Shown here: positions 1 through 48,851 of the stretch, in pieces
Position numbering within the stretch: the stretch's first letter is position 1
Layout of the letters: the number at the start of each line of letters is the position of its first letter
Source: Verrucomicrobiota bacterium
Lineage (GTDB): Bacteria > Verrucomicrobiota > Verrucomicrobiia > Opitutales > UBA953
Reading direction: 5' to 3'
NCBI GenBank assembly: GCA_030834165.1
Contig: JAURFU010000008.1
Location: forward strand, 1 to 48,851
Length of the DNA: 48,851 nt
Notes under the pieces: generated by a model
The model's database searches: none
Seen by the model: only the letters and a program-made list of their open reading frames with translations
What the model was told of the DNA's origin: nothing
Position numbers and translations under genes: made by a program

Positions 1-375
1 GGCCTGCTCGACCGCGTCTCGGTGCATCTCCGCAGCCACGCCGAACTCGCCGCCGTCCTCACGCCCGCGCAAGCCGGCAAGGTCGGCGTCGCGATCTTCA
101 ACCTGGGTTATCTGCCCGGAGGCAACCCTGACATCATCACGCGCCCCGACTCCACGCAGACGGCCCTCGACGCCGCCTTCGCCTCGCTGCGCCCCGGCGG
201 ACGTCTCATCTGCGTGTCCTACACGGGACATCCGGGCGGCCCCGAAGAATCGGACATCGTGCTGCAGTTCGCCGATGCCCGCGCCACCGAAGGCCTCCGC
301 GTCGAGAAGATCGGTTATTACCCGACCCCGGGTAAGCCGTGGATCCTCGTCGTGAACAAGCCGGCGGCGAACTGA
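1..375 (+). CDS. rRNA methylase-like SAM-dependent methyltransferase (5' truncated)
   Basis: The reading frame is open from base 1, so the N-terminus lies outside the window; a GTG at 22 is an internal codon, not a convincing start. The remaining C-terminal part carries the NLGYLPGG segment, a TRPDST stretch and an SYTGHPGG segment. These match the YtqB-type putative rRNA methylase family (Pfam rRNA_methylase), which has a Rossmann SAM-binding fold. Family members run to roughly 190 residues, so about a third is missing here. The exact RNA substrate cannot be told from sequence. It is followed after 55 bp by a same-strand epimerase gene. Confidence 0.8.
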   Translation, partial: GLLDRVSVHLRSHAELAAVLTPAQAGKVGVAIFNLGYLPGGNPDIITRPDSTQTALDAAFASLRPGGRLICVSYTGHPGGPEESDIVLQFADARATEGLRVEKIGYYPTPGKPWILVVNKPAAN

Positions 376-430
376 CCGATCATTCGGGCCGCCCGCTTGC
401 CTTCCGGGACGTTCAGATTACCCAAGGTTC

Positions 431-1330
431 ATGAGCGCACCGCGTAAAGTCATCCTGACCGGCGCCACGGGATTGGTCGGCAAGGCCGTGGCCCGTCACC
501 TCGCCGCGCTCGGTTATGCGGTCGTGCCCTTCCGCTCCCGTCATGACGGACCTGGCGGGATGAATCACCTGACCGGCCAGATCGACCGCCCCGCGCTCGA
601 AGGCGCCTACGCCGTCATCCACCTCGCGGGAGAACCCATCGCGCAACGCTGGTCCGCCGCCGCCAAGGAACGCATCATGGCGAGCCGCCGCGACGGCACC
701 CGTCTCCTCGCCGAGGCCTTGGCCGGACTTCAGGCCAGGCCCCAGCTCTTCCTTTCCATGTCCGGCATCGGACGTTACGGCATCCGCCGTCCCGAGGAAC
801 TTGACGAATCCTCCCCCGTCTCCTCCGAAGGTTTCCTGGGCGAGGTCTCCGCGGCTTGGGAAGCGTCCGTCGAACCCGCCCGCCAGGCCGGCATCCGCAC
901 GACCTGCCTTCGCACCGGAGTCGTGCTCGCGGCCTCAAGCGGCGCCCTGAAGGCGATGCTGCCCGCCTTCCGCTGCGGACTCGGCGGACCCATCGGGGAC
1001 GGGCGCCAACAGATGAGCTGGATCCGCCTCGGGGACCTCGTCCGCCTGATCGCCTGGTGCCTGTCGCAGCCGTCCTTGCCGCCGGCCGTCAACGCCGTCA
1101 GCCCCGAACCCTGCGCCCAAGCCGACTTCGCCCGCGCCCTTGGCAAGGTCCTGCGTCGCCCCGCCTTCCTCCCCGCCCCCGCCTGGGCCGTCCGCCTGCT
1201 CTTCGGCCAGATGGGCGACGAAACCGTCCTCGGCGACCTCCGCGTGCTGCCGGCCGTCGCGCTCCAGGCAGGCTTCCGCTTCGAGACACCCGACCTGCCC
1301 ACGGCCTTGGCACGGGCGCTCGGTGAATGA
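431..1330 (+). CDS. TIGR01777 family NAD(P)-dependent epimerase (YfcH/SDR39U1-like)
   Basis: This 299-residue protein is an atypical short-chain dehydrogenase/reductase. The N-terminus has the dinucleotide-binding pattern GATGLVG near residues 11-17. The middle contains the family-typical VIHLAGEPIA segment and an RTGVVL strand. The last 50 or so residues (PAPAWAVRLLFGQMGDE onward) match the DUF1731 tail that defines the YfcH/SDR39U1 group. The physiological substrate of this family is unknown. The ATG at 431 gives a length normal for the family. The following lipoprotein gene begins just downstream, so the two are probably co-transcribed. Confidence 0.88.
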   Translation: MSAPRKVILTGATGLVGKAVARHLAALGYAVVPFRSRHDGPGGMNHLTGQIDRPALEGAYAVIHLAGEPIAQRWSAAAKERIMASRRDGTRLLAEALAGLQARPQLFLSMSGIGRYGIRRPEELDESSPVSSEGFLGEVSAAWEASVEPARQAGIRTTCLRTGVVLAASSGALKAMLPAFRCGLGGPIGDGRQQMSWIRLGDLVRLIAWCLSQPSLPPAVNAVSPEPCAQADFARALGKVLRRPAFLPAPAWAVRLLFGQMGDETVLGDLRVLPAVALQAGFRFETPDLPTALARALGE

Positions 1331-1373
1331 TTTGGGATTGAAGGAGACTACGCTGACGAAGATTGTCCGGACC

Positions 1374-2102
1374 ATGGTCCGCGTCGTTTTCGCCCTCTCT
1401 TTCCTCCTGCTCGTCGGCTGCGAAGACGGCTCGCGGGCCGACTCCCGCACCCTCGACGTCGACGACCCGGAATTCCGCCAGGGCCAGACGTTCCACAAGC
1501 AAGGCGAAGTCCGTAAGGCCCTCGAAAGCTTCCTCAAGGTCATCGACAACCAGAAGGGCGCCGCGGAATCCCACCTCGAAGCCGGCCGCATGTACCTCGA
1601 GCTGCAGGACCCGCTCCCGGCAATCTACCACTTCAACCAGTATATCCGCATGAAGCCGACCTCCCAACAGTCGAACATCGTGCGCCAGATGATCAAGACG
1701 GCCGAGAAGCAGTTCATGCAGCAGCTGCCCGGCCGGCCGATGGAACCCGACGCCCTCGGCAACGCCGACCTCAACGCCCGCCTCCGCGCGCTGCAGCTCG
1801 AGAACGAGAAACTCAAGCGGGAGCTCGCCGATTACAACCGCACGCAGAAAGGCCTCGTCCTTCCGCCCAAGACCACGGGCGACAAGCCGGCCGACAAGCC
1901 GGCGACCGCCGCCGACGGCGCGCCGCAACGCTACCGCCAGTATACGATCGTGAAAGGCGACAGCCTCACGGGCATCGCCCGCAAGGTCTACGGCGACGCC
2001 AGCGCGACCCGCGTCTCGGCCATCTTCAACGCCAATCGCGATAAGATGACCTCGGTGAACAACCTGCCGAAGATCGGGACGGTCATCCTCCTCCCGGAAT
2101 AA
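1374..2102 (+). CDS. Putative lipoprotein with TPR-like region and C-terminal LysM domain
   Basis: From the ATG at 1374 the product is 242 residues. It opens with a hydrophobic signal segment ending in a lipobox-like LLVGC with Cys16, so it is probably a lipoprotein. Helical repeat-like sequence of TPR type fills about residues 35-105. A charged heptad-like stretch near 133-155 looks like coiled coil. The end (about 187-240, YTIVKGDSLTGIARKVYG) is a LysM peptidoglycan-binding domain. The start is uncertain: the best Shine-Dalgarno (AAGGAG, 1341-1346) lies 28 bp upstream and would fit a CTG at 1353. A role in envelope organisation is inferred from the domains only. Confidence 0.8.
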   Translation: MVRVVFALSFLLLVGCEDGSRADSRTLDVDDPEFRQGQTFHKQGEVRKALESFLKVIDNQKGAAESHLEAGRMYLELQDPLPAIYHFNQYIRMKPTSQQSNIVRQMIKTAEKQFMQQLPGRPMEPDALGNADLNARLRALQLENEKLKRELADYNRTQKGLVLPPKTTGDKPADKPATAADGAPQRYRQYTIVKGDSLTGIARKVYGDASATRVSAIFNANRDKMTSVNNLPKIGTVILLPE

Positions 2103-2105
2103 GCC

Positions 2106-3167
2106 ATGCGCCTGACCCGCATCCGGGCGGCTGATTTCCGTAACCTCACCTTCGCCGACGTCATCACCGACGCCCCGCGCGTCTTCCTGCTCGGCGACAA
2201 CGGCCAGGGGAAGACCAACCTGCTCGAGGCCGCCGCCCTGGTGTCCTCTTTTCGCTCTTTCCGCACGACCGACATCACCCCGCTCGTCCGGGCCGGCTGC
2301 ACGGAAGCCCGCCTCCGCCTCGACGTCCGCCTCTCGCCGACGGAGCACGCCGAGATCGAGCTCCGCCTGGCCAAGGGCTCGCGCAAAGCCCTGCTCAACG
2401 GCACGCCCGTCGCGTCCGTCGCCCAGCATCTCGGCCAGTTCCCGACCATCGTCTTCTGCTCCGACGACCTCCGGCTCGTTCGCGGCTCCCCCTCCAACCG
2501 TCGGCGCTGGCTCGACGCCGCGATCGGCGGCACCGACGCCTCCTACCTGACCGCGGTGCGCGACTATGGCCGCGCGCTCGAAGGACGCAACGCACTGCTG
2601 AAGTCCGACGTGCGTTCCGACGAAGAACTCCGCGCCTTCGAAAAGGCGATGCTCGCTCCGGCCCAGCTGATCGCCGCCACCCGCGCGCGCGTGCTGCCAG
2701 AACTCGCCGCGACGCTGCGCGAGACCTGCGCCCGCGCCGGCTTCCCCGACAAGGGCGCCGACCTCCGCTATGCGCCCGACGTTCCGGCCGACCAGCTCGC
2801 CGAAGTCTGGACGAAGACCCGCGGCGCCGACCTCGCGACGGGCACGACCCTCCGCGGCCTGCAGCGGGATGATTTCTCGATGATCTTCGGAGGACAGGAC
2901 GCCGCCGACTACGCCTCGGAAGGCCAGCAACGCCTCCTGGTCCTGGCCCTCTGCCTCGCCCGCCTGCAACGCGACACCCAACGCGCCCCGACCCCGCCCG
3001 TCATCCTGGCCGACGATGTCCTCGGCGAACTGGACGACACCCGCCGCCGGGCCTTCTGGGAAGAAGTCGGCGAAAAGCATCAGGTTATCGCGACAGGCAC
3101 CGTCCCGCCGCCTTCCGGCGAGTGGCTGACCTACCGGGTCTCCGGGGGCAGCTACCTCCAGGCCTGA
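2106..3167 (+). CDS. recF: DNA replication and repair protein RecF
   Basis: This 353-residue SMC-like ATPase has its Walker A at residues 30-37 (GDNGQGKT). A signature-like SEGQQR motif lies near 270 and a Walker B/D-loop ADDVLGELDD near 302-311, in the order expected for RecF. RecF acts with RecO and RecR to load RecA onto gapped single-stranded DNA. It starts 3 bp after the preceding stop codon, so it is in the same operon as the LysM lipoprotein. No dnaA, dnaN or gyrB is adjacent, unlike the common replication-origin arrangement. Confidence 0.95.
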   Translation: MRLTRIRAADFRNLTFADVITDAPRVFLLGDNGQGKTNLLEAAALVSSFRSFRTTDITPLVRAGCTEARLRLDVRLSPTEHAEIELRLAKGSRKALLNGTPVASVAQHLGQFPTIVFCSDDLRLVRGSPSNRRRWLDAAIGGTDASYLTAVRDYGRALEGRNALLKSDVRSDEELRAFEKAMLAPAQLIAATRARVLPELAATLRETCARAGFPDKGADLRYAPDVPADQLAEVWTKTRGADLATGTTLRGLQRDDFSMIFGGQDAADYASEGQQRLLVLALCLARLQRDTQRAPTPPVILADDVLGELDDTRRRAFWEEVGEKHQVIATGTVPPPSGEWLTYRVSGGSYLQA

Positions 3168-3210
3168 TTTTGGCGTTGTTTTATGGGGAAACGACCCCTT
3201 GGATAGGGCC

Positions 3211-3621
3211 ATGTCGGACTTCCTTCTCTCCGCCTCCGTGGTGGCCCTCTTCATCGTCTGCATCCTCGTGGTCCTCGTGATCCTGATGCAGCGCCCCAGC
3301 GCCAACGCCGGCATGGGCGCGGCCCTTGGCGGTGGCGCGGCCGAAACCGTCTTCGGTGGCGAATCCGCCAACGTCCTTTCGAAGATGACCACGACCCTCA
3401 CGGTCGTCCTCTTCATCCTCAGCTTCGGCCTGTATCTGGGCTACGTCGCCCGCGAAAAGCCGACCGTCAAGGCCCTCGACGCCGCCGCTACCGCCGCCCC
3501 GGCTGCTCCGGCCGCCGCCGCCCCCGCCCCTGTCGCCGCTCCGGCTGCCCAGCCCCAGTCCACCCCGGCCCCGGCCGCATCGACTCCGGCCAAGCCCGTC
3601 GCCCCGGCCCCGGCCAAGTAA
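3211..3621 (+). CDS. secG: Preprotein translocase subunit SecG with long Ala/Pro tail
   Basis: The product has two transmembrane helices, about residues 4-26 and 57-78. Between them is the conserved cytoplasmic loop MQRPSANAGMGAALGGGAAE, which is diagnostic of SecG, the auxiliary subunit of the SecYEG channel. I chose the ATG at 3211 over an in-frame TTG at 3199. After the second helix comes a tail of about 50 residues made almost wholly of Ala and Pro, longer than in typical SecG. The tail has no recognised domain; it could be a disordered linker. The gene begins 43 bp after recF. Confidence 0.92.
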   Translation: MSDFLLSASVVALFIVCILVVLVILMQRPSANAGMGAALGGGAAETVFGGESANVLSKMTTTLTVVLFILSFGLYLGYVAREKPTVKALDAAATAAPAAPAAAAPAPVAAPAAQPQSTPAPAASTPAKPVAPAPAK

Positions 3622-3627
3622 GCCGCA

Positions 3628-4458
3628 GTGAAGCCCGGACTGCTCAGCCTGACCGTTCGCTGGCTGGCCTGCCTCGTCGTGCTCGGCGCCCTCGCCCAGC
3701 CTAACACCAACTCCGGCTTCCGTAAGCTGACGGAGGAGGAGTCGACGCAATTCCTAGCCAGCTTCCGCAACTCACGCCTCAGCGGCGACCTTTGCCTACG
3801 TTTCGAGATCACGCATAAACCCCGTCGCGGCGAAGCCTCGGCCCCGGTTCCCGGCACGCTCTGGGCGAGCTCGGCCGCCGGCGGCCAACTGATCCGCGGA
3901 GAAATCAAGGATACCCAAGGACGACCTGCTCTCTCGTTCATCGCCTTCAAGTCGGCGAAGGAACGCCGCGTCTGGGTTTCGCTCAAAGGCGCGCCGACCA
4001 AGGAACTCGATGACCGTTCCCCGCTCGTGCCTTTGGCCGACGGACTGCTGATCTCGCCGTTTGACCTGCAGATGCCGTTCACGCACTGGCCCAAGACGAC
4101 TTACGTCACGACGGAACGCCGCCGCCGTCCGGTGAACGTCTACGAAGCCGCCAACCCGGCCGGCGCCGAACCGGCCAAGGTGACCTTCGCCATCGACCGC
4201 GTCTACGGCATCCTCATCCAGGCGACCTGCCACGATGTCCGCGGCGAACCGACCCGCCTGATGCAGGTCGAGGAGTTCTCCAAGGTCGGCGACCAATGGA
4301 TGCTGGCCGAATGCAGCGTGCGCGACGAAGCCAGCCGCGACACCGACCTCCTCCGCATCACCGAAGCCGCCCTCGACGCGAAGCTCGCGCCCGAGACCTT
4401 CGAGCCCGCGACGCTCACCCGCCCTGCCGCGCAACCTACGAACTTCGAGAAACTGTGA
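3628..4458 (+). CDS. Putative outer-membrane lipoprotein-sorting (LolA-like fold) protein
   Basis: This 276-residue exported protein has an N-terminal hydrophobic signal segment (SLTVRWLACLVVLGALA). The rest is predicted mainly beta. Its C-terminal half resembles the LolA/LolB-like family annotated as outer-membrane lipoprotein-sorting protein, for example the run around VYGILIQATCHDVRGEPTR and VGDQWMLAECSVRDE. The start is GTG at 3628, six bases after the secG stop, so it is coupled to secG. Its partner and cargo are unknown. The family assignment is moderate because no single catalytic motif exists in this fold. Confidence 0.62.
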   Translation: MKPGLLSLTVRWLACLVVLGALAQPNTNSGFRKLTEEESTQFLASFRNSRLSGDLCLRFEITHKPRRGEASAPVPGTLWASSAAGGQLIRGEIKDTQGRPALSFIAFKSAKERRVWVSLKGAPTKELDDRSPLVPLADGLLISPFDLQMPFTHWPKTTYVTTERRRRPVNVYEAANPAGAEPAKVTFAIDRVYGILIQATCHDVRGEPTRLMQVEEFSKVGDQWMLAECSVRDEASRDTDLLRITEAALDAKLAPETFEPATLTRPAAQPTNFEKL

Positions 4459-5216
4459 AGCCTCCCGTCACCGCCGCCCAGGTCGCGCGCTTCTGCGACC
4501 TGCTCACGAACCGCAAGCATATCGCCGACTTCGAAGGCTCCCACAACGGCCTGCAGCACAAGGGCACGCGCCCGGTGCGCAAGGTCGGCGCGGCCGTCGA
4601 TGCCGGCGCCGAGGTCTTCGCCGCCGCCGCCCGCCGCGGCGTGGATTTCCTGATCGTCCACCACGGCATGTACTGGCGCCCGGTCTCGCCCGAACGCGAA
4701 GTCCGCGCCCGGCGCAAGGCCGCGCTGAAGAAGACCGGTCTTTCGCTCTACTCCAGCCACCTGCCCCTCGACGCGCATCCGGCCATCGGCAACAACGCGC
4801 TCATCGCCCAGGACCTCGGCCTCAAGGTCGTCGACTGGTTCGTCGATTACGAAGGCCTGCCCATCGCCTGCATCTGCCAAGGCATCCCACGCGCCACGCT
4901 GCGCCAGCGCCTGAAGGCCTCCTACCCGCAGACCTTCAAGGGCATCGAGTTCGGCGCCGCCAAGCCGAAGAAGATCGCGATCCTCAGCGGCAGCGGACGC
5001 AGCGCGCTCGGCCACCTGAAGGCCGAAGGCTGCGACACGCTCATCACCGGCGAGCTGCGCGAAGAGCATTTCAACGAAGCCCACGAACAAGGCTGGAACC
5101 TCTACCCTTGCGGACATTACGCGACCGAGACCTGGGGCGTGAAGGCCCTCGCCGCCGCGGTGGCCGCGGAGTTCGGCGTGAAATGGGAATTCATCCCGAC
5201 CGGCAATCCGCTCTGA
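4455..5216 (+). CDS. Nif3-like dinuclear metal centre protein
   Basis: The GTG at 4455 overlaps the previous stop (GTGA) and gives 253 residues, the usual short form of the NIF3/DUF34 family. Metal-binding residues of the family are visible: HHG with His69-His70, the H-x3-D pair His102/Asp106, and the C-terminal CGHYATETWGV segment with the final His and Glu ligands. The N-terminal GSHNGLQ corresponds to the family D-N-x-GLQ motif. Members were once called GTP cyclohydrolase I type 2, but the in-vivo function is unsettled. The next gene, gluQ, overlaps its stop codon. Confidence 0.9.
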   Translation: MKPPVTAAQVARFCDLLTNRKHIADFEGSHNGLQHKGTRPVRKVGAAVDAGAEVFAAAARRGVDFLIVHHGMYWRPVSPEREVRARRKAALKKTGLSLYSSHLPLDAHPAIGNNALIAQDLGLKVVDWFVDYEGLPIACICQGIPRATLRQRLKASYPQTFKGIEFGAAKPKKIAILSGSGRSALGHLKAEGCDTLITGELREEHFNEAHEQGWNLYPCGHYATETWGVKALAAAVAAEFGVKWEFIPTGNPL

Positions 5217-6058
5217 TGCGCCGCGGACGGATAGCCCCGACCCCGACCGGCTATCTGCACGTCGGCCACGCCCGCACGTTCGCGCGCGCCGCCGCGCGCG
5301 CCGCTTCCGGCACGCTCATCTACCGCACCGAAGACCTCGATGCCGGCCGCTGCCGACCGGAGTTCGCCGCCGCGGCCATCGAGGACCTGCGCTGGCTTGG
5401 ACTAAAGTGGAACGAAGGCCCCGACGTCGGCGGCCCGCACGCCCCGTATGTCCAGTCGCAACGGCTGCCTTGGTTTCGCGAAGTCTGGCAGCGTCTCCAC
5501 GCCACCGGCGCCATCTACCCGTGCGATAAGTCCCGTAAGGACGTCGAACGCAGCCTGACGGCCCCGCATGCCGAGGATGACGCCGAGCCGATCTTTCCGC
5601 CCGCCCTGCGCCCCCCGCTCGGCGCCGGCCGCGAGGCTCGCGAACCCGGCCAGACCAACTGGCGCTTCCGCGTCCCTGACGGCGAGACCATCGCGTTCGT
5701 CGACGCGCTCCAAGGCCCGCAGGCGTTCGTCGCCGGACGAGACTTCGGCGACTTCCTCGTGTGGCGTAAGGACGGCTTTCCGGCCTACGAACTGGCCGTC
5801 GTCGCCGACGACCATGCCATGGGCATCACCGAAGTCGTCCGCGGGTCCGACCTGCTCCTCTCGACGGCCCGTCAACTGCTGCTCTATCGTGCCCTCGGCT
5901 GGACGGCCCCGTCCTGGGCACACGCGCCCCTGATCGTCGACGCCGAAGGCAAGCGACTCGCCAAGCGTACCGCCGGACTCTCGATCCGGGAGCTGCGCCA
6001 AAAAGGAAAGACGCCGGAGGAAGTCCTCACGGCGCCTTTGGACCAGCTGCTAGGCTGA
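5216..6058 (+). CDS. gluQ: Glutamyl-Q tRNA(Asp) synthetase
   Basis: This 280-residue class I synthetase paralogue resembles the catalytic core of GluRS but lacks the anticodon-binding domain. A HIGH-type HVGH lies at 15-18, the RTEDLDAGR segment follows, and KRLAKR near 246-251 is the KMSKS-type loop. GluQ charges glutamate onto queuosine in tRNA(Asp) rather than onto a tRNA acceptor end. The zinc region is atypical: where many GluQ proteins have a Cys-x-Cys pair, this one shows YPCDKSRKDVER with one Cys, so zinc may be absent. It starts by a TGATG overlap with the Nif3-like gene and ends 11 bp from the convergent thioredoxin gene. Confidence 0.9.
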   Translation: MRRGRIAPTPTGYLHVGHARTFARAAARAASGTLIYRTEDLDAGRCRPEFAAAAIEDLRWLGLKWNEGPDVGGPHAPYVQSQRLPWFREVWQRLHATGAIYPCDKSRKDVERSLTAPHAEDDAEPIFPPALRPPLGAGREAREPGQTNWRFRVPDGETIAFVDALQGPQAFVAGRDFGDFLVWRKDGFPAYELAVVADDHAMGITEVVRGSDLLLSTARQLLLYRALGWTAPSWAHAPLIVDAEGKRLAKRTAGLSIRELRQKGKTPEEVLTAPLDQLLG

Positions 6059-6069
6059 CGAAAGGAACT

Positions 6070-6855
6070 CTACTTGACGGCGGTCTGCGGAGACGGAGCC
6101 TCGGCCGACATGAGCTTAGCGCGGAAAGCCTTGAAAGAGCGAGTCATGGCCTCATCGCCTTGCGCGGCCGCGATCGCCTCATCGACATGCTTCAAGGCCT
6201 TCTCCTTGGCCGCCGGGTCGATCATGAACAGGATACGCGCCTTGTTGAAAGGCAGCACGGCACGGCGCGGTCCCGAGACTCCGTCGAAAATCTCTTCGAG
6301 CGCGGCTTCGGCGGCCTTGAAGTCTTTGGCCGCGATCGCCTCGTTGATCTTCTGACCGAGCACACGGCTCTTGGCCGAACGGTCGGCGGTGTCCTTCATC
6401 TCCTTCGCCAGCTCGGCCTTGCCTTCCGGCGTGTTCTTATAGGTGGCCAGCTTGGCCAGATACTCCTGGGCGGTCTGACCGCCGAAACCGGCGACGCGGC
6501 CGAAGACGTCGCCGGATTTGGCGTCGAGCAGCAGGATGGTCGGGAAGCTGTTGACGGCGTACTTCTGCTGCCATTCGCGGTTCTTGGCCTTGAGTTCGGA
6601 GCTCTGCGGCTTGGTGCGCGGGTAATCCAGTTCGACAAGCACGTACTTGGAGGCGAACTCGGCGAACTCGGCGGCCTCGAAAACATCCTTATGAAGCGCC
6701 TTACAGGGCGGACACCAGTCGCTGCCCGTGAAGTCGACCAGCACCGGCTTGTTCTCCTTCACGCCCTGGGCCTTGGCGGCGTCGAGGTCCGTCAGCCAGA
6801 CCGGGGCGGCATGGACCGACGCGGCGGCGAGGAGCGCGAGGAGGAGCTTCTTCAT
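6070..6855 (-). CDS. Secreted thioredoxin-like protein, CPPC active site
   Basis: The product is 261 residues with a cleavable-looking signal peptide (MKKLLLALLAAASVHA). A thioredoxin fold follows with active site WCPPC (Cys48, Cys51) and the cis-Pro region SFPTILLLD. About 130 residues of mostly helical, Lys/Ala/Glu-rich sequence come after the fold and have no recognised domain. The start at 6855 is preferred because it directly begins the signal peptide. It lies 4 bp downstream of the paralogous gene at 6860-7660 and is surely co-transcribed. A periplasmic disulfide reductase or isomerase role is inferred. Confidence 0.87.
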   Translation of the reverse strand: MKKLLLALLAAASVHAAPVWLTDLDAAKAQGVKENKPVLVDFTGSDWCPPCKALHKDVFEAAEFAEFASKYVLVELDYPRTKPQSSELKAKNREWQQKYAVNSFPTILLLDAKSGDVFGRVAGFGGQTAQEYLAKLATYKNTPEGKAELAKEMKDTADRSAKSRVLGQKINEAIAAKDFKAAEAALEEIFDGVSGPRRAVLPFNKARILFMIDPAAKEKALKHVDEAIAAAQGDEAMTRSFKAFRAKLMSAEAPSPQTAVK

Positions 6856-6859
6856 CAGA

Positions 6860-7660
6860 TTACTTCTTGGCCTTGGCGGCGACGGCCGCGGCGACCTGGG
6901 CACGGAACTGCTTCACATCCGCGAGGTCCTTGAGGTCGGCCGGGGTCTCGGCGATGATCTCATCGAGGACCTTCAGGACGGCCGCGGAATCACCCGGCTG
7001 GCAAGTCTGGACGAGGCCGATGCGGGCGTTGAGCGTGAGGTTGAGCTTGGTGGCGCCTGTGAGTCCCTTCGCCTTGACGAATTTCGCGATGGCGGCTTCG
7101 CCGCCGACGAGATCCTTCTTCTCGAAGAAAGGCGTGACGACGGTCTCGAGTTCGGCGCCGTAGGCGCGGACGAGACTTTCGTCCTTCTTCATCTGCGCGA
7201 AGGCCTTGAGCCCCTCGGCGTTGTTGTCCTTCAGGAGTTCGGCGAGATGCGGCAGATACTTGGCCGGACCTCCGGCCAGATAGCCCGTCTGGGCGAACGG
7301 TTGACCGTCCGCGGAAAGGAGCATGATCGTCGGAAAGCCTTCGATGGCGAACTTCTCGGCCCAGACCTTGTTCTTGGCCTTCACTTCCGGGGTCTGCTGC
7401 TTCTTCTGCGGATAATCCAGTTCGACGAGCACGAAGTCCTTGGTGACGGCGGCGAACTCCTTCTGGTCAAAGACCTCCTTCTTCAGGCGGATGCACCAGC
7501 CGCACCAGTCGCTGCCGGTGAAGTCGACCAGGATCGCCTTCTTCTCGGCCTTGGCGACCTTGATGCCCTCGTCGAGGTCGGTCAGCCAGACCGGTTCGGC
7601 GGCGGACAAGGAGAGCGCGCTCAGGCAGAACGCGAGACTGGCGAGGAGGCTTCGGGGCAT
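6860..7660 (-). CDS. Secreted thioredoxin-like protein, CGWC active site
   Basis: This 266-residue paralogue of the next gene shares the layout: signal peptide (about 1-21), a VWLTDLDEG segment, a thioredoxin fold with WCGWC (Cys53, Cys56), the GFPTIMLL cis-Pro region, then a helical C-terminal extension. The dipeptide between the cysteines differs from the sister (GW against PP), which usually tunes redox potential. It is the first gene of a two-gene operon. Its promoter region carries a TTGCCTC -35-like element (complement of 7688-7694). Confidence 0.87.
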   Translation of the reverse strand: MPRSLLASLAFCLSALSLSAAEPVWLTDLDEGIKVAKAEKKAILVDFTGSDWCGWCIRLKKEVFDQKEFAAVTKDFVLVELDYPQKKQQTPEVKAKNKVWAEKFAIEGFPTIMLLSADGQPFAQTGYLAGGPAKYLPHLAELLKDNNAEGLKAFAQMKKDESLVRAYGAELETVVTPFFEKKDLVGGEAAIAKFVKAKGLTGATKLNLTLNARIGLVQTCQPGDSAAVLKVLDEIIAETPADLKDLADVKQFRAQVAAAVAAKAKK

Positions 7661-7687
7661 ACGAACAGGAAACCATCCCGCCGAAAC

Positions 7688-7716
7688 GAGGCAACCCGCA
7701 ATGAGCCAACCCTGCG
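7688..7716. promoter_or_regulatory. Paired GAGSCAA elements in divergent promoter region
   Basis: The spacer between the divergent thioredoxin and CbiX-like genes holds two near copies of one word: GAGGCAACCCGC at 7688-7699 and GAGCCAACCCTGCG at 7703-7716. Read on the minus strand they give TTGCCTC and TTGGCTC, plausible -35 hexamers for the thioredoxin operon. A closely similar sequence precedes the adenylate-kinase-like gene near 33101-33132, and TTGGCTC precedes glgP at 36640-36646. The promoter role is inferred. Confidence 0.4.
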
Positions 7717-7751
7717 TTGCAAATACGGAGGTTATCCCTCACTTACCCTCC

Positions 7752-8717
7752 ATGGCCGGCACGCGTATCCTCCTCGTCGACAATGGTTCCTATGAGCCCG
7801 CGGCGACCTTGGGCCTCCGCGGCCTGGCCAAGGAAGCGGGCCAGCTCATCGGAAAGGAAGTCCACCCGGTGTCGACGATGCACTCGACGAAGATCGACCC
7901 TGCCCTCCTCGGCGGCCAGCCGGCGGTCATCTTCGAACAGGCCGTCCAGCAGGCCAAGGCCGACGGCATCGACGAACTCGTGGTGCTGCCGCTCTTCATC
8001 GGCCCCAGCCGCGCGATCACGGAGTATCTCCCCAAAGTCTTCGCCGACGCCCAGCCCGGTGCGATGAAGCTGAGCATCCGCCAGCCGCTCTTCGGCAATG
8101 ACGGCGCCGAACTCACGGTGATGCTAGCCGACAATCTTCGCGAGACCGGCTGGACCAAGGGCAGCGGCACCGTCCTGCTCTGCGACCACGGTTCGCCGAT
8201 CCCTGAGGTGATCGCCTGCCGTAACGCCCTGGCGAAGGACCTACGAGAACACTTTCGACTGCAGTCAGACGAACTCATCGCCTGCTCGATGGAGCGACGC
8301 GAAGGAGCGGAATATGACTTCAATGAGCCACTCCTTGAAGACGCGCTGCAGTCCGCCAAGGACGACGCCGTCATCCTGATGCTCTTCCTCCTGCCCGGCC
8401 GTCACGCCGGCCCCGACGGTGACGTCGCGACCATTGCCAAGGAGCACGCGCCAGCCGGCCTGCGCTGGAAACTCAGCCCGCTGCTCGGCGACAACCCATT
8501 CCTGGCATCGCTCTTGGAGAAACGCTTGGCGGGAGAACGTACTTTCGACTGGAAACGCAGGTGGATTTACCTGCCTTTGCTATTTGCCCTGCCCTTCCTA
8601 TTAAGCCGGCTGCTGCCTACCCCTTGGGATCACGGCATTCTTCTTCATGCGGCCACACTTCTGATCGTACTGACGCCCCTGCTCTACTTCCGCACCAGAC
8701 ACCGGAAGAAGGCCTGA
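7752..8717 (+). CDS. CbiX-like (sirohydrochlorin chelatase family) membrane-anchored protein
   Basis: The product is 321 residues with two tandem CbiX/SirB-type halves. The second half has DHGSP with His146, matching the chelatase active-site His. The first half has DNGS in the equivalent place and so lacks that His. After the soluble part come two hydrophobic helices, about 271-289 and 294-313, which would anchor it in the membrane. The family inserts Co or Fe into sirohydrochlorin. With cobA and cysI as neighbours, siroheme formation is the likely role. The ATG at 7752 starts the conserved domain; an upstream ATG at 7701 is possible. It ends 2 bp from the convergent cobA stop. Confidence 0.72.
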   Translation: MAGTRILLVDNGSYEPAATLGLRGLAKEAGQLIGKEVHPVSTMHSTKIDPALLGGQPAVIFEQAVQQAKADGIDELVVLPLFIGPSRAITEYLPKVFADAQPGAMKLSIRQPLFGNDGAELTVMLADNLRETGWTKGSGTVLLCDHGSPIPEVIACRNALAKDLREHFRLQSDELIACSMERREGAEYDFNEPLLEDALQSAKDDAVILMLFLLPGRHAGPDGDVATIAKEHAPAGLRWKLSPLLGDNPFLASLLEKRLAGERTFDWKRRWIYLPLLFALPFLLSRLLPTPWDHGILLHAATLLIVLTPLLYFRTRHRKKA

Positions 8718-8719
8718 AC

Positions 8720-9487
8720 TCAGGCGAACGCCGCGATGCGGCCCATGAGGCCGGCATGACGAGGCGGAGCGACGACCGCGCCGACGACCGCGATGAGCGG
8801 CGTGGGCAGCACGGAGACGTCGACCTTGCCTGAAGCGAGGTCGGTCAGCGTGGTGAGCACGTCGGACGCGCCATCCTGCGAGACCTTCGAAAGCAGACGG
8901 ATCGGAAGATCCTCCTTGGCGCCGGCGGCGATCAGCTTGACGGCGACGGACGGCAGCGACTTCGCGCCCATGTAAAGACAGAGCGTGGCGCCGGTCTCGA
9001 CGTGGGCCTTCCAATTCTGGTCGGTGCCATCGGCGCAGTGGCCTGTGAGGAAAGTGACGGAGGCGGCCTTGCCGCGATGCGTCAGCGGGAAAGCGGCGTC
9101 GGCGCCGGCGGCCGTCGCAGCGGTGACCCCGGGGACGACTTCGAAAGGAATACCATGCGCGGCGAGGTGATCCATCTCTTCGCCGAGACGGCCGAACACG
9201 CCGGGATCGCCGCCCTTGAGACGGACGATGAGACCACCCTGGCGAGACTCACGCACGAGGACGGTATTGATCTCGTCCTGGGTCATCGAATGGACGCCGC
9301 AGCGCTTGCCGACCGGCACGATCTTCGTGGTCGCCGGGATTTCCGCCAGGAGGGCATCCCCCGGAAGGGCGTCATGAATGACCACATCGGCCTGCTGGAG
9401 CAGACGCAGCCCCCTGACGGTGATCAGGTCCGGGGCTCCGGGGCCTGCACCGACAAAGACCACCCGGCCGATGTCACAATTTACCAT
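8720..9487 (-). CDS. cobA: Uroporphyrinogen-III C-methyltransferase
   Basis: This 255-residue single-domain SUMT converts uroporphyrinogen III to precorrin-2 with two SAM, the branch step to siroheme and cobalamin. The N-terminal VGAGPGAPDLITVRG motif, the KGGDPGVFGR loop near 91-100 and the VVPGVTAATAA segment are the family signatures. It is not fused to a CysG-type dehydrogenase/ferrochelatase domain. It is transcribed away from cysI across a short AT-rich spacer containing a candidate promoter. Its job here is most likely siroheme for the sulfite reductase. Confidence 0.94.
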   Translation of the reverse strand: MVNCDIGRVVFVGAGPGAPDLITVRGLRLLQQADVVIHDALPGDALLAEIPATTKIVPVGKRCGVHSMTQDEINTVLVRESRQGGLIVRLKGGDPGVFGRLGEEMDHLAAHGIPFEVVPGVTAATAAGADAAFPLTHRGKAASVTFLTGHCADGTDQNWKAHVETGATLCLYMGAKSLPSVAVKLIAAGAKEDLPIRLLSKVSQDGASDVLTTLTDLASGKVDVSVLPTPLIAVVGAVVAPPRHAGLMGRIAAFA

Positions 9488-9505
9488 TTATTTAAACTTG
9501 ACCCC

Positions 9506-9535
9506 TATATATGTAATCCTAACTCAACTTATCAA
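9506..9535 (-). promoter_or_regulatory. Candidate sigma-70 promoter for cobA
   Basis: On the minus strand, TTGATA (9530-9535) is followed by an 18-bp spacer and TATATA (9506-9511), inside a 58-bp AT-rich spacer that contrasts with the GC-rich surroundings. The predicted transcription start falls about 10 bp before the cobA ATG at 9487, so the leader would be very short and lacks a Shine-Dalgarno. Elements for the divergent cysI gene must lie in the same spacer but I cannot assign them. Confidence 0.5.
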
Positions 9536-9545
9536 GTATTAAATC

Positions 9546-11297
9546 ATGGACCCTACTTCCGGCAAGCCCCTCGCAAAAAACGAACTCCTCAAGGCCGATA
9601 AACCCGACCTTTCCGGCACGATTCGCGAAACCCTGGCCAACCCGGCGGCCGACCGCTTCAGCGGCGACGACGAGCAGTTCATCAAGTTCCACGGCATCTA
9701 CCAGCAGGACGACCGCGACAAGCGCAAGGTCGCCAAGGAATACTCCGTGATGGTGCGCACGCGCCAGACCGGCGGCATCGTTCCGGCTTCCCAGTATCTC
9801 GTCTACGACGAGCTATCCGGCCGTTTCGCCAACGGTACGCTCCGCATCACCTCCCGTCAGACCTTCCAGTTCCACGGCGTGCTCCAGCAGGGCATCGGCA
9901 ACCTGATCAAGTCGATCAACGAGGCCCTCTCCTCCACCCTCGCCACGTGCGGCGACGTGAACCGCAACGTTACGGCCCCTTCCAATCCTCCGATCGACGC
10001 GATCACCCAGGCCATCGAAGACGATGCCTTTACGCTGACCCGCGCCCTGCTGCCGAAGACGACTTCGTATCACTCCATCTGGGTCGACGGCGTCCAGCTG
10101 GACCTCGGTCTCGGCGAGAAGATCGCCAAGGCCCGCGCCTCGGTCGACCAGACGAATCCGTACATGCCGCCGCCCGCCGACCTCGACGACTCGGGCGCCC
10201 CTGCGGACAATCTCTACGGCAAGACCTATCTCCCGCGTAAGTTCAAGACCGGCTTCGCCCTGCCCCCGAACAACGACATCGACGTCTTCACCAACGACAT
10301 GGGCTACGTCGCCATCGTCGAAGGCGGCAAGCTCGTCGGCTACAACCTGCTCGTCGGCGGCGGCCTCGGCACCTCCCACGGCAACAAGGCCACCTACCCG
10401 CGCCTGGCCGACGTCATCGGCTTCCTCACCCGCGAACAGGTCGTCGCCGTCGGCGAGGCCGTGATCAAGATCCACCGCGACTGGGGCGACCGCACCGACC
10501 GCAAGCACGCCCGCATCAAGTACGTGCTGCAGGAAAAGGGCGTCGAATGGTTCAAGGGCGAGCTCGCCAAGCAGCTCGGCGCCCCGCTGCCGGCCGCCAA
10601 ACCCTTCCTCTTCGTGGGTCAGGGCGACGCCTTCGGCTGGACGAAGCAGTCCGACGGCAAGTGGTTCCTCGGTCTCTTCATCGAGACCGGCCGCGTCAAG
10701 GACGCCGGCGACTACAAGCTCAAGACCGCCCTCCGCACGATCGCCGAGAAATACTCCCCGACGTTCCGCCTCACCGCGACGCAGAACCTGATCCTCTCCG
10801 ACATCAAGGAAGCCGACAAGGCCGCCATCGAGCAGACCCTCCGCGACCATGGTTGCGGCATCGTCTTCAATCCGGGTCTCGTCAAGGGACGCGGGATGGC
10901 CTGCCCCGCTCTCCCGACCTGCGGCCTCTCGCTCGCCGAATCCGAACGCGTCTTCCCGAAGATCCTCGCCAAGATCGAGGACGCCCAGGCCGAAGCCGGC
11001 TTCCCCGGCGAAGAACTCGTCGTGCGCATGACGGGCTGCCCCAACGGCTGCGCCCGTCCGTACAACGCCGAGATCGGCTTCGTCGGCAAGGCCCCGGGCA
11101 AGTATAACCTCATGCTCGGCGGCAACCGCCAAGGCACCCGCCTCGCCCGCCTCTTCAAGGAATCCGTCCTCGCGGACGACATTCCCGTCGTCGTCGGCGC
11201 CCTGTTCCAGCAGTACGCCAAGGAACGTAAGCCCGGCCAGGCCTTCGGCGATTGGGCCGACCAGGCCGCCATCTGGCCCGCCGCGCCCGCCGCCTAA
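9546..11297 (+). CDS. cysI: Assimilatory sulfite reductase hemoprotein (siroheme / 4Fe-4S)
   Basis: This 583-residue protein has the full CysI/Sir architecture. The four cysteines that bind the coupled [4Fe-4S]-siroheme centre are at 453, 459, 498 and 502 (CPALPTC and TGCPNGC), with the same spacing as in E. coli CysI. The siroheme/substrate Arg region RITSRQTFQFHG is near 100. It reduces sulfite to sulfide with six electrons. No cysJ flavoprotein is nearby, so the electron donor may be ferredoxin or a distant CysJ. The start ATG at 9546 has no visible Shine-Dalgarno. It leads the cysI-cysH-cysD-cysNC series. Confidence 0.93.
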   Translation: MDPTSGKPLAKNELLKADKPDLSGTIRETLANPAADRFSGDDEQFIKFHGIYQQDDRDKRKVAKEYSVMVRTRQTGGIVPASQYLVYDELSGRFANGTLRITSRQTFQFHGVLQQGIGNLIKSINEALSSTLATCGDVNRNVTAPSNPPIDAITQAIEDDAFTLTRALLPKTTSYHSIWVDGVQLDLGLGEKIAKARASVDQTNPYMPPPADLDDSGAPADNLYGKTYLPRKFKTGFALPPNNDIDVFTNDMGYVAIVEGGKLVGYNLLVGGGLGTSHGNKATYPRLADVIGFLTREQVVAVGEAVIKIHRDWGDRTDRKHARIKYVLQEKGVEWFKGELAKQLGAPLPAAKPFLFVGQGDAFGWTKQSDGKWFLGLFIETGRVKDAGDYKLKTALRTIAEKYSPTFRLTATQNLILSDIKEADKAAIEQTLRDHGCGIVFNPGLVKGRGMACPALPTCGLSLAESERVFPKILAKIEDAQAEAGFPGEELVVRMTGCPNGCARPYNAEIGFVGKAPGKYNLMLGGNRQGTRLARLFKESVLADDIPVVVGALFQQYAKERKPGQAFGDWADQAAIWPAAPAA

Positions 11298-11305
11298 GCG
11301 AGCCG

Positions 11306-12016
11306 ATGGCCGACCTCGACCCAGCCCGCATCCCGGAACTCGACGCCCGTCTCGCGACGCTGGCGCCGGTGGACCGTCTGCGCTGGGCCTACGAGACCTT
11401 CGGAGCCCGCGCCGGCATCGGCACGAGTTTCCAGCCCGCCGGCGTGGTCATCCTGCACCTCGCCAAGACCGCCGGCCTGCCCATCCAGGCCTTCACGCTC
11501 AACACGGGCCTGCTCTTCCCTGAGACGCTTGAGTTCAAGGCGAAGCTCGAAGCCCACCTCGGCATCCAGGTCGAGGAAGTGCTCCCCGCGCAGACCGTCG
11601 AACAGCAGGCCGCCCAATACGGCGCCGAACTCTGGAAACGCGATCCGGAGAAGTGCTGCGAACTTCGCAAGGTCGACTCCCTCGGCAAGAAGCTGTTCGA
11701 CCTCGACCTCTGGATCACCGGCATGCGCCGCGACCAGAGCGCCGAGCGTTCCGTGACGCCGTTGCTCTCGCTCGCCGCCCGCCCTGACAACTCCGACGTC
11801 TGGAAGCTCAACCCGCTCGTCGATTGGAGCCGCGACCAGGTCTGGGCCTACCTCAAGGAGCACGGCCTGCCGCACAACGTCCTGCACGACCGCGGCTACC
11901 GCTCGATCGGTTGCCTCCCTTGCACCCTGCCCACCTCCGGCGGCGACGAACGCGGCGGCCGCTGGCCCGGCTTCGAAAAGAAGGAATGCGGCCTGCATAC
12001 GCGCACTAAGAAATAA
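11306..12016 (+). CDS. cysH: APS/PAPS reductase with 4Fe-4S cysteine set
   Basis: The product is 236 residues. It carries Cys117-Cys118 (KCCELRK) and Cys203-x2-Cys206 (GCLPC), the four ligands that mark iron-sulfur adenylyl-sulfate reductases, plus the catalytic ECGLH with Cys228 near the C-terminus. The nucleotide-binding TLNTGLLFPET segment is near 64-74. It would convert APS (or PAPS) to sulfite using thioredoxin. The ATG at 11306 lies 8 bp after the cysI stop. The cluster-binding cysteines favour APS as substrate, although the window also encodes an APS kinase domain. Confidence 0.92.
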   Translation: MADLDPARIPELDARLATLAPVDRLRWAYETFGARAGIGTSFQPAGVVILHLAKTAGLPIQAFTLNTGLLFPETLEFKAKLEAHLGIQVEEVLPAQTVEQQAAQYGAELWKRDPEKCCELRKVDSLGKKLFDLDLWITGMRRDQSAERSVTPLLSLAARPDNSDVWKLNPLVDWSRDQVWAYLKEHGLPHNVLHDRGYRSIGCLPCTLPTSGGDERGGRWPGFEKKECGLHTRTKK

Positions 12017-12029
12017 CCTCTTTCAAACT

Positions 12030-12062
12030 CCTAGCCCTAGCCCTGTCCCTAGCCCTAGCCCT
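12030..12062 (+). repeat. Hexamer tandem array (consensus CCTAGC) before cysD
   Basis: Five hexamer units with consensus CCTAGC, one degenerate (CCTGTC), fill most of the 55-bp cysH-cysD spacer. The array ends 9 bp before the cysD ATG, in the place where a Shine-Dalgarno would sit. The same hexamer family recurs at 23582-23659. Confidence 0.85.
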
Positions 12063-12071
12063 TAAATTCCG

Positions 12072-12893
12072 ATGTCCCGCAACGCCCAAAACGACCACCT
12101 GACGCGCCTCGAACAGACTTCGATCCACGTCTTCCGCGAAGCCTTCGCCAACTTCCGTTCCGTCTGCATGCCGTGGTCCATGGGTAAGGACTCCAACGTC
12201 CTCATCTGGCTCGCCCGCAAGGCGTTCTGCGGCAAGATCCCCTTCCCGCTCCTGCACATCGACACGACCTACGAATTCCCGGAGATGTATGAGTTCCGCG
12301 AGAAGGCCAAGGTCATCCATGGCATCGACCTCATCGTCCGCGTCAACGAAGACGCCATCCGTCGCGGCATCGGCTACGCCACGCACGACCCGGTGACCGT
12401 CACGCACGAGCTCAAGACCGTCCCGTTCAAGGCCGCGATCGACGAGTTCAAGTGGGACGCCCTCGTGACCGGTATCCGTCGCGACGAAGACCCGACCCGC
12501 GCCAAGGAGCGCTGGTTCTCCCCCCGCTCCGCCGAAGGCGCCTGGGATTACAAGGACCAGCCCCCGGAATTCTGGGGCCAGTTCGCCAGCTCCGCCCCCG
12601 AGGGCGGCCACGTCCGCGTGCAGCCGCTCCTCGAGTGGACCGAGCTCGACATCTGGGAATACATCCGTCGCGAGAACATCCCGAACCCGACCCTCTACTT
12701 CTCCCGCAACGGCAAGCGCTTCCGCTCGCTCGGCTGCCATCCGATCACGCACCCGGTCGACAGCCCGGCCAGCAACATCGACGAGATCATCGAGGAACTG
12801 AAGCTGACCAAGACCAGCGAGCGCGCCGGCCGCGCTCAGGACCACGTCGGACGCAACTCGATGCAGGAACTCCGCGCCAAGGGCTTCATGTGA
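12072..12893 (+). CDS. cysD: Sulfate adenylyltransferase subunit 2
   Basis: This 273-residue PP-loop ATPase makes APS from ATP and sulfate together with the GTPase subunit CysN encoded next. The PP-loop SMGKDS is at 36-41. The conserved [15 protein letters not shown] and TGIRRDED segments and the C-terminal ERAGRAQDH tail match CysD along the full length. It lies 55 bp after cysH and 13 bp before cysNC. The upstream spacer carries a CCTAGC array in place of a recognisable ribosome-binding site. Confidence 0.96.
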
Positions 12894-12906
12894 GCCGCCT
12901 ACGACC

Positions 12907-14799
12907 ATGAGCACCCAATCCCTTTCCCAACCCGTGAGCACCCCCCCTACCACCGCCGAAGACCATCGCAAGATGCACGTCGTCGTCGTCGGACACGTCG
13001 ACCACGGCAAGTCCACCTTCGTCGGCCGCCTCCTCCATGACACCGACTCCCTGCCCAACGGCAAGATGGAGCAGGTCCGCAAGAACTGCGCGATCGAAGG
13101 CATGGAGTTCGAATACGCCTTCCTCCTCGACGCCCTGATCGAAGAGCAGGAACAGAACATCACCATCGACACGACGCGCATCTTCTTCCGCACGAAGCAG
13201 CGCGCCTACGCGATCATCGACGCCCCGGGCCACAAGGAGTTCCTCAAGAACATGGTGACCGGCGCCGCCAGCGCGTCCGCCGCCCTCCTCCTCATCGACG
13301 CCAAGGAAGGCGTGATGGACCAGTCCCGCCGCCACGCGTTCCTGCTGTCCCTCCTGGGCGTGAAGCAGCTCGTTGTGCTGGTGAACAAGATGGACCTCGT
13401 CGACCACTCCGAGGCCACCTACCAGCAGATCGTGAAGGAGTACTCCGAGTTCCTCCGCACCCTCGGCCTCAAGGCCGTCCACTTCATCCCGATCGCCGCC
13501 AAGCACGGCGAGAACGTGGTCGAACGCGCCGCCAAGATGCCTTGGTGGAAGGGACCGACGGTCACCGAAGCCCTCGACGCCTTCTCGCACGAGGACGACC
13601 TCACCGGCCTGCCCCTGCGCCTCCCGGTCTCCGACATCTACCGTTTCGACCACCGCCGCATCATCGCCGGCCGCGTCGAAGCCGGCGCCATCCGTCCCGG
13701 CGACGAGCTCATCTTCCAGCCGGGCGGCCGTCGCAGCACGGTCCGGACCTTCGAAGACTGGCCGGGCCCCGAGTCCCGCCAGGTCGCCGGCACCGGCGAT
13801 TCGGCCAGCGTGACGCTCTCCGAGCAGATCTTCGTCGAACGCGGCCAGGTGGCCTCCCACCCGTCCGACCAGCCCCGCGTGGGCCGCGAATTCCGCGCCC
13901 GCATCTTCTGGCTGGGCAAGGAGCCGCTCGTCCCGAACAAGACCTACCGTCTCCGCCTGCTCACCCAGAACGTCGACGCGGTCATCGCGAAGATCGTCAA
14001 GGTGACCGACGCCTCGACCCTCGAATCCAAGGAAGCCGACAGCGTGCCGCGCGACTCGATCTGCGAGGTGATCGTCCGCGCCACCCGCAACATCGCCTTC
14101 GACCTCCATCACGAATGCCCGATCACGGGACGCTTCGCCCTCGAAGAAGGCGGCCGCATCCACGGCGGGGGCATCATCCTCGACGCGGTCACGAAGTCCG
14201 AAGCGCCCTCCGGCAAGGTCACGGCCTCCGAACGCGGCGCCCGGGCCGGCCATCCGCCGGCGGTCGTCTGGTTCACGGGCCTCTCCGGCTCGGGCAAGTC
14301 GACCATCGCCGAAGCCGTCGAGCGCCGTCTCTTCGACGCCGGCCGCAACGTCATCCGCGTCGACGGCGACGACCTCCGCGTCTCGCTCAACCGCGACCTC
14401 GGCTTCTCCGCCGCCGACCGCGCCGAAAGCGTGCGCCGCGCCTCCGCCGTCGCCGGCCTCTTCGCCGGCACGGGCCACATCACCCTCGTCACCCTGATCG
14501 CCCCGCTGGCCGCCGACCGCGCCAAGGCCCGCGCCGCCCTCGCGAACCACACGTTCATCGAGGTCTTCGTCGATGCCCCGCTCGCCGTCTGCGAATCCCG
14601 CGACGTCAAGGGACTCTACGCCAAGGCCCGCCGCGGCGAGATCGCCGAGTTCACCGGCATCTCCTCCCCGTATGAGGCACCGGAAGCCCCCGAGGTCCAC
14701 ATCAAGACCGACCAGACCTCGCAGGAAGAAGCCGTCGACCTGGTCCTTGGGGCCATCGACAAACTCATCCAAGGCAAGGGCGAAGACTGGGAAGTCTAA
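12907..14799 (+). CDS. cysNC: Bifunctional sulfate adenylyltransferase subunit 1 / APS kinase
   Basis: This 630-residue fusion has an EF-Tu-like GTPase with P-loop GHVDHGKS at 29-36, DAPGH and NKMD motifs, and beta-barrel domains. From about residue 440 an APS kinase (CysC) follows, with P-loop GLSGSGKS near 458-465. CysN stimulates CysD by GTP hydrolysis; CysC phosphorylates APS to PAPS. Making PAPS beside a cluster-type APS reductase suggests PAPS is used elsewhere, for example by sulfotransferases, or that CysH is flexible. A hairpin with a T-rich tail follows at 14851. Confidence 0.95.
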
Positions 14800-14814
14800 G
14801 CCCAAAAGGTGATC

Positions 14815-14842
14815 GCGGTAAGCGGCTAGCGGATAGTGGTTA
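14815..14842 (+). repeat. Heptamer array, left arm (consensus GCGGNTA)
   Basis: Four adjacent 7-bp units: GCGGTAA, GCGGCTA, GCGGATA and GTGGTTA. They lie just after the cysNC stop and before the terminator hairpin. An inverted array of the same heptamer lies beyond the hairpin, so the two could pair over the terminator. Confidence 0.8.
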
Positions 14843-14850
14843 GGAAACTT

Positions 14851-14889
14851 CAGGCGGCAGGGATCAACCCTTGTCGCCTGTTCTATTTT
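14851..14889 (+). terminator. Rho-independent terminator after cysNC
   Basis: The stem CAGGCG (14851-14856) pairs with CGCCTG (14875-14880), with further partial pairing inside, and is followed by the T-rich run TTCTATTTT. It ends the cysI-cysNC series. Confidence 0.75.
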
Positions 14890-14904
14890 GCCCGTCAAAG
14901 GCCC

Positions 14905-14932
14905 CAACCGCCATCCGCTAACCGCTATCCGC
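14905..14932 (-). repeat. Heptamer array, right inverted arm (consensus GCGGWTR)
   Basis: On the minus strand this reads as four heptamers: GCGGATA, GCGGTTA, GCGGATG and GCGGTTG. It is the reverse-oriented counterpart of 14815-14842. A 15-bp core (14829-14843 against 14918-14932) is complementary at 14 of 15 positions. Confidence 0.8.
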
Positions 14933-14950
14933 CCTAACCTAGGGCTCTCC

Positions 14951-14989
14951 CCTCTTGTCCTCCGGCCCTCCGGCCTCTAATCCTCGAGT
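14951..14989 (+). repeat. Octamer array (CCTCNNNN) abutting sulfatase start
   Basis: Five units beginning CCTC, four of 8 bp and one of 7 bp, run without gap into the sulfatase ATG at 14990. The last unit is CCTCGAGT. The array replaces any Shine-Dalgarno. A six-unit array of the same type is at 16576-16623 and also ends in CCTCGAG. Confidence 0.8.
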
Positions 14990-16459
14990 ATGCGCCTTAC
15001 CTCCGCCCTGCTCCTGCTGTCGTGCCTGTCCGCCCTCGCGGCGCCCAAGAAGAACGTCCTGCTGCTCGTCTCCGACGACTGTGGCGCCCGCATGGGCACC
15101 TACGGCGGACCGGCGCTGACGCCGAACATCGACGCCCTGGCCCGCGAGGGCGTCCGCTTCGACCGCGCCTACTGCCAATACGCGCTCTGCAACCCGAGCC
15201 GCACGTCCTTCCTCACGGGCCTGCGCCCGGACACGACCGGCGTCTACGACAACGCCAAGGAGTTCCGCAAGGTGATCCCGGACATGGTCACGATGCCCGA
15301 ACTCTTCAAGCATAACGGCTACGCGGTCGCCCGCATCGGTAAGCTCTACCACTACGGCGTCCCGAAGGAGATCGGCACCAACGGACTCGATGACCCGCAA
15401 TCGTGGGAACGCGTCTGGAACCCCCGTGGACGTGACTGCGACGACGAAGATAAGATCTTCTCGATCGGCGTCTCGGCCGGCTCTTCCGCCGACAAATCCA
15501 AAGGCAAGATGGGACAGATCCTCGTGGGCTCCGGCAACTACGGCGGCACGGTCAGCTGGCTCGCCGCCGATGGCACCGACGCCGAACAGACGGACGGCAA
15601 GATCGCCGCGCAGGCGGTCGACTTCCTGCGCCAGAAGCGCGATCAGCCGTTCTTCCTGGCCGTGGGCTTCTTCCGTCCGCACACGCCCTACGTCGCCCCC
15701 AAGGCCTACTTCGCCCAATACCCGAAGGATCAGGTGCAGCTGGCCAAGGAACCCGCCGGCAACCGCGAGACGAAGCCCCCGGTGGCCCTCTCGAACACCG
15801 CCGTGGCCCATTACGGGATGTCCGAGGACACCCAACGCACCGCCAAGCAGGCCTACCTGGCTTCGATGAGCTTCATGGACGCCCAGTTCGGCCTCGTGCT
15901 GGCCGAACTCAAGAAGCAGGGATTGGACAAGGATACGGTCGTCGTCTTCATCAGCGACCACGGCTATAACCTCGGCGAACACGGCCTCTGGCAGAAGCGT
16001 TCGCTCTACGAGGACTCCGCCCGCGTGCCGCTCATCATCCGCGATCCGGGCAACCCTGCCAACGGCCGTGCCACCAAGCGCGTCGCCGAACTCGTCGACC
16101 TCTACCCCACCGTCGCCGACCTCTGCGGGCTTCGTCCCGACAAGCGCGTCGAGGGCAAGAGCCTCCGCCCGGTGCTCGAACGTCCCGACACCCTCTGGAA
16201 TCACGCCGCTTACACGCAGGTCGACTTCGGCGCCATCAACGCCGGCGGCAAGAAGAAGGCGGCCACGCCCGAGCGTAAGGTCGGCCGCTCCGTGCGCACC
16301 GAACGATACCGCTATACCGAGTGGAACCAGGGCAAGCTCGGCGTCGAACTCTACGACCACGACGCCGACCCCGGTGAATTCAAGAACCTCGCCAACGATC
16401 CCGCCTACGCCTCCGTCGTCGCCGAACTCCGCCAGCGCCTGGCCAAGGGGACGAACTAA
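14990..16459 (+). CDS. Secreted type I sulfatase (iduronate-2-sulfatase-like)
   Basis: The product is 489 residues with a signal peptide (about 1-18). The sulfatase signature C-x-P-S-R occurs as CNPSRTSFLTG with Cys67, the residue converted to formylglycine. Metal ligands include the SDD pair (Asp29, Asp30) and the late SDHGYNLGEHG segment. The family-wide pattern resembles iduronate-2-sulfatase and the bacterial S1_7 group that desulfates polysaccharides. The natural substrate is not readable. It follows the sulfate assimilation genes but is separated by a terminator and repeat arrays, so co-transcription is unlikely. Confidence 0.92.
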   Translation: MRLTSALLLLSCLSALAAPKKNVLLLVSDDCGARMGTYGGPALTPNIDALAREGVRFDRAYCQYALCNPSRTSFLTGLRPDTTGVYDNAKEFRKVIPDMVTMPELFKHNGYAVARIGKLYHYGVPKEIGTNGLDDPQSWERVWNPRGRDCDDEDKIFSIGVSAGSSADKSKGKMGQILVGSGNYGGTVSWLAADGTDAEQTDGKIAAQAVDFLRQKRDQPFFLAVGFFRPHTPYVAPKAYFAQYPKDQVQLAKEPAGNRETKPPVALSNTAVAHYGMSEDTQRTAKQAYLASMSFMDAQFGLVLAELKKQGLDKDTVVVFISDHGYNLGEHGLWQKRSLYEDSARVPLIIRDPGNPANGRATKRVAELVDLYPTVADLCGLRPDKRVEGKSLRPVLERPDTLWNHAAYTQVDFGAINAGGKKKAATPERKVGRSVRTERYRYTEWNQGKLGVELYDHDADPGEFKNLANDPAYASVVAELRQRLAKGTN

Positions 16460-16466
16460 AGGAGAG

Positions 16467-16514
16467 GACTGAGTCGATGACTGCGTTGAGGGCTGAATCG
16501 AGGACTGAATCGAT
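16467..16514 (+). repeat. Dodecamer array (consensus GRCTGARTCGAK)
   Basis: Four contiguous 12-bp units in exact register: GACTGAGTCGAT, GACTGCGTTGAG, GGCTGAATCGAG and GACTGAATCGAT. They lie 7 bp after the sulfatase stop. Two units of the same family occur in reverse orientation at 25577-25600. Confidence 0.88.
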
Positions 16515-16522
16515 TAGCCGAA

Positions 16523-16577
16523 GGTAGGGCTGACCGCCCTCGGTCAGCCGCGGTTGAGCGAGCCGCTCAACCCTACC
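16523..16577. repeat. Two-hairpin palindromic element, copy 1
   Basis: The ends GGTAG and CTACC pair. Inside are hairpin one, GGCTGACC with GGTCAGCC (16528-16535 / 16542-16549), and hairpin two, GGTTGAGCG with CGCTCAACC (16552-16560 / 16564-16572). Together they can form a three-way junction. A second copy at 25453-25508 differs only in the loops. It resembles a REP or miniature element, but no transposase is visible in the window. Confidence 0.85.
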
Positions 16578-16623
16578 TCAAACCCTCCAGCCCTCGGGTC
16601 CTCCAGCCCTCCATTCCTCGAGC
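16576..16623 (+). repeat. Octamer array (consensus CCTCCAGC)
   Basis: Six exact-register 8-bp units: CCTCAAAC, CCTCCAGC, CCTCGGGT, CCTCCAGC, CCTCCATT and CCTCGAGC. They start at the edge of the palindromic element and end 2 bp before the Gfo/Idh stop codon. Confidence 0.85.
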
Positions 16624-16625
16624 GT

Positions 16626-17723
16626 TCAGCTATACTTCAACTGCACCTTCTTACCGGTGCGGATCGATTCGTAGATGCCTTCGACGATGACCATATCGCG
16701 GCGGCCGACTTCGCCGGTGCAGGTGACTTCGGTGCCGTTGCGGAAAGCCTCGGCGACGCCGTCCATGTGGCGCTGCTGCTGACGGAAGACGCCGAAATCG
16801 AGCTTACCCTTGGCGGAGGTCGAGATGTTGAGGTTACGGTAGCTGAACACCGGCTTCGAGCCTTCGAACCAGCCCTTGGCGGCTTCGGCGCGGAACTCAG
16901 CGCGATTGGCGTCATAGCCCGTCCAGACGTCGGCGACGGCGCCATTGGCGAACTCGAGACGGAACTCCATGGCCTGTTCGACCTCCTTGAAGAAATCAGG
17001 CTGGGTCTTCGGCAGCTCCTTGGCCGTGACCGCGACCGGATTGGCGTCGGCCGCCATGCAGCAGGCCTGGATCGAATACACGCCCATGTCGAGGAGCGCG
17101 CCGCCACCGGCGAGCTTCTTCTCGATGCGCCAGGCATGCTTGCGGAGCGTGAAGCCGTTGGCGCTGGTCATCTTCATGAACGGGCCGAACTCCTGGGTCT
17201 TGGCCAGGCGGACGAGTTCCTGGTGATACGGATCGAAATGCAGGCGGTAGCCGATGGCCAGGCGCTTGCCGGCCTTCTTGCCCGCGGCGATCATGGCGTC
17301 GCAATCGGCGACGGAGGTCGCCATGGGCTTCTCGCAGATGACGTGCTTGCCGGCGCCGAAGGCGTCCATGACGTTCTGGGCGTGGACGCCGGGAGGCGTG
17401 ACGACGTAGACGATGTCGATGGCCTTGTTGGCGGCGACCTTGTCCCACTGGTCGTAGGAATAGATGTTGGCTTCGTCGAAGCCATGGAGCTTCGCGAGCT
17501 TCTCGCCCTTCGCGCGGGTGCCCGTGATGGCGGCCACCAACTTCACGTTCTTGGTCTCCAGCAGGGCCGGCGACAGCTCGCCGTTGGCGTAATTACCCAG
17601 ACCGCAGAGCGCGAGGCCCAGGGGCTTGCCGCCGGACTCCGCCGCACGCAGCGCCGGAGCAAGGGCGTAACCGGCGGCCAGGCCACCGAGGGAACCGAGG
17701 AAAGCACGACGAGTAGGGCTCAT
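16626..17723 (-). CDS. Tat-exported Gfo/Idh/MocA family oxidoreductase
   Basis: The product is 365 residues. The N-terminus SPTRRAFLGSLGG is a twin-arginine signal, so the folded protein with its NAD(P) is exported. The Rossmann region follows (ALCGLGNYANG), with the family catalytic EKP at 131-133 and the C-terminal alpha/beta domain (GGGALLDMGVYSIQACC). The family oxidises or reduces sugars and cyclitols; the substrate here is unknown. The start at 17723 begins the Tat motif. It is the last gene of the minus-strand cluster 16626-23524 and converges on the sulfatase. Confidence 0.9.
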   Translation of the reverse strand: MSPTRRAFLGSLGGLAAGYALAPALRAAESGGKPLGLALCGLGNYANGELSPALLETKNVKLVAAITGTRAKGEKLAKLHGFDEANIYSYDQWDKVAANKAIDIVYVVTPPGVHAQNVMDAFGAGKHVICEKPMATSVADCDAMIAAGKKAGKRLAIGYRLHFDPYHQELVRLAKTQEFGPFMKMTSANGFTLRKHAWRIEKKLAGGGALLDMGVYSIQACCMAADANPVAVTAKELPKTQPDFFKEVEQAMEFRLEFANGAVADVWTGYDANRAEFRAEAAKGWFEGSKPVFSYRNLNISTSAKGKLDFGVFRQQQRHMDGVAEAFRNGTEVTCTGEVGRRDMVIVEGIYESIRTGKKVQLKYS

Positions 17724-17782
17724 AGGGGTGTGGATATTCCTACCCTGACCCCGTCCCTCCGCAAGTTCAAGGTAGGGACAGT

Positions 17783-18262
17783 CTAGGCCGCTTCGACGTG
17801 CTCCAGCATCCATGATGCCCGGCGACGGACGTCGTCATCCGCTGACTTAACGAGCTTGGTCAGGGCGGAGGTCAGTTCCTTGGACGCCAATCTGGGGGCC
17901 AGCTGGCAATACTGCCTGAACTCGACCCCTGACGGCCTACCCACGACGTCCATCAAGACTACGACGAGTCTTTGCTTATGCTTGGCGCTCAGGTCAGCGC
18001 GTTTCAATCGCCGCAGAAGCTGGGCCTTGTCGTACCCTGAACGAAAGTAGCACGGATCGGCCTCCAGGTAGGTCACGGCGTTCTCACGCCATTCGCCATC
18101 GGTGGTCTCGACTTCCTTTAGCCTGTCCGGCCAGAGTTCCAGGATCCGGTAGACCCCTGCGTATGACGCGCCCGACTGATATCGCTGGGGACATAGCTGA
18201 CGCGGATCGCCCGACTGCATGGCCAGTTCGAGCTTTCGGATATCGTTGACGGAAATTGCCAC
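17783..18262 (-). CDS. Hypothetical protein, 159 aa
   Basis: This small soluble protein starts at GTG 18262, 24 bp after the beta-propeller gene. It has no signal peptide or membrane segment. It contains several Cys, Trp and Tyr residues in its first half (RYQSGASYAGVYRILELWP) and a Lys/Arg-rich helical second half (LVKSADDDVRRRASWMLEHVEAA), which faintly recalls a single HEAT-like helical pair. I do not recognise a family. Base use is less GC-biased than in neighbouring genes, which could mean recent arrival. Real coding status is likely but not certain. Confidence 0.6.
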   Translation of the reverse strand: MAISVNDIRKLELAMQSGDPRQLCPQRYQSGASYAGVYRILELWPDRLKEVETTDGEWRENAVTYLEADPCYFRSGYDKAQLLRRLKRADLSAKHKQRLVVVLMDVVGRPSGVEFRQYCQLAPRLASKELTSALTKLVKSADDDVRRRASWMLEHVEAA

Positions 18263-18286
18263 GCTTGCTTCCGGATGAAGGAAACG

Positions 18287-19486
18287 TCAGCGGCGCTCCG
18301 CGACCATCAGTCGCGTCCACGGGCCGTCGTTGACGTTGTAATAGATCCGCATCCCATCGGCGCTGAAAGCGGGATGGGGATGGTTATGTCGCCAGGATTT
18401 GGCCCCCTGACTGTTATCGAAGAGATCCACGACGACGAACTCGTCGCTTCGGGTCGACCCGACGCCGATGGCCCAGGCTCCTGGGAGACCGAACGGCCGT
18501 TTGCTGACATCGGCATCGGTGACGAAAACAGCGCCGTCCGGCGACAACGTGGGGTGATCGGAAAAACACGAGGGGGCGAACCGAGGCGACGCTTTCTTCG
18601 TGGCGGGATCCTGCAGGAAGTTCCCCTTCTCGAAAATGGCGGCGGAGTCCGGCGACCAAGACGGGTGCCCCCATTGCTCGATGAGGCCGAGGAACTTTCG
18701 CTGACGGAGGTCGTAGACGACCTTCCCCTCTCGCTTGCTGACCGACATGCCTCGAAAGCTCTGTCCGCCGCCGGGCACGCAGGGCTTGAAGAAGACCTTG
18801 GACTCATCCGGGCTCATCACCGGAAAAAACAAGGTGAGGTCGCGGGAACCGAGCCTGCGTTCGATCCATTCCCCATAGCGGGCGACGGTCTCCGCCGCGG
18901 TGACCGCGACGAGGGTTTCGCCACTGGCGACATCGATGAGCTCGAGGTCGCGATGCTCGCCCGGATTCCAATGGCAGCCGTAGACGGGCGCCCATCGCCC
19001 CGTCGCGGAGCCGAAGCCGAGCTGCCGATCCTGGGCCAGCACGCGGTCGCCGCCGGTCGCGATATCCACCGCATGGACGGACCATCGTCCGTCCTTCAGG
19101 TTGTGATATAGCACCTGCTTGCCCCCGCCTGACCACTGCTGGCAAGCCGCCCGATGCGCGTCTTCCGTCCGGATATCGCGGGCGATGATCGTCTCTCGAC
19201 CGCTGGAGCGCTCGAGTATCCGCAGGTCGCCCGTTTCGCCGTCGGCAGCGCCGGAGGTGTAATACAAAACGTACCTACCGTCGGGGCTTTCAGGACAGGC
19301 GTTGAAATACGCATGGAGGGAATGCCTCGCTTGCTCGGGCGCGACGGCACGTTTCACGGCGCTCGCCCAAGGCCTCAACTCCGGGGCGCCGTCGGCTTTG
19401 CCTGACTCGGCACGTATCGGCATGTGATCCATGAGGGCCAGAACACCCAGGCAAAGGGGCGCGAAGAGGTCATGAAACCGGGGCAT
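18287..19486 (-). CDS. Secreted TolB/WD40-like beta-propeller protein
   Basis: From the ATG at 19486 the product is 399 residues. A signal-like N-terminus (FAPLCLGVLALMDHMPIRAES) is followed by repeated PD40-type blades: SPDGRYVLYYTSG, WSGGGKQVLYHN, WSPDSAAIFEKG, LSPDGAVFVTDAD, FSADGMRIYYN. The overall pattern resembles six- or seven-bladed propellers of the TolB/oligogalacturonate-lyase type, but I see no assured catalytic set, so no reaction is assigned. It lies 10 bp downstream of the PVC haem protein and probably shares its transcript. An extracytoplasmic role is inferred. Confidence 0.75.
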   Translation of the reverse strand: MPRFHDLFAPLCLGVLALMDHMPIRAESGKADGAPELRPWASAVKRAVAPEQARHSLHAYFNACPESPDGRYVLYYTSGAADGETGDLRILERSSGRETIIARDIRTEDAHRAACQQWSGGGKQVLYHNLKDGRWSVHAVDIATGGDRVLAQDRQLGFGSATGRWAPVYGCHWNPGEHRDLELIDVASGETLVAVTAAETVARYGEWIERRLGSRDLTLFFPVMSPDESKVFFKPCVPGGGQSFRGMSVSKREGKVVYDLRQRKFLGLIEQWGHPSWSPDSAAIFEKGNFLQDPATKKASPRFAPSCFSDHPTLSPDGAVFVTDADVSKRPFGLPGAWAIGVGSTRSDEFVVVDLFDNSQGAKSWRHNHPHPAFSADGMRIYYNVNDGPWTRLMVAERR

Positions 19487-19496
19487 GACGGATCTT

Positions 19497-22019
19497 TTAC
19501 TTCTCCCCCTTGAGATAAGCCAGCAGGTCCGCGAGCTGCTGCTTGGACAAGCCAGCCTCGAGGCCGGTCGGCATGAGGGAGTTCGGCAAGGCTTCGAGTT
19601 TGGCGAGATCGGCGCGCAGGAGCGTCGCTTCGACGCCCAACGGACCACGCAAGGTGACCGAGGTCGGGGTGTCGCCGACAAGGATGCCGCTGAGGACGCG
19701 TCCGTCCTTGGCCTCGGCGAGATACGCTGTGAAGGCCGGCGCGATCTCGGCGTCGGGATTCACGATGTGGAACAGGATGTTCTCCTTGGTCTGACGACGG
19801 ATATCAAAGAGATCGGGACCAACCGCATGCCCTTCCCGGTCCAAGCGATGGCAGGTGGCGCAGACAGCGTTGAAGACGGCACGTCCGTCCGAGGGATTAG
19901 GCTTCAGCGCCAGCGCCTTGGCGGCCTCGGCCAAGGCCTCCGGCCGGGCCGAGACGGTCAGCAGTTTCTCTGCCAGGGCTTTGACGGCCTGATCCTTGGA
20001 GGCGAGCACCTGACGGCGACGTACCCCGGTGAAGACGCTCGCAGGGATCTGCTTTGTTTCGACGGCAGCAAGCACGCCTTTCAGATGAAACGGCACGCCG
20101 AGCAAAGCACCTAGCACGGCATCGCGTCGGGCAGGCGTGTAACGCGCCCATCCGGCGAGCAGGCCGGCCGAGACTTCCGACCTAGGATAAGAGACGACGG
20201 ACTTGAGCGCGGCGGCGGCGAGATCGGGTTTAGCCTCGTCCAAGGCGAGCCTCAGCAAGGTTTCGCCGGATTGCTCCCAAGGCAGGCAGGCCATGAGCTT
20301 GACGGCGACCACCCTGTCCTCGGACGTTCTGGCACCATCCATGGCGACCTTCGGCGAGGCGTCGAGCAAAGCACGGAACGAAACCGGCAGACCGGCCGCC
20401 TTGCGTGCGGAGCCTCCGAGATAACCGGTCAGCAGGGCCAGCCGCACCGTCTCCGGCGCTCCGGCGGCGACCTGCAGGTCGGCCGGCCCGGCGCAGGTGC
20501 CGCCCAGATATCCGAAGACGGCGGCCAGGCCAGGCCCGACCTTGGTCTCGGCCGGAAGCCGCTGGAGCAAGGCCCTGAGGAAAGCCGGCTCCCTTCCGCC
20601 GACCCCGCTCAATACGGCGTTACGTAACCACTTATCTTCCGAATGGGATAGCGCCGCCGCCGCGAGTCGTTCCGTCGCCGCTTCCGCGGGATTACCGCCG
20701 TCGACCACGATCTTCATCATCGTCAGGTCGGGCAACATTCCACTGAGGGCCTCCGCCACGGCGAGCGGCTCCGGAGGCGCCTCCGCACGGACGCGCCAGA
20801 TGCGTCCCAGGTTCTTGCCGGTCTCGAAATCGGTGTGCTTACGCACCGCTTCCGGCAGGTAGTCAGGGTGCTCGATGACCTTACGATACATGTCGGCGAC
20901 GTACAGGGCGCCCTCCGGCCCCTTCGCCAGGAACACCGGCCGGAACCAGTCGTCCCGCGAGGCCAGCAACTCGCGGCCTTGATAAACAGGCTGCGCGGCG
21001 AAAGTAGCGCCTTGGCGAATGAGCCGATCGGCATGGATGAGGTTGCCCGTCGGATCGCAGGAGAGCACGACGTTCAGGCATTCGGGGGTCAGCAGCGACT
21101 TCCCTTGCCAGACCTTGATGCCGCAGGCGGCGCTGAACGAACCGGCATGACCGTCGGCGGTGGTGATGTTGGAACTGATCGGAAACAGCCGCACGCCGTC
21201 GTGGCCGCCGTTGATGCCGTTGAAGGCGTCGCGCTCGTTGCAGTCCTGCACGGTCTCGCTGAAAGCCAGCCGCGGATTACGCTTCAGCCATTCGGACCTC
21301 AGCACGACATGCTGCACCGGCACGCGGTTCATGCAGATGAAGCGGTTACCGGCCAGGTCGAAGCTCATGCCATACTGAGACTTTCCGTCGACCAGCTCGA
21401 CCTGCAGGGTCTTCGGATGGAAGCGCACATCCGACGTCATTTTAAGCGGCGGGCGCTCCGGATGCTCGGGACAGGTGACCGTGCCGCCGCTCAGGCCGGC
21501 GGCGAGATAAATCCAGCCGTCAGGACCAATCGTCGGGGCGTTCACGCGCAGCTGGGTGCTGCCGGTCGTGGCGAAGCCGGTCAGCAGCACGCGACGTTCG
21601 TCGGCCACACCGTCGCCGTCGTTGTCTTTCAGATAAAGCACATCCGGGGCGCAGGTGACGATCAGGCCGCCGCCCCAAGGGAGCACGCCGTTGGGGAACG
21701 TGAGGCCGTCGGCGAAGACGGTCCGCTTATCCATCTGCCCGTCCTTGTCGGTATCCTCGAGCAAGGCGACGACCCCCGCAGGTTTCTCCCCTTCCTTGGG
21801 CCCGATCGGGTAACCGCGGTTCTCGGCGACGAAGAGGCGCCCGTTCTTGTCGAAGGCGATGGCGCACGGCGAGGCGACCAAGGGCTCGGCGGCGACCAGT
21901 TCGACGCGTAAGCCGGGAGCGGCTTCAAAAGCTTTGACGGCGTCCGCCGGCGAGAGCGGACTCGGCAGCGGGGCGGCCGCCAACGCCGAGACGAAGAAGA
22001 TGGCGGCGAGGCGCATCAT
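19497..22019 (-). CDS. PVC-type membrane-bound dehydrogenase with C-terminal haem-binding CATCH
   Basis: This 840-residue exported protein has a signal peptide and an N-terminal beta-propeller of the PVC membrane-bound dehydrogenase family. Asp-rich calcium-type loops (DTDKDGQMD, DNDGDGVAD) lie inside it. A helical repeat middle region follows, then a C-terminal cytochrome-c-like domain with the haem motif CATCH (Cys720, Cys723, His724). These proteins are hallmarks of Planctomycetes/Verrucomicrobia; the natural substrate is generally unknown, with sugar oxidation proposed. The ATG at 22019 overlaps the ceramidase stop (ATGA), so the two are translationally coupled. Confidence 0.9.
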   Translation of the reverse strand: MMRLAAIFFVSALAAAPLPSPLSPADAVKAFEAAPGLRVELVAAEPLVASPCAIAFDKNGRLFVAENRGYPIGPKEGEKPAGVVALLEDTDKDGQMDKRTVFADGLTFPNGVLPWGGGLIVTCAPDVLYLKDNDGDGVADERRVLLTGFATTGSTQLRVNAPTIGPDGWIYLAAGLSGGTVTCPEHPERPPLKMTSDVRFHPKTLQVELVDGKSQYGMSFDLAGNRFICMNRVPVQHVVLRSEWLKRNPRLAFSETVQDCNERDAFNGINGGHDGVRLFPISSNITTADGHAGSFSAACGIKVWQGKSLLTPECLNVVLSCDPTGNLIHADRLIRQGATFAAQPVYQGRELLASRDDWFRPVFLAKGPEGALYVADMYRKVIEHPDYLPEAVRKHTDFETGKNLGRIWRVRAEAPPEPLAVAEALSGMLPDLTMMKIVVDGGNPAEAATERLAAAALSHSEDKWLRNAVLSGVGGREPAFLRALLQRLPAETKVGPGLAAVFGYLGGTCAGPADLQVAAGAPETVRLALLTGYLGGSARKAAGLPVSFRALLDASPKVAMDGARTSEDRVVAVKLMACLPWEQSGETLLRLALDEAKPDLAAAALKSVVSYPRSEVSAGLLAGWARYTPARRDAVLGALLGVPFHLKGVLAAVETKQIPASVFTGVRRRQVLASKDQAVKALAEKLLTVSARPEALAEAAKALALKPNPSDGRAVFNAVCATCHRLDREGHAVGPDLFDIRRQTKENILFHIVNPDAEIAPAFTAYLAEAKDGRVLSGILVGDTPTSVTLRGPLGVEATLLRADLAKLEALPNSLMPTGLEAGLSKQQLADLLAYLKGEK

Positions 22020-23524
22020 TTCAGCTGCGGGGGCTGGTCGCCATAAGCCCAAGGCTTGCCGGCCGGGGCGTTCGGACGTTCGGGTAGCTTGGCGGGCTTC
22101 ATCTTGGCGGCGAGCTCGAGGCCGACGTTCATGAACTGCGTGCCCGCGGTGATCTCCAAGTTGCTGTAGCTCGTCAGGCGCGTCTCGTAGCCGCCGCCAT
22201 GCGGACCGAAGGCCTCCTCATCGGGTACATAGCCCACGCAACCGTTGGCGAGTTCGACCGGGAAGGTCATCGGGAATCCGCTGCGCTTCTTGAGCTGGAG
22301 TCCGTAGGAGACGAAATACTCCGCGGGATTGGAAAGGCACACCACCGGACCGACCTGGATGGCTTGGACCTCCACCTCGACGTCCTTCTTCTTGGCGATC
22401 AACGCGTCGAGCAGCAGGGTCTCCTTGGCCCAGACCCAGTCCTTGTGGGTCACGGGTCCCTTGATGCGCTCACGGGCCTCGGCGACACGTTCCGGCGACG
22501 GGATGCGACGGCCGATCTCCCAGACCTTATGGTCGGCTGCCAACGGCACGGCGGCGGTGCGCGTCTGCGACATGCCCAGCAGGACCTTGAGGGACTCCGC
22601 GCCCACGCGTCCGCCGACGAACTGGGACCAGTCGTCCGAGGCCGGGTTGGCCTTGGGGTCGAGGTTATTGACCTGCGTGACATCCCCGCAGGCGCCCTGC
22701 AGGAAGACCACCGTGGCGTCCTTGCCGTAATAGCCTTGGATGACCTTCTCGGTGTAATGGATCCAATTCGCGCCGATGCCGTCGGAGTTCGTGGTGGCGT
22801 GGCAGGAGAAATTGACGATGCAGCCGGCCAGCGTGCCGTCGGGACGCCAGACGCCGATGACGCCGACTTCGTCGTCAATCGGATTAGCGAACTCGACCAC
22901 GTCCGGGTTGTTCTTCCCCGGATGCGAGAAGGTCAGGCCGTTCTTCATGCGAAGGCGACGATTGAACGCCACCTGGCTTTCGTGGCCGACGCCGTAGCCG
23001 ACCGTCACCGTAGCCTTGGCTTGGTCGGCGGCCACGATAGCCGCGACGGTGGCGTCGATCGCCTTGCGCAGGTAACCTGCGTCCGCGCAGGAGGATTTCT
23101 TGTAGGCGAGTTCCTGGATCTCGGCCGAGGCATGATCGAACTCGCCGGGCAGGATCATCCCGATCGGCCCGGAGGAATGGGAATGCGAAGCGCCGATCAT
23201 CACGTCGGTGATGCCCGTGGCGGCCTTCACCAAGCTACGGATCTCCTGCACCGTCTCGCGGCGGATCATCAAGGCGTCGATGCCGACGAGCGCCACGCGC
23301 TTCTGGCCGTCGTCGAACACGCTCGCGCGCACCTTGCACGGATCGTGGATTTTCTTCGAGTAGACCTTCCCGTAATTACCCGGGACCTCCATGCCGATGT
23401 CGGGCGTGATATCGCGGTCGGCGAAGCCCACGCGGATGCCCGGCTTGGCCGGCGGCGCCCCGAACAACGTGACGCTGGCCAAGACCAGCAAGGCCTGACG
23501 GAAACCGAGTCGGGGAGAACTCAT
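22016..23524 (-). CDS. Neutral/alkaline ceramidase-like hydrolase, secreted
   Basis: The product is 502 residues with a signal peptide (about 1-22). The N-terminal domain matches neutral/alkaline non-lysosomal ceramidase: GFADRDITPDIG near 33-44, GASHSHSSGP with His114/His116, and NFSCHATTNS as later metal-site His. Neutral ceramidases cleave the amide of ceramide using zinc, but bacterial proteins annotated this way vary in length and often lack the full C-terminal domain, as here, so the true substrate is open. It is the first gene of the minus-strand cluster. The ATG at 23524 starts the signal peptide. Confidence 0.83.
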   Translation of the reverse strand: MSSPRLGFRQALLVLASVTLFGAPPAKPGIRVGFADRDITPDIGMEVPGNYGKVYSKKIHDPCKVRASVFDDGQKRVALVGIDALMIRRETVQEIRSLVKAATGITDVMIGASHSHSSGPIGMILPGEFDHASAEIQELAYKKSSCADAGYLRKAIDATVAAIVAADQAKATVTVGYGVGHESQVAFNRRLRMKNGLTFSHPGKNNPDVVEFANPIDDEVGVIGVWRPDGTLAGCIVNFSCHATTNSDGIGANWIHYTEKVIQGYYGKDATVVFLQGACGDVTQVNNLDPKANPASDDWSQFVGGRVGAESLKVLLGMSQTRTAAVPLAADHKVWEIGRRIPSPERVAEARERIKGPVTHKDWVWAKETLLLDALIAKKKDVEVEVQAIQVGPVVCLSNPAEYFVSYGLQLKKRSGFPMTFPVELANGCVGYVPDEEAFGPHGGGYETRLTSYSNLEITAGTQFMNVGLELAAKMKPAKLPERPNAPAGKPWAYGDQPPQLK

Positions 23525-23581
23525 GGGGATAAGAGTAGGTATGTCGGGGGAAGGTTCCCGGGACAAGGAGGGATGCTCTCT

Positions 23582-23659
23582 GGGCTAGGGCTAGGGCCCC
23601 CTCGCCTTCCCTGCCTCGTCTTCAACTAGCCCAAGCCCGGGCCCTAGCCCTGGCCCTAC
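23582..23659. repeat. Inverted hexamer arrays (GGCTAG / CTAGCC)
   Basis: The left arm (23583-23597) has GGCTAG units. The right arm (23626-23659) has CTAGCC-type units, some degenerate (CAAGCC, CGGGCC, CTGGCC). The arms are inverted about a 28-bp pyrimidine-rich centre and could pair. The right arm overlaps the last codons of umuC, and the whole lies between umuC and the ceramidase start. It is the same hexamer family as at 12030-12062. Confidence 0.75.
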
Positions 23660-24960
23660 TCATGGAACCTGATCCTCGGCTTCGGTCCGTCCTTGGCTTT
23701 GGGCAGGTTGGCCGGGTCGGAGAGCGAGGCGCCCGACTGCAGCTCGGCCTTGCCCTTCCATTCGCGTTCAAAACCGGTGCTGGCGAGGCGGACGGCATCG
23801 CGTCCGAGCTTATGATTCAACGCATCGACGGCCTTCATGAGGCGGTCCTTGTTCGGGTCGATCTCACCGCCCATGCCAGGCAAGGAAGGCTGCACGACGT
23901 CGGCCGGGGTGAGCCCTTGGAGCATCACCCCTGCCCGCTTATACATGTACCCGTCGCGACGCACCCGTGCGAGCGCCCGCGCCGCCGCCGCGCAGATCGC
24001 CCGGGCGTCGTCGGTCGGCGGATCGAGCGGCTCAAGTTCGTCGCCGCGATACTGCGCCTGGTCGATGCGATGCTGGTTCGTACGGATGAAGACGACGATC
24101 GAAGAGGCGATCATGCCATCCTCACGAAGCTTCTCCGCGGCGCGGGCGGCGTGCGCGGCGATGGCCTCGGCGAGTTCGAACGCGTCGGTGATGGGACGCC
24201 CGAAGGAGCGCGAGACCAGCACGCTCTTCCGCGGACCGGCGTCTTCGACGATGTCATGACAGGAGATCCCGCGCAGCTCGAGCGCGAGGCGTTCGCCGAC
24301 TATGCCGGCGATGCGGCGGATGAAACCCGGATCGGCTTCGGCGAGGTCGATGGCCGAAAGGATGCCGTGCGAACGGAAACGGGCGGCCAATCCGGGGCCG
24401 ACGCCCCAGACGTCCTCCGCTTCGACGCCGCGCAGGAAGGCCGTGCGCCCGGCGGGATCGGACGGCACGACGATCACGCCGCCGCTCGCCTTGTCGGCCT
24501 TGGCGCGCTCGTTGGCCAGCTTGCAGAGCACCTTGGTCGGGGCCATGCCCAGGGAGATCGGGATGCCGGTGCGCTTCAGCACATCGGCACGGATACGCAG
24601 GCCGAGGGCCTTGGCATCGGCGTCCGGCATGTCCGGGAAGCCCAGGAAAGCCTCGTCGACCGAATAGATCTCGAGGTCACGCGCCTGCTCGCCCAGGGCG
24701 GCCATGACGCGTTCGGAGAAATCGCCGTAGACCGAGAAGTTGGAAGAGAAGATGCGGACGCCATGGGCTTCGCAGGTGCGGCGCACTTCGAAATACGGCG
24801 CGCCCATCGGGATGCCCAACGCCTTCGCTTCGGAGGAACGCGCGACCACGCAGCCGTCGTTGTTCGACAAGACCACGATCGGCACGCCGATCAGCGAAGG
24901 GTCGAGGGCGCGCTCGCACGAGGCGTAGAAGTTATTGCAGTCGGCGAGGGCGCGGAGCAT
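23656..24960 (-). CDS. umuC: Y-family DNA polymerase V subunit UmuC
   Basis: This 434-residue translesion polymerase has catalytic carboxylates Asp7 ([13 protein letters not shown]) and Asp102-Glu103 ([10 protein letters not shown]), the helix-hairpin-helix region [15 protein letters not shown], the little-finger domain, and a C-terminal DUF4113-like segment ([16 protein letters not shown]) typical of UmuC rather than DinB. It acts with processed UmuD to copy damaged DNA. The ATG lies 4 bp after the umuD stop, so it is in the same SOS-controlled operon. Confidence 0.95.
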
Positions 24961-24964
24961 GGCG

Positions 24965-25396
24965 TCAGCAGCGGCGCACGACGGCGACCACCGTCCCCCA
25001 GATACGGCATTCGGGCGTGAAAGGCAACGACCAGCCTGGCCAGCGCGGGCTGTCGGCGCGCAGGGTCCACGCGCCCGCGCCGTCGCGTTCGAGATGCTTC
25101 ACCGTGAACTCGCCGCCGACCTCGGCGACCACGATGGTGCCGGCGCGCGGCGAAAGCGACTTGTCGACGACGATGAGGTCGCCGGTGAGGATGCCGGCCC
25201 CCGACATCGAATCGCCGTCGACGCGCAGGAAGAAGGTCGAGATCGGGTTGCGGACCAAGTGCTCGTTCAGGTCGAGGCGCCGCTCCATATGGTCGTCGGC
25301 CGGCGACGGGAATCCGGCGACCGCGCGGGAGCCGAGCAACGGCAAGGCCAACGGCCGCCGCGCCTCGAACCCCAGCAATGTACGCATATCCAGCAT
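24965..25396 (-). CDS. umuD: SOS mutagenesis protein UmuD (LexA-like S24 autoprotease)
   Basis: With the ATG at 25396 the product is 143 residues. The cleavage site is Ala27-Gly28 (AVAGFPSP), where E. coli UmuD has Cys-Gly. The Ser/Lys dyad is Ser63 (GDSMSGAGI) and Lys100 (GEFTVKHL), with spacing matching E. coli. RecA-stimulated self-cleavage gives UmuD', the partner of UmuC. An in-frame GTG at 25414 and an ATG at 25387 are other starts. A GTGAAC-N4-GTTCAC dyad at 25399-25414 ends 2 bp before the ATG, consistent with LexA control. Confidence 0.93.
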
Positions 25397-25398
25397 AG

Positions 25399-25414
25399 GT
25401 GAACGGATGTTCAC
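25399..25414. promoter_or_regulatory. LexA-box-like dyad GTGAAC-N4-GTTCAC
   Basis: This is a perfect 6+6 inverted repeat around four bases (GGAT on the plus strand), placed directly at the umuD start. GAAC-N4-GTTC is the core of Gram-positive-type LexA operators. Position and gene content make LexA repression of umuDC likely. If the umuD transcript starts just past the box it would be nearly leaderless. Confidence 0.72.
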
Positions 25415-25452
25415 TTTTAGGGGAAAGGATTCAAGGAGAAAGCATCAGGTAA

Positions 25453-25508
25453 GGTAGGGCTGACCACCCTTGGTCAGCCGCGGTTGAGCGAGGGCGCTCA
25501 ACCCTACC
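25453..25508. repeat. Two-hairpin palindromic element, copy 2
   Basis: Same orientation and same stems as copy 1 at 16523-16577: GGTAG/CTACC ends, the GGCTGACC hairpin (25458-25465 / 25472-25479), and the GGTTGAGCG hairpin (25482-25490 / 25495-25503). Only loop bases differ, one loop being a base longer. It lies upstream of umuD in the umuD-cysK spacer. Confidence 0.85.
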
Positions 25509-25576
25509 CGAGACAACGCAGCATAACTCAAAGGGAAACCGGAGACCGGAAGATCGGCTGGGGCATCTGAACTGTC

Positions 25577-25600
25577 CTCGATTCAGTCATCGACTCAGCC
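25577..25600 (-). repeat. Dodecamer array, two units, inverted
   Basis: On the minus strand this reads GGCTGAGTCGAT then GACTGAATCGAG, the same 12-bp family as 16467-16514. A partial third unit (GACAG) follows. It lies between the palindromic element and the cysK terminator. The rest of the 25415-25670 spacer holds a short AAACCGG/AGACCGG-like run and no gene that I can see. Confidence 0.82.
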
Positions 25601-25612
25601 CTCTTGATTGCC

Positions 25613-25648
25613 CCAACAAAAAGGCCCGGGTCTTGCGACCCGGGCCTT
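25613..25648 (-). terminator. Rho-independent terminator after cysK
   Basis: A perfect 12-bp stem, AAGGCCCGGGTC (25621-25632) with GACCCGGGCCTT (25637-25648), has a 4-base loop. On the minus strand it is followed by TTTTTGTTGG. This is the strongest intrinsic terminator in the window apart from the one after the outer-membrane protein gene. Confidence 0.93.
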
Positions 25649-25670
25649 CAGGACGAGCCTTCAGCTCGGA

Positions 25671-26648
25671 TTACGAAGCGGTGAGCGCGGTGACTTCGGC
25701 GCGGACCTTCTCGGCCAGGGCGGTCGAGAGGTAGCGCTCGCTCGGCGAGCAGGCGATCGTGACGATGCGCTTGCCGGCGAACTCCGGACGCTTGGCCAGC
25801 TGGAGGGCGGCCCAGATGTTGGCGCCCGAGGAGATGCCGACGGCGAGGCCTTCGCGGACGGAGACTTCCTGCGCGGTGGCGAAGGCGTCTTCGTTGGAGA
25901 CCTGGATGACTTCGTCGATCAGGGAGACGTCGCAGTTCTTCGGGACGAAGCCGGCGCCGATGCCCTGGATCTTATGCGGCGCGGGCTGCACGGGCTGACC
26001 GGACATGGTCTGCGTGATGACGGGCGAGGAGACGGGCTCGACGGCGATGGCGCGGAACTTGGGGTTCTTGCCCTTGATCACGGAAGCGACGCCGGTGATG
26101 GTGCCGCCCGTGCCGACGCCAGCGACGATGGCGTCGACCTTGCCTTCGGTGTCTTCCCAGATCTCGACGGCGGTGGTGCGGCGATGCACTTCCGGGTTGG
26201 CCGGGTTGTCGAACTGCATCGGCATGAAGGCGTTCGCGCCGATCTCGTCGCGCAGCTGCGTGGCGCGCTCGATGGCGCCGCGCATGCCCTTCGCGCCGGG
26301 GGTCAGGACGATCTCAGCGCCGAGAAGGCGGAGGAGGACGCGACGCTCGACGGACATCGTCTCAGGCATCGTGAGGATGCAGCGGTAACCGCGGGCGGCG
26401 GCGACGAAGGCGAGGGCGATGCCAGTGTTGCCGGAGGTCGGCTCGACGATGGTGCCACCCGGCTTCAGGCGGCCGTCGCGCTCGGCGGCGTCGACCATCG
26501 CGCGACCGATGCGGTCCTTGACGCTCGAGAGCGGGTTGAAGAATTCGAGCTTCACGAGGACTTCGGCGTGCAGGCCTTCGGTGACCTTGTTCAGGCGCAC
26601 GAGCGGGGTGTGACCGATGGTATCGAGGACGCTGTTGTAGATGGCCAT
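25671..26648 (-). CDS. cysK: Cysteine synthase A (O-acetylserine sulfhydrylase)
   Basis: This 325-residue PLP enzyme has its Schiff-base Lys44 in SSVKDRIG, the O-acetylserine loop [10 protein letters not shown] (70-79), the PLP-phosphate glycine loop [10 protein letters not shown], and a C-terminal SPSERYLST segment. It makes cysteine from O-acetylserine and sulfide, completing the pathway begun by cysDNC-cysH-cysI 11 kb away. It is a single-gene unit between a strong terminator and the infA terminator. Confidence 0.96.
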
Positions 26649-26703
26649 GGTTAATCGAGGGTTGTTAGGTAAACATGAGTGAATTAAGTCCTTCTCCTCG
26701 GCA

Positions 26704-26728
26704 ATAAAAAACCCGGCATAACCGGGTC
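26704..26728 (-). terminator. Rho-independent terminator after infA
   Basis: ACCCGG (26711-26716) pairs with CCGGGT (26722-26727) around a five-base loop. On the minus strand a run of six or more T follows. It separates infA from cysK. Confidence 0.88.
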
Positions 26729-26738
26729 TTCAGGAGGC

Positions 26739-27002
26739 TTAGTAACGGCGCTTGGGCGGCGGCATCGCCGGACGGGGCGCGGTATCTCGCAGTCGGAAGA
26801 TGATGCGGGCGGTGGTGAGGTCCGAAGGGGTCATCTCGACCTTCACGCGGTCACCCGGGTTGATGCGGATGAAGTTCTTGCGGAGGCGGCCGGAGATGCG
26901 TCCCAGCACCACGTGCTTGTTGGGGAGCTCAATCCGGAACATGGTGCCAGGAAGCACCTGCAGGATTTTGCCTTCGAGTTCGATAACGGGTTCTTCAGCC
27001 AT
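26739..27002 (-). CDS. infA: Translation initiation factor IF-1
   Basis: This 87-residue OB-fold protein shows [20 protein letters not shown], the S1-like core [25 protein letters not shown] and [11 protein letters not shown], all typical of IF-1, which binds the ribosomal A site during initiation. The normal length is about 72, so this copy has an extra Pro/Arg-rich tail ([13 protein letters not shown]). It is monocistronic, away from the ribosomal-protein operon where infA often sits. A TTGACT-N17-TGCACT promoter candidate lies upstream. Confidence 0.94.
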
Positions 27003-27017
27003 GCCTTAGTGGGGGGC

Positions 27018-27046
27018 AGTGCATCCCTAACCATCAAGGGAGTCAA
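27018..27046 (-). promoter_or_regulatory. Candidate promoter for infA
   Basis: On the minus strand TTGACT (27041-27046) is followed by 17 bp and TGCACT (27018-27023). The -35 is good; the -10 is poor. The first seven bases TTGACTC fit the TTGNCTC word seen before other genes here. Confidence 0.35.
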
Positions 27047-27109
27047 TCACCCTTAACGAGGGCCTGCCTCCCCTCTTGCCATGGGACCCTCTTAGGTAAT
27101 CCTGCCCCC

Positions 27110-27655
27110 ATGGAAGGCGACCTCTCGACCCCCCGCCCCGGGCTGATCTGCCCGTTCGAGAAGATGCGCCCGTCCCAGCTGAACCGGGACGACGCCTTCT
27201 ACATGGCCTTGGCCTTCAACCTGGCGGTAGACGCCTGGCGGATCGACGAGGTCCCGATCGGGGCGATCATCGAGCGTGGCGGCGAGATCATCGCGGCCGC
27301 CCACAACGAGGTCGAACGCGCCAACGACCCGACCGCCCACGCCGAGATGCTGGCGATCACGCAAGCCGCCAAGAAGATCGGCGACTGGCGTCTCAACGAA
27401 TGTAACCTTTACGTCACCAAGGAGCCCTGCCCGATGTGCTCCGGCGCCACGATCATGAGCCGGCTCAACCGCGTGGTCTACGCCTGGGGCGACCCCAAGA
27501 TGGGCTGCATGGGCGGCGCGGTCGAACTCCACAGCCTGCCCAAGCTCAACCACCGCGTCCAAGTCACCTCCGGCGTGCTCGAAGGCCCCTGCCGCGAGAT
27601 CCTGCAGGCCTATTTCAACATGAAGCGAGGCCGCGATTCGTCCGCCTCGGCTTGA
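27110..27655 (+). CDS. tadA: tRNA adenosine(34) deaminase-like protein
   Basis: The product is 181 residues. It has the zinc deaminase motifs HAE (His77, Glu79) and PCPMC (Cys107, Cys110) spaced as in TadA, and the following [23 protein letters not shown] segment is close to TadA/nucleoside deaminases. TadA converts A34 to inosine in tRNA(Arg). An N-terminal extension of about 25 residues precedes the deaminase core; a later start is possible. Guanine or cytosine deaminase activity cannot be excluded. Confidence 0.85.
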
Positions 27656-27697
27656 CCCCCGCAGGCTTTCCGCAACCTCTTTCCCTGTCGGTTGGAA

Positions 27698-27703
27698 TAT
27701 AAT
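27698..27703 (+). promoter_or_regulatory. Candidate -10 (TATAAT) for superoxide dismutase gene
   Basis: This is a perfect TATAAT in an AT-rich island 38 bp before the ATG. No convincing -35 is found 16-18 bp upstream. The 7-bp tandem array begins 2 bp further on and would form the whole 5' leader. Confidence 0.45.
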
Positions 27704-27705
27704 CC

Positions 27706-27733
27706 TATACTCCAAACTCTATACTCCATACTC
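27706..27733 (+). repeat. Heptamer array (TATACTC / CAWACTC) before superoxide dismutase
   Basis: Four 7-bp units: TATACTC, CAAACTC, TATACTC and CATACTC. They can equally be read as two 14-bp repeats with one mismatch. They end 7 bp before the ATG and leave no Shine-Dalgarno. Confidence 0.85.
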
Positions 27734-27740
27734 TCACCCC

Positions 27741-28475
27741 ATGCACCGACGCGATTTCATCGGCAAAGCCTCCCTCGCCGCGGCCGCGCTCGGCGCCTCC
27801 TCCCTTTCCGCCCAAACCTCTTCCACCAAAACCATGAGCTACACCCTCGCCCCCCTGCCCTATCCTCACGCCGCCCTCGAGCCGCACATCGACCAGGCGA
27901 CGATGGAGATCCACCACGGCAAGCACCACAACGCTTACGTCACCAACCTGAACGCCGCCCTCGCCAAGGAAGCCGGCTTCGCTGCTCCGGCCGACGTCAA
28001 CGAACTCATCGCCGACCTCTCCAAGGTCCCTGAGTCCATCCGCACCGCCGTCCGCAACAACGCCGGTGGCCACGCCAACCACACCTTCTTCTGGAACATC
28101 CTCTCCCCGAACGGCGGCGGCGAACCCGTCGGCGCCCTCGGCGAAGCCATCCAGAAGGCCTTCGGTGGCCTCGAAGGTGAGAAGGGCCTCAAGGCCGCCT
28201 TCAAGACCGCCGCGACCACCCGCTTCGGCTCCGGCTGGGCCTGGCTCGTCGTCAAGGCCGACAAGTCCATCGCCGTGACCTCCACGCCGAACCAGGACAG
28301 CCCCCTCATGAAGGGCGTCGCCGACGTGAACGGCACCCCGGTCCTCGCCCTCGACGTCTGGGAACACGCCTACTACCTCAAGTACCAGAACCGCCGCCCC
28401 GACTACGTGGACGCCTTCTGGAAGGTCGTCGACTGGAAGAAGGCCAACGAGATCTACGTCAAGGCCATCGCCTGA
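27741..28475 (+). CDS. Tat-exported Fe/Mn superoxide dismutase
   Basis: The product is 244 residues. The first 24 form a twin-arginine signal ([20 protein letters not shown]). The mature part is a complete Fe/Mn SOD: metal ligand His58 in [11 protein letters not shown], the second His in the [11 protein letters not shown] segment, and Asp205/His209 in DVWEHAYY. It dismutates superoxide, here outside the cytoplasm. Fe against Mn preference cannot be assigned from these motifs. It is flanked upstream by a heptamer array and downstream by a terminator, so it is a single-gene unit. Confidence 0.94.
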
Positions 28476-28497
28476 GGCGTCTCGCCATATCGGTCTT

Positions 28498-28529
28498 AAG
28501 AAGCGGCCCCTCGGCCGCTTCTTTGTTTG
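28498..28529 (+). terminator. Rho-independent terminator after superoxide dismutase
   Basis: AAGAAGCGGCC (28498-28508) pairs with GGCCGCTTCTT (28513-28523) over a 4-base loop, followed by TGTTTGG. Confidence 0.88.
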
Positions 28530-28567
28530 GCACAATCGCCGGGGTGTGCTGTCCTAGCCTCACCCCG

Positions 28568-29440
28568 ATGCGCCCCCTCACGCTCCTCCTCCTGGCTTTG
28601 GCGACTTCCGTCTCCGCCGCCGAAACCGTCCTGCCCCTCTGGCCCGAAGGCGTCCCGGGCAAGCGCGTCGAGCCTTCGAAGTCGGTGCTCGATCGCATCG
28701 GACCGAAGGGCAGCCAACCCGGCCGCGAGACGTTCATCAACGAGCCCTCGATCACGATCTATCCGGCCGCCAATCCGAACGGCGCCGCGGTCATCGTCTG
28801 CCCGGGCGGCGGCTATTGGTTCCTGTCGACGAAGAACGAAGGCACCGGCGTCTGCGAGTGGCTCAATAGCATCGGCATCACGGGCATCCTCCTTCGCTAC
28901 CGCACCCCGACGGCCGATGAGACCCTGCCCTATGGCTATCCTGTCCAGGACCTGCAGCGCTCGCTCGGCCTCGTCCGCAAGCACGCCAAAGAATGGAACA
29001 TCGATCCGAAGCGCGTCGGCGTGATCGGTTTCTCCGCCGGCGCCAACCTCGTCGGCCATGCCTCCTGGGACCGCACGCCCCGCACTTACGAACAGAAGCC
29101 CGGCGTCGACGATCCGCGCGGCCCGGATTTCACGATCTTCGTCTACGGCGGCGGTTTCCTCGAGAAGGAAGATAAGACCAAGTTCCGCGAAGGCTTCAGC
29201 GTGCCCGCCGATGCCCCGCCCTGCTTCTTCGTCGTGGCCCATAACGACGGCGCCAACCCGCTCGAAGCCGCCAAGCTCTACATCGAATACAAGCGCCAGA
29301 ACCTCCCGGCCGAGATCCACATCTACTCCAAGGGCGGCCACGGCTTCGGCACGCGCCAGACGAAGTTCCCGGTCGACGGCTGGACCAAGACCGCCGGCGA
29401 ATGGATGGGCGCCGAAGGCTTTCTGAAAGGCTCCCGATGA
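28568..29440 (+). CDS. Secreted alpha/beta hydrolase (acetylxylan-esterase/BD-FAE-like)
   Basis: The product is 290 residues with a signal peptide (about 1-17). It has the oxyanion region CPGGGYWFLS and nucleophile elbow GFSAG with Ser156. A late KGGHGFG supplies the His, and the Asp lies before it in the DAPPCFFVVAHND region. The pattern matches secreted carbohydrate esterases of the dienelactone/BD-FAE type. It begins a three-gene coupled operon with a GQSN-type acetylesterase and a beta-helix protein, which together suggest removal of acetyl groups from and binding or cleavage of plant or algal polysaccharide. The exact ester is inferred. Confidence 0.85.
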   Translation: MRPLTLLLLALATSVSAAETVLPLWPEGVPGKRVEPSKSVLDRIGPKGSQPGRETFINEPSITIYPAANPNGAAVIVCPGGGYWFLSTKNEGTGVCEWLNSIGITGILLRYRTPTADETLPYGYPVQDLQRSLGLVRKHAKEWNIDPKRVGVIGFSAGANLVGHASWDRTPRTYEQKPGVDDPRGPDFTIFVYGGGFLEKEDKTKFREGFSVPADAPPCFFVVAHNDGANPLEAAKLYIEYKRQNLPAEIHIYSKGGHGFGTRQTKFPVDGWTKTAGEWMGAEGFLKGSR

Positions 29441-30489
29441 GAGCCCTGCTCCGATTCGGCTTCCTCGCCCTGCTCCCCTTCGCCGCGTCCGTCCGCGCCG
29501 AACCGGCCGACCTGACCAAGCCGGTCCAGGTCTTCATCCTGCTCGGCCAATCGAACATGGTGGGACTCGGCAAGGTGACGGGCCCTGACGGCTCGCTCGA
29601 ACATGCCGTCAAAGCGAAGAAGAAGTACCCCTACCTCGTCGACGCCGCGGGCGCCTGGGCCGCCCGGGATGACGTCCGCTACGTGCGGGTGATGGTCGGC
29701 CGCGCCGGCGGCATGCAGGTCTTCAACGATGAATGGCTGAAGGCAGGCGGCCGGAACCTCGGGCCTGAGCTCGGCATCGGTCACCCGCTCGGCGACGCGA
29801 TCTCGGCGCCGGTGATGCTCCTCAAAAGCTGCATCGGCAATCGCAGCCTCGGCTGGGACCTGCTGCCTCCCGGCAGCCCGCGGACCTTGCACGACGGCAA
29901 GGTATACCCTGCTTACAAGGAGCGTCCTGATTCCTGGCCGGCCGATCCGGCCAAGGGCGTGGAGACGCCGCCGCCCCTTCCGTGGGTGGACAAGAAAGGC
30001 AAACCGATCGATTGGTATGCCGGCAAGCAGTACGACGACGACGTCGCGAACGCGAAGCGCATCCTCGCCGACCTTAAGAAGCATTATCCGGGCGCGAGGC
30101 AGTACGAGGTCGCGGGTTTCTTCTTCTGGCAGGGCGAAAAAGACGGCGGCAACGCCGCCCACGCGGCCGAATACGAAGCCAACCTTGTCCGCTTCATCCG
30201 CAGGCTCCGGCAGGATTTCGAAGCTCCGCGCGCTAAGTTCGTACTGGCCACCTTAGGCGAGGCCGTAAAAGGGTCCGGCGGTAACGGAGGAAAAATCCTG
30301 GAGGCCCAGCTGGCGGTCGACGGCGAATCCGGGAAACACCCCGAGTTCAAAGGAAATGTCGCCACGGTCTATGCCCACCCGCTCTCCAAGGGCGGATCCG
30401 GCAACAGCCATTACAACGGCAACGCTGAAACCTACATGGAGGTAGGTGAAGCCATGGGCCGGGCGATGGCCGAATTGCTCAAGAAATGA
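29437..30489 (+). CDS. Secreted sialate O-acetylesterase-family (SASA/CE6-like) esterase
   Basis: The product is 350 residues with a signal peptide (about 1-21). The GDSL/SGNH-like motif ILLGQSNMVG carries nucleophile Ser39, typical of the SASA domain and of carbohydrate esterase family 6. FFFWQGEKDG near the centre is the family W-Q-G-E block. The C-terminal region has GNSHYNGNAETYMEVG with the likely catalytic His. The ATG overlaps the preceding stop (ATGA). Such proteins deacetylate sialic acids or xylan; the genomic context favours polysaccharide. Confidence 0.87.
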   Translation: MRALLRFGFLALLPFAASVRAEPADLTKPVQVFILLGQSNMVGLGKVTGPDGSLEHAVKAKKKYPYLVDAAGAWAARDDVRYVRVMVGRAGGMQVFNDEWLKAGGRNLGPELGIGHPLGDAISAPVMLLKSCIGNRSLGWDLLPPGSPRTLHDGKVYPAYKERPDSWPADPAKGVETPPPLPWVDKKGKPIDWYAGKQYDDDVANAKRILADLKKHYPGARQYEVAGFFFWQGEKDGGNAAHAAEYEANLVRFIRRLRQDFEAPRAKFVLATLGEAVKGSGGNGGKILEAQLAVDGESGKHPEFKGNVATVYAHPLSKGGSGNSHYNGNAETYMEVGEAMGRAMAELLKK

Positions 30490-31856
30490 ACCCCACCCGC
30501 GCCCTCTTCGCCTGCCTATGGACCTGGCTCTGCCTCGGGTCCGCGGCCGCCGCGCCCTTGATCGGCGACGGGCTGGCGGACGATACCGCAGCCCTGCAGC
30601 AGCTCGTCGACGGCGGCGGCAGCGTGATGCTTCCCAAGGGACGCTACCGCCTGACGAAGACGGTCACCGTCGATCTCGCCAAGCTCGGCGCCTTCGGGCT
30701 GTCCTCCGATGGTACGGCCACGCTCATCATGGCCGGCCCGGGTCCCGCCCTTAAGATCGTCGGCACGCACGGCGGCACCGCCGCGCCCAAATCCTTCAAA
30801 CCCGAGACCTGGGCGCAGCGCACCCCGGTCGTCCAAGGGCTCGAGATCGTCGGCGCCCACCCCGAAGCCGACGGCCTCGAGGCGACCGGCACGATGCAGC
30901 TGACCCTCTCCCGCCTGACGATCCGGGAAGCCCGCCACGCCATCCATCTCACCGTGCGCAACCGTAACGTCGTCATCTCCGACTGCCATCTCTACCGCAA
31001 CCGCGGCGTCGGGCTCTTCCTGGATAACGTCAACCTCCACCAGACGAACATCACCGGCTGCCACATCAGCTACAACCTCGGCGGCGGCATCGTCGCCGTG
31101 GGCGGAGAAGTGCGCAACCTGCACGTCGGCACCTGCGACATCGAGGCGAACCACGACGAGAACGGCCCGCCCTCGGCCAATATCCTCCTTGATTCGACCG
31201 GAGGCTCGATCGCCGAGGTCGCGGTCACCGGCTGCACCATCCAGCACACCCACAAGGCGCCGGGATCGGCCAACATCCGCATCCTCGGGGCGGGCAAAGA
31301 CCCCTCCCTGCTCCGCCGTGAAGGCCGCGAGCATACGCGCGAGGGGCACGTGACCATCGTCGGCAACGTCTTCAGCGACGTGCAGGTCAACCTCGAGATC
31401 CGCCAAGCCCGCGGGGTCACCGTCTCGGCCAACACCTTCTGGGAAGGCTTCACGCACGACCTGCTCGTCGAGGACAGCCGGAACATCGTCGTCACCGGCA
31501 ACAATTTCGACCGCAATCCGCGGTACCTCGTCAACGGCAACGGCCTCGCCGAGAAGAACGGCGTCGTACTGCGCCGCGTCGCGGACTCCGCCTTCTCCGG
31601 GAACGTCGTGGTCGGCGTCCATGGCAAGGAAGCCGCGGTCGACATCGAAGACGGCGCCCGTCTCCGGATCGCGGATAACAGCATCTTCGACAGCGACGGG
31701 CACGCCCTGCGCCTGACCCGCCTCAGTCGCAGCCTCGTGACCGGCAACCTCCTGCGCGACGACCGTCCGGCCGACAAGCGCAGCCACGCCGAGCGTCTCT
31801 CCGTCCGCGAGGGATCGGAGAACCGGATCGAGGCCGAACCGACCCTCGCGCGCTAG
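30486..31856 (+). CDS. Secreted right-handed parallel beta-helix protein
   Basis: The product is 456 residues. After a signal peptide (about 1-23), the segment IGDGLADDTAALQQLVDGGG resembles the N-cap of pectate-lyase-like/GH28-superfamily proteins. Many short N-x-x-I/V rungs follow (NRNVVISDCHLYRNRG, NNFDRN, GNVFSDV), consistent with a right-handed beta-helix. I cannot point to a catalytic triad, so lyase, hydrolase or binding roles all remain. It is ATGA-coupled to the acetylesterase and ends 2 bp from the convergent gene. Confidence 0.83.
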   Translation: MNPTRALFACLWTWLCLGSAAAAPLIGDGLADDTAALQQLVDGGGSVMLPKGRYRLTKTVTVDLAKLGAFGLSSDGTATLIMAGPGPALKIVGTHGGTAAPKSFKPETWAQRTPVVQGLEIVGAHPEADGLEATGTMQLTLSRLTIREARHAIHLTVRNRNVVISDCHLYRNRGVGLFLDNVNLHQTNITGCHISYNLGGGIVAVGGEVRNLHVGTCDIEANHDENGPPSANILLDSTGGSIAEVAVTGCTIQHTHKAPGSANIRILGAGKDPSLLRREGREHTREGHVTIVGNVFSDVQVNLEIRQARGVTVSANTFWEGFTHDLLVEDSRNIVVTGNNFDRNPRYLVNGNGLAEKNGVVLRRVADSAFSGNVVVGVHGKEAAVDIEDGARLRIADNSIFDSDGHALRLTRLSRSLVTGNLLRDDRPADKRSHAERLSVREGSENRIEAEPTLAR

Positions 31857-31858
31857 GC

Positions 31859-33064
31859 TCAGGCGCCGCCCCGGCGTATCTCGGAACCTTCGAAGCGGAT
31901 CGACACGCGCCAGACCTTCTTGACGCGCGTGATCACCTTGCCCGTGCCGGCGACGATGGTCTCCGGGATCTCGATGCGGTGCTGGTCGACCACGGCGTGG
32001 AAGCCGCGCTCGGAGAAGATGTCGATGAACATCGAGATGGCCAGCGGGTCGTCGAAGACCGGGGTCTCGATGTTGACGTGGGCCTGCCCGGAGATGGCGT
32101 GGGCGCGGATGATCGGCAGGAACTTGCCCTGGATCAGCTCGATGACCTGACGGAATACCTCGGCGTTGCGCTCGGCGTAGTCGTCGAGGCGACGGACGAG
32201 GTCCTGGCGGGCGTGCTGGACGATCTGCGAGGCCAGCGGGATCGGCGAGATGAGGTCATACGTCTCTTCCGACAGCTCAAGGGAGCTCTGATACTGGAGC
32301 TCCTTGATGATGCGGGCCTGGACTTCCGGCAGCGAACCCTGCGCGTTGATGAAGTGGTAGTGGAAGATGTCGCGCAGCGACTGCAGCGGCTCGTAGGTGC
32401 GCTCCTTGAAGACGCGGTAACGGTTGCGGGCGGCTTCGGCCGTGAGGTCGGTCTTGCGGACCTCGGCGAGCGGGCCGCCTTCGCGGGCGGCCTTCTCGTT
32501 CTGGGCGAGCGCTTCCTGACCGCGCTTCAGCTGACGGCGGACGGACTCGTTCTCGTCGACGAACAGGACGAGGATGTGGAAGTGCGGCTTCGGGAAACGC
32601 GGGCCATGCGGCGTGCCGCGGAACTCGGTGCGCAGGTCGTTGAGCTTGGCGAAGAGGTGCTTGAGGCACTCCACCTGCACCATCGAACGCGGGAAGCCGT
32701 CGACGATCGCGCCGCTGTCATACTGCGACTCGAGCAGCTTGCGGAAGAGGATCTCCACGACCTCGCGGTCGCCGACGAGCATGCCGGCGTCGATGCGCTT
32801 CTTGGCCTCGGGGCTCGAGAGCAGGTCGCTGACCACGATCGGGTCGGCGGCGTAATCGCGATACTGGAGGATGAACGCGGTGTTGGTGCCCTTGCCGGCG
32901 CCCGGGGCGCCGTTGAGCCAGAAGATCTCGCGCGGGAAGGACAGCTTCTCGCGACCGAACTCGCGCTCCAGTCCGGACCAGACGGAATCGAAGATGATCT
33001 GGCCATCTTTGACCTCGAGGTCACTGATTCCGCCGGGGGCGGGCCTGGGCTGAGCGTCGCTCAT
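31859..33064 (-). CDS. Adenylate-kinase-like nucleotide kinase with unknown C-terminal domain
   Basis: The product is 401 residues. Its middle resembles adenylate kinase: P-loop GAPGAGKGT at 52-60, IVDGFPRSMVQVE as the NMP-binding segment, and a lid-like region with RNRYRVF and LRDIFHYHFINAQGSLPEV. An N-terminal stretch of about 45 residues and a C-terminal domain of about 120 residues (RNAEVFRQVIELIQGKFLPIIRAH onward) are extra; canonical adenylate kinase is near 215. The C-terminal domain is not one I recognise. A true housekeeping adk may exist elsewhere. A TTGCCTC -35 candidate and two alternative hairpins lie upstream. Confidence 0.72.
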   Translation of the reverse strand: MSDAQPRPAPGGISDLEVKDGQIIFDSVWSGLEREFGREKLSFPREIFWLNGAPGAGKGTNTAFILQYRDYAADPIVVSDLLSSPEAKKRIDAGMLVGDREVVEILFRKLLESQYDSGAIVDGFPRSMVQVECLKHLFAKLNDLRTEFRGTPHGPRFPKPHFHILVLFVDENESVRRQLKRGQEALAQNEKAAREGGPLAEVRKTDLTAEAARNRYRVFKERTYEPLQSLRDIFHYHFINAQGSLPEVQARIIKELQYQSSLELSEETYDLISPIPLASQIVQHARQDLVRRLDDYAERNAEVFRQVIELIQGKFLPIIRAHAISGQAHVNIETPVFDDPLAISMFIDIFSERGFHAVVDQHRIEIPETIVAGTGKVITRVKKVWRVSIRFEGSEIRRGGA

Positions 33065-33100
33065 GAAGTTAAGGGTCTAGGAGTAAATCCCCCGACCTAA

Positions 33101-33132
33101 CCTGCGAGGCAAAAACGCAGGGTTATTGCCTC
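33101..33132. promoter_or_regulatory. Overlapping alternative hairpins upstream of kinase gene
   Basis: CCTGCG (33101-33106) can pair with CGCAGG (33116-33121). The loop of that stem contains GAGGCAA (33106-33112), which can pair with TTGCCTC (33126-33132). The two stems interlock and cannot both form easily. On the minus strand the first TTGCCT is also a -35 candidate with GATTTA 17 bp on. Confidence 0.45.
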
Positions 33133-33144
33133 ATTTCCCGCCGA

Positions 33145-34008
33145 TTACTTGGCGGCACCCGTGTTCCGCACCGCTTCCGAGCCGGGTTTGACGGCCGGGA
33201 GACCCGGCTCGTCCGAACGATTCCGACGGAACTGGTAGCGGTTGATGTCCTGCATCGAGAGCTGGTCGATGCTCTTCGGCCCGGGATTGAGACGGCCTTG
33301 CCAGTCGGACTTCACGCCGACGTAGCGGTCGTCGGAGACCACGCCCATGCGTTCCTCCCAAGCTTGGATCTCGGCCTTGGCGCCGTTGACCGTCGAACTC
33401 GTGCGGGCCACGGACTTCACTTCGATGGTGTCCTTCGGACGCACCGCGGCGCCGAGTCCGTCGGTCAGTTCGACGTCGGCCTTCTTACGGCCCAGGGTGT
33501 CGTAGCGACCGTGCCACGTGTCGAGGGTCACCAAGTTGTTGCGGTCGTAAAGCTGGTCCTTGCCGATCGGGGCCGTCCCCGCCTCGAAACGCTGCTCCAT
33601 CAGTCCGCTGGCCTTGGAGGCTCGCTTGAGACCGGCGTTTACGTCGACGGCTCCATCGACGCCCTTCCCTGTCCCTTCGCCCTGCATGGAGAAAGGGACG
33701 GTCCGACCGTCGGCCGTGCGGATGGTCTGATCCACCTTCGGAGCCGCGGAAGCCGCCGGCGCCGGAGCAGGCGCGACAGCGGTGGCTCCGTTCGCGGGAC
33801 GCGGAAGCGGATTGGTGGTGCGCGCCTTGGCCGGCGTGCCGTCCAACGGCCTCCCCTCGGCATCGTATTTGTAGACCTGCGTGCCTTCGAGTCCGCCTTC
33901 GGCGGTGATGACCACGCCGGCCTTGATGCCACCGGCCGGACGCTGCGCCCCCTCCGCCGTCAGGACGGCGAGGGTCAGCAGCACAGGAATGGAGACGCAG
34001 GGTCGCAA
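33145..34008 (-). CDS. Hypothetical secreted protein, 287 aa
   Basis: The start is TTG at 34008; an in-frame stop lies three codons upstream, and the first residues (RPCVSIPVLLTLAVLTAEGA) form a signal peptide. A Pro/Ala-rich linker (about 75-90) follows, then a polar region with TIRTADGRTVPF, LDTWHGRYDTLGRKKADVEL and WEERMGVVSDDRYVGVK. No domain is recognised. The distribution of charged residues and lack of low complexity in the C-terminal two thirds argue that it is real. It precedes the kinase-like gene by 80 bp on the same strand; function unknown. Confidence 0.65.
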   Translation of the reverse strand: MRPCVSIPVLLTLAVLTAEGAQRPAGGIKAGVVITAEGGLEGTQVYKYDAEGRPLDGTPAKARTTNPLPRPANGATAVAPAPAPAASAAPKVDQTIRTADGRTVPFSMQGEGTGKGVDGAVDVNAGLKRASKASGLMEQRFEAGTAPIGKDQLYDRNNLVTLDTWHGRYDTLGRKKADVELTDGLGAAVRPKDTIEVKSVARTSSTVNGAKAEIQAWEERMGVVSDDRYVGVKSDWQGRLNPGPKSIDQLSMQDINRYQFRRNRSDEPGLPAVKPGSEAVRNTGAAK

Positions 34009-34052
34009 GGCCGCTCATCTTGGGCGTCCCGGCGACCGACCTCAATCCCTTC

Positions 34053-36602
34053 TTAGCGGGGAATCGGGAGGGATTTGGTCTTCCAGATCAGCTTGGCGTA
34101 GTCGCCGATCGAGCGGTCCGACGAGAACTTGGCGCAACGGGCGACGTTACGGATGGCCATGGCGGCCCAGCGGCGACGGTCAAGGAAGGCCTGGGAGGCC
34201 TTCTCCTGAGCGTCGACGTAGCTGCGGAAGTCCGCGAGCACGAGGTAAGGGTCGCCGCCAGACATGAGCGAATCGACGACCGGGGCGAGCGCGCCCGGCT
34301 GTTCGGGCGTGAAGGTCTCGGAGCGGAGCCAGTCGAGGAGCGAGGCCAGTTCCGGATCGGCGGCGAGCACCGCCTGCGGATCATAGCCGTCAGCCCAGAG
34401 CTGCTGGACCTCCTCGACCTTGAGACCGAAGATGAAGATGTTCTGATCGCCGACTTCCTCGGCGATCTCGACGTTGGCGCCGTCGAGGGTGCCGATCGTG
34501 ACCGCGCCGTTCAAGGCGAGCTTCATGTTGCCCGTGCCGGAGGCTTCCTTGCCCGCGGTGGAGATCTGCTCGGAAAGGTCGGCCGCCGGGATGATGCGCT
34601 CGGCGAGCGAGACGCGGTAGTCCGGCAGGAAGACGACCTTGAGCAGGCCGCGCACGCGCTCGTCGGCATTGATGACGGCGGCCACGCGGTTGATGGCGTG
34701 GATGATGTGCTTGGCCAGGGCGTAACCCGGGGCGGCCTTGGCGCCGAAGACGCAGACGCGCGGCGTGAACTTGCCGTTCGGCTCGTTCAGGATGCGGCGA
34801 TACAGGTGCAGGATGTGCAGCAGGTTCAGGTGCTGGCGCTTGTACTCGTGCAGGCGCTTGATCTGCACGTCGAAGAGCGCGTCGGGCGAGACGTCGACGT
34901 CGACGAGCTCCTTGATGCGGGCGGCGAGGCGGACCTTATTCGCGCGCTTGATGGCCAGGAAGCGTTCTTGGAAGGCCGGACGATCGGCGACGGCGTCGAG
35001 CTTGCGGAGACGTCCGAGGTCGGATTCCCAGCCCTTACCGGCGACCTCATCGCAGAGGACGCTGAGCTCCGGATTGCAGCCGCGGACCCAGCGACGCGGC
35101 GTGACGCCATTGGTGACGTTGACGAACTTGCCCTTCCAGAGCTCGTCGAAGCCCGGGAAGAGATGGGCGCGCAGGAGACGCGTGTGCAGTTCGGCCACGC
35201 CGTTGACGTGGTGCGAACCGACGACCGCGAGGTGCGCCATGCGGACGCGCTTCGGGAAGCCTTCCTGGATGATCGAAAGCTCGGCCTTGCGGGCGTCGTC
35301 TCCCGGCCAGCGGCGGTCCACCTCCTCGAGGTGGCGGCGGTTGATCTCGTAGATGATCTCGAGATGGCGCGGGAGCACCTTCTCGAAGAGCGGTACCGAC
35401 CAGGTCTCGAGCGCCTCGGGCAGCAAGGTGTGGTTGGTGTAGCTGAAGGTCTGGGTGCAGAGCGCCCAGGCTTCTTCCCAGGTCAGGCGCTCGACGTCGA
35501 CCAGCAGGCGCATGAGTTCCGCCACGGCGACCGCCGGGTGGGTGTCGTTAAGCTGCACCGCGGCCTTGGCCGGCAGCGTGCTGAAGTCGGCGTTCAGTCG
35601 GCGGTGACGACGCAGGATGTCCTGCAGCGAACACGAGACGAAGAAGATCTGCTGGACGAGGCGGAGCTCCTTGCCGCTCTCGGTGCTGTCGTTCGGGTAG
35701 AGGACCTTGGAGACGGTCTCGCTCGAGGTACGGTCGCGGACGGCCTCGACATAGCCGCCACGGTCGAAGGCGCGGAAGTCGAACTCCGACGCGGCCTTGG
35801 ATTCCCAGAGGCGGAGGAAGTTCACGCTGCTGCCCGCGAAGCCGGCGATCGGGATATCCCAGGGCACGCCGAGGAGGTCGCGGGTCTCGACGAGTTCGGC
35901 GGAATGGTTGCCGCGGTCGTCGGTGCTGTGCTTGACGCGGCCGTAGAGCGGCACGCTCACACGGAAGTTCGGGCGACGGATCAGCCAGGGATTGTTGTTG
36001 GCGAGCCAGTTGTCGGCGACTTCGACCTGACGGCCCTGCACGAAGGTCTGGCGGAAGAGGCCGAACTCGTAATGGATGCCGTAACCGATGGCCGGGATGT
36101 CCATCGTCGCGAGGGAATCCAGGAAGCAGGCGGCGAGACGGCCGAGGCCGCCGTTGCCGAGGCCCATGTCGGCTTCTTCGTCGGCGACGGTCTCGAGATC
36201 CTGACCGAGTTCCGACAGGGCCTTCGTCGCGATGTCGCGCAGCCCGAGGTTCACGAGGTTGTTCGTGAGCACGCGGCCCATGAGATACTCGAGGGAGAGA
36301 TAGTAGACTCGGCGGACGTTCTTGCTGGCGTGCTGGGACTGCGTGTCGATGTAACGCTCCAGCATCTGGTCGCGGGCGGCCATGCAGGTCGCCGACCACC
36401 AATCGTTGCGGGTGGCGGTGACGCGGTCGCGGGCGAACGTGCTCTTCAGATGATGCAGGATGGCGTCGCGAAAGGCGGCCACCGGCGAGGAGACGGCCTG
36501 GGCGGGAGCCTTCGCCTTGGACTTGGACGCGGGCTTAGCGGCCGGCTTGCGGACCTTGACCACCTTGACGGACTTCTTCGCGGGCTTCTTCTTTTTAGGC
36601 AT
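34053..36602 (-). CDS. glgP: Glycogen/alpha-glucan phosphorylase with Lys-rich N-terminal tail
   Basis: This 849-residue GT35 phosphorylase releases glucose-1-phosphate from glycogen. The PLP lysine is Lys694 in [11 protein letters not shown], followed by [12 protein letters not shown]. Conserved N-terminal features such as [13 protein letters not shown] and [13 protein letters not shown] are intact. Unusually, residues 1-39 are a Lys/Ala/Pro tail ([17 protein letters not shown]) like a histone H1 tail. A GTG at codon 41 is an alternative start that would remove the tail. With glgA in this window, both glycogen synthesis and breakdown are present. Confidence 0.95.
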
Positions 36603-36637
36603 GATCGTCGGTTAGGACAATCGACCCTAAGCCACAA

Positions 36638-36651
36638 GCGAGCCAAAAGCG
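36638..36651 (-). promoter_or_regulatory. TTGGCTC promoter-like element before glgP
   Basis: On the minus strand CGCTTTTGGCTCGC contains TTGGCT, with CGATTG 17 bp downstream as a weak -10. It shares the TTGNCTC word with the trx, kinase and infA upstream regions. Confidence 0.35.
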
Positions 36652-36653
36652 TG

Positions 36654-38984
36654 TCAGCCCTGTGCCAGCTCCCGCAACTTGTGCAAATCCAGCTTACCCG
36701 TGCCTAAAATCGGGATGCCCGGCACCTTCTTGAACATCTTGGGAATCCATAGATTGGCCAGGCCCTCGGCGGCCAAGGCCGCGCGGATCGCCTCGACGTC
36801 CACGTCCTCGGTGTGCAGCACGACGAGCTGTTCGCCCTTGAGCGGATCCGCGGTGCTCGCGACCGCGACCTTGAGCTCGACGGCATCCGTGAGGCCCATG
36901 ACCTTGCGCAAGGCTTCCTCGACGGTGCCATGCGGGACCATCTCGCCGCCGATCTTGGAGAAACGGGAAAGGCGTCCGGCCAAGTGCAGGAAGCCGTCGT
37001 CGTCGAGACGGGCGAGGTCACCGGTGCGATACCAACCATCGGGCGTCATCGCCTTGGCGGTCTGCTCGGCGTCGAGGTAACCCATGAAGACGTTGGCGCC
37101 CCGGATCTCAAGGAGGCCCACCTGCCCGCTCGGCAGCACGTCGCCGGTCGTCGGGTCAAGGAAACGCACCGCGACGCCGACCACGGGACGGCCGACGGAC
37201 CCGCGCACGTTGCCGACCCAGACGCCGCCAGGCGCCTCGGGATCGGCGCGGTCGGGGACGTTGACGGAGAGCACGGGGCTCGTCTCAGTGATGCCGTAGC
37301 CCTCGAGCATCGGGGTCTCGAGCTGCGAGGCGAAAGCATCGACGAGGTCGGCGGGGCATTTCTCGGCGCCCACGACGGCCCATTCGAGCGAAGCGAAATC
37401 GGCCGCGGTGCCGCGACGGAGGTAAGGGCGCAGGAACGTCGGCGTGCCCACGACGACGGAGACCTTCTCGTCCTTGATGGCCTTGACCGCCGCGGCCGCG
37501 TCGAGCGGCGAGGGCAAAGTGACGAGGCGCGGTGCGCGCGAGAGGCAATACCACAGGCCGATGGTGAAACCGAAGCTATGGAAGACCGGCAGGCTGCTCA
37601 GCAGCACGGCGGAGTCCGGCAGGATGTCCGCGTCCTCGATCTGACGGAGGTTGGCCAGGATGTTGCGATGCGAGAGGCGCACGCCCTTGGGCTGTCCGGA
37701 ACTCCCGCTGGTGAAGAGCAACGCCGCCTCGGCTTCGCCGCCATGCTTCGGCAGACCCAGGCAGGCGGACGTCCACGAGGCCGGCAGGACCCGGATCAAC
37801 GCGATGCGCCAGGCGAGGTCGGCCCGCGGGTGCGCGGTCAGGAAATCGGCGACGTCGAGGACGCGATCACCCCATGGGAAGTCGGGCGACTTCTCCGCGA
37901 GCTTGCTGCGGAAAGCGCCCGCGGTCACGACGAGTTCGACCTCGGCTCGCTGCAGGCACGAGAGCGCCTGGTCACGGCCGAGCGAGAAGTTGAGGTTCAC
38001 CGGGACCTTGTCCGCGAGAAGACAGCCGAGGTTGGCCACCGCCGCCGCGACGCCCGGGGGCAGCACGATCGCGACGCGCTTGGCGTTCGTGCGTCGCTTC
38101 AGTTCACCGGCGAAAGCCCAGGAGAGCGCCAGCAAGGTGGCGCCGCCGAACTCGCGTCGCGCGGAAGTCCGGTCGACCAAGGCGACCGCCCCGTCCTTCT
38201 TCGCCAAGCCCTCGGCGACCTCGCGTCCGAGATGGCCGCCCAAGGAGGCGCGCATCGCGAAAGCTTCCGAAGCTAGTTCGAGGAGGCGCAGGCGGGTCCT
38301 GGCGTGCTCTGACGCCGGATAAGCCTGACCGACGACCACGCTGACCGGACGCGGGAAATGCTTCGGCATCTTCCAGAAGAACTTACCGCCGCTGAAGCTG
38401 AACAACGAACCCCACATGCCATCGATGGCCAAGGGCAGGATCGGGCAATCGGCCCGCCGGGCGATCAGCTCATAGCCTTTGCGCAAAGGCAGGATGCCGC
38501 CGTTGCGGGTGAGGCTGCCCTCAGGGAAAATGCACACGACCTCCCCGGCCTTGAGGGCGTCGGCCGACTTCTGGATGGCGTCCTTGGCCTTGGCTTCAGC
38601 CACCGGAATCGTGCCCATCGTGCGGGTCAGGAAACGCATGATCCGCTGACGCTCGAAACCTTCCCAGGAAAGGAAGCGGACCGGACGCGGCGAAAGCACC
38701 CCGACGATCATGACGTCGACGTAGGCCACATGGTTGGCGATGAGCAGGACGCCGCCTTGGTCCGGCAGGTTCTCGATGCCCTTGAGCCGGACCCGATAGA
38801 AACACTTCACGAAGAGCCAGCAGCCGGTCTGGACGGCACAATAGCCGAGCGACATCGACCGATGGCGGCGGGGCGCCCGCCAGGCGAAGGCCAGCAGGAA
38901 GACCACGAAGAGCAGGCATCCGACCGCGACGACCGCCAGGACGATCATCAGCAGGAACCACGCGAGCGAGTAAAGCAGAGGCAC
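36654..38984 (-). CDS. aas: Fused acyltransferase / acyl-ACP synthetase (Aas-like)
   Basis: The product is 776 residues. One or two N-terminal membrane segments (about 5-33) precede a PlsC domain with H-x4-D (His85, Asp90 in NHVAYVD) and FPEGSLTRNG. An AMP-forming ligase domain follows, with LLFTSGSSGQPKG near 420-436, EGYGITETSPV and GWYRTGDLARLD. This order matches Aas, which reacylates lysophospholipids using fatty acids activated on ACP. E. coli Aas is 719 residues. Substrate headgroup preference is not readable. It lies 51 bp upstream of glgP on the same strand. Confidence 0.88.
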   Translation of the reverse strand: MPLLYSLAWFLLMIVLAVVAVGCLLFVVFLLAFAWRAPRRHRSMSLGYCAVQTGCWLFVKCFYRVRLKGIENLPDQGGVLLIANHVAYVDVMIVGVLSPRPVRFLSWEGFERQRIMRFLTRTMGTIPVAEAKAKDAIQKSADALKAGEVVCIFPEGSLTRNGGILPLRKGYELIARRADCPILPLAIDGMWGSLFSFSGGKFFWKMPKHFPRPVSVVVGQAYPASEHARTRLRLLELASEAFAMRASLGGHLGREVAEGLAKKDGAVALVDRTSARREFGGATLLALSWAFAGELKRRTNAKRVAIVLPPGVAAAVANLGCLLADKVPVNLNFSLGRDQALSCLQRAEVELVVTAGAFRSKLAEKSPDFPWGDRVLDVADFLTAHPRADLAWRIALIRVLPASWTSACLGLPKHGGEAEAALLFTSGSSGQPKGVRLSHRNILANLRQIEDADILPDSAVLLSSLPVFHSFGFTIGLWYCLSRAPRLVTLPSPLDAAAAVKAIKDEKVSVVVGTPTFLRPYLRRGTAADFASLEWAVVGAEKCPADLVDAFASQLETPMLEGYGITETSPVLSVNVPDRADPEAPGGVWVGNVRGSVGRPVVGVAVRFLDPTTGDVLPSGQVGLLEIRGANVFMGYLDAEQTAKAMTPDGWYRTGDLARLDDDGFLHLAGRLSRFSKIGGEMVPHGTVEEALRKVMGLTDAVELKVAVASTADPLKGEQLVVLHTEDVDVEAIRAALAAEGLANLWIPKMFKKVPGIPILGTGKLDLHKLRELAQG

Positions 38985-39075
38985 ATGCCCAACTTGCCGA
39001 GCGGACGGACGGGTGCAAGCCGAGTCCTTTCGGGTTGACCCCTTCCCCGCCCTGCATGCCCTATGGAGACCCGCG

Positions 39076-40329
39076 ATGCGCGACTACGTCCTCAGACGGT
39101 TGCTGCTAGTCCCACTGACTTTCGTGGGCATCACCTTCGTCGCGTTCTGCTTCACCCGTTTCGTCCCCGGAGGTCCGATCGAGCAGGCCATGGCCGAACG
39201 TCAGCAGGCCGAGAACCGCAAGCAGACCTCCGCGGCCCGTCCGAGCGGCCCGGCCTCTCCCGAGGAGATGGACAACCTGCGCCGTCGCTATGGCTTCGAC
39301 CGCCCTCTGCTCCAAGCTTACGCCATCTGGCTGGGCGCCCTGCCCGGTCCCGCGGACTGGGTGACCATCCGTCTCGACAAGGACGGCAAGGGAGAAGCGG
39401 ACGTCGCCGACGACCAAATCGAAGGCGCGACGCTGAAACTCGTCGTCCGGTCCGACAAGGACGGCTTCGCGGTCGCCCCCGCCGACGCCAAGAAAATCCA
39501 CCCTGACTGGCGCGCCGAAGCCGCGCCCCTGCCGGATGACCCCGACAAGGCTACCCGCGTGCTCGTCTACCGACGCGCCTACGCCGGCCTGCTGCAAGGT
39601 GAGCTAGGCGATTCGACGACGAGCGACCGTCCGGTCTGGGATGAGATCAAAGCCCGCCTGCCGATCTCGGCCTGGTTCGGCGCCTGGTCGCTGCTCCTCG
39701 CCTACGGCATCTCGATCCCGCTCGGCGTGGCCAAAGCCCTGAAGCGCGACGGATGGTTCGACCGCGGCTCCTCGCAGGTGCTCTTCATCCTCTACTCGAT
39801 CCCGGGCTTCATCCTCGCCGTCGCGGCCCTGCAGTTCCTGTGCTTCCAGCTCGGCTGGTTCCCCACGAAGGGCTTCGACTGGGATTCCCTGACCTGGGGC
39901 GGTCGCCTGCATCATACCATCGTCCCGCTGGCTTGCGAGATGGTCGGTGCGTTCACGGCGCTGACGCTGTTCACGCGTAACGGACTATTGGACAATCTCG
40001 CGGCCGACTACGTCCGCACCGCCAAGGCGAAAGGCCTCAGCCACGGTCGCATCGTCTATGTCCACGCGCTCCGCAACGCGCTCATCCCGCTCGCGGCGAC
40101 CTTCGGCGGCAACCTCGGCTTCTTCCTCACGGGCTCGTTCCTCATCGAGGTCACCTTCAACATCCCCGGGCTCGGCCTGCTCGGTTACGACGCGCTCACG
40201 CACCGCAACTTCCCCGTCTTCCTCGGGCTCCTCACCCTCTCCAGCCTGGCGATGCTCATCGGCAACATCGTCTCCGACCTCTGCGTCGCCGCCGTCGACC
40301 CGCGCATCCGGTTCGACAAATCCGCATGA
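39076..40329 (+). CDS. yejB: Oligopeptide/microcin-C-type ABC permease YejB
   Basis: The product is 417 residues. The N-terminus (MRDYVLRRLLLVPLTFVGIT and FVPGGPIEQAMAE) is very close to YejB. The C-terminal half is a BPD_transp_1 permease with the EAA-like region DYVRTAKAKGLSHGRIVYVHALRN. A GGAG Shine-Dalgarno sits 7 bp before the ATG at 39076. Compared with E. coli YejB (364) there is an insertion of about 75 residues near 92-170, facing the periplasm, with an EF-hand-like DKDGKGEADVAD. It starts a seven-gene coupled series. Confidence 0.9.
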   Translation: MRDYVLRRLLLVPLTFVGITFVAFCFTRFVPGGPIEQAMAERQQAENRKQTSAARPSGPASPEEMDNLRRRYGFDRPLLQAYAIWLGALPGPADWVTIRLDKDGKGEADVADDQIEGATLKLVVRSDKDGFAVAPADAKKIHPDWRAEAAPLPDDPDKATRVLVYRRAYAGLLQGELGDSTTSDRPVWDEIKARLPISAWFGAWSLLLAYGISIPLGVAKALKRDGWFDRGSSQVLFILYSIPGFILAVAALQFLCFQLGWFPTKGFDWDSLTWGGRLHHTIVPLACEMVGAFTALTLFTRNGLLDNLAADYVRTAKAKGLSHGRIVYVHALRNALIPLAATFGGNLGFFLTGSFLIEVTFNIPGLGLLGYDALTHRNFPVFLGLLTLSSLAMLIGNIVSDLCVAAVDPRIRFDKSA

Positions 40330-41618
40330 GCCTGCTCGACCCCATCACCCTGCAGCGCTTCGCGCGCTTCCGACGCCATCGCGCCGGCTGGTGGTCCTTG
40401 CTCGGACTGCTGGCCCTGTCGGTGCTCGCGCTGCTCGGACCGCTGCTCGTGGGTAACCGTCCCCTCGTCCTCAAGGTCGACGGCGTCACGCGCTTCCCCG
40501 TCTTCGCCGGCTATGTCTCAGGACGTGAGCTCGGCCTGAAGATCGAAGGCGAGCCGAACTACCGGCTCCTCGCCGAAGAGTTGAAGCGCGACGGACGTGG
40601 CTGGCTCATCATGCCGCCGATACCGTTCGCCCCCGACGAAGTCTGCGAAGTCATGCCGGAGGTATCGCGCGACGCCGAGGGACGCTGGCAGGACCCTCGC
40701 GGCGTCATCGCCGAAGGGCGCATCTTCACGCTCAACGCCGACGGCACCCGCCGGCAGACCTGGACCATCATCAACGGCCGGCCCTCCGGCGACGCGCGCC
40801 TGTTCGCCGACGGCGTCGGCCTCGCCCGCGCGAAATTCGTCGACGGCCAGCTCGTGCGCCGCGTGCCCGCCACGGACCGCACCGACTGGCAGCCCGGCGA
40901 AGGCCTGCGCACCCTGATCCCGTCGCCTTGCCCGCCCGGGCTGGACGGGCACTGGCTCGGCACCGATGAATCCGGGCACGATATCGTCGCGCGCCTCTTC
41001 GGCGGCTTCCGCCTGCTGCTCCTCGCCGCCCTCATCTTCCTCCCCTGCGTCTACGGCGTCGGGCTCGCGCTCGGCGCCGCGATGGGCTACTTCGGCGGCT
41101 GGTTCGACCTCGTCCTGCAGCGGGTGATGGAAATCTGGTCCAACATCCCCTTCCTCTACGCCATCATCTTCCTCGCGAGCCTGCTGGAGCCCTCGCTCGC
41201 CATCCTCATCCTGATCCTCGTGGCCTTCTCGTGGATCGGCCTCGCCCAGCAGCTGCGAGCCGCGGCCTATCAGGTCTCCGCCCGCGACTTCGTGACCGCC
41301 TCGCGCGCCCTCGGCGCCGGCCACGTCCGCATCATCTGGAGCCACATCCTGCCGAACTGCGCGACGGTGATCCTCACCACGCTGCCCTTCAGCCTGCACG
41401 GTTTGGTGTTCTCGCTCTCCGCGCTCGACTACCTCGGCTTCGGCCTGCCGCCCACCGAACCCTCGTGGGGCGACCTGCTCCACCAAGCCAAGGAGAACTG
41501 GCACGCCTGGTGGATCCTCGGCCCCACGCTCGGCTGCCTCGTCGGCACCATGGTCATGATCAACTTCATCGGCGAGGCGCTACAGGACGCCTTCGACCTC
41601 CGCCGCCAGCAACGATGA
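40326..41618 (+). CDS. yejE: Oligopeptide/microcin-C-type ABC permease YejE
   Basis: The product is 430 residues, beginning MSLLDPITLQRFARFRRHRAG as in YejE, then one helix, a long periplasmic region (PPIPFAPDEVCEVMP) that YejE also has, and a C-terminal five-helix permease. The YQVSARDFVTASRALGAG segment is the EAA loop that contacts the ATPases. The ATG overlaps the yejB stop (ATGA). E. coli YejE is 341 residues, so the periplasmic loop is enlarged here. Confidence 0.9.
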   Translation: MSLLDPITLQRFARFRRHRAGWWSLLGLLALSVLALLGPLLVGNRPLVLKVDGVTRFPVFAGYVSGRELGLKIEGEPNYRLLAEELKRDGRGWLIMPPIPFAPDEVCEVMPEVSRDAEGRWQDPRGVIAEGRIFTLNADGTRRQTWTIINGRPSGDARLFADGVGLARAKFVDGQLVRRVPATDRTDWQPGEGLRTLIPSPCPPGLDGHWLGTDESGHDIVARLFGGFRLLLLAALIFLPCVYGVGLALGAAMGYFGGWFDLVLQRVMEIWSNIPFLYAIIFLASLLEPSLAILILILVAFSWIGLAQQLRAAAYQVSARDFVTASRALGAGHVRIIWSHILPNCATVILTTLPFSLHGLVFSLSALDYLGFGLPPTEPSWGDLLHQAKENWHAWWILGPTLGCLVGTMVMINFIGEALQDAFDLRRQQR

Positions 41619-43498
41619 GATTCCTCCTCGCCCTCCTCTGCCTCGTCGGCCTTGTCCGCGCCGAGACGTATCAGGACCCCAAGGCCAAGGCCTTTTACGA
41701 AGCGCACCCGGACTTCTTCCGCTTCGCCCAGCCGGCCGACCTCCCCAAGGACCTCGTCTGGAAGGACGGCTCCGAGCAGAAGGAATTCGCCGATCCGCGC
41801 GCGGTCCGCGGCGGCGTGCTGCGTCAGTTCATGGCCTCGACGCCGCCGACGCTGCGACGCGTGGGGCCGAACGCCAACAACGGCTTCCGCGGGGAGCTTT
41901 ACGACAACAACGACTTCGGCCTGCTCGCGGGCCATCCGAACACCGACGAGACCATCCCCGCGCTGGCGACGAGCTGGGCGATGTCCGCCGACGGTATGAC
42001 GGCCTACTTCCGCCTCGACCCGAACGCGAAGTTCACGGACGGACAGCCGATCACGGCCGACGACTTCTTCTTCACGTTCTACTTCCACCGCTCTCCTTGG
42101 GCGAAGGCCGACTGGTATGCCGACCACTACACCCGCGAGTGGGGCGGCATCACGAAGTTCGACGACCACACGATCGCCATCAAGGCGCCGCGCAAGCGCC
42201 CCTACCAGCTGGAGCTGCTCGGCGGCCTCCGGCCGACGCCCCGCCAGTTCTTCAAGGACTTCGGCCCGAATTACGAGAAGGCCTACAACGACCGCTTCCA
42301 GCCGACCACCGGCCCGTATTACGTCAAACCCGAGGACTTCGTCCGCGAGAAGTCCCTCACGCTGACCCGCATGACCGATTGGTGGGGCGACCGTCGTAAA
42401 TATTACCGTCACCGGTTCAACCCTGACGCCATCCATTACGGGGTGATCCGCGACATCGACAGCGCCTACAACTCGATGCTGGCCGGCGAGATCGACTTCA
42501 TGCCGATCATGATGCCGCGCTACTGGTATGGCACCAACGAGAAGAAGGCCTACCAGCTCGGCTACCTCACCAAGGCCCAGTTCTTCAACGACATCCCCCG
42601 CCCGCCTTACGGACTCTACCTCAACACGCAGCGGCCGATGCTGTCCGACCTCAACGTGCGCGTCGGCCTGCAGCACGCCACCGACTTCCAGAGGGTCATC
42701 GACGGATTCTACCGCGGCGACTACGAGCGCCTGCAGCAGTTCAGCGAAGGCCTGGGCAAGTTCACCGACCCCTCCATCCGCGTCCGCCGCTACTCGCCGG
42801 AACTGGCCCGTGCCGCCTTCGCCAAGGCCGGCTTCACGCGGGAGGGACCGGACGGCATCCTCACCAATGCCGCCGGCGAGCGTCTCTCCTTCCGCCTCAC
42901 CTTCGACACTTCCGACCGGCGCAAATACCTGGCCACCCTCGTGGAGTCGGCGCGCCGTTGCGGCGTCGAACTGCGCCCCGAGACGCTCGAGCACACCACG
43001 ATGTATCGCAAGGTCATGGAGAAGAACCATGACATCGTCTTCTGGGCCTGGTCCGTCTCGAGCCGCCTCCCTCAGCTCTGGGAGTCGCATCATTCCGAGA
43101 ACGCGGTCGAAGTGCTCGCCGACGGACGCAAGGTGCCGAAGCGCCAGACGAACAACATCACCGGCGTCGACGACCCGGAGCTGTCCAAGCTGATCGACCG
43201 TTTCCGCGACGCCACTGAGGAGGACGAGATGGTCCGCCTCTCCTTCGCGATGCAGCGCCGCATCCATGACCTGGCGGACTTCATCCCCGGCTTCAAGGTG
43301 CCGGGCTACCGCATCGCGCACTGGGGCTGGGTGAAGTTCCCCGAAGGCTTCGACGTCCGCGCCGCCGAGGACCCGGGTCAGCACGGGCTTTTCTGGCTCG
43401 ACCCGGCCCAACGCGAAACCGATCTCAAGGATTTCCGCGAAGGCAAGGTGCGCGGCGCCCCGAAGACCGTCGTCGAAGACCGCTGGCGCGCCGAATGA
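41615..43498 (+). CDS. yejA: Periplasmic oligopeptide-binding protein (YejA/SBP family 5)
   Basis: The product is 627 residues with a 16-residue signal peptide (RFLLALLCLVGLVRA). It is a class-C substrate-binding protein of family 5: GGVLRQF near the start, ATSWAMSADGMTAYFRLDPN, FTDGQPITADDF, TTGPYYVKP, then a C-terminal lobe. YejA-like proteins capture peptides, including microcin C in enterics, for the YejBE channel. It is ATGA-coupled to yejE. The ligand in this organism is not known. Confidence 0.88.
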   Translation: MRFLLALLCLVGLVRAETYQDPKAKAFYEAHPDFFRFAQPADLPKDLVWKDGSEQKEFADPRAVRGGVLRQFMASTPPTLRRVGPNANNGFRGELYDNNDFGLLAGHPNTDETIPALATSWAMSADGMTAYFRLDPNAKFTDGQPITADDFFFTFYFHRSPWAKADWYADHYTREWGGITKFDDHTIAIKAPRKRPYQLELLGGLRPTPRQFFKDFGPNYEKAYNDRFQPTTGPYYVKPEDFVREKSLTLTRMTDWWGDRRKYYRHRFNPDAIHYGVIRDIDSAYNSMLAGEIDFMPIMMPRYWYGTNEKKAYQLGYLTKAQFFNDIPRPPYGLYLNTQRPMLSDLNVRVGLQHATDFQRVIDGFYRGDYERLQQFSEGLGKFTDPSIRVRRYSPELARAAFAKAGFTREGPDGILTNAAGERLSFRLTFDTSDRRKYLATLVESARRCGVELRPETLEHTTMYRKVMEKNHDIVFWAWSVSSRLPQLWESHHSENAVEVLADGRKVPKRQTNNITGVDDPELSKLIDRFRDATEEDEMVRLSFAMQRRIHDLADFIPGFKVPGYRIAHWGWVKFPEGFDVRAAEDPGQHGLFWLDPAQRETDLKDFREGKVRGAPKTVVEDRWRAE

Positions 43499-43535
43499 AC
43501 TTCGTTCTTCCTTCCCCTTCGTCCCTGCCCGACCT

Positions 43536-44393
43536 ATGTTGAAGCCCATGTCCGCCGAGCCCCTCCTGAGAGTCCAGGACCTCAGTGTCACCTTCCGCAA
43601 CGGTGACCGGGAGACCGTCGCCGCCCAAGGGGTGAGCTACGAGCTGGCCGCCGGCGAGGTCCTGGCGGTGGTCGGCGAATCCGGTTCCGGCAAGTCCGTC
43701 ACCGCCCTGGCCCTGACCCGCCTCCTTCCGCCTGCCCCCGGTTGCGCGCTCGGCGGCTCCGTGCGTCTGGCCGGGGTCGAGCTCCTGACCTTGCCCGAGG
43801 ACCAGCTCGCCAAGGTCCGCGGCGGATCCATCGCCTATATCTTCCAGGAACCCGGTAGTTCCTTGAATCCGGTCTACACGATCGGCTTCCAGATCGGCGA
43901 AGCCATCGCGCTCCATCGTCCGGAGATCAAGGACATCAGGGCCGAAGTCATCCGCGCCCTCGCGGAGGTCCATATCAACGACCCCGCACGCGTCGCGGAC
44001 CAATACCCCCACGAACTCTCGGGCGGCATGCAGCAGCGCGCGATGATCGCCATGGCCCTGGCCTGCGACCCGAAGATCCTCGTGGCCGACGAGCCGACCA
44101 CCGCGCTCGACGTCACCATCCAGAAGGAGATCATGGACCTGCTCGCCCGCCTCCGCCGCGAGCGCGGGATGAGCATCATCCTGATCACGCATAACTTCGG
44201 CATCGTCGCGAACTTCGCCGACAAGGTGCAGGTCATGTGGAAGGGCCGCATCGTCGAGAGCGGTCCCGTCGCCCAGGTCATGCGCGAGCAGACCCACCCG
44301 TACACCAAGGCGCTGATCGCCTGCATCCCGCGCCTCGGCCAACGCCGCCGACGCCTCACCACCCTTTCCGAGGAACTCAAGGTCTCCCGATGA
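43536..44393 (+). CDS. Peptide ABC transporter ATP-binding protein (DppD/OppD-like)
   Basis: The product is 285 residues. Walker A GESGSGKS is at 47-54, signature LSGGM at 161-165 and Walker B ILVADEP at 181-187. The C-terminal THPYTKALIACIPR segment is the oligopeptide/dipeptide extension (oligo_HPY). In E. coli the two ATPases are fused as YejF; here they are separate genes. It starts 37 bp after the binding protein; an ATG at 43548 is an alternative. It is coupled to the next ATPase by ATGA. Confidence 0.92.
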   Translation: MLKPMSAEPLLRVQDLSVTFRNGDRETVAAQGVSYELAAGEVLAVVGESGSGKSVTALALTRLLPPAPGCALGGSVRLAGVELLTLPEDQLAKVRGGSIAYIFQEPGSSLNPVYTIGFQIGEAIALHRPEIKDIRAEVIRALAEVHINDPARVADQYPHELSGGMQQRAMIAMALACDPKILVADEPTTALDVTIQKEIMDLLARLRRERGMSIILITHNFGIVANFADKVQVMWKGRIVESGPVAQVMREQTHPYTKALIACIPRLGQRRRRLTTLSEELKVSR

Positions 44394-45181
44394 GCGACAA
44401 CCTGCTCGAAATCAGCGGACTCTCCGTCCACTACCCCGGCCGCGCCGCCTGGTTCTTCCAGAAGGCCGCCCCGAAGAAGGCCGTGGACGACATCTCGTTC
44501 GTCGTGCCCAAGGGCAGGACCGTCGGGCTCGTCGGCGAATCCGGCTCGGGTAAGACGACGACCGGCCGCGCCATCGTGAAGCTCGCGCCGCGCACCGCGG
44601 GCGCCATCCGCTACCAAGGCCAGGACATCGGCACGCTCGCGAACGCCGCCTTCCTGCCCTGGCGCAAGAAGATCCAGATGATCTTCCAGGACCCGTATAA
44701 CTCGCTCAACCCGCGCGCCGACGTCCTCAGCATCCTCTCGGAGCCGCTCGAGATCCACTTCCCGTCGATGACGCGCGCCGACCGCGAAGCCCGTTGCGCC
44801 GAGCTCCTGCGCAGCGTCCAGCTCCCGGCCGAACACCTCCGCCGCCACCCGCATGAATTCTCCGGCGGCCAGCGCCAGCGCATCGGCATCGCCCGCGCGC
44901 TCGCCGTGCAGCCTGAGCTCATCATCTGCGACGAGCCGGTCTCGGCCCTCGACGTCTCCGTCCAGGCCGAAGTCGTGAACCTGCTGCAGGACCTGCAGGA
45001 ACAGTTCGGCCTCACCTATCTCTTCATCGCGCACGACCTCGCCGTCGTCGAACACGTCAGCGACCACATCCTCGTGATGTCCAAGGGCAGGATCGTCGAG
45101 CAAGGCACGCCCGCGCAGATCCTCGGCGACCCCAAGGAAGCCTACACGAAGACGCTGCTGGCCGCGGTGCCCCGGTTCTGA
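44390..45181 (+). CDS. Peptide ABC transporter ATP-binding protein (DppF/OppF-like)
   Basis: The product is 263 residues. Walker A GESGSGKT is at 49-56, the FSGGQRQR signature near 162-169, and LIICDEPVSALDVSVQ is the Walker B/D-loop. An insertion WFFQKAAPKK before the core is typical of the OppF branch. It is shorter than OppF because the C-terminal oligo_HPY extension is reduced to AYTKTLLAAVPRF. Its stop overlaps the exosortase start (TGATG). Confidence 0.92.
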   Translation: MSDNLLEISGLSVHYPGRAAWFFQKAAPKKAVDDISFVVPKGRTVGLVGESGSGKTTTGRAIVKLAPRTAGAIRYQGQDIGTLANAAFLPWRKKIQMIFQDPYNSLNPRADVLSILSEPLEIHFPSMTRADREARCAELLRSVQLPAEHLRRHPHEFSGGQRQRIGIARALAVQPELIICDEPVSALDVSVQAEVVNLLQDLQEQFGLTYLFIAHDLAVVEHVSDHILVMSKGRIVEQGTPAQILGDPKEAYTKTLLAAVPRF

Positions 45182-46212
45182 TGTCCGCGGACGCACAGGC
45201 CACGACGCCGGGCGCGCTCGACGGTACGACGCGCGGGCTCGGCCTGATGCTGATCGGCATGGCCGCCTTCGCGACCTGGGACCAATGGGCCATCTGGAGC
45301 ACCAAGGATGATTACGGCTTCGGCTACCTCGTGCCGGCCTTCTCGGCGTATGTGCTCTGGGACCGCTGGGACGAACTGCGCGCGCTGCTGACCGGCGAGC
45401 GCTCCCACGTCTCCGCCCCGGCCTCCCGTTTCGCCCTGCTCGGAGCCCAGACGCTCGCCTTCCTCGCGGTGGCCTGCTTCGGACTCGGCGCGGCGGCGCG
45501 CGCGATCTTCGGCACCGGCGTCGGCCCGACCCTGGCGATCGCCTTCGGGTTCACCGGCGCGGCGCTCTCCTTCGGCTACCTCTCCGCCCGCGGACCGCAG
45601 GACACCTCGGCGACCGCCGCCACGCGCTGGCGCGCGGTCGGCCTGCTCGTCTTCCCCGCCGGCGTCTGGCTCATCTCCGGCCCCTTCCTCTACCTCGTCG
45701 ACAACCAGATCAAGGGCGCGCTCCTGACGAACGTCACCGAGATCGTCTCCGGCCTCCTGCGCGCCAACGGCCACGAGATCCGCGTCAGCGGCAACACCAT
45801 CGTCTTCCCGAACGGCGACGCCGTGGGCGTGGCGGAAGCCTGCTCGGGCATCCGTTCGCTTTCGGCGTGCGTGTTCGCGGGCGCCTTCCTCGGCTCCGTC
45901 TTCCTCGAGGGAGGGTTCCCCGGCGCGCTGCTGCGACGCGTCTCGCTGATCGCCCTGGCCGGCTTCACGGCGATCCTCCTGAACATCGGGCGCAACGCCT
46001 TCCTCACCTTCCACGCGCTGGAACATGGCTCCAAGTCGCTCGACCGCGACCTCGCGGGCATCGAGCACGGCCAGCCCGGCTTCTCCTCCCTCGGCTCCGT
46101 CCACGACCTCGCGGGCAACCTCGCCATGGTCGCGGCCCTGCTCCTGCTCGTGGCCTTCGTGCCGCTGCTCAACCGGCTCGGCCGGGCCCAGACTCCTCCT
46201 TCCGAAGCATGA
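45181..46212 (+). CDS. Exosortase/archaeosortase family membrane protease-transpeptidase
   Basis: This 343-residue polytopic membrane protein has about eight hydrophobic helices. The three invariant exosortase residues are present: Cys221 in EACSGIRSL, Arg271 in NIGRNA and His308 in HDLAG. Exosortases cleave C-terminal PEP-CTERM-type tripartite signals and are tied to exopolysaccharide. No PEP-CTERM protein or EpsI-like DUF3485 domain is encoded in this window. It is inserted by stop/start overlaps between a peptide-transport ATPase and glycogen synthase, an unusual setting. Confidence 0.88.
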   Translation: MSADAQATTPGALDGTTRGLGLMLIGMAAFATWDQWAIWSTKDDYGFGYLVPAFSAYVLWDRWDELRALLTGERSHVSAPASRFALLGAQTLAFLAVACFGLGAAARAIFGTGVGPTLAIAFGFTGAALSFGYLSARGPQDTSATAATRWRAVGLLVFPAGVWLISGPFLYLVDNQIKGALLTNVTEIVSGLLRANGHEIRVSGNTIVFPNGDAVGVAEACSGIRSLSACVFAGAFLGSVFLEGGFPGALLRRVSLIALAGFTAILLNIGRNAFLTFHALEHGSKSLDRDLAGIEHGQPGFSSLGSVHDLAGNLAMVAALLLLVAFVPLLNRLGRAQTPPSEA

Positions 46213-47636
46213 AGATCCTTTTCGTGACCCCTGAACTCGCGCCTTGGTCCAAGGCCGGCGGTCTCGGCGACGCCACCGTCGCGCTCGGCAAGGCCTTGGC
46301 CGCGCTCGGCCACGAGGTGCGCGCCGTCACGCCGCTCTATGGCTCCGTGCCGGGACGCGAGCACATGGGCACGCTCATCGAAGCCCTCAAGGTCGGCGTC
46401 GGCGGCGACCCTCGCCGCGCGGCCTGCCGCGTGCGCACGCTCACGGTCTCGTCGGGCTTCGACGCCTGGTTCGTCGAACACGAGGATTTCTACGGCGCAC
46501 GGGAGATCTACCCGGCGCGTGAGGACGCCGGCGAGCGCGCGGCCTTCTTCGGACGGGCCGGCCTCGACGCCTGCCTCGCGACGAGCTGGCTCCCGGACGT
46601 CGTCCACTGCCACGACTGGACCGCGGGGCTCGTCCCCGTGCTGCTCAACACCACGCTGAAGCACACCGCCCTCGGCGGCGCGCGCACGGCGATCTCCATC
46701 CACAACCTCCAGCACCAGGGCCTGCACCCGCGCCGCCTCATGGCCTACCTCGGGCTGCCCGAGTTCCTCTGGAGCCCGCAGGAGCTGGAATGCCTCGGCG
46801 GCGTCAACTTCCTCAAAGGCGGCATCCTCCACGCCGGCAAGGTCATCACCGTCAGCCCGACCTACGCGCAGGAGATCCTCACGCCCGCGTTCGGCTACGG
46901 CCTCGACGAAGTCGTCCGCCGGCGCGCCGGCGCGCTCAGCGGCATCCTCAACGGCGTCGACCGCGACGAATGGGATCCCGCCACCGACAAGCACATCGCC
47001 AAGCCGTTCTCGGCGGCCAAGCCCGCGGGCAAGGCCGGGTGCAAGACCGCGCTGCTGCGCGAACTCGGGCTGCCGACGGACGACGAACTGCCGCTCGTCG
47101 GCGTGATCTCGCGTCTCTGGGACCAGAAGGGACTCGACCTCGCCGTCGGCGTGCTGCCCCGCTTCCTGCGCGAACAGAAGCTGCGCTTCGTGCTGCTCGG
47201 GAGCGGCGACGCCGCGCTCGAGAACGAGTATCGCCGTCTCGCGGCGGACTTCCCGCGCCTTTGCGCCGTGCGCATCGGCTACGACAACGGACTCTCGCAC
47301 CGCATCGAAGCCGGCAGCGACTTCTTCCTCATGCCGAGCCGGTTCGAACCCTGCGGCCTTAACCAGATGTATTCGATGGCCTACGGCACGCTGCCGATCG
47401 TGCGCGCCACCGGCGGGCTCGCGGACACCGTCCGCGGCTGGGACGGCAAGAAGGACGGCACCGGCATCGTCTTCGAACACGCCGATCATGACGGCATCGC
47501 CTGGGCCCTTGAGCGGGCGCTCGACCTTTTCGCTCAACCGAAGGCCTTCAAAGCGCTCCGCAAGCAGGCCATGAAACAGGATTTCAGTTGGGCCAAGGCC
47601 GCCAAAGCGCACATCGCCGTCTATCGGTCGGCCTGA
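46209..47636 (+). CDS. glgA: Glycogen synthase (ADP-glucose type, GT5)
   Basis: This 475-residue GT5 glycogen synthase has Lys15 in KAGGLGD, the ADP-glucose binding motif. The HCHDWTAGL, GGVNFLKGGI and MPSRFEPCGLNQMYSMAYGTLPIVRATGGLADTV landmarks follow, with the catalytic Glu in FEPCGL. It extends alpha-1,4-glucan chains. The start ATGA overlaps the exosortase stop, so its translation may depend on the upstream cistrons. It pairs functionally with glgP at 34053-36602. Confidence 0.95.
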   Translation: MKILFVTPELAPWSKAGGLGDATVALGKALAALGHEVRAVTPLYGSVPGREHMGTLIEALKVGVGGDPRRAACRVRTLTVSSGFDAWFVEHEDFYGAREIYPAREDAGERAAFFGRAGLDACLATSWLPDVVHCHDWTAGLVPVLLNTTLKHTALGGARTAISIHNLQHQGLHPRRLMAYLGLPEFLWSPQELECLGGVNFLKGGILHAGKVITVSPTYAQEILTPAFGYGLDEVVRRRAGALSGILNGVDRDEWDPATDKHIAKPFSAAKPAGKAGCKTALLRELGLPTDDELPLVGVISRLWDQKGLDLAVGVLPRFLREQKLRFVLLGSGDAALENEYRRLAADFPRLCAVRIGYDNGLSHRIEAGSDFFLMPSRFEPCGLNQMYSMAYGTLPIVRATGGLADTVRGWDGKKDGTGIVFEHADHDGIAWALERALDLFAQPKAFKALRKQAMKQDFSWAKAAKAHIAVYRSA

Positions 47637-47747
47637 GGATAGTTTCATACAGTAATCTGAGCCTAAAAAAGAGCAAAAATCGGGTGGCTTGCCGAAAAAC
47701 GACCTCTTTCGGTCAATTTCTCGTGCCAATGGCACGCTTCCGGAGTT

Positions 47748-47764
47748 TGGCACGGGGTAAGCAT
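47748..47764 (+). promoter_or_regulatory. Possible sigma-54-type -24/-12 element
   Basis: TGGCAC followed by GC with the GG-N10-GC spacing of sigma-54 promoters lies 14 bp before the porin-like ATG. It would put the transcript start about 4 bp before the ATG, removing the AGGGG Shine-Dalgarno at 47766-47770, which argues against it. A perfect GTGCCA-A-TGGCAC dyad lies just upstream. Confidence 0.25.
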
Positions 47765-47777
47765 TAGGGGTGTCGCC

Positions 47778-48560
47778 ATGAAGCACATCACCGCCCTCAC
47801 CCTCACCACCCTCCTCGCCGCGACCGGTCTTGCCCAGACCGCCGCCGCCAATCCGGTCGCCCTCGACCTGACGGCCGGCTACGACAGCGAGTACTACTAC
47901 CGCGGCCTCTGGTTCTCCAACCAGAACGCCTCGTACAACCTCGGCGCTTCCAAGAAGCTGTCCGACACGACCACGCTCAACGCGCTGGCCTACTACACCT
48001 CGAGCAACGATCGCCGCTCCTCTTACCAGGAACTCGACCTCGGCGCCTCCCTCGCCTACGACGCCGGCTTCGCCACGCTGACCGCCGGCTACACGTACTT
48101 CTTCTTCTTCGACGGCTACGCGGGCAACGGTGCCGGCCAGACCTTCGCCTCGGAGTTCTTCGTGAGCGCCGCCAAGACCGTCGGCCCGGTGAACGTCACC
48201 GCCACCTACGCCTACGATCTGTACATCGACGCCAGCTACGCTGAGCTCGCCGTGGACAAGACCTTCGCCCTGACCGACTCCACGTCGCTCGTCCTGAAGG
48301 CCGCGGCCGGCTACAGCATCGGAGGCTACTACACCGCCTTCGACCTCGGCGGCTACAACGTCGGCACCGAAAGCGTCTGGACCCACGTCGCCCTGACCGC
48401 CTCGCTCCCGATCGCGCTCTCCAAGACCGCCACCCTCACGCCCTACGTCGCCTACAACATCTCCGGCGCCGGTCGCACCGAAACCAACACGGCCAACATC
48501 GGACTCGGCTCCGACGAAGACCAGCTGTTCTTCGGCGCCGCGATCAAGGCCGTCTTCTAA
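47778..48560 (+). CDS. Outer-membrane beta-barrel protein (TorF-like putative porin)
   Basis: The product is 260 residues with a clear signal peptide (about 1-24). The mature chain alternates polar and aromatic residues with many Tyr/Gly turns (DLTAGYDSEYYYRGLWFSNQN, TLTAGYTYFFFFDGY) and ends in Phe, all typical of a monomeric outer-membrane barrel. The N-terminal ...SEYYYRGL... pattern resembles the TorF putative porin family. Substrate is unknown. A Shine-Dalgarno AGGGG lies 8 bp upstream. It is a single-gene unit between a 141-bp AT-rich spacer and two hairpins. Confidence 0.83.
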   Translation: MKHITALTLTTLLAATGLAQTAAANPVALDLTAGYDSEYYYRGLWFSNQNASYNLGASKKLSDTTTLNALAYYTSSNDRRSSYQELDLGASLAYDAGFATLTAGYTYFFFFDGYAGNGAGQTFASEFFVSAAKTVGPVNVTATYAYDLYIDASYAELAVDKTFALTDSTSLVLKAAAGYSIGGYYTAFDLGGYNVGTESVWTHVALTASLPIALSKTATLTPYVAYNISGAGRTETNTANIGLGSDEDQLFFGAAIKAVF

Positions 48561-48568
48561 GGACCTGA

Positions 48569-48594
48569 GCCGGGTGGTCTTCGGACCGCCCGGC
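48569..48594 (+). terminator. GC-rich hairpin with TTCG loop after porin gene
   Basis: GCCGGG-T-GGTC pairs with GACC-G-CCCGGC around a TTCG tetraloop, 8 bp after the stop. It lacks a strong T-run, so it may protect the mRNA end or act with the next hairpin. Confidence 0.6.
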
Positions 48595-48660
48595 CTTCCT
48601 GAGACCGAACCATTCCCCGGCCTGGAACCGTTTCAGAACCGGGAGATTGCAGCATAGCAA

Positions 48661-48702
48661 AAGGGGTGCTTTCCGGGAGGAAAGCACCCCTTCTTCTTTG
48701 TT
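48661..48702 (+). terminator. Strong rho-independent terminator
   Basis: A perfect 14-bp stem, AAGGGGTGCTTTCC (48661-48674) with GGAAAGCACCCCTT (48679-48692), has a GGGA loop. A T-rich tail follows. It separates the porin-like gene from lipA. Confidence 0.93.
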
Positions 48703-48742
48703 AGGTTGAAAATCGCCGGAAGAAGGCAATGTTGCCCCCTCC

Positions 48743-48851
48743 ATGCTCGAGTCCGCCCGCAAACCCGACTGGCTCCGCGCCAAGCTTCCCAGCGGTCCCG
48801 ACTTCCTGGAGACCAAGAAGAACGTCGACGAGCACAAGCTCCACACCGTCT
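48743..48851 (+). CDS. lipA: Lipoyl synthase, N-terminal fragment (runs off window)
   Basis: Only the first 36 codons are inside the window. KPDWLRAKLPSGPDFLETK and DEHKLHTV match the start of LipA, the radical-SAM enzyme that inserts two sulfurs into octanoyl groups. The CxxxxC cluster that would follow lies beyond the edge. The ATG at 48743 fits the family N-terminus. Sulfur-linked metabolism is again near cysteine genes, but not in an operon with them. Confidence 0.82.
   Translation, partial: MLESARKPDWLRAKLPSGPDFLETKKNVDEHKLHTV

Follow-up and report, generated by a model that had tools for sequence, protein, structure and literature searches.

A REPIN-like palindrome stacked between two degenerate repeat arrays in a convergent-gene spacer, and a strand-polarity rule for such arrays in one Opitutales genus

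The window analyzed here, i.e., the whole stretch of 48,851 nucleotides of contig JAURFU010000008.1 from a Verrucomicrobiota bacterium, contains a sulfatase ORF ending at position 16459 and an oxidoreductase ORF ending at 16626, which converge on the spacer 16460-16625. A first-pass annotation had described this spacer as three repeat modules in series with few unassigned bases. That description holds: a 12-mer array, a palindrome and an 8-mer array were all located at 16464-16623 between the two genes, and 146 of the 166 bases could be assigned to them (Table 1). Tandem Repeats Finder reported 4.2 copies with 76% matches for the period-12 array, hereafter termed B, and overlapping period-8 and period-16 rows with 71-83% matches for the 8-mer array. 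On the minus strand, the latter reads GAGGAATG-GAGGGCTG-GAGGACCC-GAGGGCTG-GAGG. The octamer GAGGGCTG, found twice in this array, is also present in the 12-mer array on the opposite strand, and the two arrays are therefore inverted relatives rather than unrelated modules. The pattern GTAGGG(20-50)CCCTAC was found at 16524-16576 and occurs twice in the window, compared with 0.03 expected occurrences. When folded as single-stranded DNA, the spacer was more stable than all of 200 shuffled versions (z -4.94). Rfam covariance models gave no matches over 16300-16800 at E values up to 1.

Table 1. Repeat features located in the window.
Feature	Position	Strand	Remarks
GCGGTTA-type array of 7-mers forming the left arm of spacer 14800-14989, which is mirrored and precedes the sulfatase gene	14815-14844	+	
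GCGGTTA-type array, inverted right arm of spacer 14800-14989	14904-14933	-	
8-mer array directly before the sulfatase start	14952-14988	-	G011 has another word of equal polarity there
12-mer array B (GAGGACTGAGTC/GATGACTGCGTT/GAGGGCTGAATC/GAGGACTGAATC)	16464-16513	+	G-rich strand exits sulfatase stop codon
REPIN-like palindrome, 55 bp	16523-16577	+	GGTAGGG foot, hairpins 16528-16549 and 16552-16572, closing CCCTACC
Degenerate 8-mer array (GAGGGCTG/GAGGACCC/GAGGAATG)	16583-16623	-	G-rich strand exits oxidoreductase stop codon; inverted relative of B
Second REPIN-like copy, type as in spacer 16460-16625	25453-25508	+	
Fragment of array B, C-rich strand on +	25574-25603	-	

A search of the source genome (2.25 Mb in 150 contigs, 81% complete) with the spacer, in which 40 of 86 first-look candidates were scored, yielded at least 54 matches, mostly to the palindrome and the 12-mer block. 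Matches to the B part were many, with 75-96% identity among the matches listed. A linked array word, AAAGGGARACCGGARACCGG, was used to fetch a set of named genomes and was present there at a minimum of 114 loci. Among the 80 titles listed, 73 were Opitutae, Opitutia, Opitutales, Opitutus or Verrucomicrobia, and seven bore other names. Loci L159, L173, L202, L170, L198, L211 and L222 are titled Polynucleobacter, Akkermansia, Cytophagales, Bacteroidia or Omnitrophica, yet carry AAAGGGARACCGGARACCGG; these are likely to be misnamed bins or stray contigs. A 17-base version of the word was found in 39 of 141 genomes (the source genome included), all of them belonging to the genus of the source genome, from which 55 genomes were searched. 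All three spacer elements are dispersed repeats of one Opitutales genus.

Genes were called in a first sample of 617,391 bp of the source genome using a home-made codon-usage script, so that start codons are approximate, and spacers were listed from these calls. In sample spacers of at least 100 bp, arrays of period 5-15 occupied 3219 of 40,210 bp, compared with a mean of 30 bp and a maximum of 67 bp in 10 dinucleotide shuffles, a control that applies to the set of spacers and not to the spacer 16460-16625 alone. The arrays are built from about a dozen degenerate words with periods of 6, 7, 8 and 12, and 13 word patterns written from this sample were later reused as a dictionary.

The GGTAGGG foot was invariant across 17 aligned copies of the palindrome (16 distinct), and the two hairpins and the outer stem were paired in 99.1% of cells, as compared with 24-41% in slid controls. 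Seven pairs had changed on both sides, the covariation score was 0.284 vs 0.088 in shuffled alignments, and 30 cells were changed on both sides vs 6.7 in shuffles; further pair types showed no excess (13 vs 12.0, with 172 of 500 shuffles as high). GGTAGGG was found 99 times in 72,112 bp of spacers vs 155 times in the whole source-genome sample of 999,382 bp. One palindrome, at L029, looks like a hybrid of two stem types. The source genome gave one partial Y1_Tnp match over the cut-off (positions 16-78 of 121). The frame of this match has DHLHF and YVRRNPVRAG motifs, which we take to be RAYT-like; it lies at L037 1506-2112 (C43 of the source genome) with a REPIN of a sister stem type on either side, and its stop codon falls within the GGTAGGG of the downstream REPIN. 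Within the genus, Y1_Tnp matches were obtained in 28 of 55 genomes (the source genome among them), 24 of which were over the cut-off.

GTAG-tagged REPs and REPINs with RAYT genes have been described previously, and the accessible part of that report names Opitutus terrae as highly enriched (Di Nocera group 2013, PMC3733652). The palindrome shares with these elements the GGTAG foot, the two inverted hairpins, the many intergenic copies and a copy-flanked RAYT-like gene; compared with the same part of the report, no essential difference was found, the stems being a local sequence type. Since GTAG REPs are already known, also from O. terrae, the palindrome fits an established class, the GTAG-tagged REPINs, as an ordinary representative. 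A RAYT may move this REPIN, or may once have moved it, as single-stranded hairpin DNA.

The arrays follow a strand rule at gene edges. In the first sample, nearly all of the 13 word patterns had their G-rich strand to the left of the spacer midpoint and their C-rich strand to the right of it, with GGTGGCR as the exception, and this left-right skew was present in all four gene arrangements. When the dictionary without GGTGGCR was applied to 381,991 bp of fresh sequence from the source genome, the rule was kept in 19/21 and 15/15 cases; the identical count in the first sample was 71/77 and 80/90. Arrays detected without the dictionary in the named loci listed comprised 59 with G on the left and 58 with C on the right, vs nine and four of the opposite kind, and 28 ordered pairs within one spacer were G-then-C, with none C-then-G. 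A slightly looser dictionary-free detector found the G-rich strand outward in 90/94 arrays of the source genome, 15/16 of a congeneric comparison species (G011) and 173/194 of the named set (at least 114 loci). Arrays with an absolute GC skew below 0.15 were dropped from these hold-out and dictionary-free counts, as well as from the orphan counts given below. With looser word tokens, the C-strand preceded the G-strand in 14 ordered pairs vs 373 of the reverse order in the source genome, and in 44 vs 749 in the named loci listed. By spacer half, the words racc, gtyc and gtac follow the rule weakly, and GGTGGCR departs from it in the source genome.

The rule was strongest close to genes. At 15 bp or less from a gene edge it was kept in 39/39 arrays of the source genome, 7/8 of G011 and 75/78 of the named loci listed (121/125 in total), as compared with 8/9, 1/1 and 9/17, respectively (18/27 in total), where both edges were 150 bp or more away (Fisher p 2.2e-5). 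Outermost arrays in the source genome and the named loci listed lay at a median of 18 bp from the gene, with 96 of 255 within 10 bp. Convergent (stop-stop) spacers kept the rule in 14/15, 6/6 and 34/42 arrays, i.e., 54/63 in total. Start and stop edges thus obey the rule alike, and the G-rich strand exits the adjacent gene. Among congeners, polarity was kept in 5/5 arrays of G019, 5/5 of G040 and 1/2 of G051, and G041 had no arrays in 60 kb. Elsewhere in the window, a CCTAGC array at 12030-12062 lies approximately 9 bp ahead of a called gene start with the polarity of the rule. At 23582-23658, a GGCTAGGGCTAGGGCC array stands before its inverted relative CTAGCCCAAGCCCGGGCCCTAGCCC, both within the right half of a called spacer. 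Here the G arm violates the half rule, although the called start of the left gene may be too early.

Two words without GGG, GAGTATN (gtat) and GTGCAAAG (tgca), displayed the expected polarity by spacer half in 21/21 and 32/32 cases in the source genome and in 35/36 and 32/33 cases in the named loci listed. Given that words lacking three-G units obey the rule, quadruplexes, judged from the words themselves, cannot be its general reason. The 12-mer of the spacer 16460-16625 does have GGG in some units. As a group, the arrays are degenerate, intergenic and G-strand outward near ORF edges, as G-rich heptamer arrays are, but a G-run 7-mer unit suited to quadruplexes is not common to them.

Comparison between species revealed turnover of the arrays. 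For the sulfatase/oxidoreductase pair, 22 further loci within the genus served for comparison, the nearest congeners being 81-92% identical over the two genes. At 14 loci the gap was at least 735 bp and, by eye, contained another gene; the remaining eight gaps of 79-265 bp held differing mixes of REP-like palindromes, B, the 8-mer array and CCCTAC runs, and C-rich runs closed the gap in all eight. Of 93 spacers orthologous between the source genome and G011, 37 were at least 60 bp long in one species, and the N-free ones shorter than 700 bp were inspected. Word arrays were seen by eye in five pairs, three of which carried a different word at the equivalent position in unchanged polarity. In the spacer 14800-14989, the outermost array adjacent to the start had changed, and the inner GCGGTTA pair was kept with altered wobble positions. 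The spacer at 16460 itself has a differing word at an equal place and polarity in G011, and at L048 12880 (CCTAGC)n faces CCTACC-type repeats. Arrays were kept at L273 17600, where the REPIN type differs, and at window position 27656. A GAGTATN-type array (C-strand) at 27705-27734, which ends right before a called gene start, has changed units in G011.

The polarity might arise from selection at the level of transcripts, if G-rich (Shine-Dalgarno-like) leaders and C-rich trailers were harmful and the surviving arrays gave C-rich leaders and G-rich trailers. We consider this explanation rather unlikely, even though it is in keeping with several findings: leaders are C-rich in array-free spacers too, where the skew of the outward strand at starts is +0.160, several leaders end in CCCC, and the in-place word differences between species keep polarity. 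At stop ends, however, the skew was +0.020 (s.e. 0.020) in array-free spacers vs +0.221 in array-bearing spacers, the latter a loose class that also took in 38 of 282 shuffled spacers. As array-free spacers show no skew after stops, background composition cannot explain the stop side; a leader-composition background, which accounts for starts, fails here. Furthermore, convergent spacers obey the rule although they have no leaders, and the attraction of arrays to gene edges exceeds what purging of the wrong polarity would give; both results include the named loci listed. In the source genome, several start codons follow CCCC or another C-rich leader, and the coding strand is C-rich immediately ahead of starts.

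Spacers are also often mirrored. Inverted 8-mers shared between spacer halves numbered 529 in 230 spacers, compared with a mean of 161 and a maximum of 286 when halves were re-paired in 500 permutations. Where two words were each mirrored in one spacer, 16 cases were nested, one crossing and two side by side, vs approximately eight nested and eight crossing expected. In one spacer the order is ctag> rep> racc> rep> rep< racc< rep< ctag<. Array B was mirrored by itself in two of 28 B spacers of the source genome. At L050, the word order GCGGTTA-racc-GGTGGCR-B recurs in 1110-1504, 2867-3203, 7039-7592, 14472-14825 and 11421-11780, with four spacers in one direction and one as a mirror image.

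The first-pass annotation had further proposed testing whether arrays and palindromes occur together in intergenic regions over 80 bp. In spacers of at least 80 bp, co-occurrence was borne out with dictionary words and did not persist in length-matched, dictionary-free counts. With words, and leaving out three G-run 6-mer words that overlap the palindrome foot, the source-genome sample comprised 21 spacers with both elements, 59 with an array only, four with a palindrome only and 198 with neither. The 21 compares with a length-matched permutation mean of 12.7 and a maximum of 21, reached once in 2000 permutations; the listed loci of named relatives gave 74 vs a mean of 63.0 and a maximum of 72 (reached in 0/2000). 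Dictionary-free counts were 13 vs 9.7 in the source genome (202/2000) and 44 vs 43.7 in the named loci listed (1039/2000). Co-occurrence is modest, and partly due to long spacers holding everything. A common mechanism, suggested by that annotation, is unsupported for the whole stack, since palindrome and arrays are of different kinds, the former being of a known one (GTAG REP/REPIN with RAYT). For the arrays taken by themselves, a common rule of edge polarity and mirrored nesting is strongly supported.

The array units have a distinct anatomy. In 10 of 14 words examined, one G was 95-100% invariant, and the last unit position, in the register chosen, was often nearly free, with a mismatch between adjacent units of up to 0.85. 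Variation over the unit was uneven in 14/14 words (chi-square p at most 2.2e-4), in a test restricted to words with at least four assigned arrays and to arrays that matched a listed word at 62%. This phase-specific variation rules out slippage decay as its source. Among 15 four-unit copies of B from the source genome and the named spacers listed, 13 had CTGC as part of unit 2; the mostly kept unit order suggests that arrays spread as blocks. Copying alone does not account for the fixed and free unit positions.

We lean, at slightly better than even confidence, towards a joint account of the spacer as three non-coding repeat elements that have each dispersed separately, recur across the genome and stand stacked here; it combines a REPIN, fold-back array modules and a gene-edge effect. 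Arrays would spread in short blocks, frequently two at a time as the arms of a fold-back (inverted) module. Whichever way round it inserts, a two-armed module would show a G arm to the left and a C arm to the right, and once the remaining spacer was lost the arms would abut the genes. Outermost arms would thus always obey the rule, whereas the inner arms of side-by-side modules may break it, and the drop in polarity at a distance from genes would follow from this. Arrays without an opposite arm would require an effect of the gene edge, either targeting or purging of the other polarity. Strict orphans, i.e., arrays with no opposite-polarity word in their spacer, kept the rule in 21/27 cases, and on the 5' side 11 lay within 20 bp of the gene vs one at the other end. 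Symmetry alone predicts neither the polarity nor the 5' placement of these orphans, and a gene-edge effect is therefore also likely. Against the fold-back component are the rare mirroring of B alone and the swap of the outermost array in 14800-14989, which counts against simple insertion at the centre. Further points against the joint account are the fixed and free unit positions, the lack of an excess of further pair types in the palindrome, and the negative outcome of the RVT_1 and Ku searches of the 81% complete source genome.

A broader proposal, which we put forward only tentatively, is that a polar DNA process at gene edges might place or keep arrays with one strand outward, regardless of gene direction or word, perhaps also in Xanthomonas and Nostoc. 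Quadruplexes would not be the reason, and the arrays would be either recognition arrays, with nearly fixed and nearly free positions, or arms of an undescribed class of fold-back elements. A benefit of the arrays to the cell is unproven.

Two DNA-repair explanations fare less well than the joint account of REPIN, fold-back modules and gene-edge effect. Telomere-like healing, in which a break in the spacer would be followed by addition of G-rich repeats to both 3' ends and rejoining, would leave gene-G...C-gene with independent words. It predicts the polarity observed, the single-sided arrays and the differing words at the two ends of a spacer; however, polarity weakens away from genes, B copies look block-copied in that they mostly keep their unit order, and the 81% complete source genome gave no match to RVT_1 or Ku. 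We regard healing as improbable, and still more so the idea that arrays are Chi-like sites shielding genes from end resection that starts at breaks in the central palindrome. A Chi site requires a polarity, and that of the arrays fits; AGCGG, which is the Chi of B. subtilis, lies within the GCGGTTA word. A dozen words for one recognition event are nevertheless implausible, and SbcD and PDDEXK_1 (a RecB/AddB-type nuclease domain) gave no match in the same 81% complete genome, in which no enzyme for the arrays was found. Of the 55 genomes searched in the genus (the source genome among them), 23 had PDDEXK_1. Ordinary slippage-born tandem repeats and chance, without any rule, are scarcely credible: the arrays are individually weak (71-83% matches in this spacer) and repeats gather in long spacers, but the approximately 100-fold array excess over shuffles, the polarity of the hold-out, which contradicts this explanation, and of the named loci listed, and the phase-specific variation of all 14 words stand against it.

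Intergenic arrays of degenerate heptamers are a long-known phenomenon. The cyanobacterial STRR heptamers, reportedly described by Mazel and colleagues in 1990, are said to form degenerate intergenic arrays with several words per genome and resemble the present arrays in both respects; we know of no polarity or mirror rule for them. Drosophila Foldback elements, which are large eukaryotic transposons, share inverted arms made from short tandem units and provide an analogy only.

The heptamer arrays GGGAATC of Xanthomonas and GGGGAYT of Nostoc PCC 7120 have been studied as quadruplex formers (Rehm et al. 2015, PMC4692102). According to the accessible part of that study, the non-coding strand within 50 bp holds the greatest fraction of the arrays upstream of ORFs, and the coding strand within 50 bp holds most of those downstream. 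Convergent pairs numbered 70 and 75 in the two Xanthomonas species, and inverted pairs were few in Nostoc. The present arrays are alike in being intergenic tandem arrays with identical G-outward polarity. From what that part of the study describes, they differ in having about a dozen words of period 6-12 rather than one word per genome, some without three-G units, in the nesting of words with one another and with REPINs, and in word differences between species at one and the same place. The TAACTGA repeats of Beggiatoaceae are likewise intergenic heptamer arrays oriented relative to start codons (PMC4679880); the accessible part of that report describes one word, mainly forward before starts with one inverted case, as opposed to the many words here. 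In the parts of these two works consulted, heptamer arrays are without a settled explanation (PMC4692102, PMC4679880), and a limited literature search gave, among its best-ranked matches, no report of such arrays in Verrucomicrobiota. The present arrays represent a known, unexplained type in a much richer form, and a strand rule that extends across many words is worth pursuing. Many words in many species obey one rule, some of them without G-runs, and the rule is thus separable from sequence content and directly testable, with selection, insertion targeting and fold-back origin as the alternatives.

Sister genera had few arrays, with the rule kept in 7/8 in G055, 1/2 in G056, 0/1 in G057 and 1/1 in G058. 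Mirrored spacers built from other words were seen there at L298 10343 (G056) and L294 10699 (G055), i.e., AGGCAAAAGG.../...GCCTTTTGCC and AAGCTGAGAAGCTGAAG.../...AAGCTTTTAAGCTC.
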